64,000 nt of DNA from an uncultured Candidatus Actinomarina sp. GTDB lineage: Bacteria; Actinomycetota; Acidimicrobiia; Actinomarinales; Actinomarinaceae. The stretch lies in the NCBI GenBank assembly GCA_902610815.1, contig CACLXG010000003.1:1-64000 (forward strand), written 5' to 3'. Positions within the stretch are counted from its first letter, which is position 1. Each line of letters starts with the position of its first letter. A model generated the notes under the pieces. That model made no database searches. It was given only the letters and a program-made list of their open reading frames with translations, and was not told the origin of the DNA. Position numbers and translations under genes: made by a program. Below are positions 1 to 64,000 of this stretch, one piece after another.

Positions 1-2974
1 CTTCATTTTCAGGCTGACAGCCAGGTGCATAGGGATTGTTTGCACAATCTTCTTCATTTTGCGAACCTGGAGGTGGTGTTCCTCCTTCAGGTTGATTATC
101 TTCTCCTCCTGGTGGTGGATTGTATCCTTCACCTTCTGGTGGAGGTGTCTGACCTTCTTGACCTCCACTTTGCGGGCATCCAGGTGCATAAGGATTATCA
201 TCACAATCTTGATCCTGAATGATTCCATCCTGAGGAGGTGGTGGAGCTACACTTGAACAAGAGGGGTCATCAGGGTTTTCATCACAGTAATTTCCCGCAA
301 ATTCTGTATAATTTTCTGATTGATTTTGAAACTCTTCTGCCTTTTCAGCATTGCCCCAGAATCCTCCAACTTCATCATCTCCTGCTGGAGGCCTTCCTTC
401 TGGAGGATTTCCAAACGCTTCTCCTTGAATAGGAGCATTACCTCCAGGTTGTTGAGCAAAACATAATGGATCTTGAGGATTGTCCTCGCAGAGGGTACCT
501 ACATCTTCAGGATTAAATGCTTCAAATTGTTGTGCACCGTCATTACCACCAGTAAACAAATTTGGCTGTCCTGGGTTACCATCATTAGAACAGCCTGGCT
601 CAGTTTGATTTTCTGGCAAAGAGCAGTCTACTACTAAATAATCATTATGATTTCCATAACGATTTTCAGCTAAATCTCCGGCACCATCGATCGCATTATA
701 AACAACTCCTTGTTGAGCTAGATCTACATATGAATCATCACTGAATAGATTTCCAAGAACTTCCCCTGTATCTAAATTATCCTCACCATAATAATCTCTG
801 AAACATTCTGGATGGTTAGGGTCTTTTGTACAAAAATTTGGCTTTTCACCTGCACGTGCGTTTGGATCAGGAGCTGCATATTGCGCTAACAAACCTCCAG
901 TTAATGGGCCTTGCAGCCCTCCACCTTGGCCAAAACCAGAATCGCACTCAGGTGCATCTGGTGTTTCATCACAATATGCTGGAGCTACATATTCTCCACC
1001 TGAGTAAATATCAGCAGGTTTAAAATCTGGAGCACATTCAGGTGCTTCAGTATTATCAGCACAGAATTCTTCAGGTGGTCCTGATAATTCCTGCGGACCT
1101 CCATAAATATCAAACATATCGTCTCTATCTAATGCAAGTCCTTTTGAGTCTCCTACGTGTTCATGGAAAAAATCTCCCTGACCACTACACATAGAGTCAT
1201 CTGGATATTCATTACAATCAACAGGTTCCCACTCATCACCTAAAACATCTTCATCGTAGACATGAAAAAATGTATAAACCGCTTGCGTGTTTCCACCACT
1301 ACATTCAGGAGCTTCAGGGTTATCAGCACAGAAAGAATCAACTTTAGGAGGAGAACCAAAAAATTTATTGCCTGGCTTGACACCTCCCTCTTCGCAGTTC
1401 TCAGGATTTGCCTCACAGTAAGCACCTCCCTCTTCAAAAGCATCTCCAACATACTGTGGTCCATCAGCACATTCTGGTAACCATGGTTCTTCATCACAGT
1501 AACCAGGTTTTATGCTGTTCTCTGTAAAAGTGTATTCAAATCCCATATCTTGAACCATGTCTTCAACAAAGTGGTTTCCAGCAAAAGCTTGTGCTAGAAA
1601 TTCTGGAGGTGGTGCACCAGCGGCACACTCAGGATCTTCGGGGTTATCAGCACAGTATGTTCCATCAACAAATTGATCTTCTCCCGCATTCACAAACATA
1701 TTTGATGCAGCTAATGCCATTGCAGACGCCATATCACCAGTATTTGCCAGTTCATTAACAGCGTTAGTGTCTGCTGAAATAAATTGCATCATCCCATGTT
1801 GTGCTCTGAAATTATTACCTTCATTGTGGTCAAACCCTAGATCTTCAAATGCTTCATTGTTGTGAACTGATGCTGCGTCTTCAAAAGTACCAAAGAACTC
1901 TGAAGTTGGTGGTAATTCTTGCAAGACACCGTCTTCTGGGGCTTCTTGCCAGTTTGCATTTATAAATTCTTCAACAACTTCTTGTGGTACTGCTACCTCT
2001 TCAACTGCATCCGCTAAAACTTCAACTGATTCGGTAATATCTTCTGGTGCACCTGCAGCAACTAAAAGAGTCTGGGCTAAATCCATTCTCTTCGTATCAT
2101 TTTCAGTAAATACAGCATTGGCTGCAACATCCGCAGTCAAATCCTCTGATCCCTCTGCCAAGTTCTCCTGTGTCTCTGCTTTGCAGGTGTAACTACACTC
2201 ACCTTCCATGTTTGAAACAAACTCATCAACAATCAAAGCAACTGTTGAAGTATCCTCTTCTGTCCAGCCCGAACCTCCGGTGGTACCACTACCTAGTTCT
2301 GTACCAGCTGTTTGAGAGACTGCAACAAGTACGGGCGTACCCTCTTCGCTTGGAAGTAGCTCACTAAATACTGCATCATCACTTTCCTCGCCACCCTCTA
2401 AGACAGTGCTTGATGCTGACAATGTAGCAACATCATATTCAAACACGCCTTCTGTACCGTGAACAGAAAGCTCTGAGGTTGGTGTTACTATTTTTGCTAA
2501 AGAGGCACTTAAACCATCACTAAAAATATCATATGCAACACTTCCAGAAATTAAGTCAACGATTAGTACTCTTGATTGAGCTTCCTCATCATAGTCAAAA
2601 CTTCTAACACTAATAACTGAATTGCCTCCCATTAACAGTGATGAGCCGTCTTCAAACGACATCTGTGCGGTAGCATCGTCACCTGTTCTTATTTTCACAC
2701 CCATCTCCAGTGGAGTAATAGCTGACAGAACCTCCCAATCCTCAGAGGCATCAGTTAATACCCCTGTTGCACCAATTAATGGTTTTAATAAGATTGGAGG
2801 TATTACTAATGCAGCCTCATCTACTACTTCACCAATGTCAGGCTCGTTTGCCAGCGTTGTAGTTGTAGAGGTTGAAGTTGTAGAATCTGTAGACGCCTGT
2901 TCTGCTTCGTTAGATCCACCACATGCTGACATAATTAGAGAGAGAATAATTATTGTTATTTTTAATTTCTTCAT
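1..2974 (-). CDS. FecR-domain lipoprotein with repeated Cys motif (3' end outside window)
   Basis: Open for 991 codons from the ATG at 2974 down to base 1 without a stop, so the C terminus lies outside the window. The N terminus is a lipoprotein signal (Met-Lys-Lys, hydrophobic stretch, lipobox ending at Cys19), followed by a Ser/Thr-rich linker and, at about residues 60-190, a FecR-like domain (GATGVLTD, RTGDDATAQMSFEDGS, TPTSELSVHGTEG). From about residue 470 onward the protein is acidic, Pro/Gly/Asn-rich and carries some thirteen copies of a short motif of the type C-x2-N-P-x2-P-x-C (mostly C-x8-C). An outer-surface, disulfide-stabilised filament or adhesin is my inference. FecR domains usually bind glycans or act in signalling, but no sigma factor is adjacent. 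The function is unknown. Confidence 0.9.
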   Translation of the reverse strand, partial: MKKLKITIIILSLIMSACGGSNEAEQASTDSTTSTSTTTTLANEPDIGEVVDEAALVIPPILLKPLIGATGVLTDASEDWEVLSAITPLEMGVKIRTGDDATAQMSFEDGSSLLMGGNSVISVRSFDYDEEAQSRVLIVDLISGSVAYDIFSDGLSASLAKIVTPTSELSVHGTEGVFEYDVATLSASSTVLEGGEESDDAVFSELLPSEEGTPVLVAVSQTAGTELGSGTTGGSGWTEEDTSTVALIVDEFVSNMEGECSYTCKAETQENLAEGSEDLTADVAANAVFTENDTKRMDLAQTLLVAAGAPEDITESVEVLADAVEEVAVPQEVVEEFINANWQEAPEDGVLQELPPTSEFFGTFEDAASVHNNEAFEDLGFDHNEGNNFRAQHGMMQFISADTNAVNELANTGDMASAMALAASNMFVNAGEDQFVDGTYCADNPEDPECAAGAPPPEFLAQAFAGNHFVEDMVQDMGFEYTFTENSIKPGYCDEEPWLPECADGPQYVGDAFEEGGAYCEANPENCEEGGVKPGNKFFGSPPKVDSFCADNPEAPECSGGNTQAVYTFFHVYDEDVLGDEWEPVDCNEYPDDSMCSGQGDFFHEHVGDSKGLALDRDDMFDIYGGPQELSGPPEEFCADNTEAPECAPDFKPADIYSGGEYVAPAYCDETPDAPECDSGFGQGGGLQGPLTGGLLAQYAAPDPNARAGEKPNFCTKDPNHPECFRDYYGEDNLDTGEVLGNLFSDDSYVDLAQQGVVYNAIDGAGDLAENRYGNHNDYLVVDCSLPENQTEPGCSNDGNPGQPNLFTGGNDGAQQFEAFNPEDVGTLCEDNPQDPLCFAQQPGGNAPIQGEAFGNPPEGRPPAGDDEVGGFWGNAEKAEEFQNQSENYTEFAGNYCDENPDDPSCSSVAPPPPQDGIIQDQDCDDNPYAPGCPQSGGQEGQTPPPEGEGYNPPPGGEDNQPEGGTPPPGSQNEEDCANNPYAPGCQPENE

Positions 2975-3130
2975 TTTTTTAGCATTATTTTTTATGTTAC
3001 ATAAAGATCTTTTATGTTGCTGGAATGATTGTAGAAAATTTAGATTTTGGATGTGAAATTTTTTCTAACAAAGGTTTAAAGACTTGTAATGTAAGGTTTT
3101 TGATGTCCTAAAAATAGTTTTCGGACTTTT

Positions 3131-3161
3131 GGGATTTTTGACAGTGTCAAAGCCCTTTTTT
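3131..3161 (+). terminator. Stem-loop with T-run
   Basis: GGG-ATT-TTTGA-CAGTG-TCAAA-G-CCC is followed by six T on the plus strand, and the core TTGACA-G-TGTCAA (3138-3150) is a perfect inverted repeat. It looks like an intrinsic terminator reading right, but no plus-strand gene lies upstream. It could instead be an operator in the gap between two minus-strand genes. The rest of the 2975-3184 gap shows nothing clear. Confidence 0.3.
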
Positions 3162-3184
3162 AGTCAGCAAATGTGCATATTTTA

Positions 3185-4612
3185 TTAATAACCCCTAGTT
3201 TGCAAGTCAATTAAAAAATCATATTCACTGGGTTTTTTATGACAGGTTGTAGCAATATCTTCTTTGTACTCCTCTATTTTGTCTCTATCAAGTTCAAATT
3301 GATCTACATAATCGTTCGTTGATATAAATCCTTTCCACACAATATCTTGAAGATCTGGGTGATGTATTGCATGAAGCATCATAAGGTCAATGTGTTCAAA
3401 ATATATATTGTCGTCAGAGAATTTTGAATAACTCATCACGCTTGATTGGCAAAAATTGTGATTAAGGCCAAGTGCATGTCCTAACTCATGGGTAAGAATA
3501 CTTAAACGAAAATCACCTACATGTTTTGAATCAACCCAGATCCAACCATGTTCAGGATCACTATCGGGATGAAAGTATCCAGCAGCATTGTCATAGCAAT
3601 CATTGAACATGTCTGAAAACTCTTTTGTACATTTTGCAAAGTGAATAGGAAGGGTGACATACCTATCATTTTCTGAGTATGAAATCTTTACAGTTGGTGC
3701 TACAACTCTTATTGCAGTAAGAAGTCTTTCTAAGTGTTCTAAGTCACTTTGTAGTACATCTCCATATAAACCAATAACAATTTCATTTGTTATTTTCTCG
3801 ATATAAAGTGATTTTGATACCAACCACTCAGTTGTTAGAAAGTGCCCGTTATCTGCATGAAGTAAAGCCACTGTAGATTCTTCAACTGGTGGAAGTGTAG
3901 GATGTAGATAATTATAAGAGTTTTTTTCCATAAACTCGTCAATGTATCGTAACTCGTCCAGAAACTCTTTACCTATAACTGGATATTTAATATGAGGATC
4001 AGATAAGACACCGTCTATAAAAAATGCTTTTGGTGGAACATAGTGTGTGTAGTTTGCGCTATTAAGAGAGAGCACATTTGACTTGTAACATAATAGATCT
4101 CTTCCAACCCCACCTGTATAGGCTTCAAAGATGAACTCAACAAAATAAGGGGACTCATATTTGGATCTAGAAATTGAAATTGGGATCTTTATATTGTTAT
4201 TGTCTAGCTCAAAATTTATTGTTCTGTAATTTAAGTAATCAAAGCCTGATTGTTTCCATGATATAGAAACGGGATTCTGTTTAAGAGAGAGCCTTTTTAC
4301 ACCTTTAAGATCTTCTGCATTGCCTGTAAATACTACTTTCATTTCAGAGGTCTCGAAATCAAATTGAAAAGTTAGATCTTTTTCCCATGTATCTTTTTTT
4401 CCACAGCTCACAGGTGGGTTTTCGATTTTTTGATTAGAAGATAAGTCTTTATCTATTAAAAACTTCACACCATTTCTTTCTATCATTACTTTGTCACCAT
4501 AGATGTTTCGTGGTTGCAAGTGTTCAAAGGTAAGAATAAGTTGATCTATAGCAAACCCAGACCATATGAAAACCCATATTAACAAAGCAAGCTGTCGTTT
4601 AACTATTCCCAC
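3185..4612 (-). CDS. Membrane-anchored metzincin-type zinc protease
   Basis: 475 aa starting with GTG, directly abutting the stop of the upstream gene. Residues 7-28 form an N-terminal signal or anchor helix, so the protein is extracytoplasmic. The sequence HELGHALGLNH at 375-385 is the full HExxHxxGxxH zinc site of metzincins (His375, Glu376, His379, His385), followed by a Met-turn-like SVMSY at 391-395. The roughly 340 residues before it are a beta-rich region without a recognised family. It is the last gene of a three-gene operon with a zinc-ribbon protein and a membrane nuclease-like protein. Family membership is clear. The substrate is unknown. Confidence 0.8.
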   Translation of the reverse strand: MGIVKRQLALLIWVFIWSGFAIDQLILTFEHLQPRNIYGDKVMIERNGVKFLIDKDLSSNQKIENPPVSCGKKDTWEKDLTFQFDFETSEMKVVFTGNAEDLKGVKRLSLKQNPVSISWKQSGFDYLNYRTINFELDNNNIKIPISISRSKYESPYFVEFIFEAYTGGVGRDLLCYKSNVLSLNSANYTHYVPPKAFFIDGVLSDPHIKYPVIGKEFLDELRYIDEFMEKNSYNYLHPTLPPVEESTVALLHADNGHFLTTEWLVSKSLYIEKITNEIVIGLYGDVLQSDLEHLERLLTAIRVVAPTVKISYSENDRYVTLPIHFAKCTKEFSDMFNDCYDNAAGYFHPDSDPEHGWIWVDSKHVGDFRLSILTHELGHALGLNHNFCQSSVMSYSKFSDDNIYFEHIDLMMLHAIHHPDLQDIVWKGFISTNDYVDQFELDRDKIEEYKEDIATTCHKKPSEYDFLIDLQTRGY

Positions 4613-5386
4613 TTAAGCCCCATAGTGATATTGAGGATTACAAGTTGAAAACCCACAGGTAAGACAAGGTAGTTTGGCACCACTTTCAGTTAAAGTGGTA
4701 GCTGTTCTGGTTTTTTGGTCATTTACTTTATATTGGTCAAGATGTGTGACATTATTTTTAAGATCTTGCGGAATAGTTTTTTCTACAACAAAACTCTCTT
4801 TTATTTTCTTAGTTACAAAATTTTTGTTGAGTGGATCATCAAACCAGATCTCAATTAAAGTTACGCCTTTGAGTTTGCATTTTTTTCTTTTTAATTCATC
4901 GTTTTTTTGTTGTCGATAGAAGTTCTCTATTGTTTTCTGCATGAATGGGACAAATTCTCTGTGTTGCCTCCCATGAAATTCAAAAGCAAGGTTTTTATTT
5001 GGTAGAAAAACATCTAATTCAAGATTGTTTCCGAGATCATTGCTTAACCAGTTAGGTCTTTCATTTCGAAGTATTTTTTCAGAGGGATATTTTGCTTTAA
5101 CTATTTCATAGAGCCTATCTTCTCCAATGCTTCTTTTGGGTTCACTCGAATAGTGATTGTATCTTCTTTTTTTACTGTATGTTCTAGACCTAGTGGCTTG
5201 TTTTCTTTTTTGTGGTTGTGCCTTTTTTTTACTACCAGTTATTAAGTTAAAAAAATAAACAACTAGGCCAATGCTTGTAAAAAACATAGGTGCAGCAAAA
5301 AAAACGTTCAAAAACACATAGAAAAGAAAGAGGCCTAAAATTCCATCAAGTGGGTTATTCCTTCTCCGTCTGTAATATCTACTCAT
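4613..5386 (-). CDS. Membrane-anchored PD-(D/E)xK (Vsr-like) nuclease-fold protein
   Basis: 257 aa. A short Arg-rich N terminus is followed by one or two membrane helices (about 13-50) and a basic linker (53-85). The domain at about 85-195 carries the hallmark ELD-VFLP-x5-AFEFHG-RQH (Asp125, Glu136, His142), resembling the Vsr-type PD-(D/E)xK fold in proteins with an 'ELDIYIP...IEYxGxQH' core. The C terminus has a Cys cluster (Cys241, Cys244, Cys249). A nuclease fold tethered to the membrane with a long basic linker is unusual. Nuclease activity is inferred from the motif only. The stop is immediately followed by the GTG of the metzincin gene, so the two are probably co-translated. Confidence 0.6.
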   Translation of the reverse strand: MSRYYRRRRNNPLDGILGLFLFYVFLNVFFAAPMFFTSIGLVVYFFNLITGSKKKAQPQKRKQATRSRTYSKKRRYNHYSSEPKRSIGEDRLYEIVKAKYPSEKILRNERPNWLSNDLGNNLELDVFLPNKNLAFEFHGRQHREFVPFMQKTIENFYRQQKNDELKRKKCKLKGVTLIEIWFDDPLNKNFVTKKIKESFVVEKTIPQDLKNNVTHLDQYKVNDQKTRTATTLTESGAKLPCLTCGFSTCNPQYHYGA

Positions 5387-5391
5387 ATTGA

Positions 5392-5655
5392 TTAACTCGC
5401 ATAACTGGATTTGTTATGGCCCAAGTGAAATTTTTTACAAAAAACACATTTGTAGGCATACAAATATTCATATTCTCTTGATTGATAAAACCAATTTGCT
5501 ACTGATCTAGCAGTAGCAGCAGAACCATATTGTTCTTTACCTGCACAGCTGCTGCACTCAAAACAGGTTTCACTTATCAAACGTTGCTTATATTGAAAGC
5601 AAATCTTGCAATTCATTTTTCTTTTTTTATTGATATTTAATTTAGTTATACTCAT
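5392..5655 (-). CDS. Small zinc-ribbon-like protein
   Basis: 87 aa with paired cysteines (CKIC, CFEC-SSC, CVFCKKFHLGH). The C-terminal Y-x-C-x2-C-x2-[WF]HLGH pattern is common in small phage and actinobacterial zinc-binding proteins. It leads the operon with the membrane nuclease-like protein (5 bp gap) and the metzincin. An in-frame Met14 is an alternative start. The palindrome ACTCAT-T-ATGAGT (5650-5662) overlaps the start codon, and TATACT lies 10 bases upstream. A nucleic-acid-binding role would be a guess. Confidence 0.6.
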   Translation of the reverse strand: MSITKLNINKKRKMNCKICFQYKQRLISETCFECSSCAGKEQYGSAATARSVANWFYQSREYEYLYAYKCVFCKKFHLGHNKSSYAS

Positions 5656-5679
5656 TATGAGTAGAAGTATATAAAATAG

Positions 5680-5700
5680 TTTTACTCATGTCAAGTAAAA
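5680..5700. promoter_or_regulatory. 21-bp palindromic operator candidate in a divergent promoter
   Basis: TTTTACT-N7-AGTAAAA is a perfect 7+7 inverted repeat between the divergent zinc-ribbon gene and the NrtR-like gene, covering the -35 region of the latter. Autoregulation by the NrtR-like protein would fit the position. NrtR family operators are known palindromes of about 21 bp, but the site is not matched here to a published motif. Confidence 0.5.
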
Positions 5701-5704
5701 GTGC

Positions 5705-5710
5705 TATAAT
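5705..5710 (+). promoter_or_regulatory. -10 element TATAAT, leaderless
   Basis: Perfect TATAAT ending exactly six bases before the ATG at 5717, so the transcript should start at the start codon. Confidence 0.75.
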
Positions 5711-5716
5711 TTTTTT

Positions 5717-6424
5717 ATGGATTATAAATATCAAATAAAAGCCGTAACAGCAGATGCTGTAATATTTTCAATTATTGATAAAAAACTTCATTGTTTGCTA
5801 GTTAAAAGAGGTGTGTCTCCTTTTGAAGGTAAGTGGGCACTTCCAGGTGGTTTTTTAAAAAGAAATGAGTCTGCTGAAGATGCTTTTGAAAGAGAACTTT
5901 TGGAAGAAGCACAATTTGGTATTGAAGATTTAACATATAAATCTGAATTTAAATCTTATTCTGATCCAAAAAGAGATCCAAGAAATAATAAAGACTACCA
6001 GATTATATCTATAGCTTTTGTAGGTATAACAAACATGGAAAACATAAATATAAAAGGTGGGTCAGATGCAATTGAAGCAAGATTTATTTCTTTTAGTGAT
6101 ATTATTGGAAAGTATAAAAATGAAATTTCATTTGATCATATAGACATTGTTAAGGATGCTAAAAATGATTTAGCTGGAAAAATAGAAAAAGAAACTTTGT
6201 CACTTAATTTTCTTAGCTCAGAGTTCACATTAACGGATCTTAGAAATGTTTATGAAGAACTATGGGATAGAAAATTACATCCATCAAATTTTGAAAGAAA
6301 AGTAAATTCATTCAAGAATTTTATTATCAAAACAAATAAAACAAAACTTACAGGAAGTAACAGACCTGCTCAAATTTATAAAAAAGGAAACATATCAAGA
6401 ATCTTGCTTATAAACAATAAATGA
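5717..6424 (+). CDS. NrtR-type Nudix regulator (Nudix domain plus winged helix)
   Basis: 235 aa. An N-terminal Nudix domain (about 8-140) contains a nearly intact Nudix box at 45-66 (G-x5-E-x7-RELLEE, with Gln in place of the final Gly). The C-terminal part (about 150-225) has the FTLTDL-x-VYE-x2-W segment and a KVNSF/RPAQIYK-like tail typical of the winged-helix domain of NrtR regulators, which sense ADP-ribose and repress NAD-salvage genes. It is divergent from the zinc-ribbon/nuclease/metzincin operon and close to a TIR-domain gene. TIR enzymes release ADP-ribose from NAD, so a functional link is possible but inferred. Base composition is clearly AT-richer than the core genes. Confidence 0.75.
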   Translation: MDYKYQIKAVTADAVIFSIIDKKLHCLLVKRGVSPFEGKWALPGGFLKRNESAEDAFERELLEEAQFGIEDLTYKSEFKSYSDPKRDPRNNKDYQIISIAFVGITNMENINIKGGSDAIEARFISFSDIIGKYKNEISFDHIDIVKDAKNDLAGKIEKETLSLNFLSSEFTLTDLRNVYEELWDRKLHPSNFERKVNSFKNFIIKTNKTKLTGSNRPAQIYKKGNISRILLINNK

Positions 6425-6448
6425 ATTTTAAAATAATATTTTTGTTTA

Positions 6449-6454
6449 TAAAAT
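6449..6454 (+). promoter_or_regulatory. -10 element TAAAAT, leaderless
   Basis: TAAAAT six bases before the ATG at 6461. Confidence 0.45.
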
Positions 6455-6460
6455 AATCTA

Positions 6461-6802
6461 ATGGATAGAATTTTTTATTCCAAAGTGAGTTCAGATTGGT
6501 TTTTTTATTATATTGTCTTGTGCATTTATGGTTTTTTATTAAATTTTGCAACACCTTTTGTAGGTGTAGGTGGTTCATTTGATGAATGGGGTGGTGAAAG
6601 TATATATTATTTTATTGGTATTTTTCTGGGAATTGTTGCATTTATATTTGTTCCGATACAGATTAGAAAAAACAAAATCAAAGAAAATAAATATTATAAA
6701 TCATCAAATACAATGACATTTACAGGTTGGGTAATAGTTGTTATTTTTGTTTTAGTTAATATAAATTCAACTTTAATTCTATTAATTTTTTCAGCTAGTT
6801 AA
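6461..6802 (+). CDS. Small membrane protein sharing the membrane module of the TIR protein
   Basis: 113 aa with three predicted membrane helices. Its first 29 residues align without gaps to the neighbouring TIR protein with 11 identities (M1, FY at 5-6, DW at 12-13, FYY at 15-17, G24, NF at 28-29). The following helix and basic stretch (VPIQIRKNK against IPLIIRYNL) also match. It lacks any TIR domain. The gene is convergent with the TIR gene and overlaps it by 8 bp at the 3' ends. It looks like a stand-alone copy of the membrane module, perhaps a partner or regulator of the TIR protein. The function is unknown. Confidence 0.65.
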   Translation: MDRIFYSKVSSDWFFYYIVLCIYGFLLNFATPFVGVGGSFDEWGGESIYYFIGIFLGIVAFIFVPIQIRKNKIKENKYYKSSNTMTFTGWVIVVIFVLVNINSTLILLIFSAS

Positions 6803-7568
6803 ATAAAAATATAAAAAATAAATAATTTAAGAATTCTTGTGGTAAAAATTGCCCTGTAAATGCAAGAGCAGCCAATATCCAACCAAGAGATTTTAGAAAT
6901 ATTGTTAAAGGTTTATTTTCTGAAATATTGTTTCTTAATCTAAGTTTTTCTAATAATTCCTGAATAATTTTTGTAAACTCATCAACTGTTGCTCTGTTTA
7001 GTGGTTTAGAGTTTCCGCGTATTGATTGGATTTCATTAAAAAAATTGTGGTTTGAAGGTATGTTATCATCAAGCAAAATTGGAATTATGTCAAAATTTCC
7101 TTTTTTACTTCTCTCATAAAGCATTTCTATTTCGACTTCTTGAATGAAAGTAGAGTCTTGAAAATTTTTAGAATTGAAAATAATACAACCTGTGGATCTG
7201 TTTATTGCTTGCTCTATTTCATTTTTAAAGTTATCGCCAAGTTCAATTTTTGATTGAACCCAGAATGTAATATTAGATTTATTATCCAGCTCATTTATAA
7301 TTTTTTCAACAATTAGTCTGTCATTTGTGGAGAAGCTAACAAAATATTCAATACCAATTTTTCTTTTATTTTTTAAATTGTAACGAATAATTAAAGGGAT
7401 GCCTATGAAAAGAGTCATGCCAAAGAAAGTTATAATTACAAAGAAAGCAAAGGAATACTCCCTCATGTTTATAAAATCAATAAAATTGCTTATATAGCCG
7501 ACTGTAGTAAAAATACAATAATAAAATAACCAGTCAAAGTAATAGGGCTTATAAAAAAATTTATTCAT
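6795..7568 (-). CDS. Membrane-anchored TIR-domain protein
   Basis: 257 aa. Two N-terminal membrane helices (about 11-33 and 41-62), a cytoplasmic domain at about 72-205, and C-terminal hydrophobic segments from about 220. The middle domain fits a bacterial TIR fold: YFVSFSTND (betaA), FWVQSKIELGDNFKNEI (BB-loop region), CIIFNS (betaC), then S139-x4-E144 where TIR NAD hydrolases keep the catalytic Glu, and IIPILLDD (betaD). Whether it cleaves NAD is inferred. It overlaps the upstream small membrane protein gene by 8 bp, indicating co-translation, and faces an NrtR-like ADP-ribose-type sensor. Candidate roles are defence or stress-triggered NAD depletion. Confidence 0.7.
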   Translation of the reverse strand: MNKFFYKPYYFDWLFYYCIFTTVGYISNFIDFINMREYSFAFFVIITFFGMTLFIGIPLIIRYNLKNKRKIGIEYFVSFSTNDRLIVEKIINELDNKSNITFWVQSKIELGDNFKNEIEQAINRSTGCIIFNSKNFQDSTFIQEVEIEMLYERSKKGNFDIIPILLDDNIPSNHNFFNEIQSIRGNSKPLNRATVDEFTKIIQELLEKLRLRNNISENKPLTIFLKSLGWILAALAFTGQFLPQEFLNYLFFIFLFN

Positions 7569-7809
7569 CGTCTTTGTAAACTGACATAACTAATTGTCCG
7601 ACAATTAGTGTTAATGTTGTTGTCCATAATATAGGATTAGAATATCCCCATAAGAAGTATGCCCAAATTGGAAATAAAGCAAATACTGGGAATACAAATA
7701 AACAGCCTAGCGTAAAGAACAATCCTTTTAGTTGAAACAGAACAATAAAAGTAACAATTGCATGTATAAAGCCAGCAATAGTTCCAAGATTATCAAATAA
7801 TGGTTTCAA
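7561..7809 (-). CDS. Small membrane protein upstream of the TIR gene
   Basis: 82 aa starting with TTG, with three hydrophobic stretches and an acidic C terminus (YKDDE). Its end overlaps the TIR gene start by 8 bp, so both are made from one message. No family recognised. The preceding stretch is AT-rich with no ribosome binding site. Confidence 0.55.
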   Translation of the reverse strand: MKPLFDNLGTIAGFIHAIVTFIVLFQLKGLFFTLGCLFVFPVFALFPIWAYFLWGYSNPILWTTTLTLIVGQLVMSVYKDDE

Positions 7810-7881
7810 TATATATTATTGTATATAAATATTTTACTTCATATGGAGGAGTTATAAAATATGTGTCTGTTTTGGTACTTA

Positions 7882-8097
7882 TTATCTGTTATTGGCAAAA
7901 TATGTCCAATATGAAATAACAACTAAAATAATACCAAATGCTGCTAAGTTGCAACTAACTGCTCCAGCGTCTCCTAGATTTGTGGCAACCCTGATTACCC
8001 TACCTCCTCCAAAGCTACAAGTTCCCTGACCAAACAATTGAAATGCCGTATAGAGAAAATTCAGAGAAACAGCAATGCTTATTAAAAAACCAATCAT
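7882..8097 (-). CDS. Small two-helix membrane protein
   Basis: 71 aa. A hydrophobic N-terminal helix, an extracytoplasmic loop holding two Cys residues (CSFGGG and SCNL) and a second helix. The loop cysteines could pair. A TATTCT element six bases before its ATG indicates a leaderless message. No family recognised. Confidence 0.55.
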   Translation of the reverse strand: MIGFLISIAVSLNFLYTAFQLFGQGTCSFGGGRVIRVATNLGDAGAVSCNLAAFGIILVVISYWTYFANNR

Positions 8098-8103
8098 ATT
8101 GTG

Positions 8104-8109
8104 AGAATA
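8104..8109 (-). promoter_or_regulatory. -10 element TATTCT, leaderless
   Basis: TATTCT on the minus strand, six bases before the ATG at 8097. Confidence 0.5.
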
Positions 8110-8121
8110 CTTAAAATTAGA

Positions 8122-9390
8122 TCAAATGTCATTAATAAACGTATCTTGAAAACTCTGTCTATTTACTAACTCAACTACACCACTATTAGTAACTGCGACT
8201 ACGCCAGATTTAGGTACTCGGTTATAGTTACTTGCCATAGCAAAGGTATAGGCACCAGTAGAAGTAGACATTAATATATCTCCTGACACAGTATCGCTTG
8301 GTAGCATTGCATCCTTCACTAATAAATCACCACTTTCACAGTGTCTACCAGAAACTGCATGCACCACATCTTCTCCAGATTTTTCACCAGATATATTAAA
8401 TAGTTTATGTTCACTTCCATATAGTGCTGGCCTAGGATTATCTGACATACCACCATCAACCAAAATATATGGCTTCTCTCCACGATCATCTTTAATGGCA
8501 CCAGCAGTATATAAAATTACCCCTGGATTATTTACTAATGCTCTTCCTGGTTCAATCATCACTTTATAGGAACCACTCCAGTGTTCTTTAATCCCTTCAT
8601 GAATAGCATCAGCGTAGACTTTTAACTCATGATCTACTTCATCACCTGCATAGGGTGAAAAGAATCCACCACCAGCATCGAAAACTATTTCTCTCTCTAC
8701 ACTTGCTGGATGAGCGTTAAGAAAATCTGCACACTCGCTCATTGCTTTTTTATAACGATCTGGATCTTTAATCTGGCTTCCAATGTGTACGTGTACTCCA
8801 GAAAAAAGTAAGTGAGGAGAGTTGTATATTTGTTGCAATGCCTCTTCTGCAAAGCCAATGGAGATACCGAACTGTTGGTCGTATCCTGAGGTCAACACCA
8901 TTGGATGGGTCTCAGCTCCAACGTCTAGATTTATACGCATAATCACTGGTTGTTTTCTCTCTAACTTTGCTGCAACTTCTTCAAGCATTGGAATCTCAAA
9001 ACGATTATCGACAGAGATGTGGCCTCCGTTATTTTGCATAAAAAACTCAATCTCATCTTTATGCTTAAACGTTCCATTAAATAAAGAATTTTCTAATGTT
9101 CCAGTTACTGCTTGCACTGTTGCCATCTCTCCACCAGAGACAACATCTACTCCCCAGCCTTTCTCATCTAACTCTTTGACTAAGGCTTTACAAATAAAAG
9201 CTTTTGCTGCGTATCTAAAGTATGTGTCCTGACCAAAGGCATTCGTAAAGTAATCAATGTTATCTTTTAAGTGTTCCCAATCGTAAACATACAGGGGTGT
9301 TCCGTACTCTTTTGCTACATCTAGTAATGAAGTCTCTCCAATATGAGCAACTCCATTTTTAAATTCGAGATTAGATGGTAAATAATTCAC
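8122..9390 (-). CDS. lysA: Diaminopimelate decarboxylase
   Basis: 422 aa, full length. PLP-dependent decarboxylation of meso-diaminopimelate to lysine. The PLP lysine lies in YAAKA near residue 63. Also present are HIGSQ, the GGGF phosphate-binding loop, EPGR and the CESGD motif that supplies the second active-site Cys across the dimer. The start codon overlaps the stop of nfo by 4 bp (ATGA), giving an nfo-lysA operon. Confidence 0.95.
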   Translation of the reverse strand: MNYLPSNLEFKNGVAHIGETSLLDVAKEYGTPLYVYDWEHLKDNIDYFTNAFGQDTYFRYAAKAFICKALVKELDEKGWGVDVVSGGEMATVQAVTGTLENSLFNGTFKHKDEIEFFMQNNGGHISVDNRFEIPMLEEVAAKLERKQPVIMRINLDVGAETHPMVLTSGYDQQFGISIGFAEEALQQIYNSPHLLFSGVHVHIGSQIKDPDRYKKAMSECADFLNAHPASVEREIVFDAGGGFFSPYAGDEVDHELKVYADAIHEGIKEHWSGSYKVMIEPGRALVNNPGVILYTAGAIKDDRGEKPYILVDGGMSDNPRPALYGSEHKLFNISGEKSGEDVVHAVSGRHCESGDLLVKDAMLPSDTVSGDILMSTSTGAYTFAMASNYNRVPKSGVVAVTNSGVVELVNRQSFQDTFINDI

Positions 9391-10154
9391 TTCTTTAAAC
9401 GACGCTTAATCCACGCAATGTCTTTTTTCTGCGCTTCAAGTCCTCCTGGTGTTTCTACAACAATATCAGATTTACAATTCTTAATCACATATTCAAGTTC
9501 TGCTTTTGGAATATTTCCTTTTCCTAAATTTTCATGTCGATCTCTTGAGCTTTCAAATCCATCTTTAGAGTCATTAAAGTGAACCAAGTCTATATTTTTT
9601 ACCAGTTTTTTAAATCCTCTGACAGCTTTTTCAGTTGGAATACCGCCAGCCCATGTGTGGCAAGTATCTAAACATAATCCAACATTTAAATGTCCAATAA
9701 CTTCCCAGAGTCTCTCAATGGAGTCCATATACCTTGCTACAGAGTTTTTACCACCAGCTGTATTTTCTACTAAAACTCTCATGCCTGTATCTTCAACATG
9801 TTCTATAGCTTTTCTCCAATTATCATAACCGACTCTTATGTCTCCACCTTCTCCTACAGACCCACCATGCACAATAACTCCTTTGGCTCCAAAGCTAGCT
9901 GCTACTTTACATGTATCTTTGAGAAGTTTTCTACTTGGATGACGTACTTTATTATTTGGTGTTGCAACATTTATTAGATAAGGTGCATGAACGTATATAG
10001 GACCGCTGTAATCTTGTAATTCTTCTAAATCTTCTCGTGGTTTTGGGCTCTTCCACATCTGCGGGCTTGAAACAAAAATCTGAAAAGTATCACCTTTTCT
10101 CATTTTTATCTCTTCAACAGCATTTTTTGAAGGTATGTGTGCGCCAATATTCAT
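9387..10154 (-). CDS. nfo: Endonuclease IV (AP endonuclease)
   Basis: 255 aa. Zinc-dependent apurinic/apyrimidinic endonuclease of base-excision repair. The zinc-site segments VHGGS, LDTCHTWAGG and HFNDSKDGFESSRDRHENLG are intact, as is the terminal VVETPG. First gene of the nfo-lysA unit, with a TATACT element six bases before its ATG. Confidence 0.95.
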   Translation of the reverse strand: MNIGAHIPSKNAVEEIKMRKGDTFQIFVSSPQMWKSPKPREDLEELQDYSGPIYVHAPYLINVATPNNKVRHPSRKLLKDTCKVAASFGAKGVIVHGGSVGEGGDIRVGYDNWRKAIEHVEDTGMRVLVENTAGGKNSVARYMDSIERLWEVIGHLNVGLCLDTCHTWAGGIPTEKAVRGFKKLVKNIDLVHFNDSKDGFESSRDRHENLGKGNIPKAELEYVIKNCKSDIVVETPGGLEAQKKDIAWIKRRLKK

Positions 10155-10160
10155 GGGTTA

Positions 10161-10166
10161 AGTATA
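10161..10166 (-). promoter_or_regulatory. -10 element TATACT, leaderless
   Basis: TATACT on the minus strand, six bases before the nfo ATG at 10154. Confidence 0.6.
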
Positions 10167-10198
10167 AATGAAAAAATGATTATTTAGTTTGATATATT

Positions 10199-11206
10199 CT
10201 ATGGAAGAACTAGTTGTGCTATAAATAATTGATAAGTTGGATTTTTCATTGGATCAGCCATATCATTTGTTGCCCCACTCATAACCAGCAAATATGTTCC
10301 GTTATCAAGTGGTACTCCTGTTGGGTCTAAATAACTAAAATCTTTTTCAGTTATTCTCTTTTTACTAAATTCCCAATCTAAGCCATCTCTTGAGGTTGCG
10401 TAAAATAAACTTTGGGGTATGTCAGGAAGGTAGTGTGGTGTGTATGACATTACAGCTCTCCAGTCTCCTTCTTCCGCTTTTAAAACTTCAAAGTCGACAT
10501 AGCCGTCATCAATTCTGTATCCTGGGTCAAGTGTAAACTCAATCCCTTTTGTTGTTTTTGACGTTGCACTCGCAATTTTCTCAGGTGAGAAATTATCCTC
10601 TGTATATACCCAGTAAACTCTTACCAAACCATTTGGCGTAACTACTGTGTCGGGAACGCCCCAAGCTACATCATCTTCTCTAGCTGTAATACCCAAAGGT
10701 GTTTTCTCAGTATACGAGAGCCCATCTTGAGAAAAAATTGCAGTATAAATACCACTTTCCATTGTGTTTGGGTTCATTTCCACAAAATAACCCCTTCTTT
10801 CACCATCTAGGGTTTCAATCAAAGTTAGGTCTGTAATAAATCGAATGGTTCCCTGTTTTTCACAATCAAAATCGTAACTACAAAGAAAAACTACAACACC
10901 GCCAAAATCATTATAAAAAAGTCTTAAAGTTGACTCATCTACGATTTCCATATGCGAACTTGTACCGTAATGATCTATAGGTTTTATGTTTTCAATCGTT
11001 ACAGCTGGATTTTCCTTACTTACTGAATCAGATTTATTATTTGTCTCAGTTTGGGCGGTTTCTTCCAAGTTTTCAGTTGCTTCTAAATTGTTCACCTCAG
11101 TTTCTATATCTTCTTCTACAGGTTCATTTACATCGATAGAGGAACCGCTACCACACATACCAAAAGCTAATATTAAAAAACATAAAATAAACTTTTTTTC
11201 TCTCAT
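10199..11206 (-). CDS. Beta-propeller lipoprotein (paralogue of the next gene)
   Basis: 335 aa. Lipoprotein signal with lipobox LAFGMC (Cys18), an acidic Glu/Thr/Asn-rich linker to about residue 75, then a beta-rich domain with repeated 'FYATSRDG', 'YWVYTED' and 'FSQDGLSY' elements, typical of sialidase or glycosyl-hydrolase-like propellers. The last 230 residues are about 70% identical by eye to the upstream gene, and both end in LVLP. It overlaps that gene by 4 bp. No catalytic set can be assigned. A surface glycan-binding role is possible. Confidence 0.75.
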   Translation of the reverse strand: MREKKFILCFLILAFGMCGSGSSIDVNEPVEEDIETEVNNLEATENLEETAQTETNNKSDSVSKENPAVTIENIKPIDHYGTSSHMEIVDESTLRLFYNDFGGVVVFLCSYDFDCEKQGTIRFITDLTLIETLDGERRGYFVEMNPNTMESGIYTAIFSQDGLSYTEKTPLGITAREDDVAWGVPDTVVTPNGLVRVYWVYTEDNFSPEKIASATSKTTKGIEFTLDPGYRIDDGYVDFEVLKAEEGDWRAVMSYTPHYLPDIPQSLFYATSRDGLDWEFSKKRITEKDFSYLDPTGVPLDNGTYLLVMSGATNDMADPMKNPTYQLFIAQLVLP

Positions 11207-12444
11207 GGCAGTACTAACTCAGCAGTAAACAATATATGTTCTCTATCTCCCATAGTGTTAGGAGCAGCTGAACCTACAACTAAAAAGTTTTTGTCATCAA
11301 TTTGAATGGCTGTAGGGTCGAAGTAAGAATACCCTTTAGGAGTTATTCTTTCCTCGATTAAATCCCACTTTAACCCATCTTTAGATGTTGCATAAAATAA
11401 GCTCTGAGGTATTTCGGGCATATAATGAGGAGTGTACGACATTAGAGCTTTCCAGTCTCCTTCAACAGCTCTTATTACTTCAAAATCTACATAGCCATTT
11501 TCTAACCTGTACCCAGGATCCATAACAAACTCAACACCCTTAGTAGTTTTGGATGTTGCACTTACAAGTTTTTCATCAGAGGTCTTGTCTTCTGTATACA
11601 CCCAATAAACTCTTATCAAACCATTTGGCATTAATACAGCATCTGGCACTCCCCAGGCGATCTCATTCTGATCTACAGGAAACCCAAGCGGTGTTTCATT
11701 ACTATAACTCAATCCATCTTCTGAAAAAACAGCAGTAAAAATATCTTTCTGTTGGGTTTGGGGATTTAATGAAACATAGTAGCCTCTTCTTACCCCGTCT
11801 AGTGTCTCGATTATTGTTAGGTCTGACATCCTCTGAAGAGCTCCTTGTAATTCACACTTAAGCTCATAATCACACAATGATACTGCTATCCCTTTTACCT
11901 CAATGCTGCTGTAAAATAATCTGAGTGTCTTGTCATCAACTTTTTCTAAATGAGGACTTACGCCATCTTCATCCAAAGATCTAATATTTTCAACGCTTGC
12001 AAAGGAAGTGGCGTAGTAGGTTTCTTGGACACTTTCATTATCATAAAGGGTAGTTTCTTCTTTTATTCCTATTCCAGGTGGTCCAGGAAGATTACATAAT
12101 GTGAAATAATCCATATGCTCCTGAAGAATTGCCCCTTCCTCCATTAAGCTTTTTTCCATACTCTTAAGAGATTCTGTACTTGAAATTTCTGCTATACATT
12201 GCTTCTCATTATCTGGTAAAAATGAGAGTGCTCCTTGAGGGAATTCTTTAAGGACTTCTTCAATATCAGCTATTTCAGTATTTGTTTCTTGATTTGATTG
12301 CTCTTGTTCTGAATTGCTTTGTGTATTTGTTTCTTGATTTGAATTTTGTTCCTCCGAAATTTCACTAAGACTTGTTTCTTCAGTACTGCATGAAATTAAT
12401 AAAGAAAGGAATACTGCTACAGATAAAGTTAGTTTTTTATTCAT
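11203..12444 (-). CDS. Beta-propeller lipoprotein with N-terminal Cys-pair module
   Basis: 413 aa from the ATG at 12444, chosen because it begins the lipoprotein signal (MNKK, lipobox SLLISC) one base after the upstream stop. A start six codons further upstream would lengthen the signal needlessly. A Gln/Asn/Thr/Glu-rich linker is followed by a helical segment bounded by two Cys (about 33 residues apart) and a C-terminal propeller domain shared with the downstream paralogue. Middle gene of a three-lipoprotein operon. Confidence 0.75.
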   Translation of the reverse strand: MNKKLTLSVAVFLSLLISCSTEETSLSEISEEQNSNQETNTQSNSEQEQSNQETNTEIADIEEVLKEFPQGALSFLPDNEKQCIAEISSTESLKSMEKSLMEEGAILQEHMDYFTLCNLPGPPGIGIKEETTLYDNESVQETYYATSFASVENIRSLDEDGVSPHLEKVDDKTLRLFYSSIEVKGIAVSLCDYELKCELQGALQRMSDLTIIETLDGVRRGYYVSLNPQTQQKDIFTAVFSEDGLSYSNETPLGFPVDQNEIAWGVPDAVLMPNGLIRVYWVYTEDKTSDEKLVSATSKTTKGVEFVMDPGYRLENGYVDFEVIRAVEGDWKALMSYTPHYMPEIPQSLFYATSKDGLKWDLIEERITPKGYSYFDPTAIQIDDKNFLVVGSAAPNTMGDREHILFTAELVLP

Positions 12445-12445
12445 A

Positions 12446-14977
12446 TCATCTAGAAGGGGCAAAACCAGTTAATCTGTTCGAAAATTTAAATTCACCAACC
12501 CATAAATAATATCCATCCCAGTGAACTGATGATGCCATTTTAGTTCCTGTTCCTGTTTTTCCCGTGTCCCCCCCGAATGACATGGTATGACTTCCACCAT
12601 TTAAAGCCTCCTCTATGCTGTTCCATCCAACAACCCTATCTTTGCCTTGCTCAGCTATGAAAAATCCTTTTTCATTTATGCTAACACCCTGAGGAAAGTC
12701 AGAGTATCCCGGAACAGGTTTAAATACTTCACCTTCAAGTTCTGAAAGTTTTATTGCATGCACTGATTGCCCAGAACTAGGTGATGGTGCGAACACAAGC
12801 CAATCGCTATTCATATCCATTCTTCCAACCCCTACTGGCGATGACAAGGTATGTCTTGGTTCGTCCGTAATTGCCGGTATACCTTCCCAAATATATATCT
12901 TTTTTTCAGTTGTTCCTATTGCAAAGTAAGTTCCGTTATACGCAACTCCTTTAATAGAGTTCAAATTGACAGAGCCTATTTCGGAAGTGTTTATATCAAA
13001 AGAATAATTTCCCGATTCTAATGTTGCTTCAAAGTCATACCAGCCAAAAACTTTATTCCTACCAGCAATAAATAGGGCCTTTTCATTAAAAGTATTGTCC
13101 CAAGGTTGATCTTCAAACCTTCTAAAAACTAAATCTGGTTTAGCCCCATTGCTGCCTGGATGTTTCTTCCAAACAGATAAAGACCTATCAAAACCTGAAG
13201 TCACAATAAATGTGTCACCATCAGACTCTGGAACAGGATTTTGTATTATAAAGTCATCAATTAATGGATAATCAAGAATGTTTTCTGTCATTAGTGACCA
13301 ATCTGGTTTTGTAGTAGCAGAAGTTGGTAACGAATCATAAACAGATATTCTATTTCCATTATATTCAGCAATAAATAACTTCCCATTAGCTACGGTAGCT
13401 CCACCATCATCTCCTCCTGCCCATCTATGCCCTTGCCCTGGTAGCGCATTTTTTGCATTTGATTTAAGTTCTGCGGATGTTTTATAAAGATCATCCCAAA
13501 GATATAAAAATTCACCACCTGCTGGTATTGAATAAATTTTTCCATTATCTATGACACCCGAAACCCATTGCTCAACACATGCATCAGGGTCTTTAGATGA
13601 TGTAGGCCATGATGTAAATACATGAGTAGATCTATTTCCATTTACCCCGGAACAAGGTCCTGCAGCATTCTCATCACCAACCATAACGTAATCACCATTT
13701 GAAATAATTGACCTTGGTGTACCAATTTGACTTGATTTAAGAGTTACATCTGGCGGTGTAGTTGGTCCTGGAAAGTTGTTCCAAAATAAAATAGTTTCAG
13801 CGACTGTAGCAGTTATAACTGTCTTTTCACCGTTTGACCAGACACCCCATGGCCAAGAATCTCCCATGCTGACATAATTTGTAACCGGTATAGCATAATC
13901 TGCAGATTGACCAGACACAGTAGGAAAAGTTGTCCAGACTAAAACTCTGTCATTCTCAGAGTCAGCAACAAGCATTTTGCTATCTGGGGTAATAATTACT
14001 TGACCAGGAAAGTTTAGTTGATTTAAAGCTGATCCGTGATTTTGAGTTGTAAAATTTGGTTGCCCGATAACTATATCGGGGTCTGTTTTTTTATTTGGTA
14101 TATTGTTCCAGATTAAAATTCTGTTATTAAACCTGTCTGTTACTGCTAACTTTTCTCCATTTGATGAGACAGATACAGGATGGTTAAGTTTCGTTTTTCC
14201 TCCTGAGTTGTTGAACCCATATCCGGATAATATAATATCTGCTGATTCATTTAGGCCAAAACTAGTATTTGAGTTACTAGCAGCTATAGAATATGAGGAG
14301 TCATACTCATATACATTTAATGAGTACCAATCATCAAACACTTCTGGGGAACCACTTTGTTCTACTGCTGTGTTTTCTGATTCTTCATTTTCTCCATCAT
14401 AAGAATCACTTGATTCTTTTGTTGACCCTTGTGGTTCTTCATTGCATTGAATAACAATTCCAGCTTCAAATTCATCAGGCTCAAGATCATCTACTACCTT
14501 TTTATATACTTCTTTACCAAAATAATTTGAAATACAATCTAGAACTTCTTGGGTGGCGTTTTGAATTACTCCAATTGCTCTTTCTATAGTTTGTTCACCT
14601 GACTCTTCTGGTCCTTGTCCTTGTGGTCCCTGTTCTTGTGGTCCCATACATCTAGCTATCCTTTGTTCTTCTTCTGAAGTAGGTCTTTCATTTTGCAATT
14701 GCTGAAATCGTTCCTCACCAAATTCATCTTTTAAACAGTTTGCGTACTCAGGATTTAAAAAAGGATTTTTATTATTTTGAGGCTGAACTACTTGTTCTTC
14801 TTGGACTTCTTTCTCAATAATTTCATTTTCAACTGTATTTTCTGATGCTTTAGGGGAGTTTATAGGTGTATCTTCTGGAATTTTCTCTAAAGCAGCCTGA
14901 TTTTCAGTATTTTCTTCGCCAGAACATGCTTGAAGTAATAAAAATAGAATAATCCCTATATTTATTGACTTTTTCAT
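12446..14977 (-). CDS. Large lipoprotein with NHL-like beta-propeller
   Basis: 843 aa. Lipobox LLLQAC near residue 18, then an acidic linker, two Cys-bounded helical segments (about 28-29 residues between the Cys, at about 80-110 and 160-195) and a long propeller from about residue 230. NHL-like blades are visible: VTDRFNNRILIWNNIP, VADSENDRVLVWTTFP, IAEYNGNRISVYDSLP, each pairing a basic-Asn-Arg turn with a 'W/Y-x-x-x-P' strand. Such propellers usually mediate binding. It leads the operon with two related lipoproteins and has a perfect TATAAT six bases before the ATG. Confidence 0.8.
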   Translation of the reverse strand: MKKSINIGIILFLLLQACSGEENTENQAALEKIPEDTPINSPKASENTVENEIIEKEVQEEQVVQPQNNKNPFLNPEYANCLKDEFGEERFQQLQNERPTSEEEQRIARCMGPQEQGPQGQGPEESGEQTIERAIGVIQNATQEVLDCISNYFGKEVYKKVVDDLEPDEFEAGIVIQCNEEPQGSTKESSDSYDGENEESENTAVEQSGSPEVFDDWYSLNVYEYDSSYSIAASNSNTSFGLNESADIILSGYGFNNSGGKTKLNHPVSVSSNGEKLAVTDRFNNRILIWNNIPNKKTDPDIVIGQPNFTTQNHGSALNQLNFPGQVIITPDSKMLVADSENDRVLVWTTFPTVSGQSADYAIPVTNYVSMGDSWPWGVWSNGEKTVITATVAETILFWNNFPGPTTPPDVTLKSSQIGTPRSIISNGDYVMVGDENAAGPCSGVNGNRSTHVFTSWPTSSKDPDACVEQWVSGVIDNGKIYSIPAGGEFLYLWDDLYKTSAELKSNAKNALPGQGHRWAGGDDGGATVANGKLFIAEYNGNRISVYDSLPTSATTKPDWSLMTENILDYPLIDDFIIQNPVPESDGDTFIVTSGFDRSLSVWKKHPGSNGAKPDLVFRRFEDQPWDNTFNEKALFIAGRNKVFGWYDFEATLESGNYSFDINTSEIGSVNLNSIKGVAYNGTYFAIGTTEKKIYIWEGIPAITDEPRHTLSSPVGVGRMDMNSDWLVFAPSPSSGQSVHAIKLSELEGEVFKPVPGYSDFPQGVSINEKGFFIAEQGKDRVVGWNSIEEALNGGSHTMSFGGDTGKTGTGTKMASSVHWDGYYLWVGEFKFSNRLTGFAPSR

Positions 14978-14983
14978 GGTCTA

Positions 14984-14989
14984 ATTATA
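14984..14989 (-). promoter_or_regulatory. -10 element TATAAT, leaderless
   Basis: Perfect TATAAT on the minus strand, six bases before the ATG at 14977. Confidence 0.7.
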
Positions 14990-15139
14990 TGAATTTTTTC
15001 CAAATTTTAAAAGAAAAACAAAAGAATATTAAACTTAATAATAAGACTTCCTTTCGTGCTTTGAGCCACTTTTGAAGACGATAAAACAAAAATTTACAGC
15101 CACAGGGAGTCTTTTTACTATTTTTTACAAAAAAAGGTC
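14990..15139. other. Non-coding stretch left of the small RNA pair
   Basis: AT-rich, with no credible gene. It holds a weak long-range inverted repeat (GACTTCC near 15049 and GGGAGTC near 15109) and the motif CTTTTTAC...GTAAAAAG. Part of it resembles a decayed copy of the RNA repeat to its right. Confidence 0.4.
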
Positions 15140-15228
15140 GTAAAAAGTGAAAATCCCGATTGATCTTGCGACCCTTCGGGATTTTCTTACTATTTTCTAT
15201 TCGGTCTTGCGACTTCATTTCTTATAGT
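15140..15228 (-). ncRNA. Small RNA candidate, copy 1 of a tandem pair
   Basis: About 90 nt on the minus strand. It has a sigma70-type promoter (TTGTCA, 17 bp, TATTTT) and ends in a strong hairpin AAAATCCCGA-N16-TCGGGATTTT (15150-15185) followed by CAC and a T-run. The body aligns with copy 2: both have TCGCAAGA near the 5' end and again in the terminator loop. A single-base indel between the copies within the body shifts any reading frame, which argues for RNA rather than peptide. Function unknown. Confidence 0.6.
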
Positions 15229-15234
15229 TATTTA

Positions 15235-15263
15235 AAAATAGTGGGTTTTTAATAATTTGACAA
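15235..15263 (-). promoter_or_regulatory. Promoter of small RNA copy 1
   Basis: Minus strand: -35 TTGTCA (15258-15263), exactly 17 bp, -10 TATTTT (15235-15240). A TTCGCGAA palindrome (15283-15290) is centred about 58 bp upstream of the expected start. Confidence 0.6.
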
Positions 15264-15282
15264 GATATTTTGGTCCGTTTTT

Positions 15283-15290
15283 TTCGCGAA
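15283..15290. promoter_or_regulatory. TTCGCGAA palindrome upstream of small RNA copy 1
   Basis: Perfect 8-bp palindrome at the same distance from the promoter as in copy 2. The motif also occurs twice in the oriC/rpmH gap. Possible regulator site. Confidence 0.45.
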
Positions 15291-15354
15291 CTTTTATACA
15301 TAAAATTAATAAAATCAAAACTATTTAGGTAGTGTTGTAAAGTTGAATGCCTCA

Positions 15355-15446
15355 ACAAAAAGCAAAAATCCCGATTGATCTTGCGACCCTTCGGGATTTT
15401 CTGTTCTATCTTCTTTTCCATCTTGCGATTTCTTTTCCGATAGTGT
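15355..15446 (-). ncRNA. Small RNA candidate, copy 2 of a tandem pair
   Basis: About 90 nt on the minus strand with promoter TTGCAT, 17 bp, TATATT. It ends with the same 36-base hairpin as copy 1 (15365-15400), here followed by TTTTTGCTTTTTG. The 16-base loop is identical in both copies, more conserved than a plain terminator needs, and exposes TCGCAAGA, which also occurs near the 5' end. It lies downstream of the convergently irrelevant, same-strand gene ending at 15520 but has its own promoter. Confidence 0.6.
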
Positions 15447-15452
15447 TCTATA

Positions 15453-15481
15453 AATATACGTTAGTTTTTGTTCTTATGCAA
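15453..15481 (-). promoter_or_regulatory. Promoter of small RNA copy 2
   Basis: Minus strand: -35 TTGCAT (15476-15481), exactly 17 bp, -10 TATATT (15453-15458). Confidence 0.6.
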
Positions 15482-15500
15482 GAAAATTACTAAGGTATTT

Positions 15501-15508
15501 TTCGCGAA
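15501..15508. promoter_or_regulatory. TTCGCGAA palindrome upstream of small RNA copy 2
   Basis: Same palindrome and same position (about -58) as in copy 1. Next to it, TGTGGATTA (15514-15522) resembles a DnaA box with one mismatch. Confidence 0.45.
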
Positions 15509-15519
15509 GTTTTTGTGGA

Positions 15520-15972
15520 TTATTCTTCTTCGTAGAAATCAAAAGAAGTGAATTCCTTTTGAATCTCTTTAATGGAAACATCATCAACTTGGACATTGTA
15601 AACTTCACCATTGCGAAACGAAAACTGTAAATAGTTACTCTTTACGACTTCTAAATTAATAATGTCAAAAGTATTTTTTATAACAGAGAGGGTTTTCTCC
15701 TTTGTTCGAAGGATAACTTTTGTATCTATTATTTCAATAACTGGTTGGAAGGCACTTTGTAATGTTATAAGTAATTGAAGAAGACCAAAAAACAATAGCA
15801 AGTAATATAAATATTCTTCCCTTGCGTTAGACCCAAAATCTCCAAGCCTAAAATATTTAATCATTAATTGTCTAAAGGGACCAGTAATAATGTTGTCAAC
15901 TCCAACATACGTAAGAGAACTTCCTCTTAAGAGTGGAAGGAACAAACTGCTTCTATCACGATAAAATTTCAT
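15520..15972 (-). CDS. Membrane protein of unknown function
   Basis: 150 aa from the ATG at 15972. An in-frame ATG at 16053 would overlap the start of the divergent phosphatase gene and its promoter, so the shorter form is preferred. One strong hydrophobic helical region (YLLLFFGLLQLLITL) is followed by a beta-rich cytoplasmic-type tail (KVILRTKEKTLSVI, YLQFSFRNGEVYNVQV) that resembles a small PH-like domain. No family assigned. Confidence 0.5.
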   Translation of the reverse strand: MKFYRDRSSLFLPLLRGSSLTYVGVDNIITGPFRQLMIKYFRLGDFGSNAREEYLYYLLLFFGLLQLLITLQSAFQPVIEIIDTKVILRTKEKTLSVIKNTFDIINLEVVKSNYLQFSFRNGEVYNVQVDDVSIKEIQKEFTSFDFYEEE

Positions 15973-16011
15973 ATATTTTTCTCTTAAGCTATCAGAATAA
16001 CCTAATTTAGC

Positions 16012-16017
16012 TATTGT
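16012..16017 (+). promoter_or_regulatory. -10 element TATTGT, leaderless
   Basis: TATTGT six bases before the ATG at 16024. Confidence 0.45.
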
Positions 16018-16023
16018 TTTTGT

Positions 16024-16719
16024 ATGGAAATTGTATTGATTAGACATGGCCAACCAGAATGGATGCCAGGAGATGTATATACAAAAAACCCAGGTTTAAC
16101 CACACTTGGAAAACTACAATCTGAAAAATCATCTGCAGTGTTTGTAGAAAATAGTGTTGATGAAATATGGGTTTCTCCCTTAAAGCGTGCTCAAGAAACT
16201 TTTACTCCATTCAAAGAAAAAAATATAGGGAGATCTATTCATGTATTTGATTGGCTACAAGAGATGCAAGACGATGAAGAAGAAGCCTTATACGGAAAAG
16301 GCACAGAAGAAGTAATGGCTTTTTTTGCTAAAAGAAACTCACAGTCATTTGAAGAGTGGAGTAAAGCTAGTCATGGTAAATATATGGAAGTCTTTAGTAA
16401 AAATATTGTTTCTAATTTAGAAATAGAACTTAGCAACAGGGGAATTGTTGCTTTAGATGCAGAGTACGATAGAAGGTTTGATTTAAGTGAATCAAGTATT
16501 GAAAGACTTATGATTATTTCACATGCAGGAACAATGTCAGTGTTGTTATCATACTTTTTAAATATGCCTCTTTATGCTTGGACTTGGAGAAAGTTTCTTC
16601 CAAGACACACTGGACACACAACACTAAAATCTACCCAGATTTCAGGTGGTCACTTTTTCAGACTTAAAGAGTTTAATAATGTCTCTTTTACCGATAGTGA
16701 CGAAGAACAAACATACTAA
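16024..16719 (+). CDS. Histidine phosphatase family protein
   Basis: 231 aa of the phosphoglycerate-mutase-like superfamily. The RHGQPEW motif (catalytic His8) stands at the N terminus, the WVSPLKRAQET segment supplies the second Arg, and IISHAGT holds the second active-site His. The substrate cannot be told from sequence. It is upstream of two acyltransferases on the same strand, with a 24 bp gap. Leaderless promoter. Confidence 0.8.
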   Translation: MEIVLIRHGQPEWMPGDVYTKNPGLTTLGKLQSEKSSAVFVENSVDEIWVSPLKRAQETFTPFKEKNIGRSIHVFDWLQEMQDDEEEALYGKGTEEVMAFFAKRNSQSFEEWSKASHGKYMEVFSKNIVSNLEIELSNRGIVALDAEYDRRFDLSESSIERLMIISHAGTMSVLLSYFLNMPLYAWTWRKFLPRHTGHTTLKSTQISGGHFFRLKEFNNVSFTDSDEEQTY

Positions 16720-16743
16720 GATAATTTTAACTACAAAAAAATT

Positions 16744-17412
16744 ATGCCTTATACAAGTGTTTTACCTGAGGTAACGATAAGCGAGCTTACGCCAAGAAAA
16801 AGAAGATTCTTTTTAAAATATCTCGCAAGATTTTTACTGTTGTTTGAAAGCGTTAAAGCAAAGGGCTCTTTTCTAGATAATAAAAGAGTTATTGTAACTG
16901 CTGCACCACACCAGTCCGGCAAAGATGAGTACCTAATGATTTTGATGATCTTAGCTTTAGATATAGATGTCTGTTACCTCTCTGCAAAGTGGACTATGAG
17001 AAGAATTCCCATTCCATTTATAAAACCGAAAGACATTGATAATCAAGGAATTCCCTGGCCTCTAGGTTGGTTGCAAGAAATTGTATTTAGAAAATTTGGC
17101 GCCATCCCTGTAGATAGAAAAGGGAACAGTGGGCAGTACGACTCTGTAGTTCAAGAACTTCTTGTAAGAGATAGCTTTTTATTAATTATTACACCTGAAG
17201 GTAGGTTTGATGCAACTAGGTTTAGGAGTAGTTTTTTATATTTAGCCAAAGAATTAGAGGCTGAAGTTATGCCAGTACAAATCGATTATGAACATGACAC
17301 TTTACAGTTTTTAAATAGTTTAAATCTTGATGGTTCTGAGGAAGAGGTAATACAAAGGCTTCGTTCTTGTTTTGATGGAGTTAAGGGAAGAAAAAGTAGG
17401 TTTAAGGCTTAA
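16744..17412 (+). CDS. PlsC-like (LPLAT) acyltransferase
   Basis: 222 aa. The LPLAT catalytic motif appears as H-QSGK-D (His-x4-Asp) in TAAPHQSGKDEY. The acceptor-binding motifs appear as GAIPVDRKG and ITPEGRF. This is the pattern of 1-acyl-glycerol-3-phosphate acyltransferases acting at the inner membrane face in phospholipid synthesis. It shares one base with the start of the next acyltransferase gene (TAATG), so the two are translationally coupled. Confidence 0.7.
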   Translation: MPYTSVLPEVTISELTPRKRRFFLKYLARFLLLFESVKAKGSFLDNKRVIVTAAPHQSGKDEYLMILMILALDIDVCYLSAKWTMRRIPIPFIKPKDIDNQGIPWPLGWLQEIVFRKFGAIPVDRKGNSGQYDSVVQELLVRDSFLLIITPEGRFDATRFRSSFLYLAKELEAEVMPVQIDYEHDTLQFLNSLNLDGSEEEVIQRLRSCFDGVKGRKSRFKA

Positions 17413-18263
17413 TGGAAGAAAAAATCTATCAACTCATTAAAGAAAGAAACCCCTGGTTGTTAAAAGATAGCTTTCTGTCTAAAACTATTTATACCTTGTT
17501 GAAAAAATATCTTAGATATGATGAAACTGTTTTTGTTGGTGATCACATCCAGAGCATGACTGGTGAAGAGGCTTTTACTTGGTTAGGTAGTGAATATACA
17601 AACAACTCTTCTGTTGAGGGTCTTGAAAACATACCAAGAGATGGAAAGTTTTTAATTGTATCAAATCATCCTATGGGAGCTGCAGATGCTATTGCTTTGT
17701 ATCATAAAATTTATCCAGTCCGTAATGATCTTTTCTTTTTTGCAAATGAACTTTTTGTATATCTTTTGGGTGCTTTTCACGATCTTCTAGCACCAGTTGT
17801 TTGGAGTAAAGAAAAAGAAACCCATTCTGCAAGCAAAGTAACACTTGAACGGCTTAGTGTTTTTTTTGGTGATGGAAGGCCTGGTATTATTTTTCCTTCT
17901 GGTCGCCTCTCTAGGCTTACTTTTTTTGGTTTACGGGATAGGCCTTGGGAGAAAACTCCAATTGCGCTCGCAAAAAAATATAATTTCCCGTTAATTCCTG
18001 TATATGTAGAAGGAAGAAACTCTTGGTTCTTTTATTTTGCATCATACGTAAACAAACAACTAAGAGATGTTTCGCAATTAAATGAGTTATTTAATAAAAG
18101 AGATAAAAATATATCTATAAAAATTGGTAAACCAGTAAATGTGAGCTCGCTCAGTGATAATAGCGATATTGCAATTAATCAATTGCGATACAAATCAGAG
18201 AGTTTACGAAAAAAGGCTTTGTTGAAGTTAAACAGGTTTATTTTCTTAAGAAATTTCAGATAA
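17412..18263 (+). CDS. Second LPLAT-family acyltransferase
   Basis: 283 aa. VSNHPMGAADA matches the 'NHPLGGLDG' variant of the LPLAT motif, and FPSGRLS and IPVYVEGRNSW follow at the usual distances. Coupled to the preceding acyltransferase. The pair may act sequentially on one lipid acceptor, which is an inference from coupling only. Confidence 0.7.
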   Translation: MEEKIYQLIKERNPWLLKDSFLSKTIYTLLKKYLRYDETVFVGDHIQSMTGEEAFTWLGSEYTNNSSVEGLENIPRDGKFLIVSNHPMGAADAIALYHKIYPVRNDLFFFANELFVYLLGAFHDLLAPVVWSKEKETHSASKVTLERLSVFFGDGRPGIIFPSGRLSRLTFFGLRDRPWEKTPIALAKKYNFPLIPVYVEGRNSWFFYFASYVNKQLRDVSQLNELFNKRDKNISIKIGKPVNVSSLSDNSDIAINQLRYKSESLRKKALLKLNRFIFLRNFR

Positions 18264-18265
18264 GT

Positions 18266-19243
18266 CTACTCTACAACTTCACCGGTACTTGGGCTAACGC
18301 CTAGGTTGCCAACCATATATCCAAACAAAAGTGGTGTAGTAACTAAACCACCAAGTCCATAAAATCTCCAAGTTAACTCATAATCGCTCTGTGCTTGGTT
18401 GATAAGTAGATATAAAACAAAAAACAATCCATACAGTGAGGCAATTGCAGCTGTACTCACTTGTATTTTTCTATCATGATCAGTGTTGTAATACCAGTTT
18501 GTTACTCTAAACACCCCGAAACTAAAGAGAGTTCCTACACCAATAATCAACATCATTAATCTTGTGTTTCCTAAAGAAGCATGAACCGATACATATATAA
18601 ATGAGAGAAAATAAAGCAAGAACATTTGCTTTGGTGACATTTTAAATCGTATCGCGTATACATAAACGATACTTGCAAGCATAGATTGAAAAAATAAGGT
18701 CCCTGCCGCAAAAGCGTCGTCATAACCAAAAAAAACTTCATACTGTAAATATGGATGAAGGAACTGTGTGATAAACATGACTAAAGCATAGATTGTTGAT
18801 ACCGCTACAACAGAAGCTGTGTCTAAATGTTCCTTGCTAGGTCTTGTTGTAAAAACATAATCTAACATTAAAAATGCTCCAAGAAATAACATTAGGTGTG
18901 ACGGAGAAACAAGTGGCTCAACACCTGTTTCGATACCAAGTAAAGTATGCCACACAGCATCTGATGCTCCACCAACTCCAAAGATAACTGCGCCTAAAAC
19001 TCCGACGTCAAACTTGTAGTCTTTCATTTTGTTTTTTACATACATTGCAACTAAAACTGAAAAAGCATAACCAGAATATAAAACACCGTGCCAGGGTGTA
19101 AAAAAAGTTTCTATATCATCGATTAAATATGTGTGGGCGCTTGAATCTATCCATGCGCCAATAAAAAACCAGAGCATTGCGATGATAAACAGTTTTCTAT
19201 CTTTTTCATCTGTAATTACAATAGGCGATAATTTATTGAACAT
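18266..19243 (-). CDS. Multi-pass membrane protein with duplicated His/Asp/Glu motif
   Basis: 325 aa, about nine membrane helices. Two related segments stand near membrane boundaries: Asp33-x3-His37...Glu45-Thr...Pro-Trp-His52, and Asp95-x3-His99...Glu105-Thr...Pro-Ser-His116. The spacing suggests an internal repeat and a metal site. Uncharacterised actinobacterial membrane proteins with a 'DxxWH...G.DT...PPH' pattern look similar. Function unknown. Leaderless promoter (TATACT). Confidence 0.65.
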   Translation of the reverse strand: MFNKLSPIVITDEKDRKLFIIAMLWFFIGAWIDSSAHTYLIDDIETFFTPWHGVLYSGYAFSVLVAMYVKNKMKDYKFDVGVLGAVIFGVGGASDAVWHTLLGIETGVEPLVSPSHLMLFLGAFLMLDYVFTTRPSKEHLDTASVVAVSTIYALVMFITQFLHPYLQYEVFFGYDDAFAAGTLFFQSMLASIVYVYAIRFKMSPKQMFLLYFLSFIYVSVHASLGNTRLMMLIIGVGTLFSFGVFRVTNWYYNTDHDRKIQVSTAAIASLYGLFFVLYLLINQAQSDYELTWRFYGLGGLVTTPLLFGYMVGNLGVSPSTGEVVE

Positions 19244-19249
19244 ATAAAT

Positions 19250-19255
19250 AGTATA
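19250..19255 (-). promoter_or_regulatory. -10 element TATACT, leaderless
   Basis: TATACT on the minus strand, six bases before the ATG at 19243. Confidence 0.6.
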
Positions 19256-19299
19256 AACCCAAAGGTTTCTTGGTATTTACGAAATTAAGTCACACAATA

Positions 19300-19305
19300 T
19301 AAAAT
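19300..19305 (+). promoter_or_regulatory. -10 element TAAAAT, leaderless
   Basis: TAAAAT six bases before the GTG at 19312, which supports that GTG as start. Confidence 0.45.
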
Positions 19306-19311
19306 AAGTCT

Positions 19312-20478
19312 GTGGAAAACAAAGAGTTCAACCGTACACTTACTTTAAAAAGTTCTATTTATTTGGGCTTAAGCTCAATGATCGGAGCAGGACTTTTTAA
19401 TAATATTGCCCCTACAGCAAAAATAAGTTCTTACGGTTCAGTACTTGGATTACTTTTAGCTTCAACGTTAGCTATAGCAAATGCTTCTTCCTCTGCTCAA
19501 CTCTCATCACTGTTTCCTAAAACTGGTGGTACATATTTGTATGCAAATGAAGTACTGGGAAAACCTTATGCAATTATCGCTGGCTCAGTGTTCATTATTG
19601 GTAAAACAATTAGCTGTGTTGCAATAGCGTTAACAGTAGGAAACTACCTCTCTCCTGTGTATGGGAAAGAGATTGGTGTTGTTTTATGTCTTTTAGTATT
19701 TTTGTTAAGTTTTTCTGGAATTCATAAAACTGCAGAAATTGCTAAATGGTTTGTTTGGATAATTTTTGGACTACTTTTATTTTATGCTGTCTCTATCCTC
19801 TCAACACCAAATGTTGATTTACGTATTCCAGTCTTTGAGGAGGTTTCAATTGATAGTATTTTGTTATCTGCAAGTATATGGTTTTTTGCTTTTACCGGAT
19901 ATTCCAGACTTGCGACATTTGGAGAGGAAATAAAAAACCCTAAAGAAATTATACCTACAGCAATTTTTACTGGTCTGGGGGTAACAATCTTATTGTATTT
20001 TGGAATTACTTGGTTAACGCTATCAATAATCAGTCCCGAACTAATTATGAACTCTAATACACCCCTTCTTGTTGCCATGGACGTAAGTAGGTTTTCAGAA
20101 TTTTCGTTTTTAATTGTTTTTGCTTCTTCTATTGCGATGGTTTCTGTATTTCTTGCTCTAATGCCTGGAATTAGCAGAATATATGTCGCGCTTTCTAGAG
20201 ATGGTGTACTTCCAAAAGCTTTTTCAAAAATTCATAAAAAATTTAACTCTGCTTATTTTGCAGAAGGCTTTGTACTTATCTCTGTGATAATAGGCATTTA
20301 TAGTTTTGATGTTGTTGGATCTATAAAATTAAGTTCCTTTTTTATTTTGATATATTATACAATTACGAACTTGTGTGTAATCAAGCTGAAAAAAAATAAT
20401 CGACTTTATTCTGTCGCAATTGCTTTCTATGGATTTTCAGCCTGTTTTGTATTTGCAATTGCTTTATTAGTTCTTTAA
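19312..20478 (+). CDS. APC-family amino-acid permease
   Basis: 388 aa starting with GTG, about 11-12 membrane helices. The first helix carries the GLSSMIGAGLF motif of the amino acid-polyamine-organocation family, and GGTYLYANEVLGK and FTGYSRLATFGEEIKNP are the usual helix 2 and helix 6-7 signatures. Import or exchange of an amino acid is likely. The exact substrate is unknown. A hairpin (20483-20506) lies just behind the stop. Confidence 0.85.
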   Translation: MENKEFNRTLTLKSSIYLGLSSMIGAGLFNNIAPTAKISSYGSVLGLLLASTLAIANASSSAQLSSLFPKTGGTYLYANEVLGKPYAIIAGSVFIIGKTISCVAIALTVGNYLSPVYGKEIGVVLCLLVFLLSFSGIHKTAEIAKWFVWIIFGLLLFYAVSILSTPNVDLRIPVFEEVSIDSILLSASIWFFAFTGYSRLATFGEEIKNPKEIIPTAIFTGLGVTILLYFGITWLTLSIISPELIMNSNTPLLVAMDVSRFSEFSFLIVFASSIAMVSVFLALMPGISRIYVALSRDGVLPKAFSKIHKKFNSAYFAEGFVLISVIIGIYSFDVVGSIKLSSFFILIYYTITNLCVIKLKKNNRLYSVAIAFYGFSACFVFAIALLVL

Positions 20479-20482
20479 CAAA

Positions 20483-20506
20483 CAAACCGGGATTACTCCC
20501 GGCTTG
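20483..20506 (+). terminator. Hairpin behind the permease gene
   Basis: CCGGGA-TTAC-TCCCGG with flanking CAA/TTG pairing. There is no clear T-run on the plus strand (CTTGCT), so termination may be weak or Rho-assisted. Confidence 0.5.
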
Positions 20507-20614
20507 CTATCAGTGACCTGTGAAAATTTCCCCCAAAATGTTTCACGAAGTTCACAAGAAGTTTTATTCTCCTAACTTGATTATATAAATATCAATATTA
20601 GAAATCTTTGTTAC

Positions 20615-20627
20615 TGTGATTTTCACA
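20615..20627. repeat. Inverted repeat TGTGA-TTT-TCACA
   Basis: Short perfect palindrome in the 20479-20800 gap, one of several TGTGA/TCACA half sites there. Possibly part of the regulatory region for the RNA candidate at 20697. Confidence 0.35.
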
Positions 20628-20639
20628 TATATATATAAC

Positions 20640-20659
20640 TTGTGAAATAAATATCACAA
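20640..20659. promoter_or_regulatory. Operator candidate TTGTGA-N8-TCACAA
   Basis: Perfect 6+6 inverted repeat centred about 47 bp upstream of the predicted RNA start. A second TTGTGAAATAA lies inside the -35/-10 spacer (20670-20680). It resembles a CRP/FNR-type half-site pair but with an 8-bp spacer. Confidence 0.45.
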
Positions 20660-20661
20660 TC

Positions 20662-20690
20662 TTGCAGGGTTGTGAAATAAGAATTATACT
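20662..20690 (+). promoter_or_regulatory. Promoter of the small RNA candidate
   Basis: -35 TTGCAG (20662-20667), exactly 17 bp, -10 TATACT (20685-20690). Confidence 0.65.
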
Positions 20691-20696
20691 TATTTT

Positions 20697-20764
20697 ATAG
20701 GCTAATCACGTGTATGCGTTAGAAACACTCAAACACACTTCCATAAGTGGTTGGCCTATTTTTG
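20697..20764 (+). ncRNA. Structured small RNA candidate (about 68 nt)
   Basis: It starts six bases after TATACT. Its first 13 bases, ATAGGCTAATCAC (20697-20709), pair completely (two G-U) with GTGGTTGGCCTAT (20747-20759), enclosing a 37-base loop with small internal pairing options (CACTT/AAGTG). TTTTTG follows the stem directly, so the closing stem doubles as an intrinsic terminator. There is no reading frame of note. It sits between the permease and SRPBCC genes, which have their own signals. Function unknown. Confidence 0.6.
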
Positions 20765-20788
20765 ATTTAATATATACCCAAAAGTATT

Positions 20789-20794
20789 TAACCT
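20789..20794 (+). promoter_or_regulatory. -10 element TAACCT, leaderless
   Basis: TAACCT six bases before the ATG at 20801. Confidence 0.4.
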
Positions 20795-20800
20795 TAATTT

Positions 20801-21292
20801 ATGCAAAGATTTAAAACCTCGAACAGTATGACTTATGATTGTTCTTTAGAGAAATTATGGGAGATTGTGTCATCCCCTAATTACTTGAACAATGTCCACC
20901 CTTTTTGCAAAGAAAACTCAATTATTAAATGGAGCAAGGATCATCATGAAGACAAAATAGTCTATTTAAATAATAGGTACTATATTAGAAAATTTGTAAG
21001 TTGGAAAGTTTTAGAAGGGTATGATCTTTGGATAGGCAGTAATAATAATAATCAATCTTTTGTGGAGTGGAGGCTAGAAAAAGTAGACAGTGGATCAAAG
21101 CTTACTATTACGGTTTATCCATTTTTGTTAAGTAGTTGGCCAAAAGTTTTCTCTTTTTTTCCTTATTTTTTTTATATAAATATCAAATTGAAGTCGTACT
21201 TGTTCTCAGTGCTGAGTGGTATTGATTGGTATATTAATGAGAAAACTCCTGTTCCAAAAAATCAATTTGGTGAACATAGTTGGTTTTCTTAA
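20801..21292 (+). CDS. SRPBCC-fold (START-like) protein
   Basis: 163 aa. The N-terminal pattern (strand, then CSLEKLWEIVSSPNYLNNVHPFC) and the later strands ending in a long hydrophobic helix fit the SRPBCC superfamily of hydrophobic-ligand binding proteins (polyketide cyclase/dehydrase-like). No catalytic residues can be assigned. It ends one base before a convergent gene. Confidence 0.55.
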   Translation: MQRFKTSNSMTYDCSLEKLWEIVSSPNYLNNVHPFCKENSIIKWSKDHHEDKIVYLNNRYYIRKFVSWKVLEGYDLWIGSNNNNQSFVEWRLEKVDSGSKLTITVYPFLLSSWPKVFSFFPYFFYINIKLKSYLFSVLSGIDWYINEKTPVPKNQFGEHSWFS

Positions 21293-21293
21293 T

Positions 21294-21794
21294 TTAATGT
21301 TCCCTTGATCGAGATGATTTAGACATTGTCTTTTCTAAAGAACCATTAGAAAATATATAAGACTCAACACTATCTACTAGATGTTTTCCATTTTGTGATT
21401 TTTGCATAATCACATCTACAGTCATTCCCTCATAAGGAGAAATCAAAGTTATTGAATGTTGTCTAAATTTTTTGGATGATTGGTCTCTTCGAATTACATC
21501 ACTAATCATACTGCTTGATTCCCATGACCAGTCTTCACCAACTGAAACAAATTTGCATATGTGTTTTGTCTGTGATTTGTCAATTCTTGCTCCTGGGCAA
21601 ACCAATATAGAACCTTCAACCCAAGGGTTTAAACCCAAACCATCTATCTTTGGAAAGGCAACATTAAACGAGTCATCGACAATTGCCTCTATATCACCTT
21701 TTTTAAAATTTCGTTCCTTTATTATTTCAGAAATTGTATTTTGAATTCTAAATAATGATTCCTCATCCAAATTTTCAAGATTTTCCCTGTCCAT
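21294..21794 (-). CDS. Conserved-looking cytoplasmic protein, unknown
   Basis: 166 aa, no signal or membrane segment, acidic N terminus, Ser/Arg-rich C-terminal tail (KTMSKSSRSREH). I do not recognise a family. The alpha/beta pattern with VCPGARIDKS and WSWESSS is too weak to assign. It is a single gene between a convergent SRPBCC gene and a tiny membrane protein gene. Confidence 0.55.
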   Translation of the reverse strand: MDRENLENLDEESLFRIQNTISEIIKERNFKKGDIEAIVDDSFNVAFPKIDGLGLNPWVEGSILVCPGARIDKSQTKHICKFVSVGEDWSWESSSMISDVIRRDQSSKKFRQHSITLISPYEGMTVDVIMQKSQNGKHLVDSVESYIFSNGSLEKTMSKSSRSREH

Positions 21795-21827
21795 AGTTAT
21801 ATATAAACAGTTAGGTGAGACAAATTG

Positions 21828-21983
21828 CTACTCTTCTTCTAAGGCAAGCTTTTGACCAGCTGTTTCTTTTCCTCTTAAATCACGAATATCTACGCGGATT
21901 AACCCAATTACAAATATGGTAAGAGTACCTACTGGAAATAAAAGAATTAAAAATAAAGGTGACGATGTTAATGTCTCTAGCAT
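21828..21983 (-). CDS. Tiny membrane protein (51 aa)
   Basis: One long hydrophobic helix (SPLFLILLFPVGTLTIFVIGLI) followed by a charged tail (RVDIRDLRGKE, ending LEEE). TAATAT six bases before the ATG supports expression. No family recognised. Confidence 0.55.
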   Translation of the reverse strand: MLETLTSSPLFLILLFPVGTLTIFVIGLIRVDIRDLRGKETAGQKLALEEE

Positions 21984-21989
21984 GTTTTT

Positions 21990-21995
21990 ATATTA
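21990..21995 (-). promoter_or_regulatory. -10 element TAATAT, leaderless
   Basis: TAATAT on the minus strand, six bases before the ATG at 21983. Confidence 0.45.
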
Positions 21996-22009
21996 ACAAA
22001 TTTATATAG

Positions 22010-22030
22010 TATAATTAAATCCAGAGGAGA
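22010..22030 (+). promoter_or_regulatory. Promoter and strong ribosome binding site
   Basis: TATAAT at 22010-22015 and AGAGGAGA at 22023-22030, four bases before the ATG at 22034. This is a leadered start, in contrast to the leaderless pattern around it. Confidence 0.55.
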
Positions 22031-22033
22031 AAT

Positions 22034-22189
22034 ATGGTAAAACTTGGATTATACGCAAGCATGGTGTCAGTAATTGCATCAGTGCTTATTTATATTGTTT
22101 TAGATGATTCTCAACTTGCTATTTATGTAGGTCTATGGGCACCAACGTTAATTCTTTATAGCCAGGCTTACGAACAAGCAAATAAGTAG
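22034..22189 (+). CDS. Tiny membrane protein (51 aa)
   Basis: Two hydrophobic helices (LGLYASMVSVIASVLIYIVL and AIYVGLWAPTLILY) joined by a short acidic turn. Supported by a promoter and a strong ribosome binding site. Family not recognised. Confidence 0.6.
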   Translation: MVKLGLYASMVSVIASVLIYIVLDDSQLAIYVGLWAPTLILYSQAYEQANK

Positions 22190-22218
22190 TCTGGTTTAGG
22201 TATAAATTTAAACCTTAC

Positions 22219-22224
22219 TAGTAT
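22219..22224 (+). promoter_or_regulatory. -10 element TAGTAT, leaderless
   Basis: TAGTAT six bases before the GTG at 22231. Confidence 0.45.
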
Positions 22225-22230
22225 TTGATT

Positions 22231-22323
22231 GTGAATAAAGTTGAAAAGAAATCATTTTTTGGATTCCTAGCTATTGCATTTGTCTTACATCTGTATCTAG
22301 TAATTTCACTTATCGGTGGTTAA
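22231..22323 (+). CDS. Tiny membrane protein (30 aa)
   Basis: 30 aa from a GTG: charged N terminus (MNKVEKK) and a single membrane helix. Its stop overlaps the start of the following lipoprotein gene by 8 bp, so it may serve partly as a translation leader for it. Supported by the -10 spacing rule seen throughout. Confidence 0.45.
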   Translation: MNKVEKKSFFGFLAIAFVLHLYLVISLIGG

Positions 22324-22771
22324 AAAAACTTTAATTCTTCTTATACTCTTAATTTCTTGTACAGGTAGTGAAACTGTAGTTGAGGAACCAAAATCTCTAA
22401 ATTCAGAAGAAGTGCTGAATGTAATATTTGAAAGCTATAAGAATTTTTCAGATAACCCGGAAAAAGCTATTGATGTAATTTGGGGCTTTGCGCATGAAGA
22501 CAATAAAGAAATCACAGGACCTAAAGAGAGATTTGCACAAATGTTGGTTAGTGAGCCATACAACTCCATTGTTGATCTCAAAGAATATTCGTATGAAATA
22601 ACCTATGAAAATGATACAAACATACATTATGAAATTAAAGTGCTTGCTAAAACAAATAATTATTTTGTCATTACTTGGGTTTTTGAAAAAACAGATTGCC
22701 CGGAATTAGAACAGAAATGTTGGCTGACAATTGCTGTAACTGCCCCTGAATATTTTCAATCAGGTATTTAG
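22316..22771 (+). CDS. Lipoprotein with DUF4864-like domain
   Basis: 151 aa from a GTG that overlaps the preceding small ORF. Lipobox LLILLISC (Cys15), then one domain whose 'GFAHEDN...GPKERFAQMLVSEPY' stretch resembles DUF4864 proteins, with a Cys pair near the C terminus (DCPELEQKC). Function unknown. Its stop shares 4 bp with the stop of the convergent lipoprotein gene. Confidence 0.6.
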   Translation: MVKKTLILLILLISCTGSETVVEEPKSLNSEEVLNVIFESYKNFSDNPEKAIDVIWGFAHEDNKEITGPKERFAQMLVSEPYNSIVDLKEYSYEITYENDTNIHYEIKVLAKTNNYFVITWVFEKTDCPELEQKCWLTIAVTAPEYFQSGI

Positions 22772-23289
22772 TCGTTTAAGTCTTCCAAAGGATTTTCTGG
22801 CTGGCAGATTTCAAATGCGTCTTGTACTGCCTCTGAACTAAAATCTATATCAGCATCTCTAAATGCAAAGAACCCAAACTCTCCAGGTTTAGGATCTGGA
22901 AAATCAATTCCTTGGTCCCTCATGCATTGTGAAAACTCAAGAGAAGCGTCCACTAAAGCTGCTTCAACTTCCGGATCTAAATCAAATTGTTCTGGAAGAG
23001 CATTTCTTAATATATCTTCACAGTTTTCAAAAGCTCTCTCAAATTCTTCTTCGTTTTCAATTTCTAAATTATCGAACTGAGGATTTCCATCAATATCAAA
23101 TGTTGGGTCTGGAAAATTGATACCTTCTTCACGCATGCATTGAGCAAATTCTAGAACTCCCTCTTCAAAGGTTGTTTCTTCATCTAACACCGTTGTAGCA
23201 GTTGTAGATTCAATAGTTACAACCCCTTGTGGCTCTTCACCACCAATAGTGCATGCAGAAAATACCGCAACAAAGGTTAAGATTTTTAC
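22768..23289 (-). CDS. Two-module 'CMRxxGxxFPDP' lipoprotein; start codon unclear
   Basis: About 173 aa. After a short signal (VKILTFVAVFSAC) and a Thr-rich linker come two copies of a Cys-bounded module: FAQCMREEGINFPDP...FENC and FSQCMRDQGIDFPDP...FEIC. Actinobacterial MacAB-like operons often include such a protein. The signal begins at a GTA codon, with no ATG, GTG or TTG in the expected place. The first canonical in-frame start (23397) lies deep in the permease gene and would give an implausible N terminus. Last gene of the exporter cluster. Coordinates end at the GTA. Confidence 0.6.
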   Translation of the reverse strand, partial: VKILTFVAVFSACTIGGEEPQGVVTIESTTATTVLDEETTFEEGVLEFAQCMREEGINFPDPTFDIDGNPQFDNLEIENEEEFERAFENCEDILRNALPEQFDLDPEVEAALVDASLEFSQCMRDQGIDFPDPKPGEFGFFAFRDADIDFSSEAVQDAFEICQPENPLEDLND

Positions 23290-24470
23290 TTTCGAACTGC
23301 CTCTGCTGGTTGAATTTTTGATGCTTTTATAGCTGGGTATACACCAGAAATAGCCCCGATTAATAATGCTAAAAGTACTGCTCCAAATATTTGCCATACA
23401 GGTATTGAGAATACAATATTTGTGTAATTAGTATAACCCAGTGTTATAGCTGTTCCGAGAAGCACACCAACAAGACCCCCTATACCTGACAAAACAATGC
23501 TTTCCAGCAAAAACTGGTACCTAATTTCTCTTCTAGTAGCACCGATAGATCTTCTAACTCCTATTTCCATTCTTCTCTCTAATACTGACATGACCATAAC
23601 ATTTGCAATAGCGACACCACCAACAAGAAGTGCAACTGAACCAAGTCCTAAAAGTAAGTTTGTGAATGCTTCTTCAGCTGCTTGTTGTGCTTCGAGTGCA
23701 TCAGATGGACGAGTCACTTCAACTTGATCTGGGTTTTCAGGGTTCATTGAGGGAGCAAGGACTTCGACAACGTCTTCGATAAATGTCGGATTAGCTCTTA
23801 AATAAATAGTTGTTGGCTCTTCATCTATATCGAAAAGTGTTTTTGCTACACCATATCCAATAAACACCGATCTATCTAAATCTGGATGAATTTTTAGCTC
23901 TTCTAGTATTCCAACTACTCCAAACCATTGATTTTCAATCAGTATCTTCGTAGGTATAGATAAATTATTAATTCCCAATCTCTGAGCAGTTACATTTCCT
24001 AAGACTGTTACTGGAATGTCAGATAACCCATCTTTTATAAACCTACCATCAATTAGATTGCCCCCTATAACATCTAGCAGTTCAGCGCTTGTGACAATAG
24101 TTGAAATACCCCCACCTTCAAACTCTGATATGAAATTACTTCGTCTTACTAAAAGATCTGTTTGAGTTGTTGAAGTGACTTCCTGAACTGGTCCTATTCT
24201 TTCTACCATGCCCAAAACTCCTTTTGGGAGTTCTTCCTGTGTTCCAAAAAAACCGGCTTGTGGTGAAGCTTTAACCAAGTTCGTACCAAGAGACTCTAGT
24301 GTTGAAAGAAGATCTGCCCTACCTGAAGCCGAAATTCCAGATACTGCAACAATTGCTGCGATTCCAATACCTATGCCAATTGATGTAAGTGTTGCTCTTC
24401 CTTTTCTTGCTCTAACTCCGTATAAAGCTACAAAAAACAAGTCTTTAATTTTTAGTCTATTTTTTTTCAT
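23286..24470 (-). CDS. MacB-like ABC transporter permease
   Basis: 394 aa with the FtsX/MacB layout: N-terminal helix (TSIGIGIGIAAIVAVSGIS), a large extracytoplasmic domain (about 50-265), and three C-terminal helices including NVMVMSVLERRMEIGVRRSIGAT. It overlaps the ATPase gene by 4 bp. With the ATPase and the HlyD-like adaptor it forms a probable tripartite-style exporter, adapted to a Gram-positive envelope. Confidence 0.85.
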   Translation of the reverse strand: MKKNRLKIKDLFFVALYGVRARKGRATLTSIGIGIGIAAIVAVSGISASGRADLLSTLESLGTNLVKASPQAGFFGTQEELPKGVLGMVERIGPVQEVTSTTQTDLLVRRSNFISEFEGGGISTIVTSAELLDVIGGNLIDGRFIKDGLSDIPVTVLGNVTAQRLGINNLSIPTKILIENQWFGVVGILEELKIHPDLDRSVFIGYGVAKTLFDIDEEPTTIYLRANPTFIEDVVEVLAPSMNPENPDQVEVTRPSDALEAQQAAEEAFTNLLLGLGSVALLVGGVAIANVMVMSVLERRMEIGVRRSIGATRREIRYQFLLESIVLSGIGGLVGVLLGTAITLGYTNYTNIVFSIPVWQIFGAVLLALLIGAISGVYPAIKASKIQPAEAVRK

Positions 24471-25150
24471 TGATTTACTATTTTTCCATCAACTAACTCA
24501 ATGACTTTTTTAAACATACTTGCATGTTCTTGATTGTGGGTAATCATTATTACTGTTTTACCTTGGCTGTTTAGATCTTTCAAAATATTTAGTATGTTTA
24601 TACCAGATTCTTTATCTAAATTTCCTGTAGGTTCGTCAGCTAAAACGAACGCTGGATCTTGGACAAGTGCACGAGCAATCGCAACTCTCTGTTGTTGACC
24701 ACCGGACAATTCTTTAGGTAAATGAGTCAACCTATCTCCAAGTCCTACTTGTTCTAGAACTTCTTTTGCTTTTTCTAATCTCCCTGATCTTGAAACGCCT
24801 TGATATAGAAGACCTTCGGCAACATTTTCCTGAGCAGTTAAGCCAGGGAGGAGAAAAAAACTTTGAAAAATAAACCCAATCTTTTCGCCTCTGAACTTTG
24901 AGAGCTCATTATCTGTGAGTTCTGAGACATCTTTTCCTTCAATTTCAATAGAGCCATCAGTTATGCTGTCAAGAAGTCCAATCATATTTAAAAATGTTGA
25001 CTTCCCACTGCCCGATTGACCTACTATTGAGACAAGGTCTCCTTCTTTAATTTCAAGAGAGACACCATCTAATGCTCTTACTGGTGGAGGACCTTCATAA
25101 ACTTTTGAAATATTATTTATAGAGATTACAGTCTTTGTACTGGTTTTCAT
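24467..25150 (-). CDS. MacB-like ABC transporter ATP-binding protein
   Basis: 227 aa. Walker A GQSGSGKST (about 40-48), Q-loop GFIFQSFFLLPGLTAQENV, signature LSGGQQQR, Walker B VLADEPTGNLD and H-loop ITHNQEHA are all intact. Typical of the LolD/MacB family that drives permeases of the FtsX fold. Overlaps both neighbours by 4 bp (ATGA). Confidence 0.92.
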   Translation of the reverse strand: MKTSTKTVISINNISKVYEGPPPVRALDGVSLEIKEGDLVSIVGQSGSGKSTFLNMIGLLDSITDGSIEIEGKDVSELTDNELSKFRGEKIGFIFQSFFLLPGLTAQENVAEGLLYQGVSRSGRLEKAKEVLEQVGLGDRLTHLPKELSGGQQQRVAIARALVQDPAFVLADEPTGNLDKESGINILNILKDLNSQGKTVIMITHNQEHASMFKKVIELVDGKIVNQ

Positions 25151-26733
25151 CTTGGTACAACTACTATTTGACCTTCTGAGATATTTCCTTTTACTTCAAC
25201 AAAGCCGTCAGTAAATACTCCAATTTCAACAGCAACATAACTTGTATCTACGCCAGACTCTCCTTCAAATGTTCCAGAATCAAGGGCTCCATCATAAACT
25301 TCCAAAGCATACCCACCTTCTGCTAAAGCAAGAAGCGCATTGACAGGAACATAAAGAACATTTTCAGAAATCTCTGTTGTGACAAATACTTTTACTGGAG
25401 CCTGATCATAAGCCTCAATCTCCTCGGGGTTAAGAACTTCAAGTGTAACCTCTATAAACTCTCCTGCTTGCGTTTGTGTCACAACTTGGTCTATAAAAGT
25501 AATAACAGTTGGAACTCTTTCATTTGTTGGAAGTTCAATCTCAACACTGTCACCTAGTGAAACTGTTTCCTGGTCGGTAGCGTCAACTTGAAAAACAACT
25601 TCAATTCCAATTGAAGAAATATTGTACAGTGGTGAATTTAATACGACGGCTGAACCAACATCATTAATATAAGAGCCTACAATTATCGGTGTTTCCGAAG
25701 CATATGCATTGGTTGGGCTAAAGGTTTCTGACTTTGAGGCAAGTTCTAGTTCTTCCAGCTCTTCTTTTGCTTTTGCTAACTCAGCAGCTTGATCAACTCC
25801 ATCATTGTAGCTTTTTAGGGTATCATCATATGCTTTTTGTGCTGTCTCAATAGCTAAAGCCTCTGTAGCATCAATCCCAGATTCTTTACCTTTTTCTAAG
25901 TCTTTAATTCTTTTTTGTTTTTCAATTTCTTGCTCTAAATCCTCTATTTCAGAGTCTCTTGTATTGTTTGCAATTTTTTCTTTTGTTTGTGGGTTTGTGT
26001 CATCTTTTAGTAAAGTAATGCTTTGTTCAGCATTTTCAATGGCTGTGTCAGCTGCTTTCCAAGCAGTGCTTTCTTCAGTAGCCGTCTCTTTTGCGTCATC
26101 TAGCTTTTTCTTTTTGTCATTTACTTGTGCCAAAGTAGTTCCACCATCTGAAATTGTTTGTTCAATATTTTCTACTTCAGTCTTTTTTAAATTAATAGCA
26201 ACCTGTTCTGCTGATGTAATTTCAGATTTTGTATCAATCTTGTAGTCAACATATAGTGCGTTAAGCATGTTTGAAGTAGTTTCATCAAAAGTTTCGTTAG
26301 GTACAAAGTCTTCTGCTGCATAGCCTAAAAACACAAGAGCTTCTTCGAGCTGTAAAACATCAGGACCAGCATCAGAGTTTAAATCTAAAGTTCTGTAAAA
26401 GGGTGTTGCTCCTTCAACTAAAATTACTGGTTTGTTATCAACAGCAAATAAGACTTCTCCAAAATTAATAATTGTTCCCTCTTTAGGAACAAAGGTGATA
26501 ACTCCTGACATTGGTGAGTTGAGCACTTTGCTGTCGGTCTGCCTTAAGGTTCCGTTATACTCTTCCTTCTTTGCTAAGTCACCTTTTTGTATAGCAACAG
26601 TAGTAAGTTCTAGAGTTTTGTTGTTTGAGGATGATTCTGTATTCTGAGTACCAAAATAATAACCTCCATAAGCCAATGCTGCAACAACAATTAAGATGTA
26701 CAAGTTTTTTAGTTTAAGTATTTTTTTCATCAT
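25147..26733 (-). CDS. HlyD/MacA-like adaptor with peptidoglycan-binding domain
   Basis: 528 aa. N-terminal membrane anchor (12-30), a biotinyl-lipoyl-like half (VLNSPMSGVITFVPKEGTIINFGEVLF), a peptidoglycan-binding-1-like segment (about 115-175: DVLQLEEALVFLGY), a long coiled coil (about 185-345), then the second lipoyl half and beta-barrel/membrane-proximal domains (VTLEVLNPEE, ISEGQIVVVPR). Such adaptors pair with MacB-type ABC exporters. Met2 is an alternative start with better spacing to GGAATA. Confidence 0.85.
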   Translation of the reverse strand: MMKKILKLKNLYILIVVAALAYGGYYFGTQNTESSSNNKTLELTTVAIQKGDLAKKEEYNGTLRQTDSKVLNSPMSGVITFVPKEGTIINFGEVLFAVDNKPVILVEGATPFYRTLDLNSDAGPDVLQLEEALVFLGYAAEDFVPNETFDETTSNMLNALYVDYKIDTKSEITSAEQVAINLKKTEVENIEQTISDGGTTLAQVNDKKKKLDDAKETATEESTAWKAADTAIENAEQSITLLKDDTNPQTKEKIANNTRDSEIEDLEQEIEKQKRIKDLEKGKESGIDATEALAIETAQKAYDDTLKSYNDGVDQAAELAKAKEELEELELASKSETFSPTNAYASETPIIVGSYINDVGSAVVLNSPLYNISSIGIEVVFQVDATDQETVSLGDSVEIELPTNERVPTVITFIDQVVTQTQAGEFIEVTLEVLNPEEIEAYDQAPVKVFVTTEISENVLYVPVNALLALAEGGYALEVYDGALDSGTFEGESGVDTSYVAVEIGVFTDGFVEVKGNISEGQIVVVPR

Positions 26734-26796
26734 TATTCCAATTAGATTAGTTTATTAAACCTGTGTGTTTTCTGAGAAATTATTTCGTTTAGTTTT

Positions 26797-27396
26797 TTAT
26801 GCATCCCACTCTTCATCTTTTAACTCTTCTGGTAACTTATCTTCACATGCTTGCCATGTTTGGACTAAAGGATCGTCTTCTCTAAGCTCCCAGTCTTCAT
26901 CGATATAAGCATCTAATCTGACTTCTCTGTTGAAGTAATCTGGGTCTGGAACTTTTGGATATCCGCTTTCTCTAAAACACTTTGCCATAAACAATGATCT
27001 ATCGATTTCTTTTGATACTTGAGCTGGATCTTCAAATTGATTTTCATCTGCTACGCCCCATAAATTATATTTCAAAGCGCATTCCTCGATTATATTCCAG
27101 AGTTCTTCAGCCTCTTGCTCAGTTATTGTTTCAAAATACGAAGCAATTGTGGTGTATAGGTCTAAGAAGTTTTTTGGTTCTTTAAATTTATAGCCTGATT
27201 CATTAACACATTGAACAAGCACTAAAGGTGCATCCTCGTCTGAAATCTCTTCACGTTCGTCTACTAGCTCAATACCAAGAGCACTTGCCTCTTTTCCTTT
27301 GTCCGTATCCGCAACTGAGACAACAGATTGCTCATCCTGTTGAAAGAAAGAGCATGCTGTCAAAAAAATGAGTATTACTGATGCTTTCTTATACAT
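26797..27396 (-). CDS. Two-module Cys lipoprotein
   Basis: 199 aa from the ATG at 27396, which begins the lipoprotein signal (MYKK, lipobox FLTAC). A longer reading to 27603 would run into the upstream gene. Two Cys-bounded modules (CVNESGYKFKEP...EEC and CFRESGYPKVPDP...QAC) follow an acidic linker. Related to the two genes upstream and to the one at 22768. Upstream neighbour of the exporter adaptor. Confidence 0.7.
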   Translation of the reverse strand: MYKKASVILIFLTACSFFQQDEQSVVSVADTDKGKEASALGIELVDEREEISDEDAPLVLVQCVNESGYKFKEPKNFLDLYTTIASYFETITEQEAEELWNIIEECALKYNLWGVADENQFEDPAQVSKEIDRSLFMAKCFRESGYPKVPDPDYFNREVRLDAYIDEDWELREDDPLVQTWQACEDKLPEELKDEEWDA

Positions 27397-27421
27397 AGAA
27401 AAATTATAAAGAAAACTAGTT

Positions 27422-28006
27422 TTATCCTCCACCTTGTTGTGGTGGTTCAAGTCCAAGGTCGTCAAAGCACTCTCCAGCAGCTTCTCTAATTTGATCTTCA
27501 AGGTATTGTCCAGATTGTACAAGACTAACAAGAATGGATCTAAGGGGTCTTTCAGCATTCGGATCTTCAACCTCGAGACCTTTTCCCCGCAAGCATTGCG
27601 CAAATTCGAGCTCAGTATCTAAAGTATCAGCAACTTCTTCGGGGTTCTCAAAGTCTGCTGTACCACCTATTGGAATATTGTTTTCGTCAGCACATGTCTG
27701 AATTGTCTCAAAAAGTTTCTCTCTACCCTTCTGGTCTGAATCTAAAAATACTGGACGTAAAACACTCTGTAAGCCTTCATCATTTTTTGGATCTTTAATA
27801 TCATATCCATTACTTCTTAAACATTTAGCCAATAAAAGTTGAGCATCTTCGGGTGAAATTGTTTCTTCAACAACCTCTTCTATAATCGTTGTTACTGTTG
27901 TATCAGTTGATAAATCATTTGTGGAGACAACACCTTGTGAATCATCTGAGACCGAACAAGCAGAAATAAATACTAACACCAAGAATGTTACATACTTATT
28001 TTTCAT
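27422..28006 (-). CDS. Two-module Cys lipoprotein
   Basis: 194 aa from the ATG at 28006, the first codon of the signal (MKNKYVTF, lipobox FISAC). It overlaps the upstream stop by 11 bp. Linker rich in Thr/Val/Glu, then CLRSNGYDIKDP...QTC and CLRGKGLEVEDP...GEC. C terminus is PPQQGGG. Member of the same family as its neighbours. Confidence 0.7.
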   Translation of the reverse strand: MKNKYVTFLVLVFISACSVSDDSQGVVSTNDLSTDTTVTTIIEEVVEETISPEDAQLLLAKCLRSNGYDIKDPKNDEGLQSVLRPVFLDSDQKGREKLFETIQTCADENNIPIGGTADFENPEEVADTLDTELEFAQCLRGKGLEVEDPNAERPLRSILVSLVQSGQYLEDQIREAAGECFDDLGLEPPQQGGG

Positions 28007-28502
28007 TTTGTAATACACCATATCCACATTCTTGTAGAAGTGGAGTAATATCGTCTTTTGATTTTTTTAATTCACTTAAATCAAGTTTAGGCTCTTGTTG
28101 ACTTGGATCTGAAACATTTAACCCTTTTTCCCTTAAGCATTTAGCTAATTCGAGGTTTTCATCATACAATTTCGCAAGCTCTTCTGGGTTCAAGGAAGAC
28201 GAATCTGACCAGAGGTCATATTTGTTAATGCAGTAATTAACATCTTCACTTAACTGTGCTTCTTCATCTTTGCTGTTGCTTAACTGACTAATTGTCGTTT
28301 TTAAATCTTGTATATCAAATGGGGTTGGTATGCTGTATCCCATTTCTTCGTTTAAGCACCGAGTCAAAACAATTGGATAATCCTCTTCCACTATAACCAA
28401 AGTAGTAGTTGTATCATTTGACAGAGAAGTTACGCCTTCACCACTAGAAGCTGAACATAGATTAAAGAGGAGGATAAAAATTATTAAATATATTTTTTTC
28501 AA
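27996..28502 (-). CDS. Two-module Cys lipoprotein
   Basis: 168 aa from a TTG at 28502, two bases after the acyltransferase stop (TAA AA TTG), giving the signal MKKIYLIIFILLFNLC. A longer reading into the acyltransferase gene is unlikely. Two modules: CLNEEMGYSIPTP...NYC and CLREKGLNVSDP...QEC. First of three adjacent paralogues. Confidence 0.7.
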   Translation of the reverse strand: MKKIYLIIFILLFNLCSASSGEGVTSLSNDTTTTLVIVEEDYPIVLTRCLNEEMGYSIPTPFDIQDLKTTISQLSNSKDEEAQLSEDVNYCINKYDLWSDSSSLNPEELAKLYDENLELAKCLREKGLNVSDPSQQEPKLDLSELKKSKDDITPLLQECGYGVLQNEK

Positions 28503-28504
28503 TT

Positions 28505-29605
28505 TTATTTGTTTCTCAAGCCAAATAAAGGCCTTAGTGGCTTGAAGTTCTTTATTGAGTGATAAATAGTTAACGAAAGAAAACAAATCAGGAATAGAAC
28601 AATTGGAAATTTAATTATTGGATGGATATTTATACCAGCAAAGAAATACATTACTGCCATTTGTACTGGTAGGTGAACAATATAAACGGGATAAACGGCT
28701 GTTTTGTAATAGGTTAGTTGAGGCGAGTCTTTATTAAGATAAACCGCTCCCACCCCAAGCATTAAAAATATGAAATTGAATGATTCAAAAGAGATTAGAC
28801 GATTATCTAACGAAAAGCCATCTTCAAAGTTGTTGAAATATCTATAAAAGTAGAGTATAAAACCAACAAATAAGTGAGTTTTCCAATTTCGTTTATTTGA
28901 TTCCCAAAAAACTTCACCTTGGGAAACCAAAATGATTCCAAGGAAAAACCATAAAAAACCGAGGAGAAAACCGTGGCTTGTATTTGCATACTCTTGGTAA
29001 GATCTTCCATAATTTACTACCTCGGAATAGGCAGTAGTGTTTAATAATTGGCCTTCAAGAATAATTGGAATTGAAAAAACAAAAACTCCACCTGGCATAC
29101 TTAAAATTTTTGAAAATATAGTTTCCTTAGCTGCTTTGTTTGAAATTAGATTTAAAAACGGAATCAGAATAAGACAATAAATAAATATATTTTTTAGAAA
29201 CCATAAATGAGCGCCATCAAATATTGTGATAACACCAAACCACAAATATTCGCTTGACCAACCTTCGTAATAAGTAAAAGCAATTGCAAGTGATGCAGTA
29301 CCAAAGATTACAGTACCAAAAATATAAGGAACAATTAAAATTTTTATTCTTTCTTTAAGTATTTCTATTTTTGTTCGCCTTTGAAAAGATAGCCTCAAAG
29401 CAATTCCCGAAATCAAAAATACAAGAGGTATTCTCCATGAATTCATTATGCTTAATAAGTCCCAAACACCATCGTTAAATCTTTTGTTTTGTACAAATGC
29501 AATGTAAGGAGCAACAGAAGTAAACGAAATTGCAAGATGATAAAAAATAAGTAGGAACATTGCTATAGATCGCAACGCATCAATATCATATCTTCTTTGA
29601 TTCAT
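28505..29605 (-). CDS. Acyltransferase-3 family membrane protein (OafA-like)
   Basis: 366 aa, about ten membrane helices. The N terminus RRYDIDALRSIAMFLLIFYHLAISF carries the conserved Arg and His of the acyltransferase-3 family, which acylates sugars or other surface molecules. A second family element, SWRIPLVFLISGIALR, follows. It has its own TAACAT element seven bases before the ATG and precedes the lipoprotein/exporter genes on the same strand with a 2 bp gap. Confidence 0.85.
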   Translation of the reverse strand: MNQRRYDIDALRSIAMFLLIFYHLAISFTSVAPYIAFVQNKRFNDGVWDLLSIMNSWRIPLVFLISGIALRLSFQRRTKIEILKERIKILIVPYIFGTVIFGTASLAIAFTYYEGWSSEYLWFGVITIFDGAHLWFLKNIFIYCLILIPFLNLISNKAAKETIFSKILSMPGGVFVFSIPIILEGQLLNTTAYSEVVNYGRSYQEYANTSHGFLLGFLWFFLGIILVSQGEVFWESNKRNWKTHLFVGFILYFYRYFNNFEDGFSLDNRLISFESFNFIFLMLGVGAVYLNKDSPQLTYYKTAVYPVYIVHLPVQMAVMYFFAGINIHPIIKFPIVLFLICFLSLTIYHSIKNFKPLRPLFGLRNK

Positions 29606-29633
29606 ATTGATAATGTTAGTGCTTACGTTTTGA

Positions 29634-30068
29634 TTAATTAAACTTCAGGTTTTCTTTAAGATCGTCTGTAATTCGTGTTGGTTGCATGGTTGTTTGGTCT
29701 GTGTATACATGAACAGCTTCACAGGAACTTACTAATTCACCTGTTTCTTTTAAAAACATTCCCATTATCCAGGTCATACTTGAGTTACCAATTTCCTTAA
29801 TTTTGACACCAATCTCAATATCTTGGTCAAAGTAAAGTGGTTTGTTGTACTGTACTAATATCTGTACTGTATGAAAATCTTTTTGAGTGTCTTCTATGTC
29901 TTTTAGATAGTCATAATTTACATACTTAAAATAAGCAGTAATAGCTTGATCAAAAAATGCAACATGATTTGCATTATGCATTACACCTTGTGGGTCAAGT
30001 TCGTAATACCTCACTGTTGCTTCCCAAAAAGCTTGGAAATCATCTTTAGAGAGAACTATTTTTGACAT
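29634..30068 (-). CDS. Hot-dog-fold acyl-CoA thioesterase (YbgC/FadM type)
   Basis: 144 aa. VRYYELDPQGVMHNANHVAFFDQA is the catalytic-Asp region of the 4-hydroxybenzoyl-CoA thioesterase family, and the rest fits one hot-dog domain. Hydrolysis of an acyl-CoA is expected. The substrate is unknown. Its ATG directly follows the stop of the phosphofructokinase gene. Confidence 0.8.
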   Translation of the reverse strand: MSKIVLSKDDFQAFWEATVRYYELDPQGVMHNANHVAFFDQAITAYFKYVNYDYLKDIEDTQKDFHTVQILVQYNKPLYFDQDIEIGVKIKEIGNSSMTWIMGMFLKETGELVSSCEAVHVYTDQTTMQPTRITDDLKENLKFN

Positions 30069-31271
30069 TTAAACAAAAATTTGTGTTTTTGGTTCTATTC
30101 CGCCGGTTAATGGCATGGCATATTCAAAAAATTCATTTGTAACATATGGCTTGTTATCTTCTAAAAACTCTTGTGGCATATCTTTTGTGTACTTTGCAAC
30201 CTTACTTAGCTCAACGACACCCACATCACAGCTATATGTTTCTGACAATTGTCTTTTAAGAATTATTGATCCACTTTGAATTTCCTTTGAAGCAACTACA
30301 GCATGTTGTCCGACCCTCTCTGCTTCTTCAGCATCTACTTCAGAAATATCAGCTAAAAATGATCTTTGTAAGTAACCAAAAGTATCAGCCCTAACCCTTG
30401 CTCCGTCAATATGTTCTGAAACAATATTTGTTAATGTATCACCCAGTGCACCTGAGCCCGATAACTGAATATTTCCATGACTATCTGTTTTTCCAGCTAG
30501 TTCAGACCCTGTCTCACTAGCATAGGTCTGTAAGAAGTATTCACCTTCTTCATTATGAATACCCTCAGAAACAGCTACTACACATCTTCCTAATGAGTCG
30601 TAGACTTCTTTGACTTCTTTTAGAAACTCATCAATTTGAAAAACTTTTTCCGGAACGTAAACCAAATGTGGACCGTCCTCTTCGGTTGATTTGCCTAAAG
30701 TACTGGCAGCAGTAAGCCATCCAGCATGTCTTCCCATTAAAACATTTATCTTGATTCCCTTTAGGCTTCTATTGTCGGCATCATCACCTTGAAAAGCGTG
30801 AGCAACAAAACGAGCAGCTGACCCATAACCTGGACAGTGGTCTGTTTCAAGTAGGTCATTATCAATAGTTTTTGGAATATGAAATGCTTTCATGTCATAC
30901 CCAATAGACTTTGCTCCTTCAGAAACTAGGTTTGCTGTTTCAGCAGAATCATTACCTCCTATATAAAAGAAGTTTCTAATATTTTGTTTTTCAAATATTG
31001 ATACAAGCTGTTCTATATCAGAGTCTGTAGGTTTTTTTCTCACTGAACCGAGCGCTGCAGCAGGCGTTTTACCCATTCCATAAAGCTGGGATTCAGATAA
31101 GTTTGATAAATCAACAAAATCTTCACTGAGCATCCCCGCTAACCCATGTCTTGCACCAAGAATTTCATCGAAATCTGATTTAGTAGCCTCTTTAATAAAC
31201 CCAACTAGTGATTTATTTATAACAGCTGTTGGACCTCCCGACTGTCCAATTACTGCTTTGCCTTGTGGCAT
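30069..31271 (-). CDS. 6-phosphofructokinase, PPi-dependent type
   Basis: 400 aa. GQSGGPTAVIN at the N terminus, GGNDSAETA, the PKTIDNDL catalytic motif and MGRHAGWL are family hallmarks. The Asp in GGND and the Lys in PKTIDND match the pyrophosphate-using subgroup rather than ATP-PFK. It phosphorylates fructose 6-phosphate reversibly in glycolysis. Placed between an aldolase-like gene and a thioesterase with gaps of 0-3 bp. Confidence 0.85.
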   Translation of the reverse strand: MPQGKAVIGQSGGPTAVINKSLVGFIKEATKSDFDEILGARHGLAGMLSEDFVDLSNLSESQLYGMGKTPAAALGSVRKKPTDSDIEQLVSIFEKQNIRNFFYIGGNDSAETANLVSEGAKSIGYDMKAFHIPKTIDNDLLETDHCPGYGSAARFVAHAFQGDDADNRSLKGIKINVLMGRHAGWLTAASTLGKSTEEDGPHLVYVPEKVFQIDEFLKEVKEVYDSLGRCVVAVSEGIHNEEGEYFLQTYASETGSELAGKTDSHGNIQLSGSGALGDTLTNIVSEHIDGARVRADTFGYLQRSFLADISEVDAEEAERVGQHAVVASKEIQSGSIILKRQLSETYSCDVGVVELSKVAKYTKDMPQEFLEDNKPYVTNEFFEYAMPLTGGIEPKTQIFV

Positions 31272-31274
31272 TTT

Positions 31275-32183
31275 TTAACTCCCGTTTTGATATACAGATA
31301 TAAAACTTAGGTAAGAGTTTGCTATTTCTGAAACAGCCTCTTCACGTGATTTCTCACCAGCATGCCATCCTTTAAGAGAATCCCAAAAGATAGATCTTCC
31401 AATTGCAAAACCCTTATATCCGTCAACTGATGATCCGGCTCTTAACCATTCATTGACTTTTTCATCATTTGCACCTCTACCAAGAACAACTGCTATGACA
31501 TCTTCTCTGCCACCATCTTTGATTACCTTTGAAACATTTTCACAATCGTCAGTAGTGTCTAGTCCTTCAATCTTCCAAATATCTGGATCAGCTCCTCGCT
31601 CTCTCATTTCCTCAACTACCTGAACAGCAAGCTTTGGTCTAATTTCTGAGTCATATCTAGCCTGATCACCGCCCACACTTTCTAACTGTTGTTCTGATGC
31701 AGGAACTAAAAACTCTAAAAGAAATTTTCTTTCGTTCTCATCAAGCCAATCAGATAATCTTTTAATTCTTTCGCCCTGTATTTGTCTTGTGTCTGCATCG
31801 TCGTCTGGGTTCCAACGAACTAAAATTTTTACAAAGTCTGCATTGACCTCTTTTATTTTCTCACCAAAGTCGTCCCCGTATTCAAAGTCGAATATTTTTT
31901 GTCCAGACTTTTCCACTGGAGCAGCAAATTTAATTCCCATTTCTTTTGCTTTTTCTTGTACTTGTAACCCAAAAGCTTCATCAACTAATATTGCTGGGTC
32001 TCCACCAGAAATTCCGTTGTTTTTTGCTTCTATAAATCCATCAAAGATTATATCTTTCATTGAAGATACTCTTGCAATCTCTTCATCGGTAGGTTCTCTA
32101 CCTTCAACTCCAAGTAAGCCTTTAGTTAAAGTTCCTCTGTGGTCAAATGCTAGAATGTATAAGTCGTTTGAATAACCCTTCAT
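31275..32183 (-). CDS. DUF2090/IolC-C-like aldolase
   Basis: 302 aa TIM-barrel-type protein. LYILAFDHRG at the N terminus, GDPAILVDEAFG, VKILVRWNPDDD, LEFLVP, WKIEG and AVVLGRGA follow the strand pattern of the C-terminal domain of IolC (DUF2090), related to 2-deoxy-5-keto-6-phosphogluconate and tagatose-bisphosphate aldolases. Its position directly before a phosphofructokinase suggests it may cleave a sugar bisphosphate in central metabolism. That is inference. Confidence 0.7.
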   Translation of the reverse strand: MKGYSNDLYILAFDHRGTLTKGLLGVEGREPTDEEIARVSSMKDIIFDGFIEAKNNGISGGDPAILVDEAFGLQVQEKAKEMGIKFAAPVEKSGQKIFDFEYGDDFGEKIKEVNADFVKILVRWNPDDDADTRQIQGERIKRLSDWLDENERKFLLEFLVPASEQQLESVGGDQARYDSEIRPKLAVQVVEEMRERGADPDIWKIEGLDTTDDCENVSKVIKDGGREDVIAVVLGRGANDEKVNEWLRAGSSVDGYKGFAIGRSIFWDSLKGWHAGEKSREEAVSEIANSYLSFISVYQNGS

Positions 32184-32192
32184 GATGTTTAA

Positions 32193-33116
32193 TTAAACCC
32201 TTTCTTTTGTATTAATTCTATTTGAGAAAAATACAATCATTACCAAAATCAATAATGATAGTAATAGTAAATAGTCTGAATATGGGTTGGTTTGAGCACT
32301 TTCTTCAAATGTTAAAGCAATCTGCTCCACCAGCTCCACCGTTGTGGTTCCCCAGTTATTAGCTAAGTTTTCATCAAGAAAGTAAACATTAGAGTTCTCG
32401 ATTGCATTTATGTCTTCCCAGCCGATGCGTGTTGATAGGTCTTTATTTAGATAGTCAGAGTGGCCTATAACTATATATTCAGGGTTTGACTCAATGACTT
32501 GTTCTTCTGTTAGTGCTGGATAGCCACTCCCAAAAGGGTCTTCAGTGTTGTTTGCAATATTTATAACACCCAAAGAATTATAAACCTGGCCAATAAGAGA
32601 ATCAGAATTAACACTGTAAATTCCGTAAGAATAGCCTATCTCGTGGTATACAGAAGTGTTTCCAAAGTTTGCATTGTCTAAAATCCTGTTTATATCAATT
32701 TTCATATCTCTTGTAGTTGAAAATGCTTCACTCTCTTTGTTAACAATTGATCCTATTGTTTCAATCTGTGAGTAAACATCTTCAAAGTTTTTTGCAGGAG
32801 GTAATAACACATAGTCTATTTCCTGTTTTTCTAGCCCTTCTACAATTCCATTGAAGTCAAAGGCTAAAATCACAACATCTGGATTTAGTGGTGCAAGCTC
32901 TTCAGCTGTTACTGTGTAGGCGTCTATCACCTGAACTGGAAAATTAACTTCTGAAAAAGAATCGACAGCAATTAATGTCTCTTGTGCTTCTAGGGATTGT
33001 ATTATCTCTGTGTGGGTCGTAGACAAAGATACCACTCTGATATCTTGGGGTGTTTCTTGTGTTACATTCGAGCACATCGAAAATAACAAGGCAAGAAAAA
33101 CTAGTTTAAATTTCAT
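32193..33116 (-). CDS. btuF: BtuF-like cobalamin-binding lipoprotein with C-terminal anchor
   Basis: 307 aa. Lipobox LFSMC (Cys15), then a two-lobed periplasmic-binding domain of the helical-backbone type (VVSLSTTHTEIIQSL, ELAPLNPDVVILAF, GIYSVNSDSLIGQVYNSLG, NPEYIVIGHSD). A cobalamin riboswitch directly upstream makes B12 the likely ligand. Unusually, residues about 280-298 form a C-terminal membrane helix followed by basic residues, so the protein may be anchored at both ends. No BtuCD genes are in the window. Confidence 0.8.
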   Translation of the reverse strand: MKFKLVFLALLFSMCSNVTQETPQDIRVVSLSTTHTEIIQSLEAQETLIAVDSFSEVNFPVQVIDAYTVTAEELAPLNPDVVILAFDFNGIVEGLEKQEIDYVLLPPAKNFEDVYSQIETIGSIVNKESEAFSTTRDMKIDINRILDNANFGNTSVYHEIGYSYGIYSVNSDSLIGQVYNSLGVINIANNTEDPFGSGYPALTEEQVIESNPEYIVIGHSDYLNKDLSTRIGWEDINAIENSNVYFLDENLANNWGTTTVELVEQIALTFEESAQTNPYSDYLLLLSLLILVMIVFFSNRINTKERV

Positions 33117-33123
33117 AAATTCC

Positions 33124-33150
33124 TTTCTTACCTAGAGAAAATGTAAGAAA
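33124..33150 (-). promoter_or_regulatory. Hairpin at the btuF ribosome binding site
   Basis: TTTCTTAC (33143-33150) and GTAAGAAA (33124-33131) pair over 8 bp. The second arm runs into AAAGGA, seven bases before the ATG. It is a plausible translation switch of the riboswitch. Confidence 0.5.
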
Positions 33151-33194
33151 TTTTAGAAACTTCATTCCTTCTCTCGAGGATTGTTGCTTTACAA

Positions 33195-33288
33195 ACATTG
33201 AAGGCGACCTGACTTATCTTTCGAATCACAGTTGCGGGACAGCGTTAGAATTTCACTAACTTCGCTTCAGTATCCTTTTAAAATGTTA
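33195..33288 (-). promoter_or_regulatory. Cobalamin riboswitch
   Basis: On the minus strand the conserved B12 box GCTGTCCCGCAACTGTGA (33226-33243) is followed by AAGTCAGG (33207-33214) and preceded by a GTTAG-TGAAATT-CTAAC stem, the core arrangement of AdoCbl-type riboswitches. It lies between the gyrA-DUF3566 unit and the btuF-like gene and should lower expression of the latter when B12 is plentiful. Confidence 0.88.
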
Positions 33289-33293
33289 GCAGG

Positions 33294-33893
33294 TTAAATT
33301 GAGTCGTTTTCTTCGTTTTCTTCGTTTTTTAAGGCATCCATCAAGGTAGGTTCTTCAATATCTCTTGGTACATCTGGTCTTGGAAGGTCAGATGTTGATG
33401 GTGTTTGTTCTGCTGTTCTTTCTGCTCTTACTTTTTTAATAGAGTTTACAAATGACATCATGACCGTCTCTTTTGATTCGTTACTTGGGCTGTCCTTAAC
33501 TTTCTTTGGTTTTTCAGGAGCATCTAAGTGTGACTCTTCAAGGACAACAACTTCAATACCCCCAACTAAGTCTGAAACTAGGTTGTAAAAGAATGCCCCC
33601 ACAGTAGCTATGGCAGTCTGGGTCAGCATATATACAGCTGCTAGTGAGACTAAACCCGTAAATAGTGGTTCTATATTTCCAACCAAAGAAGCGTCTTGAT
33701 CTAATAGGGCTAGTCGTCTTGCAATGTCTTCTAATCCTTGTGGAACTCCTGCGTTTACTAAAAGCACCCACATAATTGAAAAACCAAGAACGACAGTTAA
33801 TGCGACAACGAAGTTAAGTACTAAAGTGACTTTTAAAACAGTCCAAGGATCAATCTTGCGAATTATTCTTCTAACTCTGTTTACACGAACCAT
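33294..33893 (-). CDS. DUF3566 membrane protein
   Basis: 199 aa. Basic N terminus (RVNRVRRIIRKIDPWTVLKVTL) leading into the first helix, a second helical segment near 70-95 and an acidic, Pro/Ser-rich cytoplasmic tail. DUF3566 proteins sit behind gyrA in most Actinobacteria. The function is not established. It follows the gyrA stop by 2 bp. Confidence 0.85.
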   Translation of the reverse strand: MVRVNRVRRIIRKIDPWTVLKVTLVLNFVVALTVVLGFSIMWVLLVNAGVPQGLEDIARRLALLDQDASLVGNIEPLFTGLVSLAAVYMLTQTAIATVGAFFYNLVSDLVGGIEVVVLEESHLDAPEKPKKVKDSPSNESKETVMMSFVNSIKKVRAERTAEQTPSTSDLPRPDVPRDIEEPTLMDALKNEENEENDSI

Positions 33894-33895
33894 GT

Positions 33896-36439
33896 TTAAC
33901 TTTTAATTGGTATGAAAGCTGACACCTCTTCTTCAGACGAAAGCTTCATGACCCTAACTCCTTGTGCTGCTCTACTCATTTGTTTAATTTGCTTCACTGC
34001 ACATCTTATTGCAGTTCCACCTGTACTCATAAGCATAACCTCTGTATCTTCATCTACAGACCTTGCGCCTACTAAATTTCCTTTGGTTTCTGTGACTTTT
34101 AAGGCCTTTACTCCCATACCTCCTCTTCCTGCTCTTCTAAATTCGTCTAATTTGGTTCGTTTTCCGTATCCTTTCGCTGTAATGAACAAGAGCGTTTCAT
34201 CTCTTGAAGTTGCGGCACCAACTACTTTGTCTCCTTCTCGAAGTTTGATTCCCCTAACCCCCATTGCTGACCTACCTTGAGCTTTAAGATTTGTTTCATC
34301 AAACCTAATAGCCTGACCCTTTTGAGAAACGAGTATTACATCTTCTTTACCTGAAGTTGTTTTAACAGATACAACTTTGTCATCATCTTTAAGTTTTATA
34401 GCTTGTAGAGATTTGTAGTTAGAGTCAAAATCTTTAAATTTAGATTTTTTTACAGTCCCTTTTTCGGTCATGATTAATAAGAACTTTTCTGTCTCATAAT
34501 CTCTTGTGTCGATAATTGCTTGTACTTTTTCGTCTTGACTCATTGACAATACGTTTTGAATTAAAGACCCTCTAGCGGTTCTATTTGTTTTTGGAATTTC
34601 ATGTGCTTTAGCTCTATACACCTTTCCTTGATCGGTAAAGAATAACAAGTAAGAATGTACGGAAGTAGAAAGGAGGTGTTCTATTACATCTTCGTCTGAT
34701 GAAGCAGCTTTGACTCCTTTTCCACCTCTTCCTTGTTTTTTGTAAGAAGTCGAAGGAACAGACTTTACATATCCTTTTGATGATACAGAAACAATAATCT
34801 CCTCGTCTTCTATAAGGTCTTCTATTGATACTTCTCCTACGTCGGGAACTATTCTTGACCTTCTGTCGTCACCAAATTTATCTGTGATTGCTTCAAGTTC
34901 TTCAATTAATATTGTGTTTTGCTTTGATCTGCTTTTTAATATTGCTGCTAATTCTTTAATTGTTTCTTTTAACTCTTTCTTTTCATCTTCAAGTTTTTCC
35001 ATTTCCAGTGCTGTAAGTCTTCTAAGTGGCATATCCAAAATGTGAGAAGCCTGTACTTCTGATAGTTTAAATTTTTTCATTAATGATTTTCTAGCTATGT
35101 CAACATCTTTAGACGCTTTGATGACCTTAATAATTTGATCGATTTTCTTAAGAGCTAAAAGAAGCCCTTCAACAATGTGGAGCCTGCTTTCAGCTTTATC
35201 CAACCTGTATTTTGTTCTTCTTTGTATTACATCAATTTGATGCTCGATGTAATAGTTTATTAACTCTGGAACTGAAAGAACCTTAGGAACACCGTCCACA
35301 AGAGCAACCGAATTAACAGAGAAAGTGTCTTGTAGTTGTGTTTGCTTAAAAAGTTGGTTTAGAACTACTTGTGGAACGGCATCTCTTTTAAGTTCTACAA
35401 CCAACCTTGTGCCATTTCTATCACTACTTTCGTTTCTCAGATCAGAGATTCCCTGTAGTTTTTTGTCTTGTACAAGTGTGGCAATTTTCTCCATAATACG
35501 ATCTGTAGAAGCTTGGTATGGAAGTTCTTTTACAACAATCGCAGAGCGTCCTCTTCCGAGTTCTTCCACGTCTGCAACTGCGCGTATTTTAATAGAGCCC
35601 CTTCCTTTCAAAATAGCATCTTTGATGGTTGGTGTGTCAACAACTAAACCACCTGTAGGGAAGTCTGGTCCTTTAATTATTTTTAAAAAGTCTCTTGGCT
35701 TTACATCTTTATTTGTAATTGCATACTTAACAGCTTCAGTAACTTCTCTTAAATTATATGGGGGCATATTGGTAGCCATTGCAACAGCGATGCCTTCTGC
35801 GCCGTTAACCAAAAGGTTTGGAAACCTTGCTGGAAGAACTTTTGGTTCAGAAGTCTCACCTGAATAGTTTGGTTCAAAATTTACAGTATCTTCGTCAATA
35901 CCATCTAGTAGCTGAGATGACAGTGAAGACATTCGTGATTCTGTGTACCTCATAGCAGCTGGTGGATCATCTGGAGTACCAAAATTTCCTTGAGGTTCAA
36001 TGAGTGGATATCTTGTACTGAAGTGTTGACCAAGTCTTACTAGCGTTCCATAAATTGCATCATTACCGTGGGGGTGGTAGTTACCCATTACATCACCCAC
36101 AACCTTAGAGCACTTTCTAAAAGGACCCGTGGGTCTAATTCCTGTTTCATACATAGAATATAAAATTCTTCTTTGAACGGGTTTTAATCCGTCTTTTACA
36201 TCAGGTAGTGCCCTTGAAACAATAACGGACATTGCATAGTCTAAGAATGATTTTGAAATTTCATCTTCAACTGCAATTGTGCCGTTACTTGTGGTGGCTT
36301 CTTTTGGTTGAGCCTCTTTGGTTGTGGTTGTGGCCTTTTTTGCTGGTGGTTTTTTAGCTGTAGTTTTTTTTGCTGGTGGTTTTTTAGCTGTAGTTTTTTT
36401 AGCTGTAGTTTTTTTTGCTGGTGGTTTTTTAGCAGGCAT
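33896..36439 (-). CDS. gyrA: DNA gyrase subunit A with Lys/Ala/Pro-rich N-terminal tail
   Basis: 847 aa. Catalytic Tyr165 in AAMRYTESRM, and the GyrA-box variant QGRGGKG begins the C-terminal pinwheel, so this is GyrA rather than ParC. Residues 1-53 are a tail of PPAKK/TTAKK repeats resembling histone H1-like DNA-binding tails, absent from usual GyrA. The ATG is fixed by the TAATG overlap with gyrB, and no later start precedes the conserved core (VEDEISKSFLDYAMS). In the quinolone-resistance region HPHGNDAIYGT (122-132), Asp82, Ser83 and Asp87 of E. coli correspond to Asn, Asp and Gly. Confidence 0.95.
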   Translation of the reverse strand: MPAKKPPAKKTTAKKTTAKKPPAKKTTAKKPPAKKATTTTKEAQPKEATTSNGTIAVEDEISKSFLDYAMSVIVSRALPDVKDGLKPVQRRILYSMYETGIRPTGPFRKCSKVVGDVMGNYHPHGNDAIYGTLVRLGQHFSTRYPLIEPQGNFGTPDDPPAAMRYTESRMSSLSSQLLDGIDEDTVNFEPNYSGETSEPKVLPARFPNLLVNGAEGIAVAMATNMPPYNLREVTEAVKYAITNKDVKPRDFLKIIKGPDFPTGGLVVDTPTIKDAILKGRGSIKIRAVADVEELGRGRSAIVVKELPYQASTDRIMEKIATLVQDKKLQGISDLRNESSDRNGTRLVVELKRDAVPQVVLNQLFKQTQLQDTFSVNSVALVDGVPKVLSVPELINYYIEHQIDVIQRRTKYRLDKAESRLHIVEGLLLALKKIDQIIKVIKASKDVDIARKSLMKKFKLSEVQASHILDMPLRRLTALEMEKLEDEKKELKETIKELAAILKSRSKQNTILIEELEAITDKFGDDRRSRIVPDVGEVSIEDLIEDEEIIVSVSSKGYVKSVPSTSYKKQGRGGKGVKAASSDEDVIEHLLSTSVHSYLLFFTDQGKVYRAKAHEIPKTNRTARGSLIQNVLSMSQDEKVQAIIDTRDYETEKFLLIMTEKGTVKKSKFKDFDSNYKSLQAIKLKDDDKVVSVKTTSGKEDVILVSQKGQAIRFDETNLKAQGRSAMGVRGIKLREGDKVVGAATSRDETLLFITAKGYGKRTKLDEFRRAGRGGMGVKALKVTETKGNLVGARSVDEDTEVMLMSTGGTAIRCAVKQIKQMSRAAQGVRVMKLSSEEEVSAFIPIKS
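36335..36436 (-). repeat. Short tandem repeats encoding the GyrA tail
   Basis: Imperfect 12-15-base units (rc of GCTGGTGGTTTTTTAGCTGT) repeated through the 5' end of gyrA, encoding PPAKK and TTAKK blocks. Such repeats can vary in copy number. Confidence 0.8.
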
Positions 36440-38361
36440 TATACGTCCAGGAACCTTACATCTTTTGCATTCTTTTCAATAAAAAGTTTTCTCTTTGAAA
36501 CATCATTTCCCATAAGAACCTCAAACATGTCTGAAGCTTTTGCCATTGCTCCTTTTGCATCAGCAAGAGTTACTTTAATAAGTGTTCTTGTTTCTGGGTT
36601 CATAGCTGTATCCCACAGCTCTCCAGCGTTCATTTCTCCCAGTCCTTTGAACCTACTTATATCAAATTTTTTGTTTTTGTTTTCTTTTTTAAATGCATTT
36701 AGTGCGTCGTCATCTTTTAAATAGGTAATTCCAGAAGCCGCTTTTAACCTGTAAAGTGGAGGTTCTGAAATCCATACTTTTCCACCCGTAATGAGGCCTG
36801 GCATAAATTTAAAGAAGAAAGTTAATAAAAGTGTTCTAATGTGGGCTCCGTCTACGTCGGCATCTGTTAAAAATATAATCTTGTCGTATCTTGACTCTTC
36901 TTCGTTAAATTGTGTCTTTATTCCGGTACCAATTGCTTTTATTAGCGCACTAATTTCTTCATTTTGAAGCGCTCTATTCTCTGTAACTTTTTGAACATTA
37001 ATAATTTTTCCCCTGATTGGAAGAATGGCCTGAACCCTAGAGTCTCTAGCTTGTTTTGCCGGACCAGCAGCAGAGTCTCCCTCGACGATAAAGAGTTCGC
37101 TTTCTGTTGGGTCTGTTGATGAACAGTCTGCAAGTTTTCCAGGCAACCCAGAAGTCTCTAAAATACTTTTTCTTTTTGTTAGCTCTCTTGCTTTTTTTGC
37201 GCTCATGCGAGCTTTTGCGGCTACGGCACACCTCTCTACAATAGCTCTACCTTCTTTTGTGTTTTTTGAGAGCCATTTTGGAAGTTCTTCATTAATTAAT
37301 ACCTGAACTTTGGATTTCATCTCGGTGTTGCCTAGTTTTGTCTTTGTTTGACCCTCAAACTGCGGCTCTTTAACTCTTACTGAAACCACTCCTGTCATGC
37401 CTTCTCTAATGTCGTCTCCTGTTAGTGAAATGTCTGAGTGTAGGTTTCTTTTTTTTGCAAAATCATTAATGGCTTTTGTTACTGCAGTTCTAAGCCCTTC
37501 TTCGTGGGTACCGCCTTCAAGTGTGTGAATGTTGTTTGCAAAACTTTTCACTGTAACATCGTCTTCATTTTTCCACTGTAGGGCAACCTCTATCTCTGAG
37601 TCTTTTGTTTGGTCAGAAAAAGATATGGTTTTATCGTGTAGTGGTTCAAATCCCTCGTTTAGATACTCAACAAAATCAACCAACCCTCCTTTAAAGTGGA
37701 ACTGTTCCTTTGTTGCTGGTTTTACTCTGTTGTCAATAAGGTTTATTTTCAAGCCTTTGTTTAGAAAGGCGGTTTGTCTTAGTCTTTCAGAAACAATGTT
37801 ATATTCATAGGTTTGTGTTTCATCAAATATTTCAGGATCAGCTAAAAAGTTGATTTTTGTTCCAGTCTTTTTTGAAACTTTTCCTCTTTTAATTTTCGAT
37901 TTTGGTTTACCTAAATCAAAATCTTGGTTCCAAAAGTAGCCATCTCTTTGAACTTCAACTTTTACAAAGGTTGATAGTGCATTAACCACTGAAATTCCAA
38001 CTCCGTGTAAGCCACCACTAACTGTATATGCTCCTGATTCAAACTTTCCACCAGCATGAAGTGTGGTTAAAACTGTCGTGAGTGCTGAAACTTTTGTTTT
38101 TGGATGCGGTTTTACTGGTATTCCGCTTCCATCGTCCTCCACCGTAACAGATCCGTTTTTCTCCAAAGAGACTTTAATTGTTGAACACCTTCCTGCCATA
38201 GCTTCGTCAACAGAATTGTCTAACACTTCCCAGATAAGGTGGTGTAAACCGTTTGGTCCAGTAGAACCAATATACATTGCTGGTCTTTTTCTTACTGCTT
38301 CTAGACCCTCAAGAATTTTTATATCTTTTGAATCATAACTATTTGAATCTTTTTTAGACAC
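36439..38361 (-). CDS. gyrB: DNA gyrase subunit B
   Basis: 640 aa from a GTG with GGAGA upstream. GHKL ATPase domain (DNSVDEAMAG, GGLHGVGISVVNALS), TOPRIM motifs EGDSAAGPAKQ and DADVDGAHIRTLLL, and the C-terminal RFKGLGEMNA element are complete. It supplies the ATPase of the gyrase tetramer. Stop overlaps gyrA by one base. Confidence 0.97.
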   Translation of the reverse strand: MSKKDSNSYDSKDIKILEGLEAVRKRPAMYIGSTGPNGLHHLIWEVLDNSVDEAMAGRCSTIKVSLEKNGSVTVEDDGSGIPVKPHPKTKVSALTTVLTTLHAGGKFESGAYTVSGGLHGVGISVVNALSTFVKVEVQRDGYFWNQDFDLGKPKSKIKRGKVSKKTGTKINFLADPEIFDETQTYEYNIVSERLRQTAFLNKGLKINLIDNRVKPATKEQFHFKGGLVDFVEYLNEGFEPLHDKTISFSDQTKDSEIEVALQWKNEDDVTVKSFANNIHTLEGGTHEEGLRTAVTKAINDFAKKRNLHSDISLTGDDIREGMTGVVSVRVKEPQFEGQTKTKLGNTEMKSKVQVLINEELPKWLSKNTKEGRAIVERCAVAAKARMSAKKARELTKRKSILETSGLPGKLADCSSTDPTESELFIVEGDSAAGPAKQARDSRVQAILPIRGKIINVQKVTENRALQNEEISALIKAIGTGIKTQFNEEESRYDKIIFLTDADVDGAHIRTLLLTFFFKFMPGLITGGKVWISEPPLYRLKAASGITYLKDDDALNAFKKENKNKKFDISRFKGLGEMNAGELWDTAMNPETRTLIKVTLADAKGAMAKASDMFEVLMGNDVSKRKLFIEKNAKDVRFLDV

Positions 38362-38435
38362 GAATTATCTCCAAGATACGCTTCTATTTTTTTGTTACAG
38401 CCCCTGCTGAACTCCCATTTTACTAGATTTCTAGA

Positions 38436-38723
38436 TTATTGCTTGAGATTAGATATTTGAATATCTATGTTTTTAAGGCTTATTTTGGTATTTTTTTCAA
38501 TGTTTATAATTAGGTTTTGTTCGTCTAATTGTACGATTTTTTTCACTCTGGAGTTATCAACATAAACCACTAGTGTGTCTCCTAAAACCGGTCCTGCCAC
38601 AACATCTTCGGCCCACTTATAGTGACTATTCTTGATGTAGTTTTCTATTTTTTTAGAATTTTTAAAATTTATACCTAAAGAATTATTATTTGGATTTATT
38701 TTTTCTGGTTCTTTATTCAGCAC
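38436..38723 (-). CDS. Short DciA-like (DUF721) protein
   Basis: 95 aa from a GTG overlapping the dnaN stop (TAGTG). The middle, WAEDVVAGPVLGDTLVVYVDNSRVKKIV, matches the core of DciA/DUF721 proteins, the helicase-loading factors encoded between dnaN/recF and gyrB in Actinobacteria. It is shorter than usual. Assignment rests on position and this core. The 74-base gap to gyrB holds a hairpin (CAGC-AGGG-GCTG) but no gene. Confidence 0.6.
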   Translation of the reverse strand: MLNKEPEKINPNNNSLGINFKNSKKIENYIKNSHYKWAEDVVAGPVLGDTLVVYVDNSRVKKIVQLDEQNLIINIEKNTKISLKNIDIQISNLKQ

Positions 38724-39841
38724 TATTCGTTAGTTCTAACAGGCATAAGTAAATATTGATATGTTTCTTCTTCGCCTTGAATAACAGCAGGCTTGTCGTT
38801 TCCAGAAAATCGTAAAAAAGCTTTGTTCCCATCTAAGACTTCTATACCTTGGATTAAATAATTTGGGTTGAATGAAATTTGAAAATCTGTCACATCTCCA
38901 ACTTCAAGACCGAGAATTTTTATATCTATTTCTTCTACTCCGCCTCCAATATCTTTATTTGTGGAAGATATGTTGAGGTTATTTTCGTCAACCACTTTTA
39001 ACGTGACGGGGATAAACCCTTCAGCAACCACAGTAGATCTATCAAGGGATTCTAATATCTTTTTTTTATCAACCTCTATTGAGAAAACATTCTCTTTTGG
39101 AAAAAGTGCTTGGTATTCGGGGTAGTTTCCTTCTAGTTTTCTAACAGACGTATAGTATTTTTCGTTATAAAAATGAAGCTCTCTTTCTGTTGAGTTTATA
39201 AAAATGTCTTGTTCACTGTCCTCAAAAAGTTTTATGGTTTCGTTTAAAGATCTGTAAGAAACGATTCCAGCATCGTCTATAGGTAAGTTTGATATTTCGT
39301 TTGTTGCCAGCCTGTAGCTGTCTGTTGAAACCAGTGTTGTTTTTTCACCATCGTTATCAAAGAAAACACCAGTAAGTATTGGTTTTCCTCCTTCTGGAGA
39401 TGCTGCTATACCTACTTTTCTAAGAGCTGCAAAAAGTTCAAAAGGAGAGAGTTTTTGGCTGGCTCCTTGTTCAAAAGAGTTCTCTAATAAAGCTTTGGGG
39501 TATGTTAGGTGGTCTAATTTTCTTAGTTTGTATTCTGATTTATCAGCTTCAATCATTACTTCATTGCCAAGATCAGAGAATACAATTTCTCCTGAAGACA
39601 TTTTCCTCACCACTTCGGATAAAATCCTTGCATTAACCAAACACTCTCCGTCAACCATTGAATCAACATTAAGTTTCGCTTTAATGACCAAATCCAAATC
39701 AGAGCCTATAACCTCACATGAACCACCCTCAACTTTTATATATAAACCCTGAAGAGAGGGTGTGGAAGGCTTAATATCAACAGCCCTAGAAACAGATAGA
39801 ACTACTTCTTTTAGGTCTTTTGTTTTCGTTTTAAATTTCAA
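38723..39841 (-). CDS. dnaN: DNA polymerase III beta sliding clamp
   Basis: 372 aa from a TTG preceded by AAGGAATAA. Three clamp domains are evident (LQGLYIKVEGG, RKVGIAASPEGGKPILTGVFF, VDKKKILESLDRSTVVAEG) and the terminal YLLMPVR matches the family end. The 104-base gap to dnaA is AT-rich, carries TATATATA near the start and no clear DnaA box. recF is not found behind it. Confidence 0.96.
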   Translation of the reverse strand: MKFKTKTKDLKEVVLSVSRAVDIKPSTPSLQGLYIKVEGGSCEVIGSDLDLVIKAKLNVDSMVDGECLVNARILSEVVRKMSSGEIVFSDLGNEVMIEADKSEYKLRKLDHLTYPKALLENSFEQGASQKLSPFELFAALRKVGIAASPEGGKPILTGVFFDNDGEKTTLVSTDSYRLATNEISNLPIDDAGIVSYRSLNETIKLFEDSEQDIFINSTERELHFYNEKYYTSVRKLEGNYPEYQALFPKENVFSIEVDKKKILESLDRSTVVAEGFIPVTLKVVDENNLNISSTNKDIGGGVEEIDIKILGLEVGDVTDFQISFNPNYLIQGIEVLDGNKAFLRFSGNDKPAVIQGEEETYQYLLMPVRTNE

Positions 39842-39945
39842 ATTATTCCTTTATATATATAACAACAATAAAACCGTTTAAGTTGTTTAATAAACCCATT
39901 AAAGACTTAAAGAACGACAAATTTATGTTGTAAGTTTTAAACATT

Positions 39946-41262
39946 TTAGACCCTTGTTAATAGATTTTCTTTAGAAGAAACTTTATTGTTGAAAATGTTT
40001 ATTTCTTTCTTCAAACCAGGAGAGTCCTCAACTTTTTTAATTGAAGATAAAACTGTAGAGTGAGACCTGTTACCTACGTATAAACCAATTTGGTTTAATG
40101 AGTACTCGGTGTGTTTTCTCATTAAGTAAATAAAAAGATGCCTTGCGTTACTAACCTGCTCGCTTCTGTTTTTTGACAACACCAATCTTTTATCTACTTG
40201 ATATAGGTCAGAACAATAATCAAGAATAAACTCTGGGGTAAGTTCCAAAACTTTATTGTTGGAGTACATAGAAACAAGTTCTGCAACATAGTTAGAGTTT
40301 CCAGCCCCTGTTTGTTTGTTGATTATAAGGTTGTTTACAACACCATTAATTTCTCTGAAGCTTTGAAACTCTAAAGAGGTTAGTAAGTCGAACTCTTTTT
40401 TAGTTATAAGGTTTCCACCATATTCAGTGTTGTTTCTGTTTAAAACCTCAGAAAACATTTTTTGATCGGGTTTTTCTATGTCTGTAACTAATCCGTTTAG
40501 AATTCTTGAAACCAACCTTTCAGGAAAACCAATAAGTTCCTGGGGCTTTTGGTCTGATGCTAAAACCACTGCTTTTGAATTGTTTAGAAAATAATTAATT
40601 GTATGAAACAGTTCTTCAGAAACCCCTTTTTTTCCAAGAAAAAACTGGATATCGTCAATTAATAATATATCTACAGACCTTATTTTGTTTTTAAAAACAT
40701 CTATGTCTTTATTTTTAATTCCACTTATATACGACTCAAGAAAAGACTCAGAATCAATATAAAAAGAAGAAACAGAAGACCTTTCAATTGTTTTTAGTAG
40801 GTGAGTCTTACCAACCCCGGGTTTTCCATAAACAAACAAAGGGTTGAACCTTTTTCCAGGACTTGTTACAACATTTTTAGCAGCAGTTATTGCAAGATTA
40901 TTACAACTTCCAATAAACAGCTCGTCAAAAACACCAAGTTCGTAGGCGGTTTGATCTTGAATAGGTGTGTCTTCTATAACCTCAACTTCTTCTACAACCT
41001 CAAATTCGTTGGCAGGGATAGACAGGGTTTTATCAAGAACAAAAACACAATCACCAAACTTATTTATGTTTTTATAAACCCTTTTTATTGTGGCTAAAAC
41101 CTTTTTTTCAATAGAGTTCTTTATAAACTCTGAATTTACAATAACGTTTAGGTTTTGATCATCCCCAATTTCGAAGACAACTTGTTCCAACCAATATTTA
41201 TCTGTCTTGTTCTCTATCTCATTGTTTAAACAAGATAGAAATGCATCAACCTTATTATTCAT
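39946..41262 (-). CDS. dnaA: Chromosomal replication initiator DnaA
   Basis: 438 aa from the ATG at 41262, chosen for its GCGGAG ribosome binding site and because the sequence after it is the usual domain I. An in-frame ATG at 41328 would place DnaA-box-like sites in the coding region. Walker A GKPGVGKTHLL, Walker B ILLIDDIQFF and the domain IV signature YSLNQIGLYVGNRSHSTVLSSI are intact. Domain II is short. Confidence 0.95.
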   Translation of the reverse strand: MNNKVDAFLSCLNNEIENKTDKYWLEQVVFEIGDDQNLNVIVNSEFIKNSIEKKVLATIKRVYKNINKFGDCVFVLDKTLSIPANEFEVVEEVEVIEDTPIQDQTAYELGVFDELFIGSCNNLAITAAKNVVTSPGKRFNPLFVYGKPGVGKTHLLKTIERSSVSSFYIDSESFLESYISGIKNKDIDVFKNKIRSVDILLIDDIQFFLGKKGVSEELFHTINYFLNNSKAVVLASDQKPQELIGFPERLVSRILNGLVTDIEKPDQKMFSEVLNRNNTEYGGNLITKKEFDLLTSLEFQSFREINGVVNNLIINKQTGAGNSNYVAELVSMYSNNKVLELTPEFILDYCSDLYQVDKRLVLSKNRSEQVSNARHLFIYLMRKHTEYSLNQIGLYVGNRSHSTVLSSIKKVEDSPGLKKEINIFNNKVSSKENLLTRV

Positions 41263-41548
41263 AACTCCGCTTACAACTTCATTAAACTTAAACGACAGTG
41301 TGAAAATTTCATAGAGTGTGAAAAACATATTAATTTTTCACAAGGTTCATCAACAATTCAAGAAACCCAATGTTTACTGAGGATTATATGTTCAAAACTA
41401 TCAAATAATCAACAACCCCTTGTGGTTATAGAATCCTAGTTAGTTTGTTTTTCGCGAGTTAAAAATTGTTTTCGCGAACATGTAAAATTAAAAAAAATTT
41501 TGGTTTGTTTAAATACTCTATTCATTTATTGTTAGTTAAAGGTAAAAA
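41263..41548. other. oriC: Probable origin of replication (oriC) between dnaA and rpmH
   Basis: Gene direction reverses here: dnaA, dnaN, gyrBA leftward, rpmH to parB rightward. The gap holds regularly spaced DnaA-box-like 9-mers next to dnaA, two TTCGCGA(A/G) sites 20 bp apart (41451-41458 and 41471-41478) and an AT-rich run (41480-41530) that could unwind. Many Actinobacteria place oriC between dnaA and dnaN, but that gap is only 104 bp here. Confidence 0.65.
41299..41342. promoter_or_regulatory. Three DnaA-box-like 9-mers
   Basis: TGTGAAAAT (41299-41307), TGTGAAAAA (41317-41325) and, inverted, TTTTTCACA (41334-41342), starting 17-18 bp apart just upstream of the preferred dnaA start. They deviate from the TTATNCACA consensus by one or two bases. 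Confidence 0.45.
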
Positions 41549-41683
41549 ATGAAAAGAACTTATCAACCTAGTAATAGAAAAAGAAGCAGAAAACACGGTT
41601 TTAGATCAAGAATGCGAACCAGAGCTGGTCGCGAAATTCTGAAAAGAAGAAGAAAAAAAGGTCGTAAAATTATATCTGCCTAG
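41549..41683 (+). CDS. rpmH: 50S ribosomal protein L34
   Basis: 44 aa: [18 protein letters not shown]...[20 protein letters not shown], the complete and highly conserved L34. AAAGG lies seven bases before the ATG. Leads the rpmH-rnpA-yidD-yidC-jag-rsmG-parAB set. Confidence 0.97.
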
Positions 41684-41690
41684 GTTTTTA

Positions 41691-42002
41691 GTGAAATTTA
41701 CTGCACTAAATAAAAAAAGTCATTTTGAGAACCTAAGAAAAGAAGAGTTCTGCTTTACAGATAAAGGCGTAAAAGTTTTTGTGAAAGAAAATGGTGTTGG
41801 TACAAACAGACTCGGTATTAGCATTTCAAGCAAGTACGCCAATGCTGTAAACAGAAATAGATTTAAAAGAAGGATTAAAGAAGTAGTCAGGGGTTTAGAA
41901 ACAGAGTTAAACTTAGATATTTTGGTTGAGGGAAGTTCAAAATCAACACACCTTAAATTGGTTGAAATTCAAAATATATTAACTAAACATCCACTACTTT
42001 AA
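41691..42002 (+). CDS. rnpA: Ribonuclease P protein component
   Basis: 103 aa from a GTG seven bases behind rpmH. NRLGISISSKYANAVNRNRFKRRIKEV contains the RNR signature of the protein subunit that helps the catalytic RNA mature tRNA 5' ends. Length is typical. Confidence 0.93.
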   Translation: MKFTALNKKSHFENLRKEEFCFTDKGVKVFVKENGVGTNRLGISISSKYANAVNRNRFKRRIKEVVRGLETELNLDILVEGSSKSTHLKLVEIQNILTKHPLL

Positions 42003-42011
42003 GACAAAAAA

Positions 42012-42227
42012 ATGAAAATTGTAACGGTTTTGTACCAGGTTTGTAGATCTTTGCTTTCCTATCTCGGTTTAGGTAGCGGTAATTGCTTATATTATCCAAC
42101 CTGTTCTCAAGTAATATCTGAAAGTCTTGAAAAAAACGGTTTATTAAAAACAATACCCGTTTTTCTTAAGAGAACTGCAACCTGTAATCCTTTATATAAG
42201 AAATTTGGTAAAAATTGGCAATATTAG
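42012..42227 (+). CDS. yidD: Membrane protein insertion efficiency factor YidD
   Basis: 71 aa. The CLYYPTCSQ motif and the C-terminal RTATCNPLYK stretch define YidD, an amphipathic helper of YidC. Overlaps the yidC start by 13 bp. Confidence 0.93.
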   Translation: MKIVTVLYQVCRSLLSYLGLGSGNCLYYPTCSQVISESLEKNGLLKTIPVFLKRTATCNPLYKKFGKNWQY

Positions 42228-43030
42228 AACCATTTGCACTTGCTATAGGGATTTTACTTTCCTATGTATATGAATTTACGCTCTCATACGGCTTTGCCAT
42301 AGCTATTTTGACCGTAATTATTAATGTAATTATTTTTCCCCTTACATTGAGACAAACCAGATCTACAAAAAGAATGCAAGACGCACAGTCTGATATAAAA
42401 AAACTTCAAAAAGAACATAAGGATAATAAAGAAGAATTAAACAAAGCTATGGCCGCTATGTATAAAGAAAAGGGTATTAACCCACTTGGATGTATACTCC
42501 CCTTAATTATTCAAATGCCCATCTGGTTTGCTTTATTTAGGGTCTTAAGAGAGCCCTTAGACTTTATTCCTTCGGCCTCAGTGCTTTTTAAAGACCTTGA
42601 AGTAAGTACAAACCTTACTTTTTTTAATATGAACCTTCAAATACCTCCCGCTGAAGTATCAGGCTGGGTTGAAAGAGCACCATATTTAATATTAATTTTG
42701 TTTGTTATTTTGACTGCTTTATACCAGCAGCAACAAATTACAAAAAAAACAGGAAAAAGCGACAATCCTCAAGCCCAACAAATGCAAATGATTGGTAAAG
42801 TAATGCCAATATTTTTTGGATTTATCTCATGGACATTACCAACAGGACTTGTCGTTTATTTTTTAACTGGAAATATATTTCGAATTGGTCAACAAGCATT
42901 AATTGTTAAGCTAGATGACCGCGAAGAAGTAAAAAAAGAAGAAAAAAAAGAGGACAACAATGAAGACACACAATCAAATCCAATTCAAGAAAATCCTCGA
43001 AAAAACCGCAAAAAAAGAAGGAGAAAATAG
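42215..43030 (+). CDS. yidC: Membrane protein insertase YidC
   Basis: 271 aa from a TTG inside yidD, of the short Gram-positive-type (Oxa1/SpoIIIJ). Five core helices with GFAIAILTVIINVIIFPLTLRQ, the cytosolic hairpin (AMYKEKGINPLGCILPLIIQMPIW) and PTGLVVYFLTGNIF. The C-terminal tail is strongly basic (NRKKRRRK), fit for ribosome binding. Catalyses insertion and folding of membrane proteins. Confidence 0.93.
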   Translation: MAILEPFALAIGILLSYVYEFTLSYGFAIAILTVIINVIIFPLTLRQTRSTKRMQDAQSDIKKLQKEHKDNKEELNKAMAAMYKEKGINPLGCILPLIIQMPIWFALFRVLREPLDFIPSASVLFKDLEVSTNLTFFNMNLQIPPAEVSGWVERAPYLILILFVILTALYQQQQITKKTGKSDNPQAQQMQMIGKVMPIFFGFISWTLPTGLVVYFLTGNIFRIGQQALIVKLDDREEVKKEEKKEDNNEDTQSNPIQENPRKNRKKRRRK

Positions 43031-43794
43031 TGGCAAATAATAAATGGGTTGAAGTTGAAGCCAGGTCAATTGATGATGCTATTAAGGCTGGCTTAAACGA
43101 ACTAAATCTTGATGATGCTACCCAAGCAAACATAAACATACTTAGAGAGCCAGAAGGTGGCGTGTTTGGAGTGGGCGGTACAAAGGCACTTGTAAGAGTC
43201 TCTGTAAGAAACGGTGGGTCCAGAAACTATACAAACAAAAGACGCAACAATAATCGAAACAATCATTCCAAAAACTCCAATAAAAATGGGTATAAAAAAC
43301 AATATGATTCAAAAAAACCGAGGGTTGAGGCGGATAAAGACGAACAACTCAAGGTTTCAATTGATTTTTTAAAAGGACTAGTTAAGTCTTTTGGGCTCAA
43401 AGGAGATGTCGATGGAAGCTTGGAAGGTGATAATTTAGTGGTGAAAGTTACTGGAGAGCAAACAGAAGCTCTTGTTGGTGACAAAGGTTTTATTATTAGG
43501 TCTTTACATGAACTAACCAGAACGGTGGTACAAAGAAAAACAGGTGCTGGAACCAGACTTAGACTCGATGTCGCAGATTATGCACTAAAACGTAAAGAAG
43601 CACTTACTATTTATGCTGAAAGACTAAGTAAACAAATACTAGAAGATAAGCAAGAAGTAATGTTAGAACCAATGAATTCTGTAGATCGTAAAACCTTACA
43701 TGATGCAGCTACAAATTTTGAAGGAATAAAGTCATATTCAGAAGGAAGAGAACCTTACAGATCTGTAGTGTTTGCACCTGAAGAAGAAGAATGA
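43030..43794 (+). CDS. jag: Jag/KhpB RNA-binding protein
   Basis: 254 aa from a GTG overlapping the yidC stop. Jag N-terminal domain (VEVEARSIDDAIKAGLNEL...GGVFGVGGTKALV), a basic low-complexity linker (NKRRNNNRNN), then KH (about 130-180, VGDKGFIIRSLHELTRTVV) and R3H (EPMNSVDRKTLHDAA) domains. Binds RNA and influences cell-envelope growth in other bacteria. Confidence 0.9.
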   Translation: MANNKWVEVEARSIDDAIKAGLNELNLDDATQANINILREPEGGVFGVGGTKALVRVSVRNGGSRNYTNKRRNNNRNNHSKNSNKNGYKKQYDSKKPRVEADKDEQLKVSIDFLKGLVKSFGLKGDVDGSLEGDNLVVKVTGEQTEALVGDKGFIIRSLHELTRTVVQRKTGAGTRLRLDVADYALKRKEALTIYAERLSKQILEDKQEVMLEPMNSVDRKTLHDAATNFEGIKSYSEGREPYRSVVFAPEEEE

Positions 43795-44387
43795 CTTTTG
43801 AACCCCAAGTTCCTGACTGGGGTGAACAACTTGTTGGTGATAATTTAGACCAGCTAATCATTTATCATGACTGGCTTTGTAATACCGGTATAAAAACAGG
43901 ACTTATTAGTCCAAAAAGCAAACAATTTGTATGGGATGAGTTCGTTGTTCACTCTCTTTATTTTGGAAAAATATTATCTGAACTCCCTGATGAGTTTGAT
44001 GTAGTTTCAGATCTTGGAACTGGAGGAGGAATACCTGGAATTCCAATAGGAATCACTACAAATTTTACAGTAAATTTAATTGACGTAAAAGAAAAAAGAA
44101 TTTTTGAACTTTCACGATTAATCAAAATACTAAATAATAATAATATTTTTGCGATTCAAGACGATGGGTATAACCACATAAAAAAAGGTGGCTTTCTTGT
44201 GTCTAGATGCTTTATCTCAAGCGAAAAAGTCATAAATTCTCTAAAAACTGATAAAAACACAACATATTTGGTTTCATCAAATGGAGAAGACCTAGAGTAC
44301 GATTCAAACATGTTTCACGTGAAACACGAGAATTTTAAAATTAATAAAGATGATATAAGACACATTGATGTTATAAATGTTAAGTGA
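43791..44387 (+). CDS. rsmG: 16S rRNA (guanine527-N7) methyltransferase
   Basis: 198 aa. SAM-binding VSDLGTGGGIPGIPIGI and LIDVKEKRIFELSRL. Methylates G527 of 16S rRNA. Near the C terminus, the residues MFHVKH are encoded by the embedded parS. Overlaps jag and parA by 4 bp each. Somewhat shorter than typical RsmG. Confidence 0.9.
   Translation: MTFEPQVPDWGEQLVGDNLDQLIIYHDWLCNTGIKTGLISPKSKQFVWDEFVVHSLYFGKILSELPDEFDVVSDLGTGGGIPGIPIGITTNFTVNLIDVKEKRIFELSRLIKILNNNNIFAIQDDGYNHIKKGGFLVSRCFISSEKVINSLKTDKNTTYLVSSNGEDLEYDSNMFHVKHENFKINKDDIRHIDVINVK
44311..44326. promoter_or_regulatory. parS: parS centromere site
   Basis: TGTTTCACGTGAAACA is the exact 16-bp consensus ParB-binding palindrome, inside the 3' part of rsmG and just upstream of parA. 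Confidence 0.95.
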
Positions 44388-45139
44388 AAACAATTGCTGT
44401 AGTTTGTCAAAAGGGTGGAGTTGGTAAGACAACAACAGTAATCAATCTTGCTAGCGTGCTTTCAAGAAAAGGCTTAAAAATATTAATTATTGACACAGAT
44501 CCTCAAGGAAATGTATCTACATACCTTAATCAAAACAAAACCTCTCAATTAAACACCTCAACAACTCAAATTTTAGAAGGTGAAAACAATATAGAACCTA
44601 TAAAAGTATTTGAGAACTTACACCTAATACCTTCTGATGTAGACATTAAAAAACATAATTCAGAAAAAATAGTAGGTGGATCAAAGCTGAGAAAAATTAG
44701 ACAAAACGAGACAATAAAGACATTTGATATAGTATTTATTGATACACCACCAACTATGAGTTCTTTAGTTCAAGAAGCACTATCAACAGCTGATTATTAC
44801 TTTATACCAAGTAAACCAGAGTTCTTAGCAGTGGAGGGAGTAGGCCAAGCAATGTCATTTGCTAAACAATCAATTTCTGAAGTACCCCACACAGATCCTC
44901 ACTTTCTGGGGGTAGTTCTGAATCAAGTTGATACAAGACGAGCAAGCTACCATGACTTTGTTTCAGAGCTAAAACAAATACTTTCCGATAAGTTGTTCAC
45001 AACACATATATCACAATTAACTGAAATTGCAGACAGTCCGTTATATGCTAAGACTGTATTAGATTTTAGTGAGTACAGTAAAGCTAGAATTGAATTTGAA
45101 GAATTAAGCAGTGAATTATTAGAAAAGGTTGGCTTATGA
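44384..45139 (+). CDS. parA: Chromosome-partitioning ATPase ParA
   Basis: 251 aa from a GTG overlapping rsmG. Deviant Walker A KGGVGKTTTVINLA near the N terminus, IDTDPQGN and FIDTPPT follow. ParA dimers on DNA move ParB-parS complexes and so segregate origins. Confidence 0.95.
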   Translation: MKTIAVVCQKGGVGKTTTVINLASVLSRKGLKILIIDTDPQGNVSTYLNQNKTSQLNTSTTQILEGENNIEPIKVFENLHLIPSDVDIKKHNSEKIVGGSKLRKIRQNETIKTFDIVFIDTPPTMSSLVQEALSTADYYFIPSKPEFLAVEGVGQAMSFAKQSISEVPHTDPHFLGVVLNQVDTRRASYHDFVSELKQILSDKLFTTHISQLTEIADSPLYAKTVLDFSEYSKARIEFEELSSELLEKVGL

Positions 45140-45933
45140 AAAGATCCCTAAGTTCGCTTATAGAAAACACAGACGTCAGAGAATTTAAAGTAGTAGATAT
45201 TGAAGTTGATAAAATCTCTGAAAGCAAAACACAGGCAAGAACATATTTTGATGAAAAAAAACTAGGTGAACTTTCAGAATCAATTAAAAAAAGCGGCGTA
45301 CTCCAACCCATAATCGTTCAACTCTTGGGTAATGATAGATATCAATTGATTGCTGGTGAAAGAAGACTCCGAGCAAGTAAAGCAGCTGGCTTGAAAACGA
45401 TTCCTTGTTTAGTTAAAGATGTAACAGACAAAGATGCTGCAGTTCTTGGTCTTGTGGAAAACGTACAAAGATCACAACTTAATACTATTGAAGAAGCACT
45501 CGGTTACAAAAGTCTAAAAGAAACATATGGCTTAAACGCAAAAGAGATAGGTCTTTTGGTGGGAAAAAGCAGACCATTTATTGCTAACTTATTACGCATT
45601 TCTAACTTGAGTAAAAAAGTTCAAGAAGCTTTAAAAGAAGAGAAAATTTCCTTTGGTCAGGCAAGACCTTTAATAGTTCTAGATGAAAGCTTACAAGACA
45701 AATTACTTTCAGAAATTATTAGCTTATCTCTAAATAGTCGCCAGGTTGAAGAGAAGGTGAGTGGGTTAAATGGAAAGTCTTCTGTGAGTGAAGAAGTTCT
45801 GCACCTTAAGAGTGATCTTGAAAACACTCTAGGTTCAAAAGTCCAAGTCAAAAAATCAGGAAAATCATTTAAAGTAAATTTAAACTTTCAAAACATCGAA
45901 GCGCTTAAAAAATTTATAGAGAAATTAAATTAG
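45136..45933 (+). CDS. parB: Chromosome-partitioning protein ParB
   Basis: 265 aa. CTPase/N-terminal domain with QPIIVQ, AGERRLRASKAAGL and the NVQRSQLNTIEEA helix, a helix-turn-helix (EIGLLVGKSRPFIANLLR) and a dimerisation tail. Binds the parS site 0.8 kb upstream. Overlaps parA by 4 bp and ends two bases before the convergent cwlM-like gene. Confidence 0.95.
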   Translation: MKRSLSSLIENTDVREFKVVDIEVDKISESKTQARTYFDEKKLGELSESIKKSGVLQPIIVQLLGNDRYQLIAGERRLRASKAAGLKTIPCLVKDVTDKDAAVLGLVENVQRSQLNTIEEALGYKSLKETYGLNAKEIGLLVGKSRPFIANLLRISNLSKKVQEALKEEKISFGQARPLIVLDESLQDKLLSEIISLSLNSRQVEEKVSGLNGKSSVSEEVLHLKSDLENTLGSKVQVKKSGKSFKVNLNFQNIEALKKFIEKLN

Positions 45934-45935
45934 TT

Positions 45936-46844
45936 TCAAAAAATTTCTGAATAAACTTCAAAAACTATATTAAAAACCGTATTTGGATTAATTTGGTAAA
46001 AATTACCATTCAATACTAAGGAAACCGCTTTAGTATTTTTAAGAAGCATATTGTTTTTACCAACGGCATCAAAATTTAATTTTTTTCCAATGTCTTCAGC
46101 CAATTTTTTACCAATATTACTTACAGAGTGTTTTCCTTTGAAATAATCTATTGATTGTGTTTCACTGTTTTCAAAGGTCAAAAAAAGCGAGGGGTTAATT
46201 TTGTTTACAAAAGAAATAATATTTTTTTTACTCATCTCTTCCCCGGCTTCGGAAGCAAAAGTAATGTTCATTCCATTTTCTGTTCCAGATACTTTAATTG
46301 ATTCATAAAACACTACTTGTTCTCTGTACTCACCATTGTTTTCAATGTTTATGCAAATATTCAAAGCTGAACCAGCTGGCTTAAAGCCTTTAATTGCTTC
46401 ATTAAGGGACTTGTCTAAAGTTGGTCTGATCAATTTTTTAATTTCAATGGCTGTATTCAAGCCAACAACACCATCTACACTAAGTCCTCGATTTTCTTGA
46501 AATATTTTCACAGCTTTCATTAGCTCTTTTGTATACTCGGAGTTGATTGGCTCAGAGTAAAACCCAAGTCGAGACAACATTTCTTGAAGCTCTTCTACAT
46601 CAGACCCTCTTAATACAGGATTAGAAAAATTGAGAATTCGATCACCTAAATCGTATCCATGATTTAAAAGCTCTAACCAGAGATTTTCTTTAGAAATAGT
46701 TTTCTCTATATTGTAATCATTTAAAAAAAGCTCTACTAATGACTTACACTCAACTAAATCAGCAGGAAACTGATATCCTGCTGCTTGAATTTTGTTACTT
46801 AAATCTAAAAGTTCATCAGATGACAATTCATCAATGTAACTCAA
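45936..46844 (-). CDS. CwlM-like protein with degenerate amidase domain
   Basis: 302 aa from a TTG. A first half holds peptidoglycan-binding-1-type repeats (PVLRGSDVEELQEMLSRLGFYSEPINSEY). The second half follows the strand order of amidase-3 domains but lacks the zinc ligands: there is no DPGHGG, and the SIHxN position reads LTFENS. In Actinobacteria cwlM sits here, next to trxBA and parAB. Mycobacterial CwlM is a regulator of MurA rather than an amidase. A regulatory role is likely by analogy. Confidence 0.65.
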   Translation of the reverse strand: MSYIDELSSDELLDLSNKIQAAGYQFPADLVECKSLVELFLNDYNIEKTISKENLWLELLNHGYDLGDRILNFSNPVLRGSDVEELQEMLSRLGFYSEPINSEYTKELMKAVKIFQENRGLSVDGVVGLNTAIEIKKLIRPTLDKSLNEAIKGFKPAGSALNICINIENNGEYREQVVFYESIKVSGTENGMNITFASEAGEEMSKKNIISFVNKINPSLFLTFENSETQSIDYFKGKHSVSNIGKKLAEDIGKKLNFDAVGKNNMLLKNTKAVSLVLNGNFYQINPNTVFNIVFEVYSEIF

Positions 46845-46854
46845 GTTTTCTTGA

Positions 46855-47769
46855 TTAATGATCTAACCATCTTTCAGAATCAATAGCCGCCTGACACCCG
46901 GTTCCCGCTGCAGTAACTGCTTGTCTATAGATCGAATCTGCAACGTCTCCAGCAGCAAAGACTCCAGGAACAGAAGTACTAGTGTCTGTTGTGAACCCAG
47001 TTTTTATATATCCCTTTTCATCTAGTTCAACAAAATTGTTTAGAAACTCTACATTTGGATCATGACCAATTGCTACAAATACGCCGTCTAAGTTAAGTTC
47101 AGACTCTGAACTATCTTCGGTATTTTTTAGAACCACAGAAGACACGGCACCATCACCAATAATTTTTTCAACAGTACTATTCCATATCACTTCTATTTTT
47201 TCATGATTTAAAACCCTATCCTGCATTATTTGACTAGCTCTAAACTGATCTCTTCTATGTATCACATACACTTTCGTTGCAAACTTGGTTAGAAATAAAG
47301 CTTCCTCCATTGCTGAATCTCCACCACCAACAACTGCTACTTCCTTTTCTTTAAAAAAGAATCCATCGCAGGTTGCACAAGCAGAAACACCATATCCTTG
47401 AAGTTCTTTTTCACCCTCAACACCAAGCCACCTTGCTGAAGCACCTGATGCAATAATTACAGATTTAAATTCGTACTCACCTTTGCTGCTGGTTAGCTTA
47501 AAACCTCCATCAATATTTTCAATTGAGTCAATAATTTCTGTCTTAATTTCTGTTCCAAATCTTTCAGCCTGTCCTTTGAAAACTTGCATTAACTCAGGGC
47601 CCATTATTCCATCAACAAAGCCGGGATAATTCTCAACATCGGTAGTAAGCATTAGCTGACCGCCAGACTCAAGTCCTTCAAAAAGCACTGGTTCAAGGTT
47701 TGCTCTACCTGCATAGATTCCAGCGGTATACCCAGCTGGTCCAGAACCGATTATTGCTACATCTTTCAT
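46855..47769 (-). CDS. trxB: Thioredoxin reductase
   Basis: 304 aa from the ATG at 47769, which overlaps the upstream stop as ATGA. A start five codons earlier lacks this coupling. FAD-binding GSGPAGYTAGIYAGRA, redox centre CATCDG, NADPH motif GGGDSAMEEALFL and C-terminal FAAGDVAD are intact. No trxA follows in its usual position here. Confidence 0.93.
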   Translation of the reverse strand: MKDVAIIGSGPAGYTAGIYAGRANLEPVLFEGLESGGQLMLTTDVENYPGFVDGIMGPELMQVFKGQAERFGTEIKTEIIDSIENIDGGFKLTSSKGEYEFKSVIIASGASARWLGVEGEKELQGYGVSACATCDGFFFKEKEVAVVGGGDSAMEEALFLTKFATKVYVIHRRDQFRASQIMQDRVLNHEKIEVIWNSTVEKIIGDGAVSSVVLKNTEDSSESELNLDGVFVAIGHDPNVEFLNNFVELDEKGYIKTGFTTDTSTSVPGVFAAGDVADSIYRQAVTAAGTGCQAAIDSERWLDH

Positions 47770-48050
47770 ACTTTTTTTCTCCAATAACTTTTAACTGATA
47801 AAAATAAAAACAGAATACCCAGCGAAGCAAATGCGAAACCAGTTGGATTAACTCCAAGGAGTAACCCCAAACCCTGCATAATTTTTATTATTCCTATAAA
47901 TATAAATATTAACGACAAAAACAGCAAAACAATTAAAAGGAAACCCAATGAAGCAAAGCCAGTCACTCTTTTTACTGGTTTAACAACCAATCTTTTAACA
48001 GTGTCTAGCAAACTTTCAAAGGATTCTAAAAAGCTATCTTCTTGTTCCAT
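47766..48050 (-). CDS. Small membrane protein upstream of trxB
   Basis: 94 aa: acidic N terminus, then two hydrophobic helices (LGFLLIVLLFLSLIFIFIGII and GFAFASLGILFLFLSV) and a basic end. Possible AtpI/phage-holin-like size and layout but no family recognised. TAATAT lies seven bases before the ATG. Overlaps trxB by 4 bp. Confidence 0.6.
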   Translation of the reverse strand: MEQEDSFLESFESLLDTVKRLVVKPVKRVTGFASLGFLLIVLLFLSLIFIFIGIIKIMQGLGLLLGVNPTGFAFASLGILFLFLSVKSYWRKKV

Positions 48051-48089
48051 AGAACTTATATTAAGCTAACGAGGATTATTAATGAAGTT

Positions 48090-48797
48090 CTATTTATGGT
48101 TGCTAGTTGTCAAAATTAAAAAATTGGTCTTTGTATAAACAAATCCGTTATTTAAATACAAACTCTGAGCATGTTTGTTTTGAGTTTGTGTATTTAGGCG
48201 AACATTAACTAGTTTTTTTTGTTTCGAAAATACAACGATGTCTTCGAGCAACTTTTTGCCTAAACCGCTATTTTGATGCTTTTTTACAATTCCAAACCTC
48301 TGCAAAAATCCATAATTTCTAGTTATACCTAATATTCCATAACCAGTTGTATCATCACCAGCTTTTTGGATGAATAAATAATTATGAACACAACTTTCAA
48401 TTGTCTCTTTAAACGCAGCACTTGAATTTTGCCAGTACGGGTCAAAAATATTGTGATCTAGATTAAGAACTTCAGGAATTTTTGCATCCGTAAAGACTTC
48501 AACATTTGCTATGTTTTTATCAGACTGTTTAATGTTTTTTAGACTTAGAGACAGTACGTTTAATTTTTCTAAAATTTCCCACCCAGCTGATTGCCAAACT
48601 GATGAATTATTCTCATCAACCATAGAAGAGTTAAAAGGGAGGTTTTCTTGTAATGCAAGTTGATTAATTTTCTTTAATAAAGGTTTTCCACCATATAGTT
48701 TTTCAAAATAAACAACAGGTGTTTGATCATTCCATTTTCGAGCATAAAAAGTTCCCTGCCAGGTGCTATGTTTCTTTTTTTCATTTGTTAAAAACAT
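48090..48797 (-). CDS. GNAT-family N-acetyltransferase
   Basis: 235 aa. The C-terminal half holds the acetyl-CoA site (QNSGLGKKLLEDIVVFSKQKK, NVRLNTQTQNKHAQSLYLNNGF). The N-terminal half looks like a diverged second GNAT repeat. Substrate unknown. It overlaps the upstream Nudix gene by 17 bp. Confidence 0.75.
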   Translation of the reverse strand: MFLTNEKKKHSTWQGTFYARKWNDQTPVVYFEKLYGGKPLLKKINQLALQENLPFNSSMVDENNSSVWQSAGWEILEKLNVLSLSLKNIKQSDKNIANVEVFTDAKIPEVLNLDHNIFDPYWQNSSAAFKETIESCVHNYLFIQKAGDDTTGYGILGITRNYGFLQRFGIVKKHQNSGLGKKLLEDIVVFSKQKKLVNVRLNTQTQNKHAQSLYLNNGFVYTKTNFLILTTSNHK

Positions 48798-49206
48798 ATT
48801 TTAAAATTTTCTTATCTTCTTCGTGGGTTAGTAAATCAAGAGCGCTATCAAAATCAACTAGTGCAATTTCTTCTATTTCATTATCAGGTTCATTTTTGAA
48901 AGACTCAATAACCTCCATTTCATAGAACCAAACAGTTTTTTGAACCTTTTCTCCATCACGACTTATTTTGTATCTGGACTCAACGATTGGTTTGTTGCTT
49001 TTTAATTTTACTTCGAATCCTGTTTCCTCAAACACCTCTCTTACAGCTGCATCTGCAGGTTTTTCGCCTTCTTCCATATGACCTTTTGGATAACCCCACC
49101 AAGACACGCCATCTTCTGGTGAATCGCTTCTTTTGTTTTTTACAATTAGAATTTTCTGCTCCAAAAGAACAATCCCACCCGCTGCGAAATCTACTCCTGA
49201 ATTCAT
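48781..49206 (-). CDS. Nudix hydrolase (MutT4 position)
   Basis: 141 aa. Nudix box GHMEEGEKPADAAVREVFEETGF fits G-x5-E-x7-REUxEExGU exactly. The place next to divergent pcnA matches mycobacterial mutT4. Substrate unproven, likely a nucleoside diphosphate derivative. Confidence 0.85.
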   Translation of the reverse strand: MNSGVDFAAGGIVLLEQKILIVKNKRSDSPEDGVSWWGYPKGHMEEGEKPADAAVREVFEETGFEVKLKSNKPIVESRYKISRDGEKVQKTVWFYEMEVIESFKNEPDNEIEEIALVDFDSALDLLTHEEDKKILKYVFNK

Positions 49207-49231
49207 ACTTCTATTGTTTCCATTCTTCTTC

Positions 49232-49237
49232 TAAGCT
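49232..49237 (+). promoter_or_regulatory. -10 element TAAGCT, leaderless
   Basis: TAAGCT six bases before the pcnA ATG at 49244. Confidence 0.4.
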
Positions 49238-49243
49238 ATCCAT

Positions 49244-50617
49244 ATGGTACCAAGAACGTTGTTAAATCTAATTGACAAAAACGAATATTTAAAAATCGTT
49301 TCTGATCTTTATATATCAAATGGTTTTGATTTTTATCTTGTTGGAGGAGCTGTTCGAGATGGCATATTAGATATTGATACTAAAGATTTTGATTTTACAA
49401 CCAATGCAACCCCCGAAGGGTCAATAAGCTTGTTAAACGATAATGGTTATAAAACAACAGAAATTGGAAGGGAATTTGGAACTATTGAGCTTCAGATCGA
49501 TAATAATTCAATTCACATAACAACATACAGGAAAGACACATACGACAACTCTTCACGAAACCCATCTATTGAACCAGCAACAGACTTACATACAGATCTT
49601 TCCAGAAGAGATTTTACGATTAATTCTATAGCTTATTCGATTAATAAAAACGAACTTGTTGACCCATTTTTAGGATTAAAAGATCTAGCTTCGGGCATAA
49701 TTAGGACCCCTGATGATCCAATTATTTCTTTTTCAGATGACCCTTTGAGAATGTTGAGGGTTTGTCGGTTCATAAGTACTCACGGATTTTCACCTGACAA
49801 CGATACTTATGTAGCAATGAGAGATAACATAGAGAGAATCAAAATAGTATCTGTTGAAAGAGTAAGGGATGAAATATCTAAACTACTTGTTGGTAAAAAT
49901 CCCTCACTTGGTTTAAGAACCTTTGTTGAAAGTGGTTTAAGTTCGTATATACTTCCTGAACTAAACGAACTTAAAATTGAGGTTGACCCAAATCATCACC
50001 ACAAAGATGTTTACGAACATACCCTCACAGTTGTTGATAATGTCTCACCTACACTAATTCGAAGACTGGGAGCTTTGTTTCATGATATTGCCAAACCAAA
50101 TACTAAAGGCGTTGAAAATGGGAAAGTTCACTTTAGACATCATGAAGTTGTAGGTGCGAAAATGACAAAGAAAATTTTACAAAACTTAAAGTACGATAAA
50201 AAAACTATTAAGAGTGTTGTGAGTTTAGTTGAGCTGCACCTAAGACCGCATACATTCAAAATGGGCTGGACAGATTCTGCAGTGAGGAGATACATAGTAG
50301 ATGCAGGAGATGTTTTGGAAGATCTAAATAATTTAGTAAGGGCAGATGTAACAACTAAAAACAAACAAAAAGCAAAAGAAATTTATGAAAAACTTGATGA
50401 AATGGAAACAAGAATAAAAGAAGTTTTAGAAAAGGAAGAAATGTCAAAACTCAGACCACCAATTACTGGTGATGAAATTATGAATCTTTTTAATCTAGAA
50501 CCAGGTCCGAAGGTCGGCGTGATAATGAAGGCATTGTACGAGCAAAGAATTAATGAGGGTGAAGTTACTAAAGAGGAAGCAATAAATTTAGCTAAGGAAA
50601 CTTTCAATAATTTATAA
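49244..50617 (+). CDS. pcnA: CCA-adding enzyme / poly(A) polymerase family nucleotidyltransferase
   Basis: 457 aa. Class II nucleotidyltransferase head LVGGAVRDGILDIDTKDFDF, the RRDFTINSIAY motif, the tRNA-binding helices (DDPLRMLRVCRF) and a C-terminal HD domain (HHHKDVYEHTLTVVDN, ALFHDIAKP). Probably adds CCA to tRNA 3' ends. Whether it also polyadenylates cannot be told. Confidence 0.9.
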   Translation: MVPRTLLNLIDKNEYLKIVSDLYISNGFDFYLVGGAVRDGILDIDTKDFDFTTNATPEGSISLLNDNGYKTTEIGREFGTIELQIDNNSIHITTYRKDTYDNSSRNPSIEPATDLHTDLSRRDFTINSIAYSINKNELVDPFLGLKDLASGIIRTPDDPIISFSDDPLRMLRVCRFISTHGFSPDNDTYVAMRDNIERIKIVSVERVRDEISKLLVGKNPSLGLRTFVESGLSSYILPELNELKIEVDPNHHHKDVYEHTLTVVDNVSPTLIRRLGALFHDIAKPNTKGVENGKVHFRHHEVVGAKMTKKILQNLKYDKKTIKSVVSLVELHLRPHTFKMGWTDSAVRRYIVDAGDVLEDLNNLVRADVTTKNKQKAKEIYEKLDEMETRIKEVLEKEEMSKLRPPITGDEIMNLFNLEPGPKVGVIMKALYEQRINEGEVTKEEAINLAKETFNNL

Positions 50618-50618
50618 T

Positions 50619-50652
50619 TGTATAAATATTCATTCATATGTATATTTATACA
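50619..50652. promoter_or_regulatory. Double ARG box overlapping the argR promoter
   Basis: TGTATAAATATTCA (50619-50632) and TGTATATTTATACA (50639-50652) both fit TGNAT-W4-ATNCA, 20 bp centre to centre, the classic two-box operator for an ArgR hexamer. The second box ends at the base before the argR start codon. Confidence 0.8.
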
Positions 50653-51114
50653 ATGAAGAAATCGACTATACAAAGACAAAGGTTAATTGCAGATTTTATA
50701 GATTCAAAAAGTGTTTCCTCTCAGAATCAGCTCAAAGGGCTGCTTAAAAAAAACCACATACAAATCACCCAAGCAACACTGTCTAGAGACTTAAATGAAC
50801 TTGGAGCAATAAAAAAAAGATTAAAAAATGGAAGATTGATTTACGTTCTTCCAAAAAATCAAGACAATAATGCTCAGGTTAAAATTGCTAAAAAAGCCTT
50901 AGAAGATTTTGTACTCGATGTAGAACCAGTATCAAACCAAGTTGTTGTCAAAACCACAACTGCTGCTGCACAAGTTATTGCAGAGTCTATTGATAATTTA
51001 TATATCGACAACATTGTTGCTTCAATTGCAGGTGATAATGTAGTATTGATAATTTCTACTGACGAATCAAAAGCAAGAGAAGTAGCAAAGAAAATTGAGG
51101 ATAATATAAAATAA
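50653..51114 (+). CDS. argR: Arginine repressor
   Basis: 153 aa from the ATG at 50653. An ATG five codons upstream lies inside the operator and is rejected. N-terminal winged helix with ITQATLSRDLNELGAIK and a C-terminal hexamerisation/arginine-binding domain (IAGDNVVLIISTDE). The GTI-D-motif region is somewhat diverged (SIAGDN). Autoregulation is indicated by the double ARG box. No arginine biosynthesis genes are in the window. Confidence 0.9.
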   Translation: MKKSTIQRQRLIADFIDSKSVSSQNQLKGLLKKNHIQITQATLSRDLNELGAIKKRLKNGRLIYVLPKNQDNNAQVKIAKKALEDFVLDVEPVSNQVVVKTTTAAAQVIAESIDNLYIDNIVASIAGDNVVLIISTDESKAREVAKKIEDNIK

Positions 51115-51118
51115 TTTA

Positions 51119-51925
51119 ATGCTGCTATTTTCAGAATACGACAAAAGTTTAGAAAACATCTACATAAGTCAACCAGTTGTAGATATAAACCTTGGAGACA
51201 CAAACAACTATTTGGTCAGGTTTCCCAAGTTTAAGAGAGTTACTCACATGATTCTTGCATTTGATGCAGAAAATCTATTCTTAAAATCAAAGAGTTCATA
51301 CGGTTATTTTTTTAATTTAGAATCACTATTAACAGATCTAGAGGAAAGAGAAAACAGAGGTTACTTTGTTGTTGCGGTGACCTCAAACTCTAGCAGGCAA
51401 AGACAATACAACCCATATCCAGGAGATGGACAAGAAAACTTTGCAATTATGCACATAGAATCTATATTAGAAAATCACCTACCTCAGATTTATGGTGATT
51501 ACGACATAGATATAGCTAATTTAAAAAAAATTGTTATGGGAGCTTCGATGGGAGGATTAATGTCAATAAAGACAGGTATTTTAAATCCATCTTTTGAGAA
51601 CATAATCTCTCTTTCCCCTGCATTTTGGTTTGGATTTCCAGGGATAGTTGAAGATCTAAATAATTTAAGTAAACAATCTATTTGCAACTTATCAGTTGGA
51701 ACGAAAGAAGGAGATATTTTTGGAGACAAAGTAGAAAACATATTTCCTGAAGAATGGGATCTAAACTTTTCAAACAATAATGATTTTTATATTTCTGGTG
51801 TTAAAAAAATTGAAAAAGAACTTAAGCTAAACAAAATTAAAACTAATTTTGTATTTAAAAAAGAAGGTCAGCATAACGAAGAGTATTGGAACCCTATTCT
51901 TAATGAATTTTTAGCTTCAATATAA
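51119..51925 (+). CDS. Esterase-family alpha/beta hydrolase
   Basis: 268 aa. Nucleophile elbow GASMGGLMS, SLSPAFWFG behind it, and a C-terminal GQHNEEYW that supplies the His. This is the layout of the esterase D/enterochelin-esterase family (PF00756). No signal peptide, so cytoplasmic. Four bases behind argR, probably co-transcribed. Confidence 0.75.
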   Translation: MLLFSEYDKSLENIYISQPVVDINLGDTNNYLVRFPKFKRVTHMILAFDAENLFLKSKSSYGYFFNLESLLTDLEERENRGYFVVAVTSNSSRQRQYNPYPGDGQENFAIMHIESILENHLPQIYGDYDIDIANLKKIVMGASMGGLMSIKTGILNPSFENIISLSPAFWFGFPGIVEDLNNLSKQSICNLSVGTKEGDIFGDKVENIFPEEWDLNFSNNNDFYISGVKKIEKELKLNKIKTNFVFKKEGQHNEEYWNPILNEFLASI

Positions 51926-51956
51926 AAACAACTAGCTTTTTTATTACCTAATAGAT

Positions 51957-51962
51957 TATTCT
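51957..51962 (+). promoter_or_regulatory. -10 element TATTCT, leaderless
   Basis: TATTCT six bases before the GTG at 51969, which favours that GTG over the ATG three bases on. Confidence 0.5.
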
Positions 51963-51968
51963 TATTCA

Positions 51969-53393
51969 GTGATGGGTAATTCAAAAATTGCCAGAGAAAA
52001 CTTGGCAAAACAAATAAAAAATGGCGCTGTCATTCTACATGGTGGAAGTATTGTTTACAGAAACAATGACACTTGGTATCCATTTAGACAAGATTCAAAT
52101 TTTTATTATTTAACAGAATGGCCTGAACCCGATGCCCATGCTGTAATTCTCATTAATGACTCAGAACCAGAGTTGCATTTGTTTGTTCAAGATAGAAACG
52201 AGGAAATGGAGACATGGGAAGGGAAACGTTTAGGTCAGTCTGGAGCAGTTGATGAATATGAAGCTTCAAAAGCTTATTCATTTCAAGACTATGAAAAAAT
52301 ACTTCCAAACCTACTTAGAGGTTTTAATGAAATTTATTGTGACTATTCGTCAAATAATTTTGAAAAATATGATAAGAAAACACTTACACACGCAGTTCCG
52401 TATGATCAACGAGGCGCTGACTTCAGCAACGCAACACTTTATTCATTGCAGCCATTAATTTCAGAACTAAGACTAATTAAAAGTGATGGAGAGATTGAGC
52501 TACTAACAAAAGCCTGTGATATAACCGTTGAAGGTCATATTTATGCAATGAAAACTACAAATCCTGGAATGTACGAATATCAAGTTGGTGCGGAGATGGA
52601 AAAGATATTTCAAGACAGAGGTGCAGAAAGATTAGGCTATCCCTCAATAGTTGCTGGAGGTCACAATGCTTGTATACTTCATTACTCAACAAATAGAGAT
52701 CAGCTTGATGATGGAAGCCTACTTCTAATTGATGCAGCAGCAGAGTATGGAATGTACTCTTCTGATGTAACCCGAACTTTTCCTGTATCTGGAAAATTTA
52801 CGTCACCTCAAAAAGATGTATATGAAGAAGTGTTAAAGGTACAAAATGAAGGCATAGAAGGAGTAGTTGTGGGCAACTCCATGAAAGAAGTACATCAACA
52901 AACTATAAAAACGTTATCTGAATCATTGGTTAATTTAAAACTAGTGCCACTTGGTGTAGAAGAAACAATCTCAATGATGCATTTTTTCGAATTCTTTATG
53001 CATGGCACTGGACACTGGCTAGGTCTTGATGTTCATGATGCTGGAAGCAATGAAGTTAATGGACAACCAAGAGCATTTGAACACGGAATGGTAACAACCA
53101 TAGAGCCAGGAATCTATGTAAGACCAACAAAACCTGTAATAGAATTCCCATTACTTGAAAGAGACCCAAATGAAATTAGAGAACGTAGAAAAATTTTGGG
53201 TATGGAGAAAGCTACAAAATTAGAAAAAGAAGAAATCATGAATGCTAAAACAGTAAAACATGAGATCCCTAAAGACCTATTAGGCATTGGTGTAAGAATC
53301 GAAGATGATATAGTTTGTACAACCAATGGACCGATGAACCTTACAGAGAATGCTCCAAAAACAGTTGAAGAAATAGAAGCAGTTACAGCCTAA
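51969..53393 (+). CDS. pepP: Xaa-Pro aminopeptidase (aminopeptidase P)
   Basis: 474 aa. N-terminal aminopeptidase P domain (about 5-135, FRQDSNFYYLTEWPEPDA) and a C-terminal M24 pita-bread domain with all metal ligands visible: DAAAEYGMYSSDVTRTFP, HGTGHWLGLDVHD, EPGIYV and RIEDDI. Removes an N-terminal residue before proline. Confidence 0.92.
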   Translation: MMGNSKIARENLAKQIKNGAVILHGGSIVYRNNDTWYPFRQDSNFYYLTEWPEPDAHAVILINDSEPELHLFVQDRNEEMETWEGKRLGQSGAVDEYEASKAYSFQDYEKILPNLLRGFNEIYCDYSSNNFEKYDKKTLTHAVPYDQRGADFSNATLYSLQPLISELRLIKSDGEIELLTKACDITVEGHIYAMKTTNPGMYEYQVGAEMEKIFQDRGAERLGYPSIVAGGHNACILHYSTNRDQLDDGSLLLIDAAAEYGMYSSDVTRTFPVSGKFTSPQKDVYEEVLKVQNEGIEGVVVGNSMKEVHQQTIKTLSESLVNLKLVPLGVEETISMMHFFEFFMHGTGHWLGLDVHDAGSNEVNGQPRAFEHGMVTTIEPGIYVRPTKPVIEFPLLERDPNEIRERRKILGMEKATKLEKEEIMNAKTVKHEIPKDLLGIGVRIEDDIVCTTNGPMNLTENAPKTVEEIEAVTA

Positions 53394-53396
53394 AAA

Positions 53397-54167
53397 ATGT
53401 CATCTCCAAGATTAATTTACTCAATTTATGAAAATCGTTTACGTAATAAATTAGCTAACGAAAGCTTGCCTAAACATATCGGATTAATTCACGATGGTCA
53501 CAGAAGATATGCAAGGAAAGAAGGACTACTTAGTTTTGAAGTTTCATATAAAATCGGCATGACAAGACTTAAGGAGTGCATTGGATGGTGTGATGAGGTA
53601 GGAATTGATTTCATCACAAGTTGGCTTTTATCAAGAGAAAATTTATCAAGACCACATGAAGAACTAGAACCATACTTTCAAGTGCTGAATGAACTCTTTG
53701 AAGAGCTATTAATCGATGACGTAGTTGATAACTTTAAAATTGAATTCATTGGATCCACAGACCTTCTACCTGATTTCTTACAAGAAACTATTAAACAGCT
53801 CAAAGAAGTTAGAGGTGGAGGACAAAAAACCCTAACAATTGCTTTAGGTTATGGAGGGCGTCAAGAAATTTTAGATGCCATTAAGGGATTAATTGACCAA
53901 AACAGAAACGATCACAATGATTTTGACGAATTACTTGAGAATGTAACTGATGAGCAATTACGAAAACATTTATACTCTCCGGAAACGCCAGATATTGATT
54001 TAATTATTAGAACAAGTGGAGAGTCAAGGTTGTCAGGGTTTTTATTGTGGCAAAGTGCATACTCTGAGGTAATTTTTCAAGATGTTTACTGGCCTGAATT
54101 TAGAAAAATCGACTTTCTTCGTTGCTTGAGAGAATACTCTCAAAGAGAACGCCGCTTCGGTCAATAA
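53397..54167 (+). CDS. uppS: Isoprenyl transferase (cis-prenyltransferase)
   Basis: 256 aa. IHDGHRRYARKEGL, SWLLSRENLSRP, ALGYGGRQEI, LIIRTSGESRLSGFLLWQSAYSE are the five conserved regions of Z-prenyl diphosphate synthases. The first reads DGHRR rather than DGNGR, as in some mycobacterial short-chain synthases, so product length is uncertain. Needed for the bactoprenol carrier. Confidence 0.9.
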   Translation: MSSPRLIYSIYENRLRNKLANESLPKHIGLIHDGHRRYARKEGLLSFEVSYKIGMTRLKECIGWCDEVGIDFITSWLLSRENLSRPHEELEPYFQVLNELFEELLIDDVVDNFKIEFIGSTDLLPDFLQETIKQLKEVRGGGQKTLTIALGYGGRQEILDAIKGLIDQNRNDHNDFDELLENVTDEQLRKHLYSPETPDIDLIIRTSGESRLSGFLLWQSAYSEVIFQDVYWPEFRKIDFLRCLREYSQRERRFGQ

Positions 54168-54194
54168 AAATATTTATGTTAAACTAATTCAACT

Positions 54195-55457
54195 ATGCAA
54201 GAATTTTTAGCTTCTACAAACTTCACAGTTATTTTTATATCTCTGATAGCTATCAAATTTTTGCTTGAGACATATTTAAAAATTAGAAACCTTAAATCTA
54301 TTGAATTAAACAAAAACGCTATTCCTGAAAGGTTTGTACATGTAGTTACTGAGGAAGAGTACAAGAAATCAATAGACTACAATATTGATCGAATAAGATT
54401 TCAAATATTTACAGCTCTCTTTGGTGCTGTAGTGTTAGTAATTTTTACTTTGGGAGGTCTTTTTAATTTTCTAGCTGAAATAGTTGTCTCTACTACCTCA
54501 TCAGATGTTCTCGGAGCAGTTTTATTAGGACTATTACTGTTGATAGTTGAGCAAGTAATTTCAATTCCAATATCTATATACTCAACATTTGTAATAGAGG
54601 AAAGACACGGCTTTAACAAAACAACAACAAAAACATTTGTGACAGACATGTTTAAAAGTTTGTTAATTTCTGCCACTATCTCATCAGTTATTTACGCAAC
54701 TGTTATATATATAGTCGTAAATCTAGGTGACAACTGGTGGATATACGCATTTGGAGCTGTCTTTATTCTCCAGGCAATTATATTCTTTCTTTATCCAGTA
54801 TTAATAATGCCGCTGTTCAATAAATTTGAACCACTTGATAATGAAGAATTTAAAAAGCCCATAGAGAAATTATTGAAAAAAGTTGATTTTAAATCAAAAG
54901 GTTTATTCGTAATGAATGCAAGCTTACGTAGCACTCACGGCAATGCTTTTTTCACTGGGTTTGGAAAGAATAAAAGAATTGTATTTTTTGATACGCTGTT
55001 AAAAACAATTACTCCAGACGAAATGGAAGCAATCCTTGGTCATGAGTTGGGACACTATAAATTAGGGCACATAAGGAAGACACTAATTAGTTCATTAGTA
55101 TTTGGTTTTATAGGGTTTTACATACTAAGTGAAGTACTTAAAAGTGATAACTTCTTTCTTGATCACGGACTTGAATCTTTAACTGTATATTCTAAGTTTT
55201 TACTATTTTATTTAGTTGCTGGTTCATATACATTTTTTACTAAACCTTTCACTTCAGCACTATCTAGAAAAAGAGAATTTGAAGCCGATGATTTTTCATT
55301 CCAATTTACTGATGGAGAGTATATGATCTCAGGTTTGTTAAAGCTTAGTAAAGACAATGCTTCTAATTTAACCCCAGATTCTTTATACAGTTCTTACTAC
55401 TACTCTCACCCACCAATTGCAGAAAGAGTTGCCAGCATAGAAAATAAGTTAAAATAA
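54195..55457 (+). CDS. M48-family (Ste24-like) membrane metalloprotease
   Basis: 420 aa with several membrane helices. Zinc motif ILGHELGHYKLGH, third ligand in KREFEADDFSF, and the family's FVIEERHGFNKTT element. N-terminal peptidase_M48_N region present, so a CAAX prenyl protease 1-like enzyme. Natural substrate in bacteria unknown. Confidence 0.9.
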   Translation: MQEFLASTNFTVIFISLIAIKFLLETYLKIRNLKSIELNKNAIPERFVHVVTEEEYKKSIDYNIDRIRFQIFTALFGAVVLVIFTLGGLFNFLAEIVVSTTSSDVLGAVLLGLLLLIVEQVISIPISIYSTFVIEERHGFNKTTTKTFVTDMFKSLLISATISSVIYATVIYIVVNLGDNWWIYAFGAVFILQAIIFFLYPVLIMPLFNKFEPLDNEEFKKPIEKLLKKVDFKSKGLFVMNASLRSTHGNAFFTGFGKNKRIVFFDTLLKTITPDEMEAILGHELGHYKLGHIRKTLISSLVFGFIGFYILSEVLKSDNFFLDHGLESLTVYSKFLLFYLVAGSYTFFTKPFTSALSRKREFEADDFSFQFTDGEYMISGLLKLSKDNASNLTPDSLYSSYYYSHPPIAERVASIENKLK

Positions 55458-55461
55458 GTAT

Positions 55462-55782
55462 ATGAGTACAGCAGACGAAATTAAAAAACTAAATGAATTA
55501 CTAAGAGACAAGATTATTTCTCAAGAAGAATTTGATTTACAGAAAGAAAAACTTCTTAACAGCAGCTCACCTGGAAGCGACTCGCAATGGGTTGTAACTC
55601 TACTTCTAGCATTTTTACTTGGAGTTATTGGTGCACACAGGTTCTATGTTGGTAAAACAGGCACTGGAATACTTATGCTTTTAACATTTGGCGGTATAGG
55701 GATCTGGTTGTTAATAGATTTAATACTTATTGTTACCGGACAATTTACCAATAAAGATGGAGAAAAAATAGCAAGAATTTAG
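55462..55782 (+). CDS. TM2-domain protein with SHOCT-like N terminus
   Basis: 106 aa. Residues 1-35 form a short helical SHOCT-like segment (LNELLRDKIISQEEFDLQKEKLL), followed by a TM2 domain: two helices around GVIGAHRFYVGKTGTGILMLLTFGGIGIW. Probably a small membrane regulator. Its stop shares 4 bp with the convergent lipoprotein gene. Confidence 0.8.
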   Translation: MSTADEIKKLNELLRDKIISQEEFDLQKEKLLNSSSPGSDSQWVVTLLLAFLLGVIGAHRFYVGKTGTGILMLLTFGGIGIWLLIDLILIVTGQFTNKDGEKIARI

Positions 55783-58172
55783 CCATCCAAGCTTATCCAG
55801 TAAACACCACCAGCTCTTGTTCCAGCATATAAAATTCTACTTTCTTCTGATAATTCAAGAGAGAAAACACCGAGATGTTTTAGGCCTGAATTAAATTCTT
55901 CCCATGTTGTTCCGCCATCGGTACTTTTATATATACCAAAATCTCCTAAAACGCCTCTACTTTCTGAGAGTCTAAAATAATCAACAGTTCCAATATAGAT
56001 ATTGTTACTATTTTGTGGATCAACAATAATATCTCCTACACCAAAAGATTTTGGAATAGCTGAGACATTTAATTTTTTCCAACTTTCTCCACCATCTGTA
56101 CTTTTGTAAACTCCGTCGTCATCTGTTCCAAGATAGAGTGTCTCAGAATCATTAGGGTCTACAATTAATATATTTGTTTCGAGGCTATCAAGCCCATTAT
56201 TAATTTGAGTCCAGTTGTTACCACGATCAGTACTTTTAAACACCCCTGCTCCGTCACCAACTTTATCTGTATATTCTGTAGCTCCCTGAGTAGTTGCATA
56301 AAATATATTGTTGTTATTTGGATCAATTATTAATTTACTTACATGAACATCTCTTACAAAACCATCATCAGAATTTCTCCAAGTTTCTCCGTTATCCTCT
56401 GATCCAGTTAACCCCACACCTTCTTTTGAATACTGATCTCCACCGCTACCTACAAGAACTTTGAAAGGAGCTTCTTTCTCTACAATGATTCCGTGATAGT
56501 GACAATTTCCACCTACATCTTCATCATCACAAAGATCTGAACCACCAATAAGCTTCCAAGATTCTCCAGCATTTGTTGATTTATAAACCCCTCCATTAGT
56601 TGTTGTAAATACGGTGTCTGCATCTTCTGGGTGAGTTGCTAGCTGCATGCCGTACCAATTTTTAATACCAAAAGAAGCAAAAACCCAGTTTTTACCTCCA
56701 TCGGTACTCTTAAATATTCCTAGATTATAAGTTGTTGCATACATAGTTCCATCCAAAGCAGTAACTATATCCACAACTTCAGAACCTACAAAACCCGTAT
56801 TTGTTTCAATCCATGTTTTACCATTGTCGTAAGTTCTATAAATACCTTGGAGACCTGCCATAAATACCTCAGCTTTACTTTCACCAAACGTTATTATCTC
56901 CACACCAACATCGGGAATAATAGGGTGTTCTTTTGTGTCTAAGAAGACATCAGATGATATTCCAGCATCTTTACTCACAAATGTTTCTCTTCCAAAAACC
57001 GAATAAATTTCTGAATCATCATATTCATTTATATACACACCACCTTCTGATGGGTCTCCGGTAGCTTCTTCAAGTAATTTCCAGCTTTCACCTCCATCAG
57101 TACTTTTATAAATACCTGGACAATACTTGGATACACTTTCTTCATAATCAGGGTCATCATTATCTACATCTGAACAATCTGAAAATGTATAAAGTCCAAT
57201 TCTTACATAAATTATGTTTGGATTATTTGGATGAATTGCCAAACCTTTAATATCTGATCTATGGAAAGTGTCACTTAAAGACTCCCAAGACAAGCCTCGA
57301 TCACCACTTTTTAATAGTAAATTACTTGTACCAACAAATATATGGTCATCATCAGATGGACTCACATAGAGAACTGTTACTTTATCTATGTCTTCTTCCT
57401 CTAATTCTTGTCCTTCTTCTAATTCGATTTCTTTAAAAATCCCTTTTGGTATGGAGGATGATTTTGTCCACGATGCCCCAAAATCATTAGATATAAATAT
57501 TGCTGAATTTTTTTCAGGAGTACAATCGTCTTCACCATCTTCATCTTCACAGTCTTCTCCATTTGGAAAATATCTTCCTGCTACGAATAAAGTTGAGGTA
57601 TTTTGAGAACCTATAGCTATAGCTGAATATTGTGAACCATCTATTTTTGCTTCATCCCATGTTTCTCCACCATCTTTAGAAACAAAAACACCAGAATCCG
57701 AATTACTTGTAGCTTCAGTGTAAAAAGCTATCTGATTAGAGTTTGATGCATCAACAACAACCCCACCCATATTTCCACTTATAGTTTTTTTCAATTCCCA
57801 TGTAAATTTTTTACTGTCTACTAAATAAAGGTTGCTATCTGAGAGTCCAGAATTGTCTGTTGTAGTCACCCAGTACCCATCCGAACTTTTAAAAATACTT
57901 GTAATTGTTCCACCAAAAGGCCCATTTACTTGATTCCACTTAGACGAACTTAAATCTGGGTCTGGTAAATCTGGTAATTCTGGAGGTATAAAATTTAAAA
58001 CTTTCTCATCATCATTTTCTACTTCATCTATCTCATCATCATTTTCTACTTCATCTATCTCATCAGAGGATATCTCTACCAATTCAGGACCAGAGGAATC
58101 ATTGTTTGAACACGCGGAAACAATTAAAAAAAACAAAATTAATACGAATAATTTGTTACTATTTTTTATCAT
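55779..58172 (-). CDS. BNR/sortilin-type beta-propeller lipoprotein
   Basis: 797 aa from the ATG at 58172 (a TTG at 58175 fits the -10 spacing equally). Lipobox FLIVSAC near residue 20, an acidic linker with a duplicated DEIDEVEND unit, then about ten Asp-box blades with S-x-DGG-x-[ST]W (YKSTDGGESWK, FVSKDGGETWD, FKSTDRGNNWT). Similar to secreted WD40/YVTN/BNR-like glycosidase or photosystem-assembly-type propellers. Function unknown, probably binding at the surface. Confidence 0.8.
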   Translation of the reverse strand: MIKNSNKLFVLILFFLIVSACSNNDSSGPELVEISSDEIDEVENDDEIDEVENDDEKVLNFIPPELPDLPDPDLSSSKWNQVNGPFGGTITSIFKSSDGYWVTTTDNSGLSDSNLYLVDSKKFTWELKKTISGNMGGVVVDASNSNQIAFYTEATSNSDSGVFVSKDGGETWDEAKIDGSQYSAIAIGSQNTSTLFVAGRYFPNGEDCEDEDGEDDCTPEKNSAIFISNDFGASWTKSSSIPKGIFKEIELEEGQELEEEDIDKVTVLYVSPSDDDHIFVGTSNLLLKSGDRGLSWESLSDTFHRSDIKGLAIHPNNPNIIYVRIGLYTFSDCSDVDNDDPDYEESVSKYCPGIYKSTDGGESWKLLEEATGDPSEGGVYINEYDDSEIYSVFGRETFVSKDAGISSDVFLDTKEHPIIPDVGVEIITFGESKAEVFMAGLQGIYRTYDNGKTWIETNTGFVGSEVVDIVTALDGTMYATTYNLGIFKSTDGGKNWVFASFGIKNWYGMQLATHPEDADTVFTTTNGGVYKSTNAGESWKLIGGSDLCDDEDVGGNCHYHGIIVEKEAPFKVLVGSGGDQYSKEGVGLTGSEDNGETWRNSDDGFVRDVHVSKLIIDPNNNNIFYATTQGATEYTDKVGDGAGVFKSTDRGNNWTQINNGLDSLETNILIVDPNDSETLYLGTDDDGVYKSTDGGESWKKLNVSAIPKSFGVGDIIVDPQNSNNIYIGTVDYFRLSESRGVLGDFGIYKSTDGGTTWEEFNSGLKHLGVFSLELSEESRILYAGTRAGGVYWISLDG
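58007..58060 (-). repeat. Two perfect 27-base tandem repeats
   Basis: Units at 58007-58033 and 58034-58060 are identical and encode the doubled acidic DEIDEVEND block of the lipoprotein linker. Copy number may vary between strains. Confidence 0.85.
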
Positions 58173-58216
58173 CAATGACGATGTTAGCCTTGCAAAATAT
58201 ACGTTGCCTGCATATT

Positions 58217-59452
58217 TTACGGAACACTAAGCACAAATAAAGCCTGAAGTGTTAATGCAACTGTTATAAACAAGAAAATATATTGAGTTTTATCACTTTT
58301 TTGATGCCCAAAAATTTTTACTGCTAAATCATGAGCTAAAACCACACTTATCATATGTCCGGCAAGTGTCACAAGTACCATAATTGTCCATAGCACTACA
58401 GGTTCTAAAAAGTAGTCAACTGTGGCATCCTGTATATTAAAAAGATTCCATCCAAAACCAAATGGATCATTAAGCCTATAGAGTAGTGTTTGTGATTCAA
58501 ATAATAGCAAACCCAGGTAATGGGTGACATGATACGCAAAAGCAATAGGAAGCATTGTGTGGCCAAACTTGAGTGATATTTCGTTTAAGTCAATATCTTC
58601 TCCACTTACTTTTATGGCAAAATAGCAAGCAAATCTATAAAAAACTATCACAATTAAACTCATTGAGAGAAACGCAACAGTTGAAAAAAATGTTTCGTAA
58701 GTCCTTGATCCAAAAATATTAAACCAAAAAGTTGTCTCCCTTAACCCATCATAAGTAACAGTACCAATCATAAGAAGTATGAAATATTCCATACCTTTTA
58801 ATTGTGCGAGGTTTGATAAATTGTTTAAGAGTGTTTTAAAAACAGGAGCTTTGTTAGTTACTCTCATTTTGCTATATAGATGATGCAAAAGAAGCAGGGG
58901 ATCGACTTCAATAATAGTTTTTTTATAATACTTCTGAAGTACTGATACGGTAAGAAACAAAATTAAAAACACAAAACCAATGTGCCTTGGGTTTCCTGGT
59001 TTACTCCAAACTAGCTCAAACCATGTCAAACAAATAAACAAGAAAGCTGCAAGGTAGACATTTTTAGGTTCACCTTCTCTATTTACTAAAATTGAAAGTG
59101 GGTTAAATTTTGCATATAAATCTCCAAAAAGTAAACCAAGAACTGGGACTCCTATCCACAAAAAAACCCACAAAATTAGTGGAGTTACAGAGACTGTTGC
59201 AGGTTCGTTATTAATTAAACCTGGAATAGTGAGTAAGCTCAGAATAAACAACCCAAACAATTTTCCACTAGTTGACTGTTTGGTGGGGAAAAGAGTTTCT
59301 TTTGAGGTTAGAATTGATTCTTTCCATGAAACTTTTAAAAATACAAAAGTAAGAACAATAGTTAAAACCGCTGCATTAAGCACCATGTTGAACGGTATAG
59401 GCAAATCACCTACATTTATAATTCCGTGATATAAATTGCCTTGAAATTTCAA
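58217..59452 (-). CDS. Multi-pass membrane protein ('fenitrothion hydrolase'-like family)
   Basis: 411 aa from a TTG, about ten membrane helices. The N-terminal HGIINVGDLPIPFNMVLNAA matches the start of actinobacterial integral membrane proteins annotated as fenitrothion hydrolase. That label says little about the natural role. A His-rich helix (AFAYHVTHYLGLLLF) may hold a functional site. Function uncertain. Confidence 0.6.
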   Translation of the reverse strand: MKFQGNLYHGIINVGDLPIPFNMVLNAAVLTIVLTFVFLKVSWKESILTSKETLFPTKQSTSGKLFGLFILSLLTIPGLINNEPATVSVTPLILWVFLWIGVPVLGLLFGDLYAKFNPLSILVNREGEPKNVYLAAFLFICLTWFELVWSKPGNPRHIGFVFLILFLTVSVLQKYYKKTIIEVDPLLLLHHLYSKMRVTNKAPVFKTLLNNLSNLAQLKGMEYFILLMIGTVTYDGLRETTFWFNIFGSRTYETFFSTVAFLSMSLIVIVFYRFACYFAIKVSGEDIDLNEISLKFGHTMLPIAFAYHVTHYLGLLLFESQTLLYRLNDPFGFGWNLFNIQDATVDYFLEPVVLWTIMVLVTLAGHMISVVLAHDLAVKIFGHQKSDKTQYIFLFITVALTLQALFVLSVP

Positions 59453-59518
59453 TTAATTAGCCTTTTTAAAAGTCTGAATTCATTGTAAAATCAAAATAGA
59501 TATAAATAGGGAAATAAT

Positions 59519-59701
59519 ATGTGTGTAGCTTGTACAAGTTTAAGTCAAAATGATTATATTGAAAGTGCATTAGCTGTGAAAAGCACAATTAGTGGTGAGG
59601 CAATGACAATACCGCTTGCTAGTGCTGTTCAAAATTATCACACTATTGAATATATTCAGTCCCTACTTTTAAATGCAAATTTAATAGCAATACTATTTTA
59701 A
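59519..59701 (+). CDS. Small hypothetical protein with N-terminal MCVAC
   Basis: 60 aa with AGGGAAATA before the ATG and TATAAA upstream. Begins MCVACTS, otherwise moderately hydrophobic with no family. Its stop shares 4 bp with the stop of zur. It could be real because the region has no other explanation, but support is limited. Confidence 0.45.
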   Translation: MCVACTSLSQNDYIESALAVKSTISGEAMTIPLASAVQNYHTIEYIQSLLLNANLIAILF

Positions 59702-60132
59702 ACGGAGTCTCTACAGGCATTACATTCGCCAATAAGCTCTAAACCGTGATCATCAATTAAAAACCCTAGAGTTTTTTCTAGCATTTTTACTTCATTAGAA
59801 AGCTTTTGTTCAAAACCTAGGCTTAGTTCGATATCAGTCACATCCCCACAACCTTTACAGAATAAATGATGGTGATGTCCACTTTCGTTAAGTGAGAGCT
59901 CTACCATGGTTATGTTTTCAGGACTTAAAAACTGAGATACGATATTTATTTTCTGTAAATCATTAAGAACTCTATAAAGGGTAGAAGTAGCAACTTGATT
60001 ATCAAGACTATTTAAAAGACTGTCAATAGATATTGGTTTTTTAACTTTTAGCAACTGCTCTAACACAAGGATTCTCGGATTAGTTATTGAGATATTATGT
60101 TCTAAAAGGATATCTTTAGATTTGTTTGACAT
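59698..60132 (-). CDS. zur: Fur-family regulator, probably Zur
   Basis: 144 aa from the ATG at 60132, which has a perfect TATAAT six bases upstream. A longer reading runs through the operators and is rejected. Winged helix (ISIDSLLNSLDNQVATSTLYRVLNDL), metal site HHHHLFCKGCGDV and the structural zinc pair CNAC. Divergent from znuACB, which makes zinc sensing most likely. Confidence 0.88.
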   Translation of the reverse strand: MSNKSKDILLEHNISITNPRILVLEQLLKVKKPISIDSLLNSLDNQVATSTLYRVLNDLQKINIVSQFLSPENITMVELSLNESGHHHHLFCKGCGDVTDIELSLGFEQKLSNEVKMLEKTLGFLIDDHGLELIGECNACRDSV

Positions 60133-60138
60133 ATTTAA

Positions 60139-60144
60139 ATTATA
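60139..60144 (-). promoter_or_regulatory. -10 element TATAAT, leaderless
   Basis: Perfect TATAAT on the minus strand, six bases before the zur ATG at 60132. Confidence 0.75.
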
Positions 60145-60160
60145 GCTTGCATAAAAATAA

Positions 60161-60177
60161 ATGAGAACTAATCTCAA
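60161..60177. promoter_or_regulatory. Zur operator candidate 1
   Basis: ATGAGA-ACTAA-TCTCAA, near-perfect palindrome over the zur -35 region. Confidence 0.65.
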
Positions 60178-60182
60178 TAAAA

Positions 60183-60199
60183 ATGAGAAATATTCTCAT
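60183..60199. promoter_or_regulatory. Zur operator candidate 2
   Basis: ATGAGAA-ATA-TTCTCAT, perfect 7+7 palindrome, 22 bp (two helical turns) from site 1 and upstream of znuA. Confidence 0.75.
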
Positions 60200-60227
60200 T
60201 TATTACAAAATAGAAAGAAGGAACGCT

Positions 60228-61244
60228 TTGAAAAGTAAAGCTATTTTTAAATTCGGCGTAATTGCGCTTTCAATAGTTTTGGTTGCTTGTTCTGGCGGCA
60301 GCTCAGATGAAGCAGGTTGTCCTGCAATAGAAGACAGAAAAATTAATGTTGTAGCAACAACACCAATGATTGGTGAATTTGTAAACCAAGTTGGTGGAGA
60401 CAATATAAACTTAACTGTCATTATGCCAGCTGAGGCAGATCCACACACATATGAGCCAGCTCCTCAAGATGCTGGAACCATTGCGGATGCAGATTTAGTA
60501 TTTTATACAGGGCTGAAGTATGAACCAGCAGCAGTTGTTAAATTGCTTGAAAGCTCAGCGTGTAGTACAGATGTACTAGCTGAAGTTGGTGAAAACGTTT
60601 ATCCAATTGAATTTAAAGAAGATGGAGATGGCGATCACGGGGAAGAAGGTCACGATGATCATGGCGATGAAGAAGGCCACGATGACGAAGATGGACATGA
60701 AGGTCATGGCCATGGAGCATACGATCCACACTTCTGGTTTGACCCAAACAGAGTTGTATATGCAGCTGAATACATTGAAGGTAAACTAGTAGAATTTGAT
60801 CCAAACAATACTGCAAGCTATGAATCAGCTGGCAGTGCTTATGCAGATGAGTTAAAAGGTCTAATAGGTCAGGTGTCTGACTTAATATCTACAGTTCCGT
60901 CACAAAATAGGAAGCTTATAACAACTCACGAATCGTTGGGATATTTAGAAGCTAAATTTGGATTAGAGGTACTTTCTACAATTATTCCTAGTCTTGATTC
61001 AGCAAATGAAATATCACCAGCACAGCTAGTTGATGTTATAGACGTCATTGAAGACAATAATATAAAAGTCATCTTCATTGAATCTGAAGCCCCATCAGTA
61101 TATGCAGAGACAATTGTTTTAGAAACAGGTATAAAAGCTGTAGAAGGCTTATGGGTTGAGACCTTAAAGGCAGGTCAGTCATATCCAGACTTTTTAATTA
61201 GTGCTGTTGAATTAATTGTGGAGAACTTAAGGAACACAGACTAA
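60228..61244 (+). CDS. znuA: Zinc ABC transporter substrate-binding lipoprotein
   Basis: 338 aa from a TTG with AAGAAGGA upstream. The ATG at 60183 is part of the operator palindrome and is rejected. Lipobox LVAC, cluster A-I family fold, metal His in DPHTYEP, DPHFWFDP and TTHESLGY, and a His/Asp/Glu-rich loop (about 140-172, many Gly-His) typical of zinc chaperoning binding proteins. First gene of znuACB. Confidence 0.92.
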   Translation: MKSKAIFKFGVIALSIVLVACSGGSSDEAGCPAIEDRKINVVATTPMIGEFVNQVGGDNINLTVIMPAEADPHTYEPAPQDAGTIADADLVFYTGLKYEPAAVVKLLESSACSTDVLAEVGENVYPIEFKEDGDGDHGEEGHDDHGDEEGHDDEDGHEGHGHGAYDPHFWFDPNRVVYAAEYIEGKLVEFDPNNTASYESAGSAYADELKGLIGQVSDLISTVPSQNRKLITTHESLGYLEAKFGLEVLSTIIPSLDSANEISPAQLVDVIDVIEDNNIKVIFIESEAPSVYAETIVLETGIKAVEGLWVETLKAGQSYPDFLISAVELIVENLRNTD

Positions 61245-61291
61245 GTTAGTTGTAGACAACTTTCGATACTTTCAATAAGAAAGGTATCACG

Positions 61292-62083
61292 ATGGATACT
61301 AAAGAAGTAAATAGTGCAAGCACCCCTCTGATAATTTCAGATGGGTGCTGTGTGCATTTTGGAAATATACCGGCCTTAGAAAGCGTTAACTTTTCTATAA
61401 ATAAAGGAAAAAAGGTAGCGGTCGTTGGACCAAATGGCGGTGGAAAGTCAACCTTATTTAATGTTCTAGCTGGCTTAATACCATTAACAGAAGGGTCATT
61501 AACTATCGAAGGAAAGAGCCCTAGTGAAGTAAAAGGTAAAGTAAGCTACGTACCTCAGAAAGATCTTATAAATTGGAATTTTCCTTTATCTGTAAAGCAA
61601 GTAGTAGAAATGGGTTTAACTACCAGAAATTCTTTTGCTTTATTTTCCAGGAATAAAGTTAATGAAAAAATTAAAAAAGCATTAGAGGATGTTGGATTAT
61701 TAGAAAAAATTAATAAAAGTATAAAAAACCTGTCTGGCGGCCAGCTTCAAAGGGTTTTAATTGCGCGGGCTCTTGCGCAAGATTCTGAAATACTATTATT
61801 GGACGAAGCTTTTAGTGCTGTTGATATAGGAGCTCAAGAAGACATAATGCAACTAATTGACAATATAAATTTAGATGGAAAAACAATATTAATTGCAACT
61901 CATGATGTGAATAATTTAGAAGAAAAATTTGATGAAGTGCTTTGTTTAAATAAACATTGTTGTGCTTATGGAGACCCAGCAGAAGTTTTAACCCCAGAAG
62001 TTATAGAAGAAATGTATGGGTCACACAATAGCTTACTCAATAACAAGGCACACTTTAATAATGAAGGATCTAGTAATGATTGA
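61292..62083 (+). CDS. znuC: Zinc ABC transporter ATP-binding protein
   Basis: 263 aa. Walker A GPNGGGKST, signature LSGGQLQR, Walker B ILLLDEAF, H-loop ATHDV. The C terminus keeps a Cys/His pair (NKHCCAYG) and Asn-His-rich tail. AAGG ten bases before the ATG. Energises zinc uptake with ZnuB. Confidence 0.92.
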   Translation: MDTKEVNSASTPLIISDGCCVHFGNIPALESVNFSINKGKKVAVVGPNGGGKSTLFNVLAGLIPLTEGSLTIEGKSPSEVKGKVSYVPQKDLINWNFPLSVKQVVEMGLTTRNSFALFSRNKVNEKIKKALEDVGLLEKINKSIKNLSGGQLQRVLIARALAQDSEILLLDEAFSAVDIGAQEDIMQLIDNINLDGKTILIATHDVNNLEEKFDEVLCLNKHCCAYGDPAEVLTPEVIEEMYGSHNSLLNNKAHFNNEGSSND

Positions 62084-62918
62084 AATTTTGCTTGACCCTT
62101 TTAGATACGACTTTATGATACGTTCACTGATAACAGCCTTTGCATCAGGAGCTATGCTGTCATTACTCGGTCCGTTTACTATTAATAGAAATATGGGGTT
62201 TATGGCTGATGCGATGGCTCACGCCACACTCCCTATTATTGCTGTAGGAGTTTTTTTGGGTTTCAGTATTTCTGAATTAGGAGTTCCAGCGGCAATTTTA
62301 ATTGCAATCTTTCTTGGTTTAATAATTAAGAACACAAATGTTGGTGAAGATACAGCTATTGGGATAATATTTTCTTCTTTCTTTGCATTGGGGTTCGTGT
62401 TGATTTCACTTCTAAATGTCACAGTTAACCTGGAAGACTTACTGTTTGGTCAAATACTTGCAGTGAACATTTCTGATGTTTACATTGTTGTTAGCTTACT
62501 GATATTGGTCATTTTGGTAACAGTGATTTATTTCAAGCAGTTATTGTTTTACTCTTTTGACCCAATTGGAGCCGAAGTTAAAGGGCTAAACACTACTTTT
62601 TTAAACTATCTTTTTTTAATTCTTTTATCAATTGCAATTGTTGGATCTTTACAAACAGTAGGTATTATTTTGGTTTTGAGTATGCTTATAATTCCAGCTG
62701 CTGCTGCAAAGCTTGTAACAGAAACATTTACAGTGTCTATAGGAGTTAGTGTTCTTTTCGGAACAATATCTTCAATAACAGGCTTGTACCTTTCCTACTT
62801 CCTAAATCTTCCTTCAGGACCTTCTATGTCCTTAGTCGCAACAACAATATTTGTATTTGCTTTTCTATCAAAAAAAATCAGAGAAAAAGGATCGCTAGCT
62901 ACAGTTACTGTTTCTTAA
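62076..62918 (+). CDS. znuB: Zinc ABC transporter permease
   Basis: 280 aa from the ATG at 62076, overlapping the znuC stop by 8 bp and preceded by AAGGA. ABC-3 family permease with about eight helices: MGFMADAMAHATLPIIAVG, DLLFGQILAVN, GIILVLSMLIIPAAAAKL. Earlier in-frame ATGs lie well inside znuC. Confidence 0.92.
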   Translation: MIEILLDPFRYDFMIRSLITAFASGAMLSLLGPFTINRNMGFMADAMAHATLPIIAVGVFLGFSISELGVPAAILIAIFLGLIIKNTNVGEDTAIGIIFSSFFALGFVLISLLNVTVNLEDLLFGQILAVNISDVYIVVSLLILVILVTVIYFKQLLFYSFDPIGAEVKGLNTTFLNYLFLILLSIAIVGSLQTVGIILVLSMLIIPAAAAKLVTETFTVSIGVSVLFGTISSITGLYLSYFLNLPSGPSMSLVATTIFVFAFLSKKIREKGSLATVTVS

Positions 62919-62930
62919 TAAAATAACAAT

Positions 62931-63410
62931 ATGTATAAAGAAACCTATTCAATTTGGCTTCAAAACTCTATACACAATGAAAAAGTTTATGAACTTATTA
63001 AAAGATATGCGAAAGAAGAGGATAAATATTCTTTTTTTCCACACGTGACTCTTGTATCTCATATTGATTCGGAAGAAACAGCATTAAAAATCTTAAATAA
63101 ATTATTAGTTAAAAAATCTACAGTCATTTTTGACAGAGTTTCTACTGGGGACACGTACTTTCAAAAACTGTATCTAGAATCATCAGACAACTCATACTTT
63201 TTTAATGCTGTTTCTAAAATAGAAGGTTGGCCAAGTCTTTGGGTACCTCATATGTCACTGTGTTATGGGGATGAGTTACCTAAATCTTTCGACCTAGGGG
63301 AGCTTAATGAACTCATCCCTATAACTATTTCATTTGATACTCTGTCTTTATACAAAACAGGACCAAACATTTCAGAGTGGAAGGAGATAACCACTCTAAG
63401 ACTTAATTGA
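62931..63410 (+). CDS. 2H phosphoesterase (cyclic phosphodiesterase-like)
   Basis: 159 aa. Two H-x-[TS] motifs, PHVTLVSHI and PHMSLCYGD, in the spacing of the CPDase/2'-5' RNA ligase superfamily, and an N-terminal 'SIWL' strand typical of plant-type cyclic phosphodiesterases. Substrate (ADP-ribose cyclic phosphate or RNA 2',3'-cyclic ends) unknown. Its 3' end overlaps the convergent gene by 15 bp. Confidence 0.75.
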   Translation: MYKETYSIWLQNSIHNEKVYELIKRYAKEEDKYSFFPHVTLVSHIDSEETALKILNKLLVKKSTVIFDRVSTGDTYFQKLYLESSDNSYFFNAVSKIEGWPSLWVPHMSLCYGDELPKSFDLGELNELIPITISFDTLSLYKTGPNISEWKEITTLRLN

Positions 63411-64000
63411 CTCCTTTGCTATTTTTACTTTTTCAGCAGGAAATTCGTAATCTACCATTTCTCCTGATAGGAAATTACTATAAGCCTGCATATCAAAGTG
63501 TCCGTGACCACACATAGCGGTTAAAACTGCAATGGATTCAGAGTTTGTATCTGCATTTTTAGCTGCCCTTATTGCTGAGGCTATTGCATGAGTGGCTTCT
63601 GGAGCTGGCACTATACCTTCAGTTTTTGCAAACAACTGACCTGCTTCAAAGCACTCTTTTTGCCCTATTGCTTCTGCTTCGATTAACTTCTCTTCATACA
63701 TTGCGCTGACCAATGGAGCCATTCCGTGGTATCTTAAACCACCAGCATGAATTGGATCAGGCACAAAAGAATGACCAAGGGTATGCATTTTGACTACGGG
63801 AGCCATTCCTACTGAATCCCCAAAATCATATGCATACGTTCCCTTAGTCAAAGATGGACAAGCCTGTGGCTCAACAGCTCTAATAACAGTAGATTTGTTA
63901 TTTTGCATATTTTCTCTAGCAAAAGGTGTAAAAAGACCCGCAAAGTTTGAACCACCACCAGTACAGCCAACTATTACATCTGGATAGTCGTCTGCCAGTG
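63396..64000 (-). CDS. Tryptophan synthase beta-like protein, TrpB2 type (5' part outside window)
   Basis: The frame is open from the right edge (ADDYPDVIVGCTGGGSNFAGL) to the stop at 63396, 201 codons of the C-terminal half. GCTGGGSN is the PLP-phosphate loop, GLRYHGMAPLVS and the final CGHGHFDMQAY fit the TrpB2 subgroup. An internal Met at 63908 is not the start. TrpB2 enzymes make tryptophan from indole and serine, often with relaxed partner needs. Confidence 0.85.
   Translation of the reverse strand, partial: LADDYPDVIVGCTGGGSNFAGLFTPFARENMQNNKSTVIRAVEPQACPSLTKGTYAYDFGDSVGMAPVVKMHTLGHSFVPDPIHAGGLRYHGMAPLVSAMYEEKLIEAEAIGQKECFEAGQLFAKTEGIVPAPEATHAIASAIRAAKNADTNSESIAVLTAMCGHGHFDMQAYSNFLSGEMVDYEFPAEKVKIAKESIKS

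Follow-up and report, generated by a model that had tools for sequence, protein, structure and literature searches.

A predicted multi-copy small RNA family with paired GNRA-capped hairpins and an upstream TCGCGA box in the genus Actinomarina

The window analysed in this work is a stretch of 64,000 nucleotides from an uncultured Candidatus Actinomarina sp. Its minus strand carries two units with a start-to-start spacing of 215 bases, each consisting of TTCGCGAA, a promoter, a predicted RNA of about 85-90 nt and a terminator. In copy 1 (type A) the upstream box TTCGCGAAAA is at 15281-15290, with TTCGCGAA at 15283-15290, the putative promoter is at 15235-15263 (-35 TTGTCA 15263-15258, -10 TATTTT 15240-15235, 17-bp spacer), and the RNA extends over 15140-15229, with a predicted 5' end at 15229-15228 and the end of the terminator at about 15140. 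In copy 2 (type B) the box is at 15499-15508 (TTCGCGAA at 15501-15508), the putative promoter at 15453-15481 (-35 TTGCAT 15481-15476, -10 TATATT 15458-15453, 17-bp spacer) and the RNA at 15355-15447, with a predicted 5' end at 15447-15446 and the terminator ending at about 15355. The tandem paralogous arrangement, its period, the two promoter pairs with their spacing, the upstream TTCGCGAA site and a terminal hairpin of 36 bases (AAAATCCCGA-N16-TCGGGATTTT), in which the two copies do not differ, had all been described in an earlier note on this DNA and were borne out. Two copies is the correct number for the window; a whole-genome search found three in this genome (G000), the third being located at G000:C5:42023-42180. 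The RNA copy of this third unit, at G000:C5:42025-42122, is identical to that of copy 2, and the comparison of these two shows that paralogues may match over the whole unit.

Downstream of the pair, at 11203-14977 on the minus strand, there are two lipoprotein-like genes, one of them with an NHL repeat match; relatives have different lipoprotein genes at this place. A second conserved RNA-like element (TAAGACTTCC...GGGAGTCTTTTT) lies on the plus strand at 15040-15120 and converges on copy 1. Some 10 bases ahead of it there is a -10-like box, TATTAAA(A)T. Across the genus the element has 32 distinct sequences and occurs at places distant from the sRNA as well (L017, L020, L026); its closing stem is fully paired on the plus strand only, and it gave no Rfam match. 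The sole Rfam match in the window was an AdoCbl riboswitch (RF01482, 52.2 bits) at 33154-33290 on the minus strand.

The RNA is predicted to form two hairpins. Its predicted start, at the base of hairpin 1, precedes the first TCGCAAGA by about 15 bases and lies earlier than in the previous description, which had missed this hairpin. Hairpin 1 has a CUAUC/GAUAG or ACUA/UAGU stem, a nine-by-nine purine internal loop and the cap (G/A)UC-GCAA-GA(C/U). In copy 1 (15189-15228) a 5-bp stem and a purine-rich internal loop carry the cap GUC-GCAA-GAC (15213-15204), and in copy 2 (15406-15443) the CUAUC/GAUAG stem and the 9x9 purine loop carry AUC-GCAA-GAU. Hairpin 2, at 15149-15186 in copy 1 and at 15364-15401 in copy 2, consists of the AAAAUCCCGA/UCGGGAUUUU stem with the cap GGUC-GCAA-GAUC, and is followed by a T-rich tail as in an intrinsic terminator. 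The repeated TCGCAAGA reads UC-GCAA-GA, a short stem capped by a GNRA tetraloop. In folding, both copies surpassed all of 200 dinucleotide shuffles, with z-scores of -5.2 (copy 1) and -4.4 (copy 2) in one run and -6.4 and -5.6 in a second.

Compensatory changes in the alignment support the two hairpins. In the alignment 92.7% of the cells were paired, compared to 30-49% in a slid control, which preserves the relatedness of the sequences. Cells changed on both sides numbered 36, spread over six pairs, against 12.9 ± 3.4 in shuffled alignments, a comparison that can be inflated by the kinship of the sequences. In the cap stem of hairpin 1 an exchange between G-C and A-U is compensated (26 against 20 sequences), and RNAalifold, unaided, recovered the same two hairpins. 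Many pairs are invariant, so that covariation provides only a weak test for the interior of hairpin 2. Among 52 distinct units both loops are always of the GNRA type: GCAA (44) or GAAA (8) in hairpin 1, and in hairpin 2 GCAA (50), GGAA (1) or GAGA (1), the last with a compensated stem pair.

In a DNA search the unit was detected in 31 of 34 other genomes of the genus and in none of 24 genomes from other genera. A covariance model was constructed with 46 distinct copies and matched copy 1 at 15144-15240 with 109 bits. Of 42 Actinomarina genomes, 36 contained the RNA according to this model, usually in 2-4 copies, including all eight of those at least 90% complete; the six genomes that gave no match at an E-value of 0.01 are not among these eight. 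The earlier note had proposed such a covariance search in related Actinomarina genomes. When 148 Acidimicrobiia genomes were sampled, about 110 of them from outside the genus, clear matches of the model were confined to Actinomarina; two weak matches in other Acidimicrobiia (E-values 0.02 and 0.12) were treated as chance. The exact hairpin pattern matched 48 stretches in 84,980 species genomes, all titled Actinomarina, Actinomarinales, OCS155, Acidimicrobiia or unspecified actinobacterial. Viral contigs had no exact match, and a phage or viral origin was rejected on this ground. Such recurrence over the genus, together with the promoter geometry described below, shows that the paired units in the window are not a product of chance.

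A scan against Rfam 15 gave no match at gathering score, the best E-value under relaxed settings being 2, and neither 6C, nor SRP RNA, nor any other Rfam family could be assigned as the identity of the RNA. Bacterial small SRP RNA (RF00169) was not found at an E-value of 1 in this genome and 38 relatives, with 13 of 14 controls positive; the SRP RNA of Actinomarina may have disappeared, may have diverged strongly, or may have escaped the first-look filter. Mimicry of 16S helix 27 (here GGUCGCAAGACU) was also considered and rejected, the likeness being no better than that of dinucleotide shuffles (84 and 161 of 500). A literature search found no publication containing the string TTCGCGAA, and no mention of small RNAs was found in the Actinomarinales genome paper (PMC7771536). 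It is very probable, and well supported by the comparisons above, that the RNA represents a previously unlisted family, its transcription being predicted from the sequence. The presence of several closely related copies per genome, all of them furnished with a promoter and a terminator of their own, makes it a candidate family of sibling sRNAs.

TCGCGAA shows no variation among 78 distinct units, the TCGCGA box lies 26 bases upstream of the -35 element in 77, and the spacer between -35 and -10 is 17 bases in most. In 33 genomes of the genus TTCGCGAAAA had 134 matches (summed by hand), compared to 39 for the reversed pattern, and nearly all intergenic sites were at three places: the sRNA promoters, a whiB-family gene (PF02467) and the rpmH-dnaA intergenic region. 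The whiB box is 51 bases ahead of the gene and 16 bases from the -35 element, one helical turn closer than the sRNA box. In the window there are five TCGCGA words, namely the two sRNA boxes, one within rpmH, and a plus-strand pair at 41451-41480, whose words lie 20 bp apart at 41452 and 41472 and precede the rpmH promoter. The boxes at whiB and at the rpmH promoter, which belong to two growth-related genes, recur across the genus. The rpmH cluster with its TCGCGA pair (41452-41477) also encodes, at 43030-43794, a KhpB/Jag protein (R3H, Jag_N), from a family of RNA chaperones found in Gram-positive bacteria; nothing ties it to the sRNA. The simple reading of the shared box would be one regulator for the sRNA, whiB and the rpmH operon. 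Since the whiB gene itself has the box, WhiB is a candidate for this regulator, a possible link based on co-occurrence.

These features point to a genus-specific family of sibling sRNAs made from independent units, co-regulated with rpmH and whiB and probably binding a protein, a composite reading that we regard as evenly poised. Each copy would be its own transcription unit, with a TCGCGAAAAA box, a sigma-A-type promoter and two GNRA-capped hairpins, the second acting as terminator; this architecture is deduced from sequence and covariation, and transcription of the unit is presumed. A regulator binding TTCGCGAA, possibly WhiB, would set the level of the sRNA together with that of the rpmH operon. 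The two similar GNRA hairpins, side by side, would bind a protein and serve as decoy or scaffold in a quantity set by gene dosage; the dosage and the occurrence of identical paralogues are in keeping with an RNA that is required in quantity. Protein binding seems the most likely mode because little sequence is left free: the predicted 5' end lies at the base of hairpin 1, the two conserved loops are closed tetraloops and there is little linker; we favour it over pairing of an exposed seed with mRNAs, with confidence somewhat short of even. RNAs of the CsrB/RsmZ type, with repeated similar hairpins, bind and titrate a protein. The proposed mode of the Actinomarina RNA resembles theirs, whereas their GGA loop motif is missing from it.

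The strongest alternative, which we consider possible although the less probable course, is a base-pairing sRNA that acts as antisense through the TCGCAAGA loops or through the purine strands of hairpin 1, in the way of the C-rich loops of mycobacterial 6C/B11. Multi-copy sibling sRNAs with their own promoters and terminators often pair with mRNAs (PMC4211561), and the seed of B11 is the loop of its terminator (PMC12395582). The Neisseria siblings NgncR_162/163 are likewise several near-identical sRNA genes per genome, and the Actinomarina pair is also tandem; the Neisseria RNAs, however, are base-pairing post-transcriptional regulators, whereas in the Actinomarina RNA no exposed seed was found. 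The earlier note had proposed a small regulatory RNA family exposing TCGCAAGA as a fixed 8-base seed. The family was upheld by conservation, covariation, constant spacing and the lack of a conserved start codon, but the seed was not: TCGCAAGA is a closed GNRA mini-stem whose stem changes are compensated, the loop has GAAA, GAGA and GGAA variants, and hairpin 1 reads TCGAAAGA in 8 of 52 distinct units. Nor did the target search suggested there help, since the complement TCTTGCGA has 11 sites in this genome outside the sRNA copies, in genes or 16S rRNA and mostly distant from start codons. Structure, loop variants and the places of the complement together lead us to reject TCGCAAGA as an antisense seed. 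The purine strands (GAAAAGAA) recur on both sides of hairpin 1, are fairly to largely kept, and could pair with U/C-rich targets, but at a genomic GC content of about 33-35% GAAAAGAA makes a poor seed. 6C/B11 (RF01066) itself resembles the present RNA in being an actinobacterial sRNA with two hairpins with similar loops, the last of which is the terminator. It differs in that its loops are cytosine runs pairing with G tracts near ribosome-binding sites, whereas the Actinomarina loops are closed GNRA loops (GCAA, GAAA, GAGA or GGAA, none cytosine-rich) and the RNA is multi-copy. The RF01066 model had no match at an E-value of 0.01 in 39 genomes, 23 of them of the genus (control: Corynebacterium glutamicum alone, below the cut-off).

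It is improbable that the unit is a cis-acting leader, that is, an attenuator before a downstream gene, whose hairpins are read by a protein, as in ANTAR systems, to let the polymerase pass. The terminator is indeed the second hairpin, and the start of a co-directional gene follows it at a distance of at most 45 nt in 36 out of 77 distinct downstream contexts, among such genes being those for cytochrome P450, a PolA-type 5'-3' exonuclease-like protein of 277-279 amino acids (named from sequence) and lipoproteins. Against this, the downstream gene starts 46-230 nt away in 31 contexts, in 10 there is no co-directional gene inside 230 nt, and several copies face a converging GNAT gene. The downstream genes are unrelated and have -10-like boxes of their own, TAAAAT or TATAAT at a distance of 7-9 nt upstream of the start codon, an arrangement expected of leaderless promoters; no antiterminator pairing was found. 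Cis-attenuation is thus unlikely in view of these boxes and of the converging gene at some copies, and the varied downstream contexts make a free sRNA the most likely form of the RNA. ANTAR target RNAs are similar in having two adjacent hairpins with a common loop motif near a terminator. They differ from the Actinomarina RNA, which has GNRA tetraloops, a hairpin 2 that is itself the terminator, and standalone copies. ANTAR target loops are hexaloops with A at position 1 and G at position 4 (PMC3369931); read as a hexaloop, the loop here is CGCAAG, with C at position 1 and A at position 4, and an ANTAR-controlled attenuator was rejected on this ground. A search of the genome for the ANTAR domain (PF03861) gave no match, the control genomes being likewise silent.

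It is very improbable that the unit is a mobile or repetitive cassette of promoter and terminator, spreading between genes without regulatory function. Copies do lie between different gene pairs across clades and are sometimes identical, but a local repeat search revealed neither target duplication nor terminal repeats, and compensatory substitutions and fixed promoter geometry indicate selection on RNA and promoter. Moreover, the lineage that has retained the unit is one in which coding density is 97%, the median spacer is 2 bp and paralogues are very few (PMC7771536). A small protein-coding gene (e.g. KIPKGRKINRDF in both copies) can be dismissed: open frames span both hairpins, but the ATG of copy 2 (GATGG) reads GATAG or GATTG in most relatives, leaving no conserved start codon, substitutions track base pairing, and indels between the unit types shift the frame, as the earlier note had argued from the body.

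Actinomarina comprises tiny marine actinobacteria that are widespread and uncultured and have almost no spare DNA in their genomes. Actinomarinales have been reported to combine a coding density of 97% and a 2-3 bp median spacer with limited regulatory capability, and to have two sigma factors and about 40 paralogues (PMC7771536). Several non-coding units of 160 bases are notable in genomes so compact, and the retention of 2-4 copies under such streamlining implies strong selection. A more specific and rather speculative reading, which we think unlikely in its full form, is a new class of growth-coupled riboregulators in a streamlined bacterium with very few regulators. Their two GNRA hairpins would bind and titrate a protein, and a single factor that binds TTCGCGAA would switch them together with WhiB and with ribosomal protein L34 of the rpmH operon. 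As an sRNA with no obvious pairing seed the RNA offers a testable case, and the covariance model is ready for use on metatranscriptomes. The sRNA, whiB and the rpmH operon would constitute the first candidate regulon for Actinomarina.
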